This document shows, one piece after another, positions 1 through 35,386 of a DNA stretch of 35,386 nucleotides. This stretch comes from Bacteroidales bacterium (GTDB lineage Bacteria > Bacteroidota > Bacteroidia > Bacteroidales > Paludibacteraceae): the NCBI GenBank assembly GCA_030523485.1, contig JAUNIJ010000002.1, positions 1 through 35,386 on the forward strand, given 5' to 3'. The position numbers and the translations under genes were made by a program. The notes beneath the pieces were generated by a model, which worked only from the letters and a program-made list of their open reading frames with translations, was not told where the DNA came from and made no database searches. Numbering within the stretch: position 1 is the first letter of the stretch; each line of letters starts with the position of its first letter.

Positions 1-4
1 TTAG

Positions 5-47
5 TTTCGTGCACGCTGAAAATAATTTCTTGTGGCGATGCACGAAA
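5..47. repeat. 9-bp perfect inverted repeat
   Basis: TTTCGTGCA at 5-13 is the exact reverse complement of TGCACGAAA at 39-47, with a 25-nt spacer. No U-tract follows on either strand, so it is not a convincing terminator. It could be a regulator site or part of the structure after an upstream gene outside the window. The rest of 1-162 holds no supportable gene. Confidence 0.4.
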
Positions 48-162
48 TGGAAATCTCCCACACAAAATATGAAGCAAGAGTAAAACTCCACCACCGATGA
101 AACATAAAAAACTATCGATAGAAAAACGGCAAAACGATGGTAGGTGATTTCACAAATTGACG

Positions 163-170
163 TAACTTTG
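163..170 (+). promoter_or_regulatory. Bacteroidetes-type -7 box for the MATE gene
   Basis: TAACTTTG matches the TAnnTTTG consensus exactly. It ends only 4 nt before the ATG at 175, so the transcript would start at or within a few bases of the start codon. Confidence 0.6.
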
Positions 171-174
171 CGGT

Positions 175-1548
175 ATGGAGAGCAACGCAATTCCAACGAC
201 ACTTGGCAGCGAGAGTATAGGCAAACTTCTAAAGAGTTACGCCATTCCTGCCATTATTGCCATGACGGCACAATCGCTTTATAACATGGTCGACAGCATC
301 TTCATCGGACATGGTGTCGGCCCTTTGGCCATTTCTGGCCTTGCCATCACTTTCCCGTTGATGAACCTCGCTGGGGCTTTTGGTTCACTGGTAGGTGTGG
401 GCGCCAGTTCGCTAATTTCTATCAAACTCGGACAAAAAGACTACGAGACGGCACGTAAGGTGTTAGGCAACGTGCTGTTGCTCAACATTGTCATCGGCCT
501 CTCGTTTTCGGTGATAACGTTGGCGTTTCTCGACCCCATCATCATGTTTTTCGGTGCAAGTGCCGATACGCTTCCTTATGCACGCGACTACATGGAGATT
601 ATCCTGATAGGTAACATGATAACACATATCTATTTGGGACTTAATGCGGTGTTGCGTGCATCGGGCAATCCGAAAGCGTCGATGATAGCCACGATTATTG
701 CTGTGCTGTTCAACACCGTGCTCGACCCCGTGTTTATCTATGGTTTCCATTTAGGCATTAGAGGAGCAGCTTATGCCACGGTGTTAGCACAGATTATCGC
801 ACTGCTTTGGCAACTGAAGTTTTTCACCAAAGGGAATCAATTACTATGCATCACGCGCGATATCTTCCATTTCAACCGCCGTATCATTGGCGGCATCATC
901 GGCATCGGCTTGTCGCCATTCTTGATGAACATGGCATCGTGTTTGGTGGTAACATTTATGAATCAAGGGCTTAAAACCTATGGTGGCGACTTAGCCATTG
1001 GTGCGTTTGGCATTGTTAACCGCATTTCGTTCCTTTTTTTGATGGTGGTGATGGGTTTGAACCAAGGCATGCAACCAATTGCTGGCTACAACTATGGTGC
1101 GGGTAAGATAGAACGTGTGAAAAAGGTGTTCCGCTTGACTGCCCTTTGCGCTACGATTGTGACAAGCATAGGATTTTTGATTGGTGAATTCACGCCACGA
1201 TTAATCGTACGACTTTTTACCGACGACAACGAGTTGCTCAATCTTGCTGTCTACGGCATGAGAGTGGTGATGTGCACGTTCCCTTTGGTTGGCGTGCAAA
1301 TCGTTATCTCAAACCTTTTCCAAAGCATCGGCATGGCGAAAAAGTCTATCTTCTTGTCGCTTTCACGACAGCTGATTTTCTTGCTGCCAAGCGTGCTCAT
1401 TCTACCACATTGGTTTGGCATTACTGGCGTTTGGACAAGTATGCCTGTGAGCGACACGGCAGCCAGCATCATCTCTACCATCATGATTTTGCAACTGTTC
1501 AACAAATGGAATAAACACCCAGAACAATATAACAATCAAGCACTTTAA
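175..1548 (+). CDS. MATE family multidrug/metabolite efflux transporter
   Basis: This 457-residue integral membrane protein has the length and about 12 hydrophobic segments of the MATE (multi-antimicrobial extrusion) family, which exports organic cations or drugs using Na+ or H+ gradients. The N-terminus (LGSESIGKLLKSYAIPAII, then SLYNMVDSIFIGHGVG) is the classic first helix of NorM/DinF-like bacterial MATE proteins, and the central NQGMQPIAGYNYGAG motif starts the second half. The ATG at 175 is chosen because the conserved first helix begins within the first 30 residues, and the next Met (30) lies inside it. A -7 box ends 4 nt upstream, so the mRNA may be leaderless. The kinase-like gene follows after 16 nt, suggesting an operon. 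The substrate cannot be read from sequence. Confidence 0.93.
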   Translation: MESNAIPTTLGSESIGKLLKSYAIPAIIAMTAQSLYNMVDSIFIGHGVGPLAISGLAITFPLMNLAGAFGSLVGVGASSLISIKLGQKDYETARKVLGNVLLLNIVIGLSFSVITLAFLDPIIMFFGASADTLPYARDYMEIILIGNMITHIYLGLNAVLRASGNPKASMIATIIAVLFNTVLDPVFIYGFHLGIRGAAYATVLAQIIALLWQLKFFTKGNQLLCITRDIFHFNRRIIGGIIGIGLSPFLMNMASCLVVTFMNQGLKTYGGDLAIGAFGIVNRISFLFLMVVMGLNQGMQPIAGYNYGAGKIERVKKVFRLTALCATIVTSIGFLIGEFTPRLIVRLFTDDNELLNLAVYGMRVVMCTFPLVGVQIVISNLFQSIGMAKKSIFLSLSRQLIFLLPSVLILPHWFGITGVWTSMPVSDTAASIISTIMILQLFNKWNKHPEQYNNQAL

Positions 1549-1564
1549 AAGATCGAAACACCCC

Positions 1565-2179
1565 ATGATTATCACTATAGCAAGAACTTTAGGCAGCGGC
1601 GGCAGACAAATAGGCGAACAGTTGGCACAACGTTTAGGCTTTGCTTTTTACGACAAAAATCTGCTGACAGAAGCAGCACAACAAAGCGGCATCAATGCCA
1701 ATTTTTTCGATAAAGCCGATGAACAGACGACGCAACACCCACTCACTGGCGGACTGTTTGGCATGCGCTTTCCATTTCTCTCGGGCGGAGGAAACGACAA
1801 GGCTCTAGACCACGACCTTTTGTTTAAACTGCAAAGCGATGCAATACAAAAGATTGCTGAACGAGAAAATGCCGTGATTCTCGGACGATGTGCCGACTAT
1901 GTGTTGCGCCAACGAACCGACTGTTTGCGTGTCTTCCTTTTTACTAATCACGACGATGCCACAAAACGGGTGATGGAACGCAAACAAATAACAGCAGAAG
2001 AAGCATCGGAACTGGTGAATAAAACAAACAAACAGCGCGCTAACTACTACAATCACTACGCCTCGAAAACATGGGGAGAAGCACAAACTTACGACATTTG
2101 CATCAACACCTCGCTCACCTCGTTCGAGGAGATTGCCGACAGTCTCATAGCACTTGCCACACGCTTGCAACAGAAATAA
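1565..2179 (+). CDS. Cytidylate kinase-like family protein
   Basis: A 204-residue protein of the cytidylate-kinase-like family (a P-loop NMP kinase fold common in Bacteroidetes and Firmicutes). The N-terminus MIITIARTLGSGGRQIG is the glycine-rich nucleotide-binding loop of this family, where GSGGRQIG replaces the classical GxxxxGKS/T. AVILGRCADYVL and the RQRTDCLRVFLF stretch match the core beta strands, and an Arg-rich lid region (TKRVMERK) follows. True CMP kinase activity is not certain, because this family is distinct from Cmk and its physiological substrate is unclear. It lies 16 nt after the MATE gene and is probably co-transcribed. Transcription should end at the hairpin at 2281-2318. 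Confidence 0.85.
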   Translation: MIITIARTLGSGGRQIGEQLAQRLGFAFYDKNLLTEAAQQSGINANFFDKADEQTTQHPLTGGLFGMRFPFLSGGGNDKALDHDLLFKLQSDAIQKIAERENAVILGRCADYVLRQRTDCLRVFLFTNHDDATKRVMERKQITAEEASELVNKTNKQRANYYNHYASKTWGEAQTYDICINTSLTSFEEIADSLIALATRLQQK

Positions 2180-2280
2180 TTGCTTCGACATCGACAATAA
2201 AATAGTTGCAATCGATATTGTCCATTCAAAATCTTCAACACTAGGCTTGCAACCGATAAGAACATCACGATATGACTCAT

Positions 2281-2318
2281 AAAAAAAGCCGCCTCGGAAT
2301 TCTCCAAGGCGGCTTTTT
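2281..2318. terminator. Bidirectional intrinsic terminator
   Basis: The stem GCCGCCT (2288-2294) / AGGCGGC (2307-2313) has an inner GGA/TCC extension. Seven A residues flank the left side and five T residues the right, so it can terminate both the plus-strand kinase-like gene and the minus-strand aldolase gene that converge here. Confidence 0.92.
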
Positions 2319-2344
2319 CGTTACTATTTATATCGTGAAATCGA

Positions 2345-3346
2345 TTATAATGCTTTGTTGTCGGAACCAAGCACGTTGATAATCTTGTGCATGTAAAGTT
2401 TACGCATATTTTCACGAGCAGGACCGAGGTATTTGCGAGGGTCAAATTCAGCTGGTTTTTCAGCAAACACTTGACGCACAGCGGCTGTCATTGCCAAACG
2501 GCTGTCGGAGTCGATGTTGATTTTACAAACTGCCGACTTTGCTGCCTTACGCAATTGCTCTTCTGGAATACCTACTGCGGCTTTCAATGCGCCACCAAAT
2601 TTATTGATGGTGTCAACCTCTTCTTGTGGTACGGACGACGAACCATGAAGAACAATAGGGAATCCTGGTAGTTCTTTTTCTACGCCTTCGAGCACATCAA
2701 ATGCCAATGGTGGTGGCACCAAGCGGCCTGTTTCTGGATCGACGGTGCACTGTTCTGGTTTGAATTTATAAGCGCCATGGCTGGTGCCAATAGAGATAGC
2801 TAATGAATCGCAACCTGTTTTTGTGCAAAAGTCTACCACTTCTTCTGGACGTGTATAGGTGTGATGTTCTGCCGATACTTCGTCTTCGACACCAGCTAAC
2901 ACACCGAGCTCGCCTTCAACTGTTACGTCGAATTGGTGAGCATATTCTACAACACGTTTTGTGAGTGCTACATTTTCATCGTAAGGCAGTGATGAACCAT
3001 CAATCATTACGCTTGAAAAGCCCATATCGACGCAGCTCTTGCAGAGTTCGTAACTGTCGCCGTGATCGAGGTGTAGAACGATTTGTGGATGTTCCCAACC
3101 CAATTCTTTTGCATACTCTACAGCGCCCTCTGCCATGTAACGGAGAAGGGTTTGGTTTGCATAGTTACGGGCTCCTTTTGAGACTTGGAGAATAACAGGG
3201 GATTTTGTTTCAGCAGCAGCTTGAATAATAGCTTGTAACTGCTCCATATTGTTGAAGTTAAAAGCAGGAATAGCATATCCTCCTTTTACTGCTAAGGCAA
3301 ACATCTCACGAGTGTTTACCAATCCGAGGTCTTTGTAGTTTACCAT
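2345..3346 (-). CDS. fba: Class II fructose-1,6-bisphosphate aldolase
   Basis: A 333-residue zinc-dependent class II aldolase. It reversibly cleaves fructose-1,6-bisphosphate to dihydroxyacetone phosphate and glyceraldehyde-3-phosphate in glycolysis and gluconeogenesis in the cytosol. Visible landmarks are LHLDHGDSYE (catalytic Asp94 and zinc ligand His95), VEGELGVLAGVEDEV (zinc-ligand Glu region), the SLAISIGTSHGAYK phosphate-binding segment with a zinc His, and VLHGSSSVP with a zinc His and phosphate loop. The length is normal for Bacteroidetes enzymes. It appears monocistronic, with a TACCTTTG -7 box at 3390-3397 and the bidirectional terminator beyond its end. The ATG at 3346 gives the conserved N-terminus with no extension. 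Confidence 0.96.
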   Translation of the reverse strand: MVNYKDLGLVNTREMFALAVKGGYAIPAFNFNNMEQLQAIIQAAAETKSPVILQVSKGARNYANQTLLRYMAEGAVEYAKELGWEHPQIVLHLDHGDSYELCKSCVDMGFSSVMIDGSSLPYDENVALTKRVVEYAHQFDVTVEGELGVLAGVEDEVSAEHHTYTRPEEVVDFCTKTGCDSLAISIGTSHGAYKFKPEQCTVDPETGRLVPPPLAFDVLEGVEKELPGFPIVLHGSSSVPQEEVDTINKFGGALKAAVGIPEEQLRKAAKSAVCKINIDSDSRLAMTAAVRQVFAEKPAEFDPRKYLGPARENMRKLYMHKIINVLGSDNKAL

Positions 3347-3389
3347 TATATTATTTGTATTGAGTTATGTTTCGAGTTTTTTTACTGTG

Positions 3390-3397
3390 CAAAGGTA
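3390..3397 (-). promoter_or_regulatory. -7 box for fba
   Basis: On the minus strand this reads TACCTTTG, a perfect TAnnTTTG match, about 44 nt upstream of the fba ATG. Confidence 0.65.
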
Positions 3398-3433
3398 ACG
3401 CATTTAATAGATAACGCCAAACAAAAAAGCGAG

Positions 3434-6274
3434 TTAATCTTTTTTCGCCGCGATTTCGCTCTTTTGAGCCGCTTCTAATATGTCGTTGAGGTATTTTGCC
3501 GTATAACTGTTTGGTGCTTTTGCCACCTGTTCCGGTGTGCCTGATGCCACGATATATCCCCCTTCTGCCCCTCCTTCTGGCCCGAGGTCGATGATGTGGT
3601 CGGCGCATTTGATGATGTCGAGATTGTGTTCGATGACAACAACGGTGTGTCCGTGACTAATGAGTGCGTTGAATGCTTCCAAGAGTTTTACGATGTCGCA
3701 ACTGTGTAAGCCTGTGGTTGGCTCATCGAAAATAAATAATGTTGGTTCCGATTGTTCGTTCGATAGGAATTCCGCCAGTTTTACTCTTTGATTTTCTCCC
3801 CCAGATAATGTAGAAGAGGACTGTCCCATTTTAAGATAACCAATGCCAACATCTTGCAGAGGCTTTAATTTTTGTGCTATCTTCTGCTCTAATGAGCCGT
3901 TGCTTGATGAGAAGAAATCGATGGCTTGGTTTATCGTCATCTCGAGTACATCGTAGATTGATTTTCCACGAAAACGAACGTCGAGCACATCGTTTTTAAA
4001 ACGCCGACCTTTACATGCTTCGCACTCCATGACTAAGTCGGCCATGAATTGCATCGGCACAGTGACTGTTCCCTCGCCTTGACACACTTCACAACGTCCA
4101 CCTTCATGATTGAAAGAGAAGTGACCTGCAGTAAATCGCATCTGTTTAGATAATGGTTGATCGGCAAAGAGTTTGCGGATGTCGTCGTAGGCTTTGATAT
4201 AGGTAACGGGATTAGAACGTGTGGATTTGCCTATCGGTTTTTGACTTACAAACTCCACATGTTTCAGCAGATGTAGACTGCCGCTAAGAGATTTGTAATG
4301 ACTGTTTTCCGAAGTCTCACCATTATCAATCATCTGATTCAAGGCGTTGTACAACACATCACGCACGAGCGTTGACTTTCCGCTTCCACTCACTCCTGTT
4401 ACTACGGTGATGATGCCGAGCGGAATGCGCACGTCAACGTTTTTTAAGTTGTTGGAACGAGCGCCCTGTATCTCAATAAAATTTTTAATTGGGCGACGAC
4501 GCTTAGGTATTGGTATTGATTCGCGACCAGTGACATAGCGCAACGTTACGGACCGTGCGAAATCATCTTCTGTTGCATCGTTTACGTTGCCATTCCACAC
4601 GATTTCACCACCATGACGTCCGGCAGCAGGACCGATGTCGATTAATTGGTCGGCAGCATGTATAATGTCATTATCATGTTCTACCACAACAACGGTGTTA
4701 TTCATCTGCTGTAGTTTTCTCAACACGCCAATCAAACGTTTGGTGTCGCGCGGATGTAATCCTATACTGGGTTCGTCGAGAACATACAGCGAGCCAACCA
4801 ACGCACTACCTAACGATGTGGCCAGATTGATGCGCTGACTTTCGCCGCCAGACAATGTGGCAGAAGCACGCGATAGGGTTAAATATCCTAATCCCACTTC
4901 AACAAGAAACGACAAGCGATTGGTGATTTCAACAAGCAAACGTTTGGCAATGTTTTGTTCGTGTTCGCTGAGCGTAAGTTGAGCAAAGAATTGCTGTAGT
5001 TCCGACACGGGCATTGCAACAAGTTCACTGATGTTTTTGCCACCAATACGCACGTATGTTGCTTCTTTTCGCAGTCGAGAACCTCCGCAGGCACGACATA
5101 CTGTTCGGCCTCGATAACGTGCTTTCATCACACGATATTGTATTTTGTACTGTTGGGTGTCAATCCACGCAAAGAATTGATCGATGCCGTCGAAATCTTT
5201 TGTACCTGACCATAGCATCTCGTATTGTTCTTTGGTCAAATCGCTGATGGGCGTATGAATAGGGAAATGACTTTTTCGTGCACCATTTATGAGTTGCTTT
5301 TTCCACAAACCCGACACTTCGCCACGCCAACATGCTACGGCATCGTTGTAGACAGAGCGCGACGTGTCTGGTATTACGAGATTGGGGTCAATGCCATTAA
5401 TAAAACCATCGCCGTTGCAACATGGACATGCACCGATGGGGTTGTTGAAACTAAATAATTGTTGTACGGGTTCCTCGAATTTAATGCCGTCTGCTTCAAA
5501 GGCTTGAGAGAAATGTCGACAACCGCGTGTTCCGTCTTTTTTATCATAAAGTACGTCGCAACATTGTTTGCCATTTTCGTAGAATGCTGTTTGAACAGAA
5601 TCGGCAAGACGATTACGCATTTCTGGTGTATCCTTACATTGAATACGGTCGACAACAATTGCAACATCGCCTTCGGGCAGCGTGTCTGCCTTTAACAAGT
5701 CTGATATTTTGAAAAACTGTTCGCCAAGAGCCACGCGATTGAATCCTTGTTGAAGTAACAACTGTAAACGCTCACTTAGCGATTTTTCTGTCGATTGGTC
5801 TAAGGGCGACAAGAGATAAGCGGTTGTTCCTTCTTTAAGTCCCACCATGAAATCGATGACATCGCTCACTTGGTGACGCTTCACCTCTTCACCACTGACA
5901 GGAGAAAAAGTGCGACCGATTCGAGCAAACAATAATTTCAGGTATTCGTAGATTTCTGTTACGGTGCCAACAGTAGAGCGTGGATTATTGCTGATTACGC
6001 GTTGTTGAATAGCAATGGCAGGAGGAAGTCCTTTGATGTAATCAACTTCTGGTTTATGCATCCTGCCAAGAAATTGACGTACATAAGCTGACAGGCTTTC
6101 TACGTAACGACGTTGTCCCTCTGCATATAATGTGTCGAACGCAAGCGACGATTTTCCACTACCAGACGGTCCGGTAACGACTACAAGTTTATTTCTTGGA
6201 ATCTCTACATCGACACCTTTCAAGTTGTGAACACATGCGTTTTTTATTTCGATATTTCCTTGCACGCTATGCAC
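3434..6274 (-). CDS. uvrA: Excinuclease ABC subunit UvrA, first paralogue
   Basis: A 946-residue UvrA, the damage-recognition ATPase of nucleotide excision repair, which loads UvrB onto lesions. Two ABC cassettes are complete: Walker A GPSGSGKSS at about residue 35, a first zinc module with CPCC and CRACGG around 283-400, signature LSGGESQR near 478, a second Walker [10 protein letters not shown], a second zinc module CEVCQGEG and CEACKG near 728, signature LSGGENQR near 826, and Walker [10 protein letters not shown]. The region between Walker A and the first zinc module is present but diverges from canonical UvrA: where those carry [11 protein letters not shown], this one reads LLSPLDQSTEKS. 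The start is GTG, directly abutting the stop of the DUF4831 gene (TAA then GTG), implying translational coupling. A second UvrA lies at 22961-25834. Confidence 0.93.
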   Translation of the reverse strand: MHSVQGNIEIKNACVHNLKGVDVEIPRNKLVVVTGPSGSGKSSLAFDTLYAEGQRRYVESLSAYVRQFLGRMHKPEVDYIKGLPPAIAIQQRVISNNPRSTVGTVTEIYEYLKLLFARIGRTFSPVSGEEVKRHQVSDVIDFMVGLKEGTTAYLLSPLDQSTEKSLSERLQLLLQQGFNRVALGEQFFKISDLLKADTLPEGDVAIVVDRIQCKDTPEMRNRLADSVQTAFYENGKQCCDVLYDKKDGTRGCRHFSQAFEADGIKFEEPVQQLFSFNNPIGACPCCNGDGFINGIDPNLVIPDTSRSVYNDAVACWRGEVSGLWKKQLINGARKSHFPIHTPISDLTKEQYEMLWSGTKDFDGIDQFFAWIDTQQYKIQYRVMKARYRGRTVCRACGGSRLRKEATYVRIGGKNISELVAMPVSELQQFFAQLTLSEHEQNIAKRLLVEITNRLSFLVEVGLGYLTLSRASATLSGGESQRINLATSLGSALVGSLYVLDEPSIGLHPRDTKRLIGVLRKLQQMNNTVVVVEHDNDIIHAADQLIDIGPAAGRHGGEIVWNGNVNDATEDDFARSVTLRYVTGRESIPIPKRRRPIKNFIEIQGARSNNLKNVDVRIPLGIITVVTGVSGSGKSTLVRDVLYNALNQMIDNGETSENSHYKSLSGSLHLLKHVEFVSQKPIGKSTRSNPVTYIKAYDDIRKLFADQPLSKQMRFTAGHFSFNHEGGRCEVCQGEGTVTVPMQFMADLVMECEACKGRRFKNDVLDVRFRGKSIYDVLEMTINQAIDFFSSSNGSLEQKIAQKLKPLQDVGIGYLKMGQSSSTLSGGENQRVKLAEFLSNEQSEPTLFIFDEPTTGLHSCDIVKLLEAFNALISHGHTVVVIEHNLDIIKCADHIIDLGPEGGAEGGYIVASGTPEQVAKAPNSYTAKYLNDILEAAQKSEIAAKKD

Positions 6275-7321
6275 TTACTTTTGTTCGATAGAAAGAACAG
6301 CACCCATGGTGCTAAATTTTATTGTAGTTGTGGTGTTATTAAATAAGGAAGCAGGAAGATAATTGACTGTACCAAATTGAGCCATTTCGACAATAGTTTT
6401 TGCCAGAACAGACTCTCCATCACTAACTTCAGCTTTCACTTTTGCCGGAAGGTTGTAGTACAGACCACACTGCTTTGTTGTTTTTTGTGCTTGTTGTGCT
6501 ACATTTTGTTGTGTTTTCAGTGTTAGGTAGATGGGTTGACCCATGAGATTATCTGGCCCTAACATTCCTTCAATAGAAGAATAGCGACAGACAACAAGAT
6601 TTTCTACGTCGGCATCAGGCACTATAGAAAATGTCTCTACATGTTTTTCCACCACCCGTTTACCAACAAAAAGAGCTACCAAAGCTTCTTCGCGCTTGTC
6701 CATTTCTTCAAGCATGCGTTGCAGTGCTTGTCCGTCGGGTGTGTGTTCGCTTTCACCAGACAGTAAATCGGTACGGTTTTCTCGAATGCGATAAATTTGC
6801 TTTGCTGCCATTTCTGCCATTTTAGGTATAGAACCAGCTACTAAAGCGTCCTCACCTAACACCGAGAGATCGGGCTCAACAGATGGCATCTCTTGTTTTT
6901 TTCGTCGACCCGTTTTTTCTTCTGTGTTTGTTGTCGTGGTGTAGTTAACTCCTAGAATCACGCCGTCTTCATTGATAGATAGGTTAGAAGCTGTGCTTTT
7001 GTTGCTCACCAACACTTGATAGTGTTTTGTTTCGTCGGGCACAGCGTGTTGTTCTATGGTTACCGTTGCTATTTCCCAACGGTCAGCCTCTTCAACAATC
7101 ACATCGCTGATGCCAAGGAATCGAGATGAATAATTGACAAACGGACCCGGTTTTTCACGCACATGCTCCACTTCTACTACGACATCGACTGATGTCTTAG
7201 GCAAGTAGTAAGCCACACAATTTGGTTTCACACCATTTGAATCGACAGGAAATACCATTGTTTGTGCACCAATGGCTGTTGTGAATGCAAATAACCACGC
7301 TGTTATTACAATTTTTTTCAT
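6275..7321 (-). CDS. DUF4831 family exported protein
   Basis: A 348-residue protein with an N-terminal signal peptide (MKKIVITAWLFAFTTAIGAQ), so it is exported to the periplasm or envelope. The remainder matches my recollection of the Bacteroidetes family DUF4831: a segment beginning VAYYLPKTSVDVVVEVEH, a YQVLVSNKST segment, a Lys/Arg-rich linker near GRRKKQEMP, and a C-terminal YYNLPAKVKAEV strand region. Function is unknown. The ATG at 7321 is preferred over in-frame starts up to 7351 because the -7 box at 7349-7356 covers the latter, and only the shorter form begins with a clean signal peptide. It directly abuts uvrA, an odd partnership that may be simple co-transcription. Confidence 0.85.
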   Translation of the reverse strand: MKKIVITAWLFAFTTAIGAQTMVFPVDSNGVKPNCVAYYLPKTSVDVVVEVEHVREKPGPFVNYSSRFLGISDVIVEEADRWEIATVTIEQHAVPDETKHYQVLVSNKSTASNLSINEDGVILGVNYTTTTNTEEKTGRRKKQEMPSVEPDLSVLGEDALVAGSIPKMAEMAAKQIYRIRENRTDLLSGESEHTPDGQALQRMLEEMDKREEALVALFVGKRVVEKHVETFSIVPDADVENLVVCRYSSIEGMLGPDNLMGQPIYLTLKTQQNVAQQAQKTTKQCGLYYNLPAKVKAEVSDGESVLAKTIVEMAQFGTVNYLPASLFNNTTTTIKFSTMGAVLSIEQK

Positions 7322-7348
7322 TGCAGTCTTTTCTTTTTCTATAGCAAG

Positions 7349-7356
7349 CAAAGGTA
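7349..7356 (-). promoter_or_regulatory. -7 box for the DUF4831-uvrA unit
   Basis: The minus strand reads TACCTTTG, about 28 nt upstream of the DUF4831 ATG. It sits back to back with the radC promoter. Confidence 0.6.
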
Positions 7357-7389
7357 GTGCTTTTTTTTCAATAGCTGGCGTTTTTTTTG

Positions 7390-7397
7390 TTACTTTG
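7390..7397 (+). promoter_or_regulatory. -7 box for radC
   Basis: TTACTTTG is a near match to TAnnTTTG, 26 nt before the radC ATG. It is divergent from the box at 7349-7356, so the two promoters share upstream DNA. Confidence 0.5.
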
Positions 7398-7423
7398 CAC
7401 CACCAAAGTTTTTTGTCACAACA

Positions 7424-8119
7424 ATGAATGCAAAAAGTATTCCTCTTTCACAATGGAGCCAAAGCGATCAGCCTCGCGAGAAACTGATGCAGCTTGGTGC
7501 TGAGCATCTTAGCAATGCCGAATTACTTGCTATTTTACTTCGCACTGGACGTACAGGTGAGAATGTTATTGAATTGTCGCAACGCATCCTTTCGAGTGTC
7601 AACAACGACCTCTCGTTGCTTGGTAACCTTAGCGTGGAACAAATTCTACGTGATTTTAAAGGCGTAGGTCCTGCCAAAGCAGTAACAATGGTGGCAGCAC
7701 TGGAATTAGGACGCCGACGCAAAGAAGAAGCACGCAAAGAAAAGGTATGTTTAAATAGCAGTAAGGCGTTGTTTGACACATTCGCACCTTTTATCGACTA
7801 TCTCGACCATGAGGAGATGTGGGTCACTTTTTTAAATAAAGGATTATTTCCTATCGAGACGCGCAGACTTACTTCGGGTGGTTTGTCGGGCACAGTGCTC
7901 GACATTAAGCAAACGCTTCGATTAGCACTTGAACGTTCAGCTGCTGCTATTGCCTTAGCGCACAATCATCCTTCTGGCAATCTTATGCCGAGCAACGATG
8001 ACATTCTGATTACTGAGAAGATAAAAAAGGCGTGCGACACATTAGAAATCAAACTCATCGACCACATTATTGTTAGCAAAGGACGATATTATAGTTTTTT
8101 CGATGAGGGACGATTGTAA
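7424..8119 (+). CDS. radC: RadC family JAB-domain protein
   Basis: A 231-residue RadC (DUF2466/UPF0758) protein. The N-terminal half carries a helix-hairpin-helix-like DNA-binding segment (FKGVGPAKA, about residues 79-87). The C-terminal half is a JAB1/MPN metalloprotease-like domain with HNHPSG (His180, His182) and a downstream Asp (SNDD), the zinc-ligand pattern of the JAMM motif. Full length matches the family. The role in DNA repair or recombination was inferred historically and has been questioned, so the cellular function is uncertain. It is monocistronic and ends at the strong convergent terminator at 8135-8183. Confidence 0.92.
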   Translation: MNAKSIPLSQWSQSDQPREKLMQLGAEHLSNAELLAILLRTGRTGENVIELSQRILSSVNNDLSLLGNLSVEQILRDFKGVGPAKAVTMVAALELGRRRKEEARKEKVCLNSSKALFDTFAPFIDYLDHEEMWVTFLNKGLFPIETRRLTSGGLSGTVLDIKQTLRLALERSAAAIALAHNHPSGNLMPSNDDILITEKIKKACDTLEIKLIDHIIVSKGRYYSFFDEGRL

Positions 8120-8134
8120 TACTGTCAACAGCAT

Positions 8135-8183
8135 AAAACAAAAGAGCATGTCAGAAGGAGAATCTGGCATGCTCTTTTGTTTT
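8135..8183. terminator. Perfect 16-bp convergent terminator
   Basis: The 16-nt arm at 8135-8150 (AAAACAAAAGAGCATG) pairs perfectly with 8168-8183, and CAGA/TCTG extends the stem inward. The A/T-rich outer arms serve as U-tracts in both directions, ending radC (+) and the propeller lipoprotein gene (-). Confidence 0.92.
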
Positions 8184-8202
8184 ATACTGATGTTGGATGT
8201 TT

Positions 8203-9123
8203 CTATTCCATCAAAAAACGATAGACAGTGCTATTAACTAAGTCGGGCACACACAATTCATTGCCCATAATATTTAAGTCGGCTGGTCCAACGATGCCAT
8301 CAGAAGGGAGATAGGTGATTTCGCCTGTTTCAAAACGTAAATATCCCACTTGTCCGCCGTTGCTCCAATCGGTAAAAAATAGTAACATGTGGTCGGGAGA
8401 GAGAGCAAGTCCATCGTACTGACCAACCACACCTGTTAAATGGCGTATGTCGGCAGAGTTAGCCACATCGTCGAACACATACAACACATTTTCTTCTTGC
8501 GGCTCACCTTGCGGGTTATACGAGGCAACATACAAGTGTCGTCCGTCTAAACAAAGTCCGTTGGCACCTGGTATTTCGGCGTACCGACGCAACGTATTGA
8601 CATCGATGTTATCAGGTTGTTGAATGGCCAAGATATAAATACGTCCGGTGTTCGACACAGAAGCAAACAATGTACCTCCATCGTTGATAACAAGGTCGTT
8701 TACAATCAAATCTTCCGTAGGGAAAAGGATGGTTTGAGGCTCTTCCGACAAGTCTTTCAAATGATAAACCACAATGGCATTTAGACAACAAACAAATAGG
8801 TGATCTTGAAAAACGCCCATTCCGCGTGGTTGCGTTAGATGTCCATCGGCAGGAATCAGCACCGAGTTCTTACCATTCTTATAGTATGTAATGTAACCTA
8901 ATCCACCAGAATTTGGGTCGTCGAGCGATTTTGTGCCAAAGTTTGCCACCAACAAACCTCCATCATAAGGAAATACGCTCTCACAAAAACGGAGTTGTTC
9001 GGTAATTGGTGCACCATCGTCAGCAGGTGCTTCTGTTTGTTCTTTCTCTTTTTTACCACACGATGCCAACAACAACACAAGAAGTGCTGTAGCAAGCATC
9101 CAACTACCACGTAAGATTTTCAT
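8203..9123 (-). CDS. Six-bladed beta-propeller-like lipoprotein
   Basis: A 306-residue exported lipoprotein. The signal sequence ends in the lipobox LASC, followed by KKEKEQTEAP, a charged then proline-containing tether. The body has repeated short strands with SMP-30/NHL-like motifs: YDGGLLVANFGT, TQPRGMGVFQDHLFVCC, DGGTLFASVSNTGRIY, GANGLCLDGRHLYVASY, YDGLALSPDHMLLFFTDW and GPADLNIMGNELCVPDL. Each is a place-then-display unit typical of one blade, so about six blades fit. The family includes SMP-30/gluconolactonase-like and NHL-like sensors, and I see no clear catalytic metal site. It is likely periplasmic or outer-membrane anchored. It is monocistronic with a -7 box at 9169-9176. Confidence 0.8.
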   Translation of the reverse strand: MKILRGSWMLATALLVLLLASCGKKEKEQTEAPADDGAPITEQLRFCESVFPYDGGLLVANFGTKSLDDPNSGGLGYITYYKNGKNSVLIPADGHLTQPRGMGVFQDHLFVCCLNAIVVYHLKDLSEEPQTILFPTEDLIVNDLVINDGGTLFASVSNTGRIYILAIQQPDNIDVNTLRRYAEIPGANGLCLDGRHLYVASYNPQGEPQEENVLYVFDDVANSADIRHLTGVVGQYDGLALSPDHMLLFFTDWSNGGQVGYLRFETGEITYLPSDGIVGPADLNIMGNELCVPDLVNSTVYRFLME

Positions 9124-9168
9124 TTTCTTTATTTTATAGTTCTAACTAGTTCTATTTCTATTACAACA

Positions 9169-9176
9169 CAAAGATA
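9169..9176 (-). promoter_or_regulatory. -7 box for the propeller lipoprotein
   Basis: The minus strand reads TATCTTTG, a perfect TAnnTTTG match, about 46 nt upstream of the ATG at 9123. Confidence 0.6.
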
Positions 9177-9234
9177 GATACATTTTTATATATATCGCAC
9201 TGTGTTGATTCGGATTTTTCTCTCATCATCGCAT

Positions 9235-9275
9235 AAAAAAAAGGCCACGCCCTATTAAAAAATAGCAACGTGGCC
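9235..9275 (-). terminator. Intrinsic terminator after the DUF3078 gene
   Basis: The stem GGCCACG (9243-9249) / CGTGGCC (9269-9275) is followed on the minus strand by eight T residues (complement of 9235-9242). It lies just downstream of the minus-strand gene ending at 9318. Confidence 0.88.
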
Positions 9276-9317
9276 CCCCACTAACAATTATAAAAACATC
9301 AAAAAATCCGTATTCAA

Positions 9318-10352
9318 TCAGAAGCTATAACCAAGACCAAAGCCAAGCACGGCTTTAAACTGTGCACGAGGACGTGGGTTCTCGCCATTGCGATCGGTTA
9401 TTAGCACTGAGTCATAATATTTAAAGTTCGTTCCCAACGACACGTTCAACACTTTCAAGAACTGATACGATACGTTAACATCCCAATCGACATCAACATT
9501 ACCGAAGTTTTCGTTGTACGGTGTAAAGAGCGTTAGCGACGAGAGCACCTTGAAGTTCTTTATCAAGTCGTAGTTCACACGCGCTTTGAATGTGGCACCA
9601 AATTCTGCTTTGTAGGCACGATCTGGAAATTTGGTAGCATATTCTGTGCCGAGGTATTTTTCGCGGAACAAGCTATCGGTGCTTGTTGTGATACGTCCGG
9701 CTGCCGGAGAGAGATAGAGTGAAAAAATCGAGTTTGGCTTCCAGTCGACACCTACTGAGATATCGGTGTACGATGGTGAGAGCCATTTTGAAATATAGTT
9801 TTTATTTTCTACCCCATCGGTAGTGACGTATTCAAAACCTTTGGCATATTGTGAGCGAAAACCAGCCAAAGCCGTCAAATACCATTTGTTGGCGAACTCA
9901 TAACCTACTTTGGTGCTAAAGTTGATTTTATCATTGCTTTTACGCCAAGCATAAGTTGTTTGGTCTAACCACGAAAGTCCGAAATCTGAGTCGAAGTTCG
10001 ACTCCCATGCCCATTTGTTTTTCTTGTAAAGCAATGTGGCATTGCCTGCTATCACTCCGTTCACGTTGTTATTACCACCAGCAGCCCAATTCCACAAACC
10101 GGTTGCCGACATGTTGAACGAGATGATACCGCTTATCTTCCAATACTTAGGTGTCTCGCCTTCTGTTGTTTCAATCTTTTTTGAAGAGAGGTCGTCTGCC
10201 AAACCGGTTGCCGATTTCGTTACCTCTGTAACTTTCTTTGTCAACTCAATGGTCTGCTTGGCTAATGAATCGGGATTGTCGACAACTTGAGCATGTACAA
10301 TTGTTGCACAAACCAACGATACGATTAAGAAAAGCAATATTCGTCTCTTCAT
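9318..10352 (-). CDS. DUF3078 family outer-membrane beta-barrel protein
   Basis: A 344-residue protein with a signal peptide (MKRRILLFLIVSLVCATIVHAQ). A helical segment (residues about 30-60, repeated KKVTEVTKS-like text) precedes a long run of amphipathic strands rich in Tyr, Trp and Phe, ending LGFGLGYSF with the C-terminal Phe typical of outer-membrane barrels. Motifs such as NWAAGGNNNVNG, NKWAWESNFDSDFG and WLSPSYTDISVGVDWKP characterise DUF3078, a Bacteroidetes family of unknown role. It is monocistronic, with a possible -7 box at 10435-10442 and its own terminator. Confidence 0.88.
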   Translation of the reverse strand: MKRRILLFLIVSLVCATIVHAQVVDNPDSLAKQTIELTKKVTEVTKSATGLADDLSSKKIETTEGETPKYWKISGIISFNMSATGLWNWAAGGNNNVNGVIAGNATLLYKKNKWAWESNFDSDFGLSWLDQTTYAWRKSNDKINFSTKVGYEFANKWYLTALAGFRSQYAKGFEYVTTDGVENKNYISKWLSPSYTDISVGVDWKPNSIFSLYLSPAAGRITTSTDSLFREKYLGTEYATKFPDRAYKAEFGATFKARVNYDLIKNFKVLSSLTLFTPYNENFGNVDVDWDVNVSYQFLKVLNVSLGTNFKYYDSVLITDRNGENPRPRAQFKAVLGFGLGYSF

Positions 10353-10434
10353 ATTTATTGTTGTTGTAAAAATCTACTTGTCATATTTCGCTATGATTTT
10401 TTCATAGCACATTTGACTTGTACTTTTCACACCG

Positions 10435-10442
10435 CAAAATTA
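10435..10442 (-). promoter_or_regulatory. Possible -7 box for the DUF3078 gene
   Basis: The minus strand reads TAATTTTG, fitting TAnnTTTG, 83 nt upstream of the ATG at 10352. Confidence 0.45.
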
Positions 10443-10565
10443 ATCATTTTTCTGTCATCTGCAAATTTGTCGTTTCAATACGTTCATTTTTTTTCTTGTA
10501 ATCGCATTAAATCCACTATTACAATAACTTACAATTCTACCTAAACGACAAAAAAATATTTTTTC

Positions 10566-10613
10566 GCCTCTTTTTTAGGCTATTTCTCACTCTCACAGCA
10601 ACCTAAAAAAGGC
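10566..10613. repeat. Long inverted repeat in an AT-rich intergenic stretch
   Basis: The arm at 10566-10580 (GCCTCTTTTTTAGGC) pairs with CCTAAAAAAGGC (10602-10613) apart from one bulge. It is followed on the plus strand by ATTTTTT, so it resembles an intrinsic terminator although no plus-strand gene precedes it. Around it, 10443-10720 is AT-rich, contains no supportable ORF, and carries one perfect DnaA-box sequence (TTATCCACA, 10648-10656). The repeat could end an unseen small RNA, or be regulatory. Confidence 0.4.
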
Positions 10614-10722
10614 ATTTTTTGGTAACGAAAATCACTTTTTCCATATGTTATCCACATTAATACAATAAGAGATTAGACTACTACAAACACCGTTTTGTGC
10701 ACAACATTTCAACATAAAGTTG

Positions 10723-10730
10723 TACCTTTG
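10723..10730 (+). promoter_or_regulatory. -7 box for the queC-queF transcript
   Basis: TACCTTTG is a perfect match, with a TTTTGTG element about 20 nt upstream as a possible -33 element. It predicts a start near 10736 and therefore a leader of about 175 nt before queC, far longer than for other genes here. Confidence 0.7.
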
Positions 10731-10768
10731 CACCTAGAATTCCAGAGAGAGATGCTCTATCTCTTGAG

Positions 10769-10800
10769 GCGTGTGCTTGGTCAACCACGTAAAAAACAAG
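10769..10800 (+). ncRNA. preQ1-I riboswitch aptamer
   Basis: The leader of queC-queF can fold as the H-type pseudoknot of the preQ1-I class. P1 is GCGTG (10769-10773) with CACGT (10786-10790), including one G-U pair. P2 is CTTG (10776-10779) in the loop with CAAG (10797-10800) in the tail. An A6 linker (10791-10796) joins them, and a C (10785) sits directly before the 3' strand of P1, where the ligand-pairing C lies in known aptamers. The P1 loop is 12 nt, as in the Bacillus aptamer as I recall it. Both downstream genes make preQ1 precursors, so feedback by preQ1 is the expected logic. This was found by manual folding; no covariance model was run. Confidence 0.75.
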
Positions 10801-10806
10801 AAAACA

Positions 10807-10950
10807 ATGCAAACACAAATCTACGCATTACCCCTGCTTAATAGCATACTACCCACAATAACAAGTATTGTGGCACTCCCTCTTTCCAACAACCCCTTTA
10901 ATTCTCAATGCAATGACCCTTCAAAAAAATGCTGCACTCGTTGTGCTTAG
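10807..10950 (+). CDS. Possible 47-codon leader ORF between the riboswitch and queC
   Basis: An ATG 6 nt after the riboswitch pseudoknot opens a 47-codon frame ending with TAG at 10948-10950. It overlaps the start of queC by 38 nt in another frame. The product is hydrophobic in its first half ([20 protein letters not shown]) and Cys-rich at its end (KKCCTRCA). I recognise no family. It may be a leader peptide whose translation is what the riboswitch directly controls, or a chance ORF. An 8-bp hairpin (10853-10873) lies within it. Confidence 0.3.
10853..10873 (+). promoter_or_regulatory. Perfect 8-bp hairpin in the queC leader
   Basis: CCACAATA (10853-10860) pairs with TATTGTGG (10866-10873) across a 5-nt loop. 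No U-tract follows, so it is not a simple terminator. It may be part of the riboswitch expression platform or limit ribosome access to queC, whose ATG is 39 nt further on. Confidence 0.45.
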
Positions 10951-11578
10951 TGGAGGCCAAGACTCTACTACTTGTCTATTTTGGGCAAAACAACATTTCG
11001 ATAAACTCTATGCTATTACGTTCGATTACGGACAACGTCATCGTAATGAGATAGACATTGCACGTAAAATGGCAGCGCTGGCAGGAGCAGAATTTCGACT
11101 TATCAAAAACGAAATTATCGGCACACTCGGACACAACGCATTAGTCGACACCTCCGACAATGTCGACACCCTACACATAGAAAACAAACTGCCAAATACT
11201 TTCGTGCCAGGGCGCAATCTCTTCTTCATCAGTATGGCCGCCGTGTGGGCACGAGAATTAGGTGTAAAAAACATTATTACCGGTGTGTCGCAAACCGATT
11301 TCAGCGGCTACCCCGATTGCCGCGACTCGTTCATCAAAAGTCTTAACGTAACGCTTAACCTCGCTATGGACGAACAATTCGAAATCATCACACCACTTAT
11401 GTGGCTCGACAAAGCAGAAACATGGGCAATGGCAGACCAACTCGGAGTGTTTGACCTCGTGCGACACGAATCGCTCACCTGCTACAACGGCATAAAAGGC
11501 GACGGATGTGGCGAATGCATTGCATGTAAACTACGACGCAAAGGATTAGAAACTTACCTCGCTAGCAAGAAACAATAA
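10913..11578 (+). CDS. queC: 7-cyano-7-deazaguanine (preQ0) synthase QueC
   Basis: A 221-residue ATP-dependent enzyme that converts 7-carboxy-7-deazaguanine to preQ0 for the queuosine tRNA modification. The N-terminal PP-loop motif LSGGQDSTT (residues 12-20) binds ATP, followed by TFDYGQRH and the VPGRN segment. The C-terminus carries the zinc-binding four-cysteine cluster in [16 protein letters not shown]. An in-frame stop at 10859-10861 limits the start. The ATG at 10913 is preferred over a TTG at 10868 because it places the PP-loop normally near the N-terminus. queF follows after 23 nt. Expression is probably governed by the upstream preQ1-I riboswitch. Confidence 0.95.
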
Positions 11579-11601
11579 CCACGAGATACTATAATTATAT
11601 A

Positions 11602-12087
11602 ATGAAAGACGAAGCACTGAAAGACCTCACACGACTTGGAGGCAAAACAACATACTACACCGACTACGCACCAGAAGCACTAGAAACCTTCGACAACAAA
11701 CACCCAGAACACGACTACTGGGTGCAATTCAATTGTCCTGAATTTACAAGCCTATGCCCAATTACAGGGCAACCAGACTTCGCAGAAATACGCATCTGCT
11801 ACATTCCCGACGTGAAAATGGTGGAAAGCAAAAGCCTTAAACTCTATTTATTTAGCTTTCGAAATCATGGCGCCTTTCACGAAGACTGTGTCAACATCAT
11901 TCTCAACGACCTTGTCAAACTCATGGCACCTAAATATATCGAAGTCACTGGATTGTTCACACCACGTGGCGGAATCTCCATTTATCCCTACGCCAACTAC
12001 GGAAAACCAAACACAAAATACGCCGAAATGGCTGTGAAAAGGATGGAAAACTACACTCCAACAGCCCCAACACACCGAAATTTTTAA
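11602..12087 (+). CDS. queF: preQ1 synthase QueF (NADPH-dependent nitrile reductase)
   Basis: A 161-residue unimodular (type I) QueF, which reduces the nitrile of preQ0 to the aminomethyl group of preQ1, the step directly after QueC. The catalytic Cys52 and Asp59 are visible in LCPITGQPD. The QueF signature [11 protein letters not shown] (residues 75-85) and the substrate-binding FHEDCVN (His93, Glu94) follow. The length equals that of Bacillus-type QueF rather than the longer E. coli form. It forms a two-gene unit with queC. I see no clear terminator between its end and the next promoter at 12217; two A-rich runs occupy the gap. Confidence 0.96.
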
Positions 12088-12216
12088 GAAAAATTTGATT
12101 TACAAGGACAACGCAAATAGCTGATTATAAACACAGTATAAGCGGCGCTCAAAAAAAAATGCACTTTTCTGCGAAAAAAAATGACTTTGGAGATACACCA
12201 TACAAAAAATAGTGGT

Positions 12217-12224
12217 TAACTTTG
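12217..12224 (+). promoter_or_regulatory. -7 box for the small acidic lipoprotein gene
   Basis: TAACTTTG, a perfect TAnnTTTG match, 46 nt upstream of the ATG at 12271. Confidence 0.62.
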
Positions 12225-12270
12225 CACCCGATTTTTGGTTAAATATTTATCGTTTTTAATACTTGAAAAA

Positions 12271-12462
12271 ATGAAAAAGATTGCTCTTTTCTTTGCTGCT
12301 GCCGCTATGACAGTTGCATTCGCTGCTTGCGGTAACAAAGCAGAAAACGCTGAAGAAGCTACAGAAGAAGTAGTAGAAGAAGCTATTGAAGTTGTTGAAG
12401 AACCAGTAGAAGAGGTTATCGACACTTTGGCTGAAGTTGCTGAAGAAGTAGTAGCTGAATAA
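12271..12462 (+). CDS. Small acidic lipoprotein, Glu/Val-rich
   Basis: A 63-residue predicted lipoprotein. MKKIALFFAAAAMTVAFAAC is a signal sequence with a lipobox (FAAC, Cys20). The mature part is only about 44 residues and consists almost entirely of Glu, Val and Ala in EEVVEEA-type units, giving a highly acidic, probably helical or disordered tail. The start at 12271 is chosen because MKK begins the signal peptide and an upstream in-frame extension would be non-hydrophobic. It has its own promoter and a strong terminator, so it is transcribed alone. Similar tiny acidic lipoproteins occur in Bacteroidetes, with unknown role. Confidence 0.8.
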   Translation: MKKIALFFAAAAMTVAFAACGNKAENAEEATEEVVEEAIEVVEEPVEEVIDTLAEVAEEVVAE

Positions 12463-12481
12463 TTTCAGACGAAAAAGAAAG

Positions 12482-12521
12482 GCTCTCGTGTAGCAAACGC
12501 TACTACGAGAGCTTTTTTTTT
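12482..12521 (+). terminator. Intrinsic terminator after the acidic lipoprotein gene
   Basis: GCTCTCGT (12482-12489) pairs with ACGAGAGC (12505-12512), with an inner GTAGC/GCTAC stem and a run of nine T residues. It is immediately followed by the hisG promoter. Confidence 0.93.
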
Positions 12522-12522
12522 G

Positions 12523-12530
12523 TACCTTTG
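12523..12530 (+). promoter_or_regulatory. -7 box for hisG
   Basis: TACCTTTG, 29 nt upstream of the ATG at 12560. It abuts the U-tract of the preceding terminator, so the in-frame extension beginning at 12530 cannot be coding. Confidence 0.65.
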
Positions 12531-12559
12531 TGGCGAAAGAAAAACAACTCATCTTAACA

Positions 12560-13408
12560 ATGTTACGCATAGCAATAGCTCCAAACGCACAGTTCTGTGA
12601 ATCGACCATCGATATCCTGCGGTCGGCTGGCGTACAATTTCCCAGCAACAACACACTTATAGCGCGCTCACGACAGTTCCCAGCTGAGGTGTTCACACTA
12701 CCCTACAACGAAATTCTACACAACGTTTCCAACGGCATTGTTGACATTGGTATCGTTGGCGATCACCACCTAATAAACAAAGACCCAAACATTGAAGAGG
12801 TGCGCCACTTCCCCTTTGCCAGTTGCAACCTCTCAATCTCGTTGCCAAAAACAACACGCTACAAAGGGCTAGAGTGGTTGGTGGGTAAAAAAATAGCCAC
12901 ACCATTTACCGACGTGCTGACTAACTACCTAAAATCGAAAAACATACGTGCACAAGTAATTCCTATCAGCAACCTCTCATCGTTTATTCCAGAGATGGGT
13001 GTTGCCGATGCGGTGTTCGACCTCGTGATTACTGGTTCTACCTTGCTTCAGCACAACCTACGCGAAGTAGAAGTAGTGATGCAGACATCGCCCACACTCA
13101 TTGCCTACAAAAAAATGGCGCCAACACAACGTATGATTTTCGATGAACTTTTGGTGCGCATCGACGCTATTCTCGAGGCTAAAGGCAAAAAATCGATTAC
13201 CATGATGGTTGACACCGACAAAGTCGATGAAATAATCAACATGCTGATTCCAAACGCAGAACCGGCCATTATACCATTGAAAAGCAACAACAAATGTTTT
13301 ATTACACTCATCACAGAAGAAAGTCGTGTGTGGGACGTGCTACCACGACTCAAACAAATGAATGTAAGCAACATCACATTTGGTTCAATCGATAAGATTG
13401 TGCTATAG
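12560..13408 (+). CDS. hisG: Divergent long-form ATP phosphoribosyltransferase HisG
   Basis: A 282-residue protein that aligns along its length with long-form HisG, the first enzyme of histidine synthesis (ATP + PRPP to phosphoribosyl-ATP). The two periplasmic-binding-like lobes and a C-terminal ACT-like regulatory domain (from about residue 205) are present. The PRPP-binding motif is recognisable as DLVITGSTL, and VDIGIVGDHHL matches the DLGIVGEN strand. Other conserved positions differ: the usual LRDDDIP reads LPYNEIL, the CRLS segment reads CNLS, and ATSYP reads ATPFT. No other his gene is adjacent, whereas in Bacteroides hisG usually heads hisGDCB. It may be a functional divergent enzyme or a repurposed paralogue. 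The ATG at 12560 fits the family N-terminus and the promoter. Confidence 0.78.
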   Translation: MLRIAIAPNAQFCESTIDILRSAGVQFPSNNTLIARSRQFPAEVFTLPYNEILHNVSNGIVDIGIVGDHHLINKDPNIEEVRHFPFASCNLSISLPKTTRYKGLEWLVGKKIATPFTDVLTNYLKSKNIRAQVIPISNLSSFIPEMGVADAVFDLVITGSTLLQHNLREVEVVMQTSPTLIAYKKMAPTQRMIFDELLVRIDAILEAKGKKSITMMVDTDKVDEIINMLIPNAEPAIIPLKSNNKCFITLITEESRVWDVLPRLKQMNVSNITFGSIDKIVL

Positions 13409-13432
13409 CAACACATAGAACTCTATATACAG

Positions 13433-13469
13433 AAAAAATCCACTTGAGTGTTTTCAAGTGGATTTTTTT
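13433..13469. terminator. Terminator after hisG
   Basis: AAATCCACTTGA (13436-13447) pairs perfectly with TCAAGTGGATTT (13454-13465). T residues follow on the right and A residues precede on the left, so it can act on both strands between the convergent hisG and cls. Confidence 0.9.
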
Positions 13470-13566
13470 GCTTTCTATATTTTAAAGCACACGAAATAAT
13501 AAGAACAGCGGAACAAATAGATGAAAAAATTAAATGTCAGCAACCTACGGAGTGATGTACAATCAT

Positions 13567-15003
13567 TTACATCAGTGGGCTTAACAATCGCGCGGCAGAT
13601 TCGATGAATCGTTTCCAATGCGAGCGCGTTTGCCAATGGCTTAATGAAAGGAGGTCGCACTGTGTCATATCTTGTCGGAATGCTTGCTGTAACTGTTTAG
13701 CTGTCACTTCATCGTAGATAAAAGCAGCCACTTCAAAGTTTTGCTCGTAGCTACGGTTATCCATATTGGCAGAGCCGATGATAGTCAATTGGTCATCGAC
13801 CACTATGGTTTTACTATGTAAAAAATTGTTGTTGTAGAAGAGCACATGCACGCCACTTTTCATCAGCCGTTGAAAATAGGAGCACGAGGCAGCCGCCACG
13901 ACGGGTGTGTCGCTCTTTCGAGGTATCATCAGCCGCACGTCAACACCGCCTAATGCCGCCGTTTCCAGCGCATTAAGGATACTCTCTGGCGGCACGAAAT
14001 AAGGTGATTGTATGTAGATATATTTGGTGGCGTTGCTGATAGCGGAAACGATGCCATGAAGTATGGTAGGCCATTCGGTGTCTGGTCCCGACATTACGAT
14101 TTGCACAACATTATGTGTGTCAAATTGCTGTGGCTTTGGATAGTATTTTGGTGCATTGATTTGTTTGCCTTCCACGAGGTACCAATCAGTTAGAAATACC
14201 TTTTGCAGTCCTTGAACGGCGGCTCCCTCAATGCGCACCATGGTGTCGCGCCAGGATCCAAGTCGGTTACCAGTGACGTAGCGGTCAGCTATGTTAACGC
14301 CTCCTGTGTACCCAATTCTTCCATCTAAGACGATAATTTTACGATGGTTGCGCCAGTTAATCTTACCAAAGCCAAAACGTAGACCTACGGGCAAATAAGT
14401 AACAACGTAGATGCCTGCATTTTTCATCGATTTCACATAAGCTTCAGAGAGGTTGTAACTACCTACATAATCGTAGATTACGCGCACTCTGACGCCCTCT
14501 TTAGCTTTTTTAATGAGTAGTCGTCGTAGTCGGTTTCCTATTTCATCGTCGGCAAGTATGAAGAATTCGATGTGTATGTGATCTTTTGCTTGTTCGATGT
14601 CTAGAAACATTCGTTCGAAGGTATTTTTACATTCGACTAGCGGTTCGATATTGGAGTTCTCATAGGGTATGGCACCGCTGTTGCTTTTTAGCAGTAGCAT
14701 GCTTTTGCGAACACTTGAAGGCAAGTCGGCATGTTTGATTTGTTGTGTGCTGATGGCATTGGTAGGAGCTACGTAGAGTGCGTCGGTGTTTTTATGCGAA
14801 AAGATTTTCTTGCCTCTGAGGTCGCGCCCAAAGAAATAATAGAGCACCAATCCCAACAGAGGTAAGAGGGTAAGGACGCAAATCCATGCCAAGGTTTTCA
14901 CCGGGTTGCGGTTCTCGGAGAGTATGACAAGAATAACCATAACTACAACATAGATGTAGAATGGCGTCAACACTTTATAGATGATGTCGAGAACGGCGTC
15001 CAT
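13567..15003 (-). CDS. cls: Cardiolipin synthase (phospholipase D superfamily)
   Basis: A 478-residue membrane enzyme that makes cardiolipin from phosphatidylglycerol. Two N-terminal transmembrane segments (about residues 8-28 and 38-58, the second followed by YYFFGRDLRGKK) precede two phospholipase D domains. Both HKD motifs are complete: HRKIIVLDG (His220, Lys222, Asp227) and HSKTIVVDD (His396, Lys398, Asp403), each followed by the usual GGxN or GSxN motif. Length and layout match bacterial Cls of the ClsA type. It begins 2 nt after the ribD stop, so the two genes are surely co-transcribed although their pathways are unrelated. Confidence 0.95.
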   Translation of the reverse strand: MDAVLDIIYKVLTPFYIYVVVMVILVILSENRNPVKTLAWICVLTLLPLLGLVLYYFFGRDLRGKKIFSHKNTDALYVAPTNAISTQQIKHADLPSSVRKSMLLLKSNSGAIPYENSNIEPLVECKNTFERMFLDIEQAKDHIHIEFFILADDEIGNRLRRLLIKKAKEGVRVRVIYDYVGSYNLSEAYVKSMKNAGIYVVTYLPVGLRFGFGKINWRNHRKIIVLDGRIGYTGGVNIADRYVTGNRLGSWRDTMVRIEGAAVQGLQKVFLTDWYLVEGKQINAPKYYPKPQQFDTHNVVQIVMSGPDTEWPTILHGIVSAISNATKYIYIQSPYFVPPESILNALETAALGGVDVRLMIPRKSDTPVVAAASCSYFQRLMKSGVHVLFYNNNFLHSKTIVVDDQLTIIGSANMDNRSYEQNFEVAAFIYDEVTAKQLQQAFRQDMTQCDLLSLSHWQTRSHWKRFIESAARLLSPLM

Positions 15004-15005
15004 GT

Positions 15006-16052
15006 TTAACGATTATAGTAATAGAACATGGTGTTTGGTCCGTAGTGTTCGGTTCTTTGTGGGAAGTGTGGGAAGTTTGGTGCTGCAATGCCGTTTTTAA
15101 GTATGCATGGTGCTACTTCGATATGACATTCGTCCCAATAGTTACCATCGATGAAAGCTTGCAATAGCTGACTACCCCCTTCTACGATAACAGACAGTAT
15201 GTTGTGTCGGTATAGAAAGTCGAGTATTTGCGGCACGATATTCTTTTTAAAGTTGATGTGTTGGAAGGTAATGTTGTCGATGTTTTCGACGTCTTTTTCA
15301 GTAAAGACGACGGTGGGTGCAGCACTGTCGAAGATGCGACTATCTTGTGGCACACGTAATGAGCGGTCTACAACGAGTCGCACGGGGTTTGGTCCGTGCC
15401 ATTTCGTGACGGTGAGGTGCGGATTGTCAAGCACCGCGGTGTTTGTTCCGACCAAGATGGCAGACTCTTGTGTGCGAATTTGATGGTTGAGCGCTTTGGT
15501 GACAGGCGTGGATATTTTAACTGGAGGGTTAGTGCCATCGGAGCGTAAGAGATCGATGTAGCCGTCAGCACTCTGAGCCCATTTAAGCAGTATGAACGGG
15601 CGTTGTTTGGTGTGAAAGGTGAAGAACCGACGGTTCAGTTCCCAACATTCATCCTGGCAAACACCTACTTCAACATTAATGCCGTGGGCACGCATGCGCT
15701 CAACACCCTTGCCAGCCACCTTGTCGTGGGGGTCGAGAGTGCCAACAACAACATGTGGAATACCTTTGTTGATGATGAGGTCACAACACGGTGGCGTTTT
15801 CCCGAAGTGCGCACAAGGCTCTAAATTGACATAGATGGTGGCATCTCGCAGTAAACTATGGTCTGTAACAGAAGCTATTGCATTAACTTCGGCATGTGGT
15901 TCACCACAACGATGATGATAGCCTTCACCAATGACAACACCATTACGAACAATTACGGCGCCTACCATGGGGTTGGGTGCTGTGTGTCCTGCTGCTTGTT
16001 TTGCCAACTGTAAGCAACGATGCATGTACAACTCGTGCTGACTTTGCTCCAT
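15006..16052 (-). CDS. ribD: Bifunctional riboflavin biosynthesis deaminase/reductase RibD
   Basis: A 348-residue RibD, which deaminates 2,5-diamino-6-ribosylamino-pyrimidinone phosphate and then reduces the ribosyl chain with NADPH. The N-terminal deaminase has the zinc site HAEVNAI (His53, Glu55) and PCAHFGKTPPC (Cys80, Cys89). The C-terminal reductase domain starts near residue 147 (FILLKWAQSADGYID) and contains VGTNTAVLDNPHLT and VIVEGGSQLLQAFI. It is full length. A -7 box at 16094-16101 precedes it, with no FMN-riboswitch-like structure in the short leader. cls follows in the same transcript. Confidence 0.96.
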   Translation of the reverse strand: MEQSQHELYMHRCLQLAKQAAGHTAPNPMVGAVIVRNGVVIGEGYHHRCGEPHAEVNAIASVTDHSLLRDATIYVNLEPCAHFGKTPPCCDLIINKGIPHVVVGTLDPHDKVAGKGVERMRAHGINVEVGVCQDECWELNRRFFTFHTKQRPFILLKWAQSADGYIDLLRSDGTNPPVKISTPVTKALNHQIRTQESAILVGTNTAVLDNPHLTVTKWHGPNPVRLVVDRSLRVPQDSRIFDSAAPTVVFTEKDVENIDNITFQHINFKKNIVPQILDFLYRHNILSVIVEGGSQLLQAFIDGNYWDECHIEVAPCILKNGIAAPNFPHFPQRTEHYGPNTMFYYYNR

Positions 16053-16093
16053 AGTTTTCTTTTTGGGTTATTGTTTTGTTTATAAACCTTTGG

Positions 16094-16101
16094 CAAAGGT
16101 A
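16094..16101 (-). promoter_or_regulatory. -7 box for ribD-cls
   Basis: The minus strand reads TACCTTTG, 41 nt upstream of the ribD ATG. Confidence 0.65.
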
Positions 16102-16216
16102 ATTCATTTATTCGGAATAACACGCACGATAACTGGTCTTACTTACAATAAAAAGCGTTTTTAATACGTACAACAACGCCTATCTTGTTTTATGCAAGCA
16201 TAACAATGCTATGGGG

Positions 16217-16250
16217 AAAAGAAAAAGGAGGAGCAAATGCCCCTCCTTGA
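16217..16250 (-). terminator. Terminator after the two-domain lipoprotein gene
   Basis: AAGGAG (16225-16230) pairs with CTCCTT (16243-16248), with an inner GC/GC pairing. On the minus strand the stem runs into a T-rich tract. It lies 24 nt beyond the stop of the gene at 16274. Confidence 0.75.
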
Positions 16251-16273
16251 GTTTTTTATCTATTAATAATAGA

Positions 16274-17257
16274 TTATTTGCCTACGTGGAGAACGTTAGC
16301 TGCGCGTGGAGCCATTTTAGGAGCAGCAGCAGAATCGTCAGTTATGGTGATGTCGCCAGAGTAGTTGAGGGTGATTTGGCTACCGCAACCAGAAGTTACA
16401 GTACCCGAGATGGTGTAAGCACCAGTTGAACCACCGATGGTGAATGAACCACCAACCATGTACCAAACTTGTTGTACATAACCGCTATCATCCAAAACAG
16501 CAATTACTGATGGATAGAAAGAGCTGTTGTAGAAGAAACCAGGATAGAATGTGTTAGCAGCTTGTGAGGTAGCGCCGTTATAAGTACCTGTTGGTACTTC
16601 GGTTGCAGAAGAACCATTAGCAGCAAACATATTAATCATTGCATAGTAAGCGCCATCAAGTACGAGGATGTAAGCGTCTGAACCATAACCGGTGTTACCT
16701 TTGTAAGTTGCAGATACTGTTGTGAAGTTAGCAGTGAAAGTGGTTGGGTCCATTGATTCGTATGGATAAGCACCATTAGAGATTTCTACGTCACCAGTAC
16801 CTACATATGAAACAGAACCATCAGCAGAAGTGTAGACAACTTTGTAAGTTGTGCCTTCTTTAGAAATAACTAATGTACCGTCTTCGATAGCTACAGGATC
16901 ACCTTCAATAGAACCTTCAGCAAGTTCCATGATGCATGAGCCAGAACCGTTAGCATCACCAATAACGAATGTGCCAGCAGTGCCGTTTGAACTTGCTGTG
17001 TAAGTGCCAACGATGTCTTTTGAAGCAGCACAAAGGTCGAAAACTACATAAGCACCGTCGAGGTTGTCCAAATCTTGAATGAGTTGAACATAGTAGTTTA
17101 CTGTGCCATTTTGATAGTAATCACCATACCAAGCGATACCATAAATACCACATTCAACAGCATTTGCTGGTGTTGGTTCTGGTTCTGGTTCTGGGTTATC
17201 GCAAGATGCGAACAGAACTGTTACAGCTGCAAGTGCAGCAAAAAGGAATTTTTTCAT
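16274..17257 (-). CDS. Lipoprotein with two tandem copies of a beta-rich domain
   Basis: A 327-residue exported lipoprotein. MKKFLFAALAAVTVLFASC is a signal with lipobox FASC, followed by an acidic proline tether (NPEPEPEPTP). The mature part appears to be two related domains of about 115 residues. Domain 1 (about 38-155) runs VNYYVQLI, LDGAYVVFDL, VGTYTAS, AGTFVIGD, DGTLVISKEG and TYKVVYTS. Domain 2 (about 185-310) runs SDAYILVL, DGAYYAMINMF, PTGTYNGAT, GGSFTIGG and AYTISGTV, ending TLNYSGDITI. The upstream neighbour carries one copy of a similar layout. I do not recognise the family. The C-terminal tail (PKMAPRAANVLHVGK) is not a clear type IX secretion signal. Expression may come from the upstream gene's promoter or from a TATCTTTG box at 17309-17316. 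Confidence 0.75.
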   Translation of the reverse strand: MKKFLFAALAAVTVLFASCDNPEPEPEPTPANAVECGIYGIAWYGDYYQNGTVNYYVQLIQDLDNLDGAYVVFDLCAASKDIVGTYTASSNGTAGTFVIGDANGSGSCIMELAEGSIEGDPVAIEDGTLVISKEGTTYKVVYTSADGSVSYVGTGDVEISNGAYPYESMDPTTFTANFTTVSATYKGNTGYGSDAYILVLDGAYYAMINMFAANGSSATEVPTGTYNGATSQAANTFYPGFFYNSSFYPSVIAVLDDSGYVQQVWYMVGGSFTIGGSTGAYTISGTVTSGCGSQITLNYSGDITITDDSAAAPKMAPRAANVLHVGK

Positions 17258-17296
17258 GTGTGAAATTTTTATTAGTTAATAACTATTTGTGATTGC

Positions 17297-17899
17297 TTAT
17301 TTTGAAATCAAAGATACAACTTTGTTGAGGTCTAAAACATCAACATGACGTTGAACTCCGTTTGCAGAAACTGATGATTCTGATTTGTCTTGGAACAAGA
17401 GTGCTCCTTCGTAACGGAATTTAACAAGTGTGGTGCCTGAGTAGATTACTGCGTCAATAGTGAATGTGTCACCAGATTTGCTGATTGTTACGGTGCCAGA
17501 GTCGAAGAGGTAACCCAAGCCTGTTGTTGCACTGTAGCCGTATGAACCCATGCCTTCTTCAAGGTGCTCTGCTGTGCCGTAAGTGATGGTACCAGCAGCA
17601 TAGTTGAAGTTTTTAACGATGGTATAAGTGCCTTCTTTTGGAAGAAGATTTTTGTTGCTTTCTGAGCTAAGGTCAAGCACATAGTAAGCACCTGAACGTA
17701 CTACTGAGTCAGCAGCATAGTCTTTGCTTTCGAAGCGTAATACGAAGTTGTAGCTTCCTGTTCCGAGGAGGTCGCCGAAATATTCACCACCTGCGAAGTT
17801 GGTTTCTACGCCATCATAAACTTCTGGTTCTTGTCCACAAGATGTGAAACCGAAAATTGTTGCGCATACTAAAAGAGCGCTTAGAACGATTTTTTTCAT
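17297..17899 (-). CDS. Single-domain lipoprotein related to its neighbour
   Basis: A 200-residue predicted lipoprotein: MKKIVLSALLVCATIFGFTSC is the signal with lipobox FTSC. One beta-rich domain follows with the same order of motifs as the neighbour's domains: SYNFVLRFES, SGAYYVLDLSS, PKEGTYTIV, AAGTITYG, SGTVTISKSGDTFTI and VKFRYEG. The C-terminal tail (residues about 175-200) is helical and basic or hydrophobic (HVDVLDLNKVVSLISK). It is the first gene of a likely two-gene unit, with 39 nt before the next ATG and a TATATTTG promoter upstream. Function is unknown; surface or periplasmic location is inferred from the lipobox only. Confidence 0.75.
   Translation of the reverse strand: MKKIVLSALLVCATIFGFTSCGQEPEVYDGVETNFAGGEYFGDLLGTGSYNFVLRFESKDYAADSVVRSGAYYVLDLSSESNKNLLPKEGTYTIVKNFNYAAGTITYGTAEHLEEGMGSYGYSATTGLGYLFDSGTVTISKSGDTFTIDAVIYSGTTLVKFRYEGALLFQDKSESSVSANGVQRHVDVLDLNKVVSLISK
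17309..17316 (-). promoter_or_regulatory. Possible internal -7 box for the two-domain lipoprotein
   Basis: The minus strand reads TATCTTTG inside the last codons of the one-domain gene, 51 nt before the ATG at 17257. It could drive the second gene separately, but the lack of a clear -33 element makes this uncertain. Confidence 0.3.
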
Positions 17900-17971
17900 T
17901 GTGTAATTACTTGTTTTATTTGTGTTTATATTATTTTAGCTGTTGTGTCCAATATCCAAAATATTAGACTG

Positions 17972-17979
17972 CAAATATA
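17972..17979 (-). promoter_or_regulatory. -7 box for the lipoprotein pair
   Basis: The minus strand reads TATATTTG, with a TTTGA element about 18 nt further upstream (17997-18001) as the -33 element. It lies 72 nt before the ATG at 17899. The remainder of 17900-18116 shows no gene. Confidence 0.6.
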
Positions 17980-18116
17980 GCATCTTTTTTTGATAATCAA
18001 ACCTTTATCTTGGTTTTTTCTTGCTTAGCGTTTTTCTACGAACATTTTCTGAGTGTTCGTTTTGTCTTTCTTGGATAGAAAATCAAGTTGTTTGTTTAAT
18101 TTTTCTGTGCTTTTTT

Positions 18117-19412
18117 CTATCGTGTTGTGAACCGCAAACCTCCTGAAAGACTGAAGAACAACGGATTGTCTGTTCTTAAGCTAGTTGGCTGCGGGTTTCG
18201 TGCATTTGGGATGTAGTAGGTAAGACCTGGTTCGATATAGAACGATAAACCTTTATACAATTTCAACGACACACCTAAATTACCTCCTACCGACCATTGC
18301 ATGCCTGGAACTTTGGTATGTGTTTTGTCGGACGAACCCACCCATTGGTTGTTTTCGTCCATAAACGATTTCTTTTCAACGCGTGTCAATCCTTTTTCTG
18401 CTTTTCCCCCCAACGAGACATAGAAGTTGATAAAGTTACGATTGATAATACGATAAGATATTTGGGCAGGGATGCCTAAATAGTGTAAGTCGTAGTCAGA
18501 TTGTACTGATGAGCGGGTGGATACGTTGTTTGTGGTGCGTTGCGAGTGCATGTAAGAGTAGTCGATACCAGTAATCACGTCCCAACGTTTTGCTATAGGT
18601 ATGGCTACCGACAAACCTAACGAGAAGGGGAGGTCATTTTGCATCTCTTCTTGTGTTTGAGGTGGCAAGTAAACGGGTCCATCTCCCGATTGATTGACGC
18701 TACTGATTTTATTTTGTTGCGTAACCATTTGATTACCTATTCGATCGTTTGCATTCAACGATGCGAGGAATCCTAATTGTACGGGTTGAGTGTTCGTTTT
18801 TATTTTGGTGTTTTTCTCGCTTTCTAACTGTCTACGAAGTTGTTCATCAGATTGATTGAGTAGCGATTCTGCTTCTGTTTCTGTGAGTGTTGCAATCGCT
18901 GTTTCAGAATCGTCTTGTTTGATATTGTCAGTGGTAGTGATGTTTTCAGTATTCGTTTGCACAGATTCTTTCTGTATGTCTGAGTGTGAAACTGTGCTTT
19001 CTATTTTTCGTTCGCCTATTGGTGTTACTACCGTTTTGCCAACAATGGCTTGTTTGGTAGTTTTGTTGGTGTTGTTTTGTGCTATATACCGTTCCAGGAC
19101 ATCTGTGTCAATCTGCTCATGTTTTTCCACTGCTCTGTTTTGGATTGTATCATCCGATTCTTGGTGTTCAGCTGTAAGCGTTGTTTGTGTTTCTACATTA
19201 TTCTTATTGTTGCTTTGTTTCCAAAGAACAGCAGACACAAGGCATATTACTATGCAAGCAGCAGCCGTCCATTTTATCCATAATGGTATGATGGTGCGCT
19301 TTGGCGTAGCAGGAAGGCGTTGTTCTAATTCTGCCCATCCGTTTTCAGGAATGGGGAGTTCAAAGTCATCCAGTTTTTCTTTGAGTATTTTCTTATATTC
19401 GTTATCTGTCAT
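18117..19412 (-). CDS. Dual-membrane-spanning anti-sigma factor (Dma-type)
   Basis: A 431-residue protein with three parts. A short cytosolic N-terminus (1-45; KLDDFELPIPENGWAELEQRL) resembles the sigma-binding helices of Bacteroidetes anti-sigma proteins. One transmembrane helix follows (about 46-64, KWTAAACIVICLVSAVLW), then a polar Gln/Thr/Asn/Glu-rich periplasmic linker (65-245). The last 180 residues (from LPFSLGLSVAIPIAKRW) are amphipathic strands of an outer-membrane beta-barrel ending FSLSGGLRFTTR. This inner-to-outer membrane layout matches the dual membrane-spanning anti-sigma (Dma) class described in Bacteroides thetaiotaomicron, where I recall a link to vesiculation. It starts 6 nt after the ECF sigma stop. 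The signal it senses is unknown. Confidence 0.85.
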   Translation of the reverse strand: MTDNEYKKILKEKLDDFELPIPENGWAELEQRLPATPKRTIIPLWIKWTAAACIVICLVSAVLWKQSNNKNNVETQTTLTAEHQESDDTIQNRAVEKHEQIDTDVLERYIAQNNTNKTTKQAIVGKTVVTPIGERKIESTVSHSDIQKESVQTNTENITTTDNIKQDDSETAIATLTETEAESLLNQSDEQLRRQLESEKNTKIKTNTQPVQLGFLASLNANDRIGNQMVTQQNKISSVNQSGDGPVYLPPQTQEEMQNDLPFSLGLSVAIPIAKRWDVITGIDYSYMHSQRTTNNVSTRSSVQSDYDLHYLGIPAQISYRIINRNFINFYVSLGGKAEKGLTRVEKKSFMDENNQWVGSSDKTHTKVPGMQWSVGGNLGVSLKLYKGLSFYIEPGLTYYIPNARNPQPTSLRTDNPLFFSLSGGLRFTTR

Positions 19413-19418
19413 TGGTGT

Positions 19419-19958
19419 CTAGCCTTTTTCTATCATTGTTCGCAACGTTTGCCTTGCGCGAGCATAGTGTGAGCGCACTGTGGCTTCGTTGATGTTAAGT
19501 TTATGAGCAATTTCTACCAAACTATAGCCTTCAATGGCATGTAGGTTGAAGACAGTGCGTTGATTTGCAGGCAAGCGCGTTATCATTTGTAATATTTCTT
19601 TTGCGCTGAGCTGCTCTATCTGATTGGGTTGTGAATCGTCGTACACAGCAAACATAGCTTCTTCATTGTCATCGAACACTAAGCGATTGCGTCGCAAGTG
19701 GTCGAGCGAAACGTTCACCATAATTTTCCTCATCCATCCTTCAAACGCTCCTTTGTTTTGGTATTGTTTGATGTTAGAGTAAATGCTGATGAACCCATCG
19801 TGCATCCAGTCTTGAGCTGTTTGTTTGTCGCCGCAATATCTCATACATACAACTAACATTTTGCCTGCAAACATCTCGTAGAGTGCTCGTTGTGCTTTAC
19901 GGTCATTTTTCAGGCATCCGTCAATAATTGATTGAAGGTTTTGCGGAGGATTCTCCAT
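19419..19958 (-). CDS. ECF RNA polymerase sigma factor
   Basis: A 179-residue sigma-70 family protein of the extracytoplasmic-function group. Region 2 spans about residues 20-90, with ALYEMFAGKMLVVCMRYCGD, the DWMHDGFISIYSNI core-binding segment and FEGWMRKIMVNVSLDHLRRN. Region 4 spans about 125-177, with LPANQRTVFNLHAIEGYSL and the helix-turn-helix EIAHKLNINEATVRSHYARAR that reads the -35 element. Regions 1 and 3 are absent, as expected. It is paired with the anti-sigma protein downstream and sits 36 nt after lpxB with no promoter visible between them, so it is probably expressed from the lpxB operon. Confidence 0.95.
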   Translation of the reverse strand: MENPPQNLQSIIDGCLKNDRKAQRALYEMFAGKMLVVCMRYCGDKQTAQDWMHDGFISIYSNIKQYQNKGAFEGWMRKIMVNVSLDHLRRNRLVFDDNEEAMFAVYDDSQPNQIEQLSAKEILQMITRLPANQRTVFNLHAIEGYSLVEIAHKLNINEATVRSHYARARQTLRTMIEKG

Positions 19959-19994
19959 CAGTCTGTTTGCTTTTTATAAAGATGAATTATGCAT

Positions 19995-21137
19995 TTAAAA
20001 CGTTGCTGTTTTGTCAACTCTTTTTTTCGTTTGGTGCAAACTGTTGATAATAGCTTTTGACGCACGTTCTGCAGTGTCTGGTTCGCCCAATTTTGCGGCT
20101 ATTACATCATAATCCGACAACATTTGTTGCTGTATGGCATTATTATATAATAGTGTATGCAGTTCGCGCACAATGTTTTCTTTTGTAAATTGATGTGCAA
20201 TTAATTCTTTTGCCACCTCTTTTTCGCCTATCAGATTCACCAACGACACGTAGGGAATCTTTATCAGTATTTTGCGAAGCAGAGAAGCGAAGCGTCCACC
20301 AAACACATGATAAACAACAATTTGTGGAGTTCTTAATAATGCTGTTTCTAATGTTGCGGTGCCAGAGTTCACTACAGCCACCGTGGCTGTTCTCACTGTT
20401 TCGTAAGTGTTATGCGATAGTTGTATGTCAGTGTCTTCACCAAGTATTTCACGATAATAAGCCTCATCAATAGAGGGGGCGGTGGTTACTACGATTTGAT
20501 AATCTGGGAACATTTTTGCTGCAGCAACCATAGTTTTCAAACACCCTTTAATTTCTTGTTTTCTACTTCCAGCTAACAAAGCGATGGTTGGTTTTGACGG
20601 GATGTTTGGTGTTGCTTGTTGTAAATAGTTGTCGATAGCATCCACCGTTGGATTTCCAACATAGTCGACAGCATAACCTTTTCCTGCAAAGTAAGCTGTC
20701 TCGAATGGAAAGATTGTGAACATCTTATCGACATATTTTTTTATTGATTTGATGCGCCAACTTTTCCACGCCCATAGTTTCGGAGCAATATAATAATATA
20801 CGGGTGTTTGTGGTAGGTGTTTTTTCACCCATTTAGCAATGCGAAGGTTAAAACTTGGATAATCGATTAAAATCACGACATCAGGTTTGTGTGTGCTAAG
20901 TGCTTGTTCGCAATCGCGAAAATTTTTCAGCACCTTATTCATATTCATCAACACATTGACGATGCCCATAAAAGCCATCTCACGATAGTCTTTGATTTGA
21001 ACACCACCAACTTGTTTCATCAAATCTCCACCAAGAAACACAAATTCTGCCGAGGCATCGTTACGTCGCAATGCTTTCATCAAATTGGCACCATGCATAT
21101 CGCCAGATGCCTCGCCAGCAATTAAAAAGTAACGCAT
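19995..21137 (-). CDS. lpxB: Lipid-A-disaccharide synthase
   Basis: A 380-residue glycosyltransferase of family GT19 that joins UDP-2,3-diacylglucosamine and lipid X to make the lipid A disaccharide at the inner membrane. The N-terminal signature MRYFLIAGEASGDMHGA is diagnostic. YYIAPKLWAWKSWR, FPFETAYF, YVGNPTVD, LLAGSRKQEI and VNSGTATLETAL (nucleotide-binding region) follow in the usual order. The ATG at 21137 is chosen over an upstream TTG at 21152 because it gives the family N-terminus and sits 7 nt after the preceding stop. surE and a small membrane protein lie upstream, and an ECF sigma downstream. Confidence 0.96.
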   Translation of the reverse strand: MRYFLIAGEASGDMHGANLMKALRRNDASAEFVFLGGDLMKQVGGVQIKDYREMAFMGIVNVLMNMNKVLKNFRDCEQALSTHKPDVVILIDYPSFNLRIAKWVKKHLPQTPVYYYIAPKLWAWKSWRIKSIKKYVDKMFTIFPFETAYFAGKGYAVDYVGNPTVDAIDNYLQQATPNIPSKPTIALLAGSRKQEIKGCLKTMVAAAKMFPDYQIVVTTAPSIDEAYYREILGEDTDIQLSHNTYETVRTATVAVVNSGTATLETALLRTPQIVVYHVFGGRFASLLRKILIKIPYVSLVNLIGEKEVAKELIAHQFTKENIVRELHTLLYNNAIQQQMLSDYDVIAAKLGEPDTAERASKAIINSLHQTKKRVDKTATF

Positions 21138-21144
21138 GAGATTT

Positions 21145-21453
21145 TTACACACCTATAGTAGAATAGATTAACAATGCTACCACGAAAAACATCATCGAGA
21201 GTATCATACCGCGACATGCATTCCAGTTTTCTGTTTTATTGAGGATGAATGCACCGATAAAATCGGGCACCATCGCAACAAAGCCAAACTTAACAGCCCA
21301 GCTTATACTGTGAGTAATGAGCTGTATACCGCCACTAAATCCATGGGTGTTGGGTGACAACGAGATGAACAACAAGCCAAAGACTATTGGAAGAATCAAG
21401 CCAAGTACAATGCCCACTACGACAGTATCGAAACGTTTTTTCTGTGTTGCCAT
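21145..21453 (-). CDS. Small membrane protein between surE and lpxB
   Basis: A 102-residue protein with about three transmembrane helices: residues about 9-31 (TVVVGIVLGLILPIVFGLLF), about 45-68 (SISWAVKFGFVAMVPDFIGAFIL), and about 80-100 (MILSMMFFVVALLIYSTIGV). The N-terminus is basic (MATQKKRF), suggesting a cytoplasmic start. I do not recognise a named family. It begins 1 nt after surE and ends 7 nt before lpxB, so it is translated as part of that unit. A role tied to lipid A or the envelope is only inferred from position. Confidence 0.8.
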   Translation of the reverse strand: MATQKKRFDTVVVGIVLGLILPIVFGLLFISLSPNTHGFSGGIQLITHSISWAVKFGFVAMVPDFIGAFILNKTENWNACRGMILSMMFFVVALLIYSTIGV

Positions 21454-21454
21454 C

Positions 21455-22213
21455 CTACGATAATCTTTGAGTTAATAATGGAATAGCATCATAACATGTC
21501 ATATCGGCATGCACTGGATTGACAGAGATAAAGCCATGTTGCAAAGCATATTCATCGGTGTCGGTTGCATCTGTTTCAACGTTTGAGAATTTACCCGTCA
21601 ACCAATAGCAGTCGTACCCACGAGGTGTTGGCGAAGCCATAAACTCTTCGCTCCATTGTCCACTTGCTTGACGACAAACACGAATGCCTTTAATGGGACC
21701 GTCCTTTGGAGCATTAACGTTTAGACAAATACCCGAAGGCAATGCGTTGAAATATACATCCTCCAAAATTTTTGCAAATGCCTCTTTCACATAATCGAAG
21801 TCAGCTTGAAGGTCGTGATTACATATGGAAAGTCCGACAGCAGGGACACCATACAAACATCCCTCAATGGCGGCTCCCATGGTGCCAGAATAAATCACAT
21901 TGATAGAAGAGTTCGAACCGTGGTTAATGCCAGAAATCACCATGCGTGGACGCTCCCAATTGGGTACGACACCACTAAACGCAAGCTTCACACAGTCGAC
22001 AGGCGTGCCACTACAAGCATATATTTCTACTCCATCTTCTTGTTGAATTGGATGAAATACAATAGGATTATTAACTGACAACGCACTCGATTGTCCCGAA
22101 CGCGGACCATCAGGAGCCATCACAACGACACGGTCATCTAAACGTTTTGCCAACTCCACTGCCACACCAATGCCTTTAGCTTGGTAGCCATCGTCGTTTG
22201 TTATGAGTATCAT
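21455..22213 (-). CDS. surE: 5'/3'-nucleotidase SurE
   Basis: A 252-residue metal-dependent nucleoside monophosphate phosphatase of the SurE family, acting in nucleotide salvage and stationary-phase survival. The N-terminal MILITNDDGYQAKGI holds the metal-binding Asp pair (Asp7-Asp8). The PDGPRSGQSSALSV segment supplies the conserved Ser, and VISGINHGSN supplies the metal-binding Asn in the next loop. YSGTMGAAIEG and the CLNVNAPKDGPIKGI segment complete the fold. It follows the permease gene after 2 nt. The surE-lpxB neighbourhood recurs in Bacteroidetes as far as I recall. Confidence 0.95.
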   Translation of the reverse strand: MILITNDDGYQAKGIGVAVELAKRLDDRVVVMAPDGPRSGQSSALSVNNPIVFHPIQQEDGVEIYACSGTPVDCVKLAFSGVVPNWERPRMVISGINHGSNSSINVIYSGTMGAAIEGCLYGVPAVGLSICNHDLQADFDYVKEAFAKILEDVYFNALPSGICLNVNAPKDGPIKGIRVCRQASGQWSEEFMASPTPRGYDCYWLTGKFSNVETDATDTDEYALQHGFISVNPVHADMTCYDAIPLLTQRLS

Positions 22214-22215
22214 AG

Positions 22216-22953
22216 TTATATTTTTTTGCTGATTCTAAGTTTCGTCAACCACACAAAAAGTGCTGATAAGAGAAAGAAATAAAGAAGGTCGATGCTATAA
22301 ATCACGCCACGACTCATTGATTTATAATGTTCATCAATGCCAAACGATTTTACCACGCGACTCACATCGCCACTATGTATCATTGATCCTACAAGTGAGA
22401 AACCATAGAATAACACGAAGCAAAGAGTAGCTGCTAATATAAATGCCACAATTTGGTTATTGCTTACTGATGAAGCAAAAGTGCCAACAGCACAATATAC
22501 GCCGGCTAATAATATCAAACCGATGAACGAACCCCAAAAAGCGCCATGGTCGACGTTACCAAATGGTTCTGCCATGAAATTAAGGGTGATGTACCACACC
22601 AACGTAGGAATCAAAGCCATCACAACGAGCGCCCATCCCGACAACGCCTTACCTATTACCAACGACCACTTTGATGCAGGACGGGTAAAGAGCACTTCCA
22701 ACGTGCCTTGACTACGCTCTTCAGCAAACAAACGCATTGTGACTGCTGGGCAAAGGAACAGATAGAGCCACGGAGCTAATGTAAACAACCCATCTAGTTG
22801 TGCATAACCGCCATCTATCACGTTGTAACTTCCTGGAAGAACCCAAAGGAAAAGCCCTGTACCTAACAAAAATAGTGCCAACACAATATATCCGGTGGCG
22901 GAAGTGAAGAAACTACGGAATTCCTTCTTAAAAATGGTGAATACTGTATGCAT
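22216..22953 (-). CDS. gldF: ABC-2 type permease, GldF-like
   Basis: A 245-residue permease with six hydrophobic segments. It closely resembles GldF, the membrane subunit of the gliding-associated ABC transporter: FKKEFRSFFTSATGYIVL at the N-terminus, TLAPWLYLFLCPAVTMRLF, EERSQGTLEVLFTRP, and ESMSRGV-like text (KSMSRGVIYSIDLLYF) near the end. The usual partner gldG is absent next door, and no ATPase gldA is present in this window. Bacteroidales carry GldF homologues without gliding, so the substrate and role are unknown. It lies 7 nt after the second uvrA and 2 nt before surE. Confidence 0.85.
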   Translation of the reverse strand: MHTVFTIFKKEFRSFFTSATGYIVLALFLLGTGLFLWVLPGSYNVIDGGYAQLDGLFTLAPWLYLFLCPAVTMRLFAEERSQGTLEVLFTRPASKWSLVIGKALSGWALVVMALIPTLVWYITLNFMAEPFGNVDHGAFWGSFIGLILLAGVYCAVGTFASSVSNNQIVAFILAATLCFVLFYGFSLVGSMIHSGDVSRVVKSFGIDEHYKSMSRGVIYSIDLLYFFLLSALFVWLTKLRISKKI

Positions 22954-22960
22954 GATTGTT

Positions 22961-25834
22961 CTATTTTTTCTTCGTTTTATTTTTTCCTACCAACACCTCT
23001 CGAAGGAATTGTGCTGTAAGGCTTTTTTTCGATTTTATCACTTTTTCTGGCGTACCTTCTGCCACGATTTTACCACCCTCACGACCCGCGCCGGGACCGA
23101 GGTCTACGAGATGGTCGGCACTTTTTATCACATCGAGATTGTGTTCTATTACCACCACGGTGTTACCACGATCGACTAACGTATTGATAATGTCAAGCAA
23201 AAGGTTGATATCTTCAAAATGAAGACCTGTGGTTGGTTCGTCGAGTATATATAATGTCTTTCCCGTGTCGCGTTTCGCCAACTCGGTAGCAAGTTTTAAA
23301 CGCTGACTCTCACCACCCGATAACGTAGTAGCGGCTTGGCCCAATTTGATGTAACCTAATCCAACGCGTTGCATCATGGCTAGTTTGTGCACAAACGATG
23401 GCATATTCTCAAAAAACTCTACAGCTTGATTAAATGTCATATCGAGCACATCGGCAATCGATTTGCCTTTGAAACGCACTTCTAAAGTCTCACGATTGTA
23501 ACGACTGCCTCGGCACGCTTCGCACTTCACCATCACATTTGGCAAGAAATTCATTTCCAATTGTTTGTAACCGGTGCCACGACACACTTCACAACGTCCG
23601 CCAGCGGTATTGAAAGAAAAGCGTCCGCCTTTGTAGCCTCTCATTTTGGCTTCGGTAAGCGAGGCAAAAAGATTTCTTATATCAGTAAACACACCGGAAT
23701 AAGTCACAGGATTGGAGCGCGGCGTACGACCTATGGGCGATTGGTCGACCACAATAACTTTGTCGATATTGTCTAAACCTTCTAACTTTTCAAATGGGAG
23801 TGCTTCACGTGTAGAACGATAAAAATGTTGTGCTAAAGCAGGATATAGTGTGCCACTGATGAGCGACGATTTGCCACTGCCACTTACACCCGTTATGCAG
23901 ATAAGTTTGCCCAACGGAAGCGAGAGTGTCACCTTTTTCAGGTTGTGACCTGTGGCACCCACCAGCACTAAATTTTTGCCATTGCCTTCACGGCGTGTTG
24001 TTGGCACCGCTATGGTTTTTACACCGTTCAAATAGTTTGCCGTCAGTGTTTTTGCTTTATGCATTTCTCGAGGTGTGCCTTGAAACACCACTTCACCGCC
24101 CAATCGACCTGCCCCTGGTCCGAGGTCAACAATATAATCTGCTTCACGCATCATCTCTTCGTCATGCTCCACCACTACTACTGTGTTACCATGATCACGA
24201 AGTTCTTTTAACGAAGCAATTAGTTGACGATTGTCTTTCTGATGCAGACCGATGCTTGGCTCGTCGAGTATATATAATACGTTTACTAACTGCGACCCTA
24301 TTTGTGTTGCTAAGTGTATGCGTTGACTTTCACCACCCGATAACGTAGCGGTGCCGCGAGATAACGAGAGATAACCCAAACCAACCTCTTCGAGGAATTG
24401 AAGACGAGTAGATATTTCTTTTATTATCTCAGTGGCTATGGTTTGCTGACGTTCGTCAAGCAACTCATGCAAATTATTAATCCACTCACGAAGTTCGATG
24501 ATATCCATTCGACATAGCTCTGCAATATTCTTACCTCCCACACGATAATGAAGTGCTTCGCGATTCAAACGGTCGCCATGACATTCCGGACAAGTGGTAG
24601 TGTGATAGAACTGCTCTGCCCAACGTTGTTCTTTTGTCGATGTGCTTTCTTCTTGCTGAATTTCTAGATAACGCACTAAACCTTCATAATTTGCCATCAT
24701 CATGCCACCTGGTATGTTGTTACCTTTGACCATCAACGCTTCTGGCGAGCCATAAAAGATTTCATTCATTGCTTCTGGTGGCAATTGTTTCACTGGAGTG
24801 TCGATTGTAAAATCGTATTTCTCAGCAATTGCAGCCAACTGGCGGAAGATAAAAGTGGCTTTCTCTTTTCCTAATGGTGCTATGGCGCCTTGCGATATCG
24901 ATAGTTCATTATTAGGAATCAGTTTTGTAATGTCGACCATCGACACTTCGCCCAAACCATTACAACAGGAGCATGCCCCCTTAGGAGTGTTGAATGAGAA
25001 ATTATGTGGTGCAGGCTCTGCATACGATAAGCCCGTAACCGGACACGACAGATGAGTAGAGAAGTAACGAGGTTCAGCTGATTTCGGTTGCACCATCACC
25101 ACACCATTACCATGTCGCAATGCTGTTTGTAAGCTACGTTTCAGTCGTGTAGTCTCACGATGTTCTATGATGAGTTTGTCGACAACCAACTCGATATCGT
25201 GATTTTTATAACGGTCTACTTTCATGCTTGGTGTGATTTCCAAGACTTCACCATCAACACGAACATTAAGGAATCCTTTGCGGCGAAGACTCTCAAATAG
25301 TTCGCGATAGTGTCCCTTACGTCCCTTAACAATTGGTGCAAGGAGCATGCATGGTTGCAACGTGTAAAGTTTGAATATCAGTTCGATAATCTGCTCTTCG
25401 GTGTAACGAACCATTTTTTCGCCACTGAGATAGGAGTAAGCCTCTCCAACTCGCGCAAAAAGAAGACGTAGAAAGTCGGCAATTTCCGTCACAGTACCAA
25501 CGGTTGAACGCGGACTTTTGTTCGTTGTCTTTTGTTCGATTGCAATAACTGGTGACAGTCCTTGAATATCATCAACATCAGGTCGCTCCATATGACCCAT
25601 GAAATGACGTGCATAGGCAGAGAATGTTTCGATATAGCGTCGCGATGCCTCAGCATATAATGTGTCGAAAGCTAGCGACGACTTACCGCTACCACTACGA
25701 CCGGTGATGACCGACAGTTTATAGAGTGGTATCGCTACATCAATATTCTTTAAGTTGTTCACTCTTGCACCATGCACTGTAAGCCATGGTGTTGCCGCAA
25801 TTGCGTTATCTTGTTGTTTGGTCTCTTTTCCCAT
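22961..25834 (-). CDS. uvrA: Excinuclease ABC subunit UvrA, canonical-type paralogue
   Basis: A 957-residue UvrA with both ABC cassettes intact: Walker [10 protein letters not shown] near residue 48, zinc module 1 (CSCCNG, then CPECHGD), signature LSGGESQR near 500, second Walker [10 protein letters not shown] near 651, zinc module 2 ([14 protein letters not shown]) near 748, and second signature LSGGESQR near 840 with LDEPTTGLH. The UvrB-binding region is canonical ([19 protein letters not shown]), so this is the better candidate for the main nucleotide-excision-repair protein. The ATG at 25834 is chosen because the TATCTTTG promoter box at 25859-25866 overlaps the longer frame's start. It heads a seven-gene directon ending with the anti-sigma gene. 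Confidence 0.95.
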
Positions 25835-25858
25835 TACAACGGGTTTTCTTTTAGCCAA

Positions 25859-25866
25859 CAAAGATA
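25859..25866 (-). promoter_or_regulatory. -7 box for the uvrA-gldF-surE-lpxB-sigma directon
   Basis: The minus strand reads TATCTTTG, 24 nt upstream of the ATG at 25834. It is the only convincing TAnnTTTG box I saw in the gaps between here and 19412. Confidence 0.6.
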
Positions 25867-25983
25867 CTGAAAAAAATTGAGATTGTTGATGTTAGTAACA
25901 ACAATGATGTCGTCGTATTTTTGCCGACTAAAAAAGCTTTTTGTTTCTATTCGAGATTTTTTCGTTTCTCTATCACTCAAAAT

Positions 25984-26016
25984 AATAGGCACTACCACGA
26001 AGTGATAATGCCTATT
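25984..26016 (-). terminator. Probable terminator after the YtxH/holin-like cassette
   Basis: AATAGGCA (25984-25991) pairs exactly with TGCCTATT (26009-26016), with an inner CAC/GTG stem. The following minus-strand tract (ATTATTTTGAG) is only moderately U-rich. It lies 18 nt beyond the last gene of the cassette. Confidence 0.65.
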
Positions 26017-26034
26017 TATCGTAGTTGGATTTTT

Positions 26035-26298
26035 CTATCTTTTTCGCCAGTTTACAAGAGCCCTCGCTACGTTAAATCCCAATTTGAATAGCCGTAACGG
26101 ATTTTTTTGTTTAGAAAAACCTGTCAGATAAGAGATCGAGCGTCCAACGAGTCCTAACACAGAAAACGATTTCTTTACCTGGGTAAAGTCGCGTTGCAAA
26201 ACTTGTTCTTTGACTGCTATTTGCCTACGTAACAATGCTTTTTGTTGTAGTATATCGTTGCTAGTACGTATTTGTGAAAAATCGGTTACTGTTTTCAT
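26035..26298 (-). CDS. Small basic protein, YqjK-like by position
   Basis: An 87-residue basic protein. The first half is a polar helix (about 17-45, LLRRQIAVKEQVLQRDFTQV). The middle has a weakly hydrophobic stretch (SVLGLVGRSISYLTGF), and the end is basic (ARALVNWRKR). I cannot assign a family. The ATG overlaps the holin-like stop (ATGA, 4 nt) and has a GGAGGAGA Shine-Dalgarno-like run, implying translational coupling. The order YtxH / holin-like / short basic protein parallels E. coli yqjD-yqjE-yqjK, so a similar envelope-associated role is a positional inference. Confidence 0.75.
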   Translation of the reverse strand: MKTVTDFSQIRTSNDILQQKALLRRQIAVKEQVLQRDFTQVKKSFSVLGLVGRSISYLTGFSKQKNPLRLFKLGFNVARALVNWRKR

Positions 26299-26714
26299 AT
26301 GCTCTCCTCCACTTCTGCGTTTGTTTCTGTTGGAGTTGTTGTTTTTGTCGTTTCCTTTGGCTCGTCATCAAGTTTTTGTTCTTCAAAGAGAATGCTACTT
26401 AACTTGGTGATGATAGGATTAAGAAAAATCTTTTCTTTTCGTCGAAAGAGTACGACTAAAATAAGCACAAAAAATAATCCGATGATAACTAACGGCAATC
26501 CCATACCGCCGAAAAGAGGTTTTAGGGCATAAGCCAACGCCAAGGAGAAGTAGACAAATGCCGTTAGTCCTAACACTAATGTGATGATGACAACAAGTAG
26601 ATAGGCTATGATGCGCGACAGTTTATCAAGCAGTTCGAGCTTCAACAAGTCGTAACGCATTTGGACGTACTGCTTGGCATCGTTTATTAGACGCTGATAT
26701 TCTTTATTCTCCAT
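26295..26714 (-). CDS. Phage-holin-family (YqjE-like) membrane protein
   Basis: A 139-residue protein with two strong transmembrane segments (about 36-60, IIAYLLVVIITLVLGLTAF; and about 72-90, GLPLVIIGLFFVLILVVLF), preceded by an amphipathic helix (DLLKLELLDKLSR). The C-terminal tail is Lys/Glu/Thr-rich and acidic. The layout fits the holin superfamily III / YqjE group (DUF1469-like), which in most bacteria is not phage-borne. The ATG at 26714 fits the conserved MENKEYQRL start; the longer frame runs through the inverted repeat at 26764-26819. The small basic protein follows with a 4-nt overlap. Confidence 0.85.
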   Translation of the reverse strand: MENKEYQRLINDAKQYVQMRYDLLKLELLDKLSRIIAYLLVVIITLVLGLTAFVYFSLALAYALKPLFGGMGLPLVIIGLFFVLILVVLFRRKEKIFLNPIITKLSSILFEEQKLDDEPKETTKTTTPTETNAEVEESI

Positions 26715-26763
26715 AATTGGTATTTTTTGTGTGTTTACTGATTTTGCTGTGGGATAGCGAAAT

Positions 26764-26819
26764 AAACCCACCACCATTTACTGTGTTATTGGTCAATAAA
26801 TGGTTGTGGTGGTGGGTTT
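26764..26819 (-). promoter_or_regulatory. Long hairpin between the YtxH and holin-like genes
   Basis: AAACCCACCACCA (26764-26776) pairs with the complementary GGTGGTGGGTTT arm ending at 26819, and TTTA/TAAA extends the stem inward after a 2-nt bulge. The minus-strand tail is only ATTTCGC, so it is a weak terminator at most. It may act as an attenuator or an RNA stabiliser that lowers expression of the two downstream genes. Confidence 0.65.
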
Positions 26820-26843
26820 GTACGATTTGAATACGAGAGCTTT

Positions 26844-27098
26844 TTAGATGCGCTCTTCGTCGATTGTATCTTCTACAGCTTGCTCGAGTTCGTCAGAGCT
26901 AAAACCAAGTTTCAATTTGCCTTTTACTTTAGCAACAAATGCTTCAAGCTCCTCCTTGCTCATTATTATTCCTTTCTCTTTCAACATGGTAACAATTTTT
27001 GAACGAGTGTTGCTACCGCTGTCTGGAGCAAGTAAAATACCAGCCAAAACACCTGCGGCTGCGCCGCCGATAAATGCAAATAAATGTGAGAGTTTCAT
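26844..27098 (-). CDS. YtxH domain-containing protein
   Basis: An 84-residue protein with one N-terminal glycine-rich transmembrane segment (LFAFIGGAAAGVLAGILLAPDSG), the hallmark of YtxH/ElaB-like proteins. A charged helix follows (KIVTMLKEKG, EELEAFVAKVKGKL) with an acidic end (EQAVEDTIDEERI). It is likely inner-membrane anchored with a cytosolic helix; a stress or envelope role is common for the family but unproven. A clear Shine-Dalgarno sequence (AGGAGG, complement of 27106-27111) lies 7 nt before the ATG, which is unusual for Bacteroidetes. Confidence 0.85.
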   Translation of the reverse strand: MKLSHLFAFIGGAAAGVLAGILLAPDSGSNTRSKIVTMLKEKGIIMSKEELEAFVAKVKGKLKLGFSSDELEQAVEDTIDEERI

Positions 27099-27136
27099 TG
27101 TTATTCCTCCTATGATTAATGTGTTTGTCTTGTTAC

Positions 27137-27499
27137 TTATTTCTTTTCTAACTTCGCCATGAATTTTTCCATATTAATGACAAAGCGTTCGTGGGTTGCT
27201 TTACCGATAATTTCGTTGTTTTCGTTGTAACATACTATATTAAATAGTGTGCGACGGCCTTCCTGTTCTGCTATTTCAGCTACACAACGTATTTTTTCGC
27301 CAACTGCTGACGCCTTAAGATGTTGCACGTTGATGGCGGTGCCAACGGTACTCATGCCTTCCTCGAGCGAAATCATCTCTAGTGCGGTGTTTTCCATCCA
27401 AGCTACCATGCAAGGTGTTGCTAACACGAGTGCTGTGCCAGAAGCAAAACGTGCGGCGGTGTCGTTGTCAGTAACAGTAAATATTTTTTCGTGTGTCAT
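27137..27499 (-). CDS. Hotdog-fold thioesterase, FlK-like
   Basis: A 120-residue single hotdog domain similar to the fluoroacetyl-CoA thioesterase (FlK) family. The FlK catalytic pattern is present: Thr and Glu in ATPCMVAWMENTAL, and His in TVGTAINVQHLKAS. GRRTLFNIVCYNENNEIIG forms the next strands, and the tail is a basic helix. The general role is hydrolysis of an acyl-CoA or acyl-thioester; the natural substrate is unknown, and fluoroacetyl-CoA is not implied. It begins 15 nt after the glmM stop, so it belongs to the same transcript. Confidence 0.85.
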   Translation of the reverse strand: MTHEKIFTVTDNDTAARFASGTALVLATPCMVAWMENTALEMISLEEGMSTVGTAINVQHLKASAVGEKIRCVAEIAEQEGRRTLFNIVCYNENNEIIGKATHERFVINMEKFMAKLEKK

Positions 27500-27514
27500 T
27501 TGCTCGTTTTATTT

Positions 27515-28903
27515 TTATATGTTTGCGATGCGTTTTATCTCAGCAATGATGGCTGCGGCGAACTTGTCGGCTTGTTCTTTTGTTGGTGCCTCTGAGTAGA
27601 TTCGGATGATTGGCTCTGTGTTTGATTTGCGAAGATGAACCCATCCTTGTGGGAAGTCAATTTTTACACCATCTTCTGTGTTGAGTTGGAATTGTTTGTA
27701 GCAACCTTTCACTACAGCGAGTACGCCATCAACATCGATTTGTGGAGTTAGTTGTATCTTATTTTTTGAGATATAGTAGTCGGGCAGTTTTTTGCGTATT
27801 TCTGATGGTTTTTCACCACGTTTTACCAACATAGTCAAGAAGAGTGCGATGCCAACGAGTGCATCACGACCATAATGTGCTGCAGGATAAATTACGCCTC
27901 CATTACCCTCTCCTCCGACAATTGCTCCAATCTTTTTCATCTTCTCTACCACATTCACCTCACCAACAGCGGCAGCGGCATAGCTTCCACCATGTTTTTC
28001 GGTGACGTCGCGAAGTGCACGACTGGAACTTAAATTTGATACGGTGTTACCTGGTGTGTGTTCAAGCACAAAATCGGCAACAGAGACCAAGGTATATTCT
28101 TCACCAAACATTTCACCGTTTTCGCAGATGATAGCCAGTCGATCGACGTCGGGATCGACAACGAATCCTACATCAGCCTTTTCGTTTTTCACAAGTGCTG
28201 CTATGTCGCCCAAATGTTCTGGCAGAGGTTCTGGATTATGCGGGAAGCAACCATTGGGATTACAGTAGAGGGGGATTACTTCTACGCCCAAAGCTTCAAG
28301 TAACTGTGGGACAGCTATGCCACCGACAGAGTTTACACAGTCGCAAGCAACACGAAGATGTGCATTACGTATGGCGTCAACGTCGACAAGGTCGAGAGCC
28401 AACACTTTTTTAATATGACGTTGGGTGTAGTTGTCGATACGTCGATAACTACCCAGTTCTTCTACATCAGCAAAATGAAAATCTTCTTTTTCGGCGATAG
28501 CAATCACCTCTTCACCCTCTTGCTTGTTTAGGAATTCACCTTTGGCATTTAGCAGTTTCAAGGCGTTCCAATGTTTTGGGTTATGACTGGCAGTGAGTAT
28601 GATGCCACCATCGGCTTGTTCTTCTGTGACAGCTATTTCTGTTGTCGGAGTTGTCGCCAGTCCTATGTCAGTCACGTGACAGCCGCAACCTAATAATGTG
28701 CCGATAACAACGTGACTAACCATCTCGCCTGAAATACGTGCATCACGTCCCACCACGATGGTACAATCCTTTTTACCACGTTGTTGTTGTATGGTGGTTG
28801 CATAGGCTGCCGTAAATTTTGCGATATCCACGGGTGAGAGTCCTTCACCAACCACACCTCCTATTGTGCCACGAATACCCGAAATACTTTTTACTAATGA
28901 CAT
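27515..28903 (-). CDS. glmM: Phosphoglucosamine mutase
   Basis: A 462-residue alpha-D-phosphohexomutase that converts glucosamine-6-phosphate to glucosamine-1-phosphate for peptidoglycan and lipopolysaccharide. The phospho-serine loop TASHNPKHWNALKL holds the active Ser106. DPDVDRL is the metal-binding loop, GEGNGGVIYP the sugar-binding loop, and LRKSNTEPIIRIYSEA the phosphate-binding loop. Phosphomannomutase activity cannot be excluded from sequence. The ATG at 28903 starts directly with the conserved SLVKSISGIRGT. It follows a DUF4827 gene by 18 nt, a recurrent Bacteroidetes pairing. Confidence 0.92.
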   Translation of the reverse strand: MSLVKSISGIRGTIGGVVGEGLSPVDIAKFTAAYATTIQQQRGKKDCTIVVGRDARISGEMVSHVVIGTLLGCGCHVTDIGLATTPTTEIAVTEEQADGGIILTASHNPKHWNALKLLNAKGEFLNKQEGEEVIAIAEKEDFHFADVEELGSYRRIDNYTQRHIKKVLALDLVDVDAIRNAHLRVACDCVNSVGGIAVPQLLEALGVEVIPLYCNPNGCFPHNPEPLPEHLGDIAALVKNEKADVGFVVDPDVDRLAIICENGEMFGEEYTLVSVADFVLEHTPGNTVSNLSSSRALRDVTEKHGGSYAAAAVGEVNVVEKMKKIGAIVGGEGNGGVIYPAAHYGRDALVGIALFLTMLVKRGEKPSEIRKKLPDYYISKNKIQLTPQIDVDGVLAVVKGCYKQFQLNTEDGVKIDFPQGWVHLRKSNTEPIIRIYSEAPTKEQADKFAAAIIAEIKRIANI

Positions 28904-28921
28904 AATCTGCAATTCGTTTTA

Positions 28922-29467
28922 TTATTTAGGAAGTACTTGAAATGTTAGTTTGTAGAGATATGGTATCAACGAGGTTGTCGTTGTTGCCCAACTAAAACCT
29001 TTGTACGATGGCACGATCACTTGTGCCACTGCGCCGCTACGTTGCATCATTGCAAAAGCAGAATTCCAGCCTGTGCAGGTGTTGGTGTTGTCGTAGCCGC
29101 CATAGGTTACCTCGATGGGATATTCCAAATCCATCGTTGTCCAATAACTCTCAACTACAGGATAGTCTTCCAATGTTGATTCTATATAACGCACTTGTAG
29201 TTTGTCGCCCGATTTGATGGTGTCGCCTGTGCCCTTGACATCTAAGCGGAAATAGATATCCTCGCTTTCGCTATAGTAAAAGATGTTGTCGGCAAAGACT
29301 GAATCTTCTGGAAATTCCTCAACAACAGTAAAACCATTTTTACTGAGATATGTCTCTATTTGCTTTTTCTCGTCTTCCAACTGTTTAGAATAGTTGGTTG
29401 AACTTTCACAGCCGACAAGTGCTAAGAGCAAAAAAAGTAGGACTATAATTTTATTATTTTTCATCAT
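28922..29467 (-). CDS. DUF4827 family lipoprotein
   Basis: A 181-residue predicted lipoprotein: a signal sequence (KNNKIIVLLFLLLALVGC) with lipobox LVGC is followed by a Ser/Asn tether and a helix (KQLEDEKKQIETYLSKNGF). The rest resembles an FKBP-like fold: YFRLDVKGTGDTIKSGDKLQV, CTGWNSAFAMMQRSGAVAQVIVP and PYLYKLTFQVLPK are the typical strands around a peptidyl-prolyl-isomerase-like core. Activity is unproven in DUF4827. It heads the glmM transcript, with a -7 box at 29514-29521. Confidence 0.88.
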   Translation of the reverse strand: MMKNNKIIVLLFLLLALVGCESSTNYSKQLEDEKKQIETYLSKNGFTVVEEFPEDSVFADNIFYYSESEDIYFRLDVKGTGDTIKSGDKLQVRYIESTLEDYPVVESYWTTMDLEYPIEVTYGGYDNTNTCTGWNSAFAMMQRSGAVAQVIVPSYKGFSWATTTTSLIPYLYKLTFQVLPK

Positions 29468-29513
29468 GTTGAATTTGAATGGTTCATTTATCCTTATTGG
29501 AACCTTTACGTTG

Positions 29514-29521
29514 CAAAGGTA
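29514..29521 (-). promoter_or_regulatory. -7 box for the DUF4827-glmM-thioesterase unit
   Basis: The minus strand reads TACCTTTG, 46 nt before the ATG at 29467. Confidence 0.65.
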
Positions 29522-29600
29522 CGAATTTCTTTTAGAATGTCTTAGAGAGAAATGCTTTTTGTTTTATTTCATTTCAACTGACGTGAACTATGACTTCCGA

Positions 29601-30653
29601 TTATTTTGGAAGTTGCTGACAAACAGCCTCTTCATGGATTATTTCCATGATTCGTTTCACAAAATCGGACGATAGTCCCAATGCTTCTGCCTCTTGCATA
29701 CGTCGTTGTAATATTTGGTTATAGCGTTCCGACTGTAACACAGGAGTGCCTTCACGACGTTTCAATTCGCCAACTTTCCGCACAATTTTCATCCGTTCCG
29801 ACAACAGTCGAAACAATGATGTGTCGAGTTGATCGATGTCAGCGCGCAGTTGTGCCAAAGCGGTTTCGTTAGTCGAATGTGGTTGCTTGAGTTGCAGTTC
29901 GCCGAGCAGTTTGCTGAATGCACTAGGGGTTAGTTGTTGTGTGCTATCGCTCAACGCACTATCAGGCTGAACGTGTACCTCCACCATGAGACCATCGAAA
30001 TCCATATCGAGTGCTTGTTGTGCTACTATCGGAACAAGGTCGGCTTTTCCCGCAATATGACTGGGATCGCACAAGATAGGAATGTTTGGCATCAAACGGT
30101 GAAACTCAATAGGGATGCGCCATAACGGAGAGTTTCTGAAAACTGTTTCTTCCAACACGCTGAAGCCACGATGAATGGCGGCAATTTGACACAGTCCCAC
30201 GTTCTGTAATCGTTCGACAGCACCACACCATAGTTTCACATCTGGCACCATAGCATTTTTCACCATCACAGGCACTTGAGTGCCGCGCAATGCTTCTGCT
30301 ATTTCCTGAACAGCAAAAGGGTTGGTGGTAGTGCGGGCTCCTATCCAAAGAATATCGATGTCGTGTTGCAATGCTTGTTCGACATGTTCTGGTGTTGCCA
30401 CTTCCGTTGCAATCTTCATGCCTACCTCACGTTTCACACGACTGAGCCATGGCAATGCCTTTGTTCCCACACCTTCGAAACTGCCTGGACGGGTGCGAGG
30501 TTTCCACACTCCGGCACGAAACACACCAACACCCAAAGAGCGTAGAGATGTAGCTGTCGACATCAGTTGAGCCTCACTCTCTGCGCTACACGGGCCAGCT
30601 ATAAGTGCTAAACCCGTTGGAAAGATTTGTCGAAACCAAGTGTTTGTTGTCAT
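29601..30653 (-). CDS. Bifunctional DAHP synthase / chorismate mutase
   Basis: A 350-residue fusion. Residues about 1-260 are a type I-beta 3-deoxy-7-phosphoheptulonate synthase, the entry step of the shikimate pathway: AGPCSAES (metal Cys), WKPRTRPGSFEG, PVMVKNAM, AAIHRGF, ILCDPSHIAGK (metal His) and LMVEVHVQPDSALSD (metal Glu and Asp). Residues about 265-350 are an AroQ chorismate mutase: LRADIDQLDTSLFRLLSER, VGELKRREG and a final helix. The ATG at 30653 is chosen because the longer frame starts inside the -7 box at 30672-30679. No other aromatic amino-acid gene is adjacent here. Confidence 0.94.
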   Translation of the reverse strand: MTTNTWFRQIFPTGLALIAGPCSAESEAQLMSTATSLRSLGVGVFRAGVWKPRTRPGSFEGVGTKALPWLSRVKREVGMKIATEVATPEHVEQALQHDIDILWIGARTTTNPFAVQEIAEALRGTQVPVMVKNAMVPDVKLWCGAVERLQNVGLCQIAAIHRGFSVLEETVFRNSPLWRIPIEFHRLMPNIPILCDPSHIAGKADLVPIVAQQALDMDFDGLMVEVHVQPDSALSDSTQQLTPSAFSKLLGELQLKQPHSTNETALAQLRADIDQLDTSLFRLLSERMKIVRKVGELKRREGTPVLQSERYNQILQRRMQEAEALGLSSDFVKRIMEIIHEEAVCQQLPK

Positions 30654-30671
30654 GTTGTTACGATTCACTTG

Positions 30672-30679
30672 CAAAGTTA
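30672..30679 (-). promoter_or_regulatory. -7 box for the DAHP synthase gene
   Basis: The minus strand reads TAACTTTG, 18 nt before the ATG at 30653, with a TTTGCAG element upstream. Confidence 0.6.
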
Positions 30680-30724
30680 CTGCAAATAATTTGAAATACC
30701 ACTACCACACAAAAATTAATAATG

Positions 30725-30732
30725 TACCTTTG
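30725..30732 (+). promoter_or_regulatory. -7 box for the DUF819 gene
   Basis: TACCTTTG, 43 nt before the ATG at 30776, with ATTTG about 20 nt upstream. It is divergent from the DAHP synthase promoter; the two boxes are 45 nt apart. Confidence 0.65.
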
Positions 30733-30775
30733 CAAGCAATTTCAGCGCACACTGTGTGCATAAGCAAACCAAAAG

Positions 30776-31951
30776 ATGAGACTTTATTTTGTTTTAATCC
30801 TATATTTTGTTGTGCCGATAGCCATTATTATTGGCTTTTGCCACAGCCGAAAAGTGCGTAAGATTGGCACTGTATTACTCACTTATACCATTGGTGTCGC
30901 TATGTCGCTTTCTGGTATGTGTTCGTTTGAGCCTGACAGCATCGAGTACGAGTCGTTACATCGAATGCAGCAATTGATTACCAATTTATCGGTTCCGCTT
31001 GCCATCCCTCTGATGTTGTTTAATTGCGATTTTAAGTTGTGGGCAAAAGCACTTCCTCGTACTATTTATGCACTTCTTGGCGGCATCGGTGCTGTGTTAG
31101 TAGCTGTTATCACTGGTTTTTTGGTGTTTCGTTACCAAGGCATCGACGAATTTCCCAAAGTTGCAGCAATGATGACAGGCATCTACACCGGCGGCACCAT
31201 GAATTTCAACGCACTCGGAGCCTCATTAGGGGTTGCGCCGTCTGTCATGGCTATTGTTTTAGCTTTTGAAATGGTGCTTACTACGCCTTACATCTTTTTT
31301 ATTATTGGAGGAGGCTTTAAACTCTTCCGTCGAGTACTTAAAAACGCTGATGAAAACGCCGATTTTTCGACTTCTATAGAGCCAAACACAGAGATAGAGC
31401 AATATGGTGAATTGGTGAAACGACGCAATTTTAAAGGGCTACTTAAAGGACTTTTGTTAAGTGTTGGCTGTTTGGCTGTTGGTGCAGGCATCTCGATGTT
31501 GCTCACAGGAAAAATCAACGAGTTGGTTGTGATACTCGTCATTACGACCTTATCAATAGCGCTGTCGTTTTCTAAACACGTGCGCGAGTTGCCCCACACA
31601 TTTGAGTTAGGTATGGTTTTCATCCTGCTTTTCTCTATTGTGGTGGCATCAATGTTCGACATTCATAGTGTCAACACCTCGTCACTGATGATTGGTGCCT
31701 TTGTTGCTTATGTTATGATTGTTAGTGCCACGTTGCATCTCATTATTTGTAAAATATTGAAAGTCGACGGCGACCTCTTTACTGTGAGTCAGATAGCGTT
31801 GCTTTGCTCACCACCATTTGTTCCACCTGTTGTAGGTGCCATGGGTAATAAACGTGTGTTAATTTCTGGCATCGTCATTGGTTTGGTTGGTTACGCCGCT
31901 GGCACCTATTTGGGGGTTGTCATCTATTGGCTACTCAATCTAATTGGATAA
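30776..31951 (+). CDS. DUF819 family integral membrane protein
   Basis: A 391-residue protein with about ten transmembrane helices. It matches DUF819: GVAMSLSGMC, NLSVPLAIPLMLFNCDF, MMTGIYTGGTMNFNALGASLG, and LLCSPPFVPPVVGAMGNKRVL near the end. The paired re-entrant-looking motifs (TGGTMNFNAL and PPFVPPVVGA) suggest an inverted-repeat transporter fold, but no substrate is known. A soluble loop (about residues 185-210) separates the two halves. It is monocistronic, with a promoter at 30725-30732 and a terminator at 31981-32015. Confidence 0.88.
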   Translation: MRLYFVLILYFVVPIAIIIGFCHSRKVRKIGTVLLTYTIGVAMSLSGMCSFEPDSIEYESLHRMQQLITNLSVPLAIPLMLFNCDFKLWAKALPRTIYALLGGIGAVLVAVITGFLVFRYQGIDEFPKVAAMMTGIYTGGTMNFNALGASLGVAPSVMAIVLAFEMVLTTPYIFFIIGGGFKLFRRVLKNADENADFSTSIEPNTEIEQYGELVKRRNFKGLLKGLLLSVGCLAVGAGISMLLTGKINELVVILVITTLSIALSFSKHVRELPHTFELGMVFILLFSIVVASMFDIHSVNTSSLMIGAFVAYVMIVSATLHLIICKILKVDGDLFTVSQIALLCSPPFVPPVVGAMGNKRVLISGIVIGLVGYAAGTYLGVVIYWLLNLIG

Positions 31952-31980
31952 GTCAACAACAACGACATATATATAAACTA

Positions 31981-32015
31981 AGCGGGACCATCCATCAGTC
32001 CCGCTTGTTTTTTTT
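31981..32015 (+). terminator. Intrinsic terminator after the DUF819 gene
   Basis: AGCGGGAC (31981-31988) pairs perfectly with GTCCCGCT (31998-32005), followed by TG and eight T residues. Confidence 0.92.
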
Positions 32016-32039
32016 CAGCAATGCTAATCGACAGAATTA

Positions 32040-33500
32040 CTATTCTTTTGTTGCCGAGTTTCTAATCATTTGACTCACTCGTTCGATTGGAATCTGGCGA
32101 CCTATCACCGTTTTCTCTTTGTCGAGCACATAGACCGATGGCGTAGAGCCTATGTTATATAGTTCAACAAAACGGGAGCTACGGAAGGGATCCATCACAT
32201 TGACAAAGCCACCTAACTGATTCTTTTCTATATATTCCAACCAATCATTTTTCTTTTCTTCGGTGTAAAACAGCACCGTCTGAGTTCGATGTGCTAACCA
32301 CGAATCATTTTCCAACATCTCCTTCCACGTATTCACCACCTTCGCACAGTGGTCGCATTCGATGTCGTAGAAAATCAACACCATGAACTCTGCCTCAAGA
32401 CTATCGGTGTGAACCCATCGTCCCTGATTGTCGCGAAGCTGAAGGTCGGGCGCATGATTACCAACACAACTAGGCGATACGGCTCTGTAACGTAGCTCCA
32501 CACGATCCATAAATTCCTTGTTTGCCAAGGTGCGTTCAGGAAGATGGTGGGTGAGATAGTGCCGTTCCACCATGTTAGTAAAAATACGGTCGTAACCTGT
32601 ATAACTGGTGTTTTGAAACTTCGTAAACAAATAGTTCAGCGTATAGTAGTAAACCGTTCCCTCATAACCCTTGTTTTCTGCACGGAGAATTTGATTAAGC
32701 AACGTGTCAACACCAATGCTTATGGAATCGGGGTGCTGAAACAACTCACGACCAACGTAACGATCTATCATCTGCTTGTAAGTCGGTATGTGTGGCAATC
32801 GTGCATCGGCTAGGTTAACATAGTCGAAGAAATGGTTACGTACAAACTGCCAACGCTGCTCTTGTGTAAGGTTCTGTGGCAACGATATTTCGCGCGTACA
32901 GTTCATCATAGCCGCCAACAACGAACTACGGTTGTACTGCAACACCTTGTTTTGAAACGAACGCATCTCCTTAACAGCCATCATCGAGAGTTGACGATAG
33001 TAAGCAATAGAGTCGCTCACTACAACCTGTTGCTCTGATGGCAACGTAGAAAGCTGTTGCGAAAGCACTTTCACACGATTGTTAGCGTGATTGTAATTGT
33101 ACATCATCGTAGCATTTTTCCGCTTGTACTCGAAAAACATACCATTACCATTAGAATTTACAGCCTCAGCTCGACCATAAAGATCCTCTATCGATGTCTT
33201 AATCGAAAAGAACTGTGTGATGTTCTCCACCACAAATTCTAACGTCTGTTTGTTGGGCAAAACCACCAAATAAAGACCTTGAACAAGCAACGTGTCACCA
33301 CTCAGCGTAAATTGTCCTTGACTATTGGCGTGCAACACAGCCACCTCCATGGCTGTTGTGCCATGATAGATGGCTATCTGAACATCAGCATCTTTCAAAC
33401 CAACAATCTCGAAATCGATATGATGTTTCTCTATAGCTTGTGCCATATGACAAAAAGCCACGAGAATCAATAGACATGAAATAAAGCGTTTTGAAACCAT
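32040..33500 (-). CDS. Exported thioredoxin-fold protein with large N-terminal domain
   Basis: A 486-residue exported protein: MVSKRFISCLLILVAFCHMAQA is a signal peptide. Residues about 23-110 look like the beta-rich DUF4369-like domain found before thioredoxin domains in Bacteroidetes. A long helical middle (about 120-330) resembles the DUF5106-type region. The C-terminal thioredoxin/TlpA-like domain starts near 345 (VGNHAPDLQLRDNQGRW) and has the redox motif CDHC in FYDIECDHCAKV plus the cis-Pro segment GSTPSVYVLD. It is probably a periplasmic thiol-disulfide protein. The ATG at 33500 is preferred because the -7 box at 33524-33531 leaves no room for the alternative ATG at 33521. Confidence 0.85.
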   Translation of the reverse strand: MVSKRFISCLLILVAFCHMAQAIEKHHIDFEIVGLKDADVQIAIYHGTTAMEVAVLHANSQGQFTLSGDTLLVQGLYLVVLPNKQTLEFVVENITQFFSIKTSIEDLYGRAEAVNSNGNGMFFEYKRKNATMMYNYNHANNRVKVLSQQLSTLPSEQQVVVSDSIAYYRQLSMMAVKEMRSFQNKVLQYNRSSLLAAMMNCTREISLPQNLTQEQRWQFVRNHFFDYVNLADARLPHIPTYKQMIDRYVGRELFQHPDSISIGVDTLLNQILRAENKGYEGTVYYYTLNYLFTKFQNTSYTGYDRIFTNMVERHYLTHHLPERTLANKEFMDRVELRYRAVSPSCVGNHAPDLQLRDNQGRWVHTDSLEAEFMVLIFYDIECDHCAKVVNTWKEMLENDSWLAHRTQTVLFYTEEKKNDWLEYIEKNQLGGFVNVMDPFRSSRFVELYNIGSTPSVYVLDKEKTVIGRQIPIERVSQMIRNSATKE

Positions 33501-33523
33501 TTTGCTTTGCAATTTTATCATTG

Positions 33524-33531
33524 CAAAGATA
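33524..33531 (-). promoter_or_regulatory. -7 box for the thioredoxin-fold protein
   Basis: The minus strand reads TATCTTTG, 23 nt before the ATG at 33500. It fixes the start codon choice. Confidence 0.6.
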
Positions 33532-33669
33532 TAACTTTTTTTACGATATCGGCTCAGTATCAACGCAAAGATTCCACACAACCAATAACCACCGACACCG
33601 CACTACCAACCAATAAAAACAAGAACCAAACCTTTCGTACGACATTGAATGAATATGAATAAAAATGTG

Positions 33670-33677
33670 TACTTTTA
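33670..33677 (+). promoter_or_regulatory. Possible -7 box for fumarase
   Basis: TACTTTTA is an imperfect TAnnTTTG match, 36 nt before the ATG at 33714, with TTGA about 20 nt upstream. Confidence 0.4.
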
Positions 33678-33713
33678 CCGCTCGAAAATAAAACTAATAA
33701 CTACTTATAAACA

Positions 33714-35342
33714 ATGGCTGTAGAATTTCACTATCAACCCATGTTCCCTCTTGGCGAAGACAAGACGGAATACTATCTCCTGACCAAAGACTATGTGTCT
33801 GTCAGCGAGTTCGAAGGAAAACCAATCTTAAAAGTTGCCAAAGAAGGCCTCACGGCAATGGCAAATGCTGCTTTCCGCGACGTCTCATTCCTTTTGCGTC
33901 GTAGCCACAACGAACAAGTGGCTAAAATTCTCCACGACCCAGAAGCAAGCGACAACGACAAATACGTTGCACTCACATTCTTACGCAATGCCGAAGTAGC
34001 TGCCAAAGGCAAACTACCTCTTTGCCAAGACACCGGTACCGCCATCATACACGGCGAAAAAGGACAACAAGTGTGGACTGGCTACTGCGACGAAGAAGCT
34101 CTCTCACTCGGCGTGTTTAAAACCTACACCGAAGAAAACCTTCGCTACTCACAGAATGCTCCACTCAACATGTACGATGAAGTAAACACCAAATGCAATC
34201 TTCCCGCACAAATCGACATCGAGGCAACCGAAGGCATGGAATATCGCTTCCTCTGCGTAACAAAAGGCGGTGGTTCAGCCAACAAAACCTATCTCTATCA
34301 AGAGACCAAAGCACGCATACAAAATCCGGGCACACTTGTTCCTTTCCTCATCGAAAAAATGAAAACCTTAGGAACCGCTGCTTGCCCTCCTTACCATATT
34401 GCTTTTGTTATTGGTGGCACATCGGCTGAGAAAAACTTGCTCACCGTAAAATTAGCATCGACACACTACTACGACGAACTACCAACAACAGGCAATGAAT
34501 ATGGACGTGCTTTCCGCGACGTAGAATTGGAAAAACAAGTGTTGGAAGAAGCCAATCGCATCGGACTCGGTGCACAATTCGGTGGTAAATACATGGCACA
34601 CGACGTGCGCATCATTCGCTTACCACGCCACGGAGCAAGCTGCCCAATCGGATTAGGCGTTTCATGCTCTGCCGACCGCAACATCAAATGCAAAATCAAC
34701 AAAGACGGTATTTGGATTGAAAAAATGGACGATAAACCATACGAACTCATTCCAGAAGAACTGCGCAATGCTGGCGAAGGCGATGCTGTAAAAATCAACC
34801 TCAACCAACCAATACAAGAAGTACTAAAAGAACTGACAAAATACCCAGTTTCAACACGCCTTAGCCTCAACGGCACCATCATCGTTGGCCGCGACATCGC
34901 ACACGCAAAACTCAAAGCACGTCTCGACGCTGGCGAAGGATTACCACAATACATCAAAGACCACCCAATCTACTACGCCGGACCTGCTAAAACACCTGCA
35001 GGCATGCCATGCGGCTCAATGGGACCAACCACAGCAGGACGTATGGATCCTTATGTCGACGAATTCCAAGATAACGGTGGTAGCCTCATCATGTTAGCAA
35101 AAGGCAACCGCAGTCAAGTGGTTACTGATGCTTGTAAGAAACACGGTGGATTCTACCTCGGCTCTATTGGCGGACCTGCTGCTATCTTAGCACAAAACAA
35201 CATCAAGAGCATCGAATGCGTAGAATATCCTGAACTCGGCATGGAAGCCATCTGGAAAATCGAAGTGGAAGACTTCCCAGCATTCATCCTTGTTGATGAC
35301 AAAGGCAACGATTTCTTCAAACAACTCAAACCTCGCTGCTAA
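33714..35342 (+). CDS. fum: Class I (iron-sulfur) fumarate hydratase
   Basis: A 542-residue single-chain class I fumarase, which interconverts fumarate and malate and in Bacteroidales serves the reductive branch to succinate. The 4Fe-4S ligands are Cys104 (LPLCQDTGT), Cys224 ([11 protein letters not shown]) and Cys318 (GVSCSADR). Their spacing of 120 and 94 residues is nearly identical to the spacing I recall for the Leishmania enzyme. The N-terminal alpha domain and the C-terminal beta domain (VKINLNQP onward, with [17 protein letters not shown] and [14 protein letters not shown]) are both complete. The enzyme is oxygen-sensitive by class. The 44 nt after the stop hold no gene. Confidence 0.96.
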
Positions 35343-35386
35343 TTAACACCAACACATATACCATAATTAATATATGGGGACAAACA

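Follow-up and report, generated by a model that had tools for sequence, protein, structure and literature searches.

A Das/Dma-like sigma and anti-sigma pair behind lpxB in Paludibacteraceae, with predicted promoters at its own genes and at nigD and, in sister genera, at lpxD

Known dual-membrane sensors and the locus behind lpxB

In the Das1/Dma1 and Das2/Dma2 systems, an ECF21 sigma factor is paired with a dual membrane-spanning anti-sigma factor, and Das1/Dma1 of Bacteroides thetaiotaomicron controls nigD1 (PMC13088901). The regulon of EcfO includes three nigD genes, NigD1 being the target of Das1 (PMC13088901, PMC13114119). In Phocaeicola vulgatus, loss of the anti-sigma factor raises nigD expression and lengthens the O-antigen (PMC9308784, PMC13114119), and the sigma gene is upregulated 33-fold in envelope stress (PMC9308784). 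In Escherichia coli, lpxA, lpxB, and lpxD are transcribed by sigma E (PMC2215328). Little is known of the signals and targets of Dma-type anti-sigma factors, which form a recent and unusual class; with a defined promoter and conserved targets, the regulon would become predictable and testable genome by genome, and there would be a way into the function of NigD proteins.

The stretch of DNA analyzed here (the window) is an entire contig of 35,386 nt from a gut-type bacterium, the parent assembly comprising 1.8 Mb in 189 contigs. Its minus strand carries a series consisting of surE, a gene for a small membrane protein, lpxB, an ECF sigma gene, and an anti-sigma gene (Table 1). Our preferred reading, to which we give a probability of roughly three in four, is that the last two genes encode an outer-membrane stress switch of the Das/Dma type (EcfO/Reo type) that settled behind lpxB and would act on its own promoter, on a nigD promoter and, in six sister genera, on the lpxD gene cluster.

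Table 1 Coordinates of the features of the lpxB locus in the window and the basis of their assignment
Feature	Position	Strand	Basis
surE	21455..22213	-	PF01975, E 1e-56
Small membrane protein between surE and lpxB, weakly CarS-like	21145..21453	-	PF01864, 20.9 bits, below the cut-off of 22; position kept in relatives
lpxB, lipid-A-disaccharide synthase	19995..21137	-	PF02684, 275 bits, E 1.5e-81; TIGR00215, 244 bits, cut-off 190
-35 element GCAACG	20001..20006	-	Within the final lpxB codons ACA GCA ACG TTT TAA; conserved upstream of the sigma gene
-10 element CATCTTTAT	19976..19984	-	16 bp past the -35 element and 17 nt ahead of the sigma ATG, in the 36-nt gap
ECF sigma factor, 179 aa, Das/EcfO-like	19419..19958	-	Sigma70_r2, E 1.1e-13; Sigma70_r4_2, E 1.6e-16; tree with relatives
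Anti-sigma factor, Dma/Reo-like, dual-membrane, 431 aa	18117..19412	-	OMP_b-brl_2, 36.8 bits, cut-off 27; AlphaFold model; homologues
Candidate inner-membrane helix of the anti-sigma factor (residues 44-68)	19209..19283	-	AlphaFold model
Eight-strand outer-membrane barrel of the anti-sigma factor (residues 212-430)	18123..18779	-	Pfam, AlphaFold model, Foldseek

The layout given in the first-pass annotation, with lpxB, sigma, and anti-sigma genes in one direction and separated by gaps of 36 and 6 nt, agrees with the coordinates and profile matches. LpxB is full-length and scores above the curated TIGR00215 cut-off. The sigma protein consists of regions 2 and 4 only, in about 180 residues, as expected of an ECF sigma factor, and its NCBIfam matches are to general ECF models only. 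The weakly CarS-like small membrane protein belongs to the upstream gene cluster; the order surE-(carS-like)-lpxB is widely conserved across the bacterial order, in which surE-lpxB is old.

The anti-sigma gene lies beside the ECF sigma gene on the same strand, and its product has the predicted anatomy of a Dma protein, with a cytosolic N-terminus, one membrane helix, a disordered tether, and a C-terminal barrel, so that the earlier assignment to this type holds by Pfam, AlphaFold, and Foldseek. In the AlphaFold model, which was built from 12 related proteins and has a moderate overall pLDDT of 64 (barrel blocks mostly 70-93), helices at residues 3-15 and 25-32 are followed by the hydrophobic helix, a low-confidence tether at about residues 68-173, a helix at residues 178-201, and the eight strands. 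Foldseek neighbors of the barrel are the small solved barrels OmpA, OmpW, OmpX, and Ail. RseA has no barrel, and no match of the window protein to an RseA model was found in Pfam or NCBIfam at E values up to 0.1, the barrel being found instead.

The pair thus resembles Das/Dma in having a sigma gene followed by an anti-sigma gene of this anatomy, and it resembles Das1 in the predicted targeting of a NigD-family lipoprotein, a trait that Das2 does not share. It differs from Das/Dma in being linked to lpxB and in the predicted promoter that also precedes lpxD in sister genera. Members of the Dma family bind and inhibit their sigma factor and their loss raises vesiculation; the regulatory role of the window pair is predicted from sequence. 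The EcfO/Reo systems of P. vulgatus and Bacteroides fragilis likewise have a barrel-bearing anti-sigma factor and, for EcfO, nigD in the regulon and an LPS phenotype; what has been published ties them to the length of the O-antigen and to neither lpxD nor lpxB, and a location next to lpxB is not reported in the portions of that literature accessible to us. With E. coli sigma E (RpoE/RseA) the likeness, that of an envelope-stress ECF sigma factor acting on lpx genes, is a functional analogy and not kinship, since the anti-sigma factor is of unrelated architecture and the promoter sequence is another one. Dma3 of B. thetaiotaomicron has the same barrel type, but it is fused, unlike the two separate proteins of the window. 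Fused sigma-anti-sigma open reading frames of about 575-595 aa were observed in Muribaculaceae/Prevotellaceae MAGs (L147 4768-6519, L166 3224-5011, L149, L154, L162, and others); their N-terminal part comprises ECF regions 2 and 4, a hydrophobic helix and the anti-sigma barrel are also present, and they resemble Dma3 (PMC13088901).

The promoter between lpxB and the sigma gene

A two-part ECF-type promoter, CAGCAACG-16-CATCTTTAT (GCAACG-16-CATC), was found at positions 20008-19976 of the minus strand, lying partly within lpxB. The first-pass annotation had seen no promoter between lpxB and the sigma gene and had concluded that the genes are co-transcribed, an inference that fails because a promoter conserved across genera precedes the sigma gene. 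The window promoter has a matrix score of 22.9, the second-best site of the window (17.5) being located within an unrelated long open reading frame. Alignment of the lpxB-sigma regions gave the consensus (A/T)TGCAAC(G/A)TTT, 15-16 bp, C(A/G)TC(T/A). A promoter upstream of the sigma gene was present in 16 of the 18 genomes with the lpxB-linked pair, against 0.035 genomes expected from dinucleotide shuffles (200 shuffles, with a maximum of one genome carrying a site); species counts here and throughout are not phylogenetically independent. Among the linked genomes, G020 has no clear site before the sigma gene, and in G001, the sister species of the window's organism, the -10 element is degenerate (CTTC). 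Pairs located away from lpxB, as well as homologous sigma genes of other families in the order, are preceded by an identical or closely related site. The site looks like an autoregulatory ECF promoter, and the pair is probably autoregulated.

No terminator-like site was found on the minus strand between lpxB and the sigma gene, so that read-through from lpxB is possible; of the independent promoter and terminator that, according to the first-pass annotation, would speak against a joint operon, the promoter is present and the terminator was not detected. No ECF site was found in the neighborhoods scanned ahead of lpxB, surE, or two lipoprotein genes downstream of the anti-sigma gene, and none precedes the orthologues of these lipoprotein genes in G001. 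A scan with the sigma-70 consensus returned 18 promoter-like sites, against 16.7 expected. Because it sits in a long coding open reading frame, a motif-like site at 23343-23374, to which a match in L138 is related, was regarded as coding, and in-frame coding sites elsewhere (for example in L170, L172, and L240) were taken as chance occurrences.

The two downstream lipoprotein genes (17297-17899 and 16274-17257, minus strand) begin 218 nt beyond the anti-sigma gene, and a -7 box of the Bacteroidota type, TATATTTG, lies near them at 17979-17972. Their orthologues occupy the equivalent place in G001, and additional tandem copies of the second were observed (L138).

Adjacency to lpxB and the predicted lipid A link

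Within the Paludibacteraceae, lpxB was detectable in 334 of 358 genomes and an anti-sigma match at 1e-20 in 83. The first-pass annotation had left it to be seen whether the arrangement recurs in relatives or is unique to this genome: the sigma and anti-sigma genes lie directly behind lpxB in 18 species of seven Paludibacteraceae genera, which shows that the adjacency is no quirk of a single genome. lpxB is not followed by an ECF gene in g2, g24, and others, where a related pair occupies another place. In the sigma tree, the lpxB-linked sequences fall into two clades with about three changes of the adjacency label overall, a pattern as compatible with a single gain and subsequent losses as with two separate gains.

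When the sigma gene itself is left aside, exact promoter sites in the 18 linked genomes lie ahead of lpxD (four genomes from three genera) and ahead of small lipoprotein genes. Using a matrix built from the sigma promoters alone, for which 0.7% of random windows score at least 12, an lpxD upstream score of at least 12 was reached in 14 of 17 genomes with the lpxB linkage, compared with 1 of 20 from the rest of the family (Fisher 1.5e-6, uncorrected for kinship; 6 of 7 versus 1 of 17 when counted by genus). The non-linked genome G007, which scores 18.6 upstream of lpxD, is an exception. The gene following lpxD is an lpxC/fabZ fusion, and in the window's genome an lpxA-like hexapeptide gene comes next. 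The lpxD-lpxC/fabZ-lpxA cluster is suggested by these sites as a predicted regulon of the switch in sister genera, and hence as a new predicted target; in the literature, we found no open paper that connects lpxB or lpxD of Bacteroidota with an ECF sigma factor. In the window's own genus, no site was found before lpxD in the 4.1-4.8 kb scanned in its two species (G000 and G001), in both of which an HD-domain gene upstream abuts lpxD at a distance of 4-10 nt, and a lipid A output is thus unsupported in the window's own organism. The link between sigma output and lipid A supply proposed at the outset therefore finds support through the lpxD site in six of the seven lpxB-linked genera, but neither through lpxB itself nor in the window's genus.

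Whether the position behind lpxB has a regulatory meaning is a separate question. The pair may have been inserted there together with its promoter in an ancestor and kept by descent, the position being without regulatory significance, and we consider the chances of this only a little short of even. It is a self-contained cassette with its own promoter, equivalent cassettes occupy different positions in g2, g24, and other families, and the sigma tree asks for few changes of adjacency. Furthermore, two species of g20, G264 and G266, carry the pair and lpxB on different contigs and yet have a variant of the site before lpxD, which indicates that adjacency to lpxB is unnecessary for lpxD control. 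Against mere descent, the arrangement was kept across seven genera despite divergence of the anti-sigma factor to 22-49% identity, and the lpxD site goes with the lpxB-linked clade, which together make a functional tie to lipid A at least plausible. A passive origin of the position is compatible with the preferred reading of the pair as an outer-membrane stress switch.

The same adjacency could mean that the pair is expressed mainly as the tail of an lpxB operon, so that the supply of the lipid A enzyme sets the supply of the sigma factor. The retention of the adjacency in seven genera and the 36-nt gap lacking a terminator-like site on the minus strand are in keeping with this idea, but it is unlikely given the conserved ECF-type promoter ahead of the sigma gene, the variation of the lpxB-sigma gap from 0 to 236 nt among linked genomes with the promoter as the only conserved element in between, and the homologous pairs elsewhere that have retained the promoter and not lpxB.

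Starting again from the stress switch, a further-reaching version is conceivable, to which we lean slightly less than to its opposite: the lpxB-linked Das/Dma clade would be the Bacteroidota counterpart of sigma E, in which a barrel reads the outer membrane directly and the sigma factor, its gene anchored behind lpxB, raises lpxD, lpxC/fabZ, and lpxA together with NigD. If the lipid A target is real, Bacteroidota would have reached the sigma E logic of E. coli with an unrelated sensor.

NigD-family and other predicted targets

In the window's genome, a NigD1/NigD2-family gene (NF051862, 87 bits, cut-off 60) is preceded at 17 nt by a site that scores only moderately (10.7 to 15.3 across the matrices used), and a site likewise precedes a NigD-family gene in the sister species. 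Other intergenic sites in the window's genome were found before a TIGR04134 lipoprotein gene and a small lipoprotein gene. A relaxed search located the site 30-110 nt before NigD1/NigD2-family lipoprotein genes in g33 and g20, the g15 match falling below the cut-off; further genes behind a site encode radical-SAM-associated lipoproteins and small secreted, partly barrel-like proteins. NigD is encoded by 14 of 15 genomes with the lpxB-linked pair, compared with 1 of 12 in which the pair is absent, and nigD is a direct or near neighbor of a homologous pair in G007, G038, G044, and G057. It is this promoter site and this co-occurrence that point to a regulon with a NigD-family lipoprotein, as in systems of the Das1/EcfO type. 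On nigD upstream regions outside the Paludibacteraceae the matrix matches weakly, and the motif is therefore not claimed for nigD there.

It is very improbable that another ECF sigma factor uses the GCAACG-16-CRTC sites and that their autoregulatory look is a coincidence: Bacteroidota genomes do hold many ECF sigma factors and the pairing of sigma and site is predicted here, but throughout the order the site goes along with this sigma family, and it precedes nigD, a known target of Das/EcfO-type factors.

For the stress switch we propose the following mechanism. The N-terminal helices of the anti-sigma factor would hold the sigma factor at the inner membrane, and the tether and the outer-membrane barrel would make this hold depend on the condition of the outer membrane; a disturbance there would release the sigma factor, as the anatomy and the published relatives suggest. 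The freed factor would then transcribe from GCAACG-16-CRTC promoters, its first output presumably being its own gene pair from the promoter that overlaps the last codons of lpxB, whereas basal expression may stem from surE-lpxB read-through. Further outputs would be lipoproteins, namely the NigD-family one and other small ones, as well as small barrel-like proteins that are secreted. The lpxD-lpxC/fabZ-lpxA cluster, which comprises committed lipid A genes, would also be raised in the six sister genera. The P. vulgatus data, with a longer O-antigen upon loss of the anti-sigma factor and a 33-fold rise of the sigma gene, fit this mechanism. Judged by its predicted features, the lpxB-linked pair is a variant within a known family of sensors; its promoter can be tested, and one of its predicted targets is new.

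Several additional sites were observed. In the sister species, a secA-like gene has a good match to the ECF promoter about 27-30 nt ahead of it (G001:C17:8755-8783; L265 and L314), for which no equivalent was seen in other genomes. Orthologous lipoproteins of about 268 aa with an ECF site upstream and no Pfam match are encoded in two g33 species (L187 579-1382 and L188 581-1387). In g20 (G263, G264, G265, and G266; L320-L333), the sites are more numerous, have a 15-bp spacer and CGTCTT, and lie before genes for lipoproteins and for small proteins that are secreted, pointing to an expansion of the regulon.
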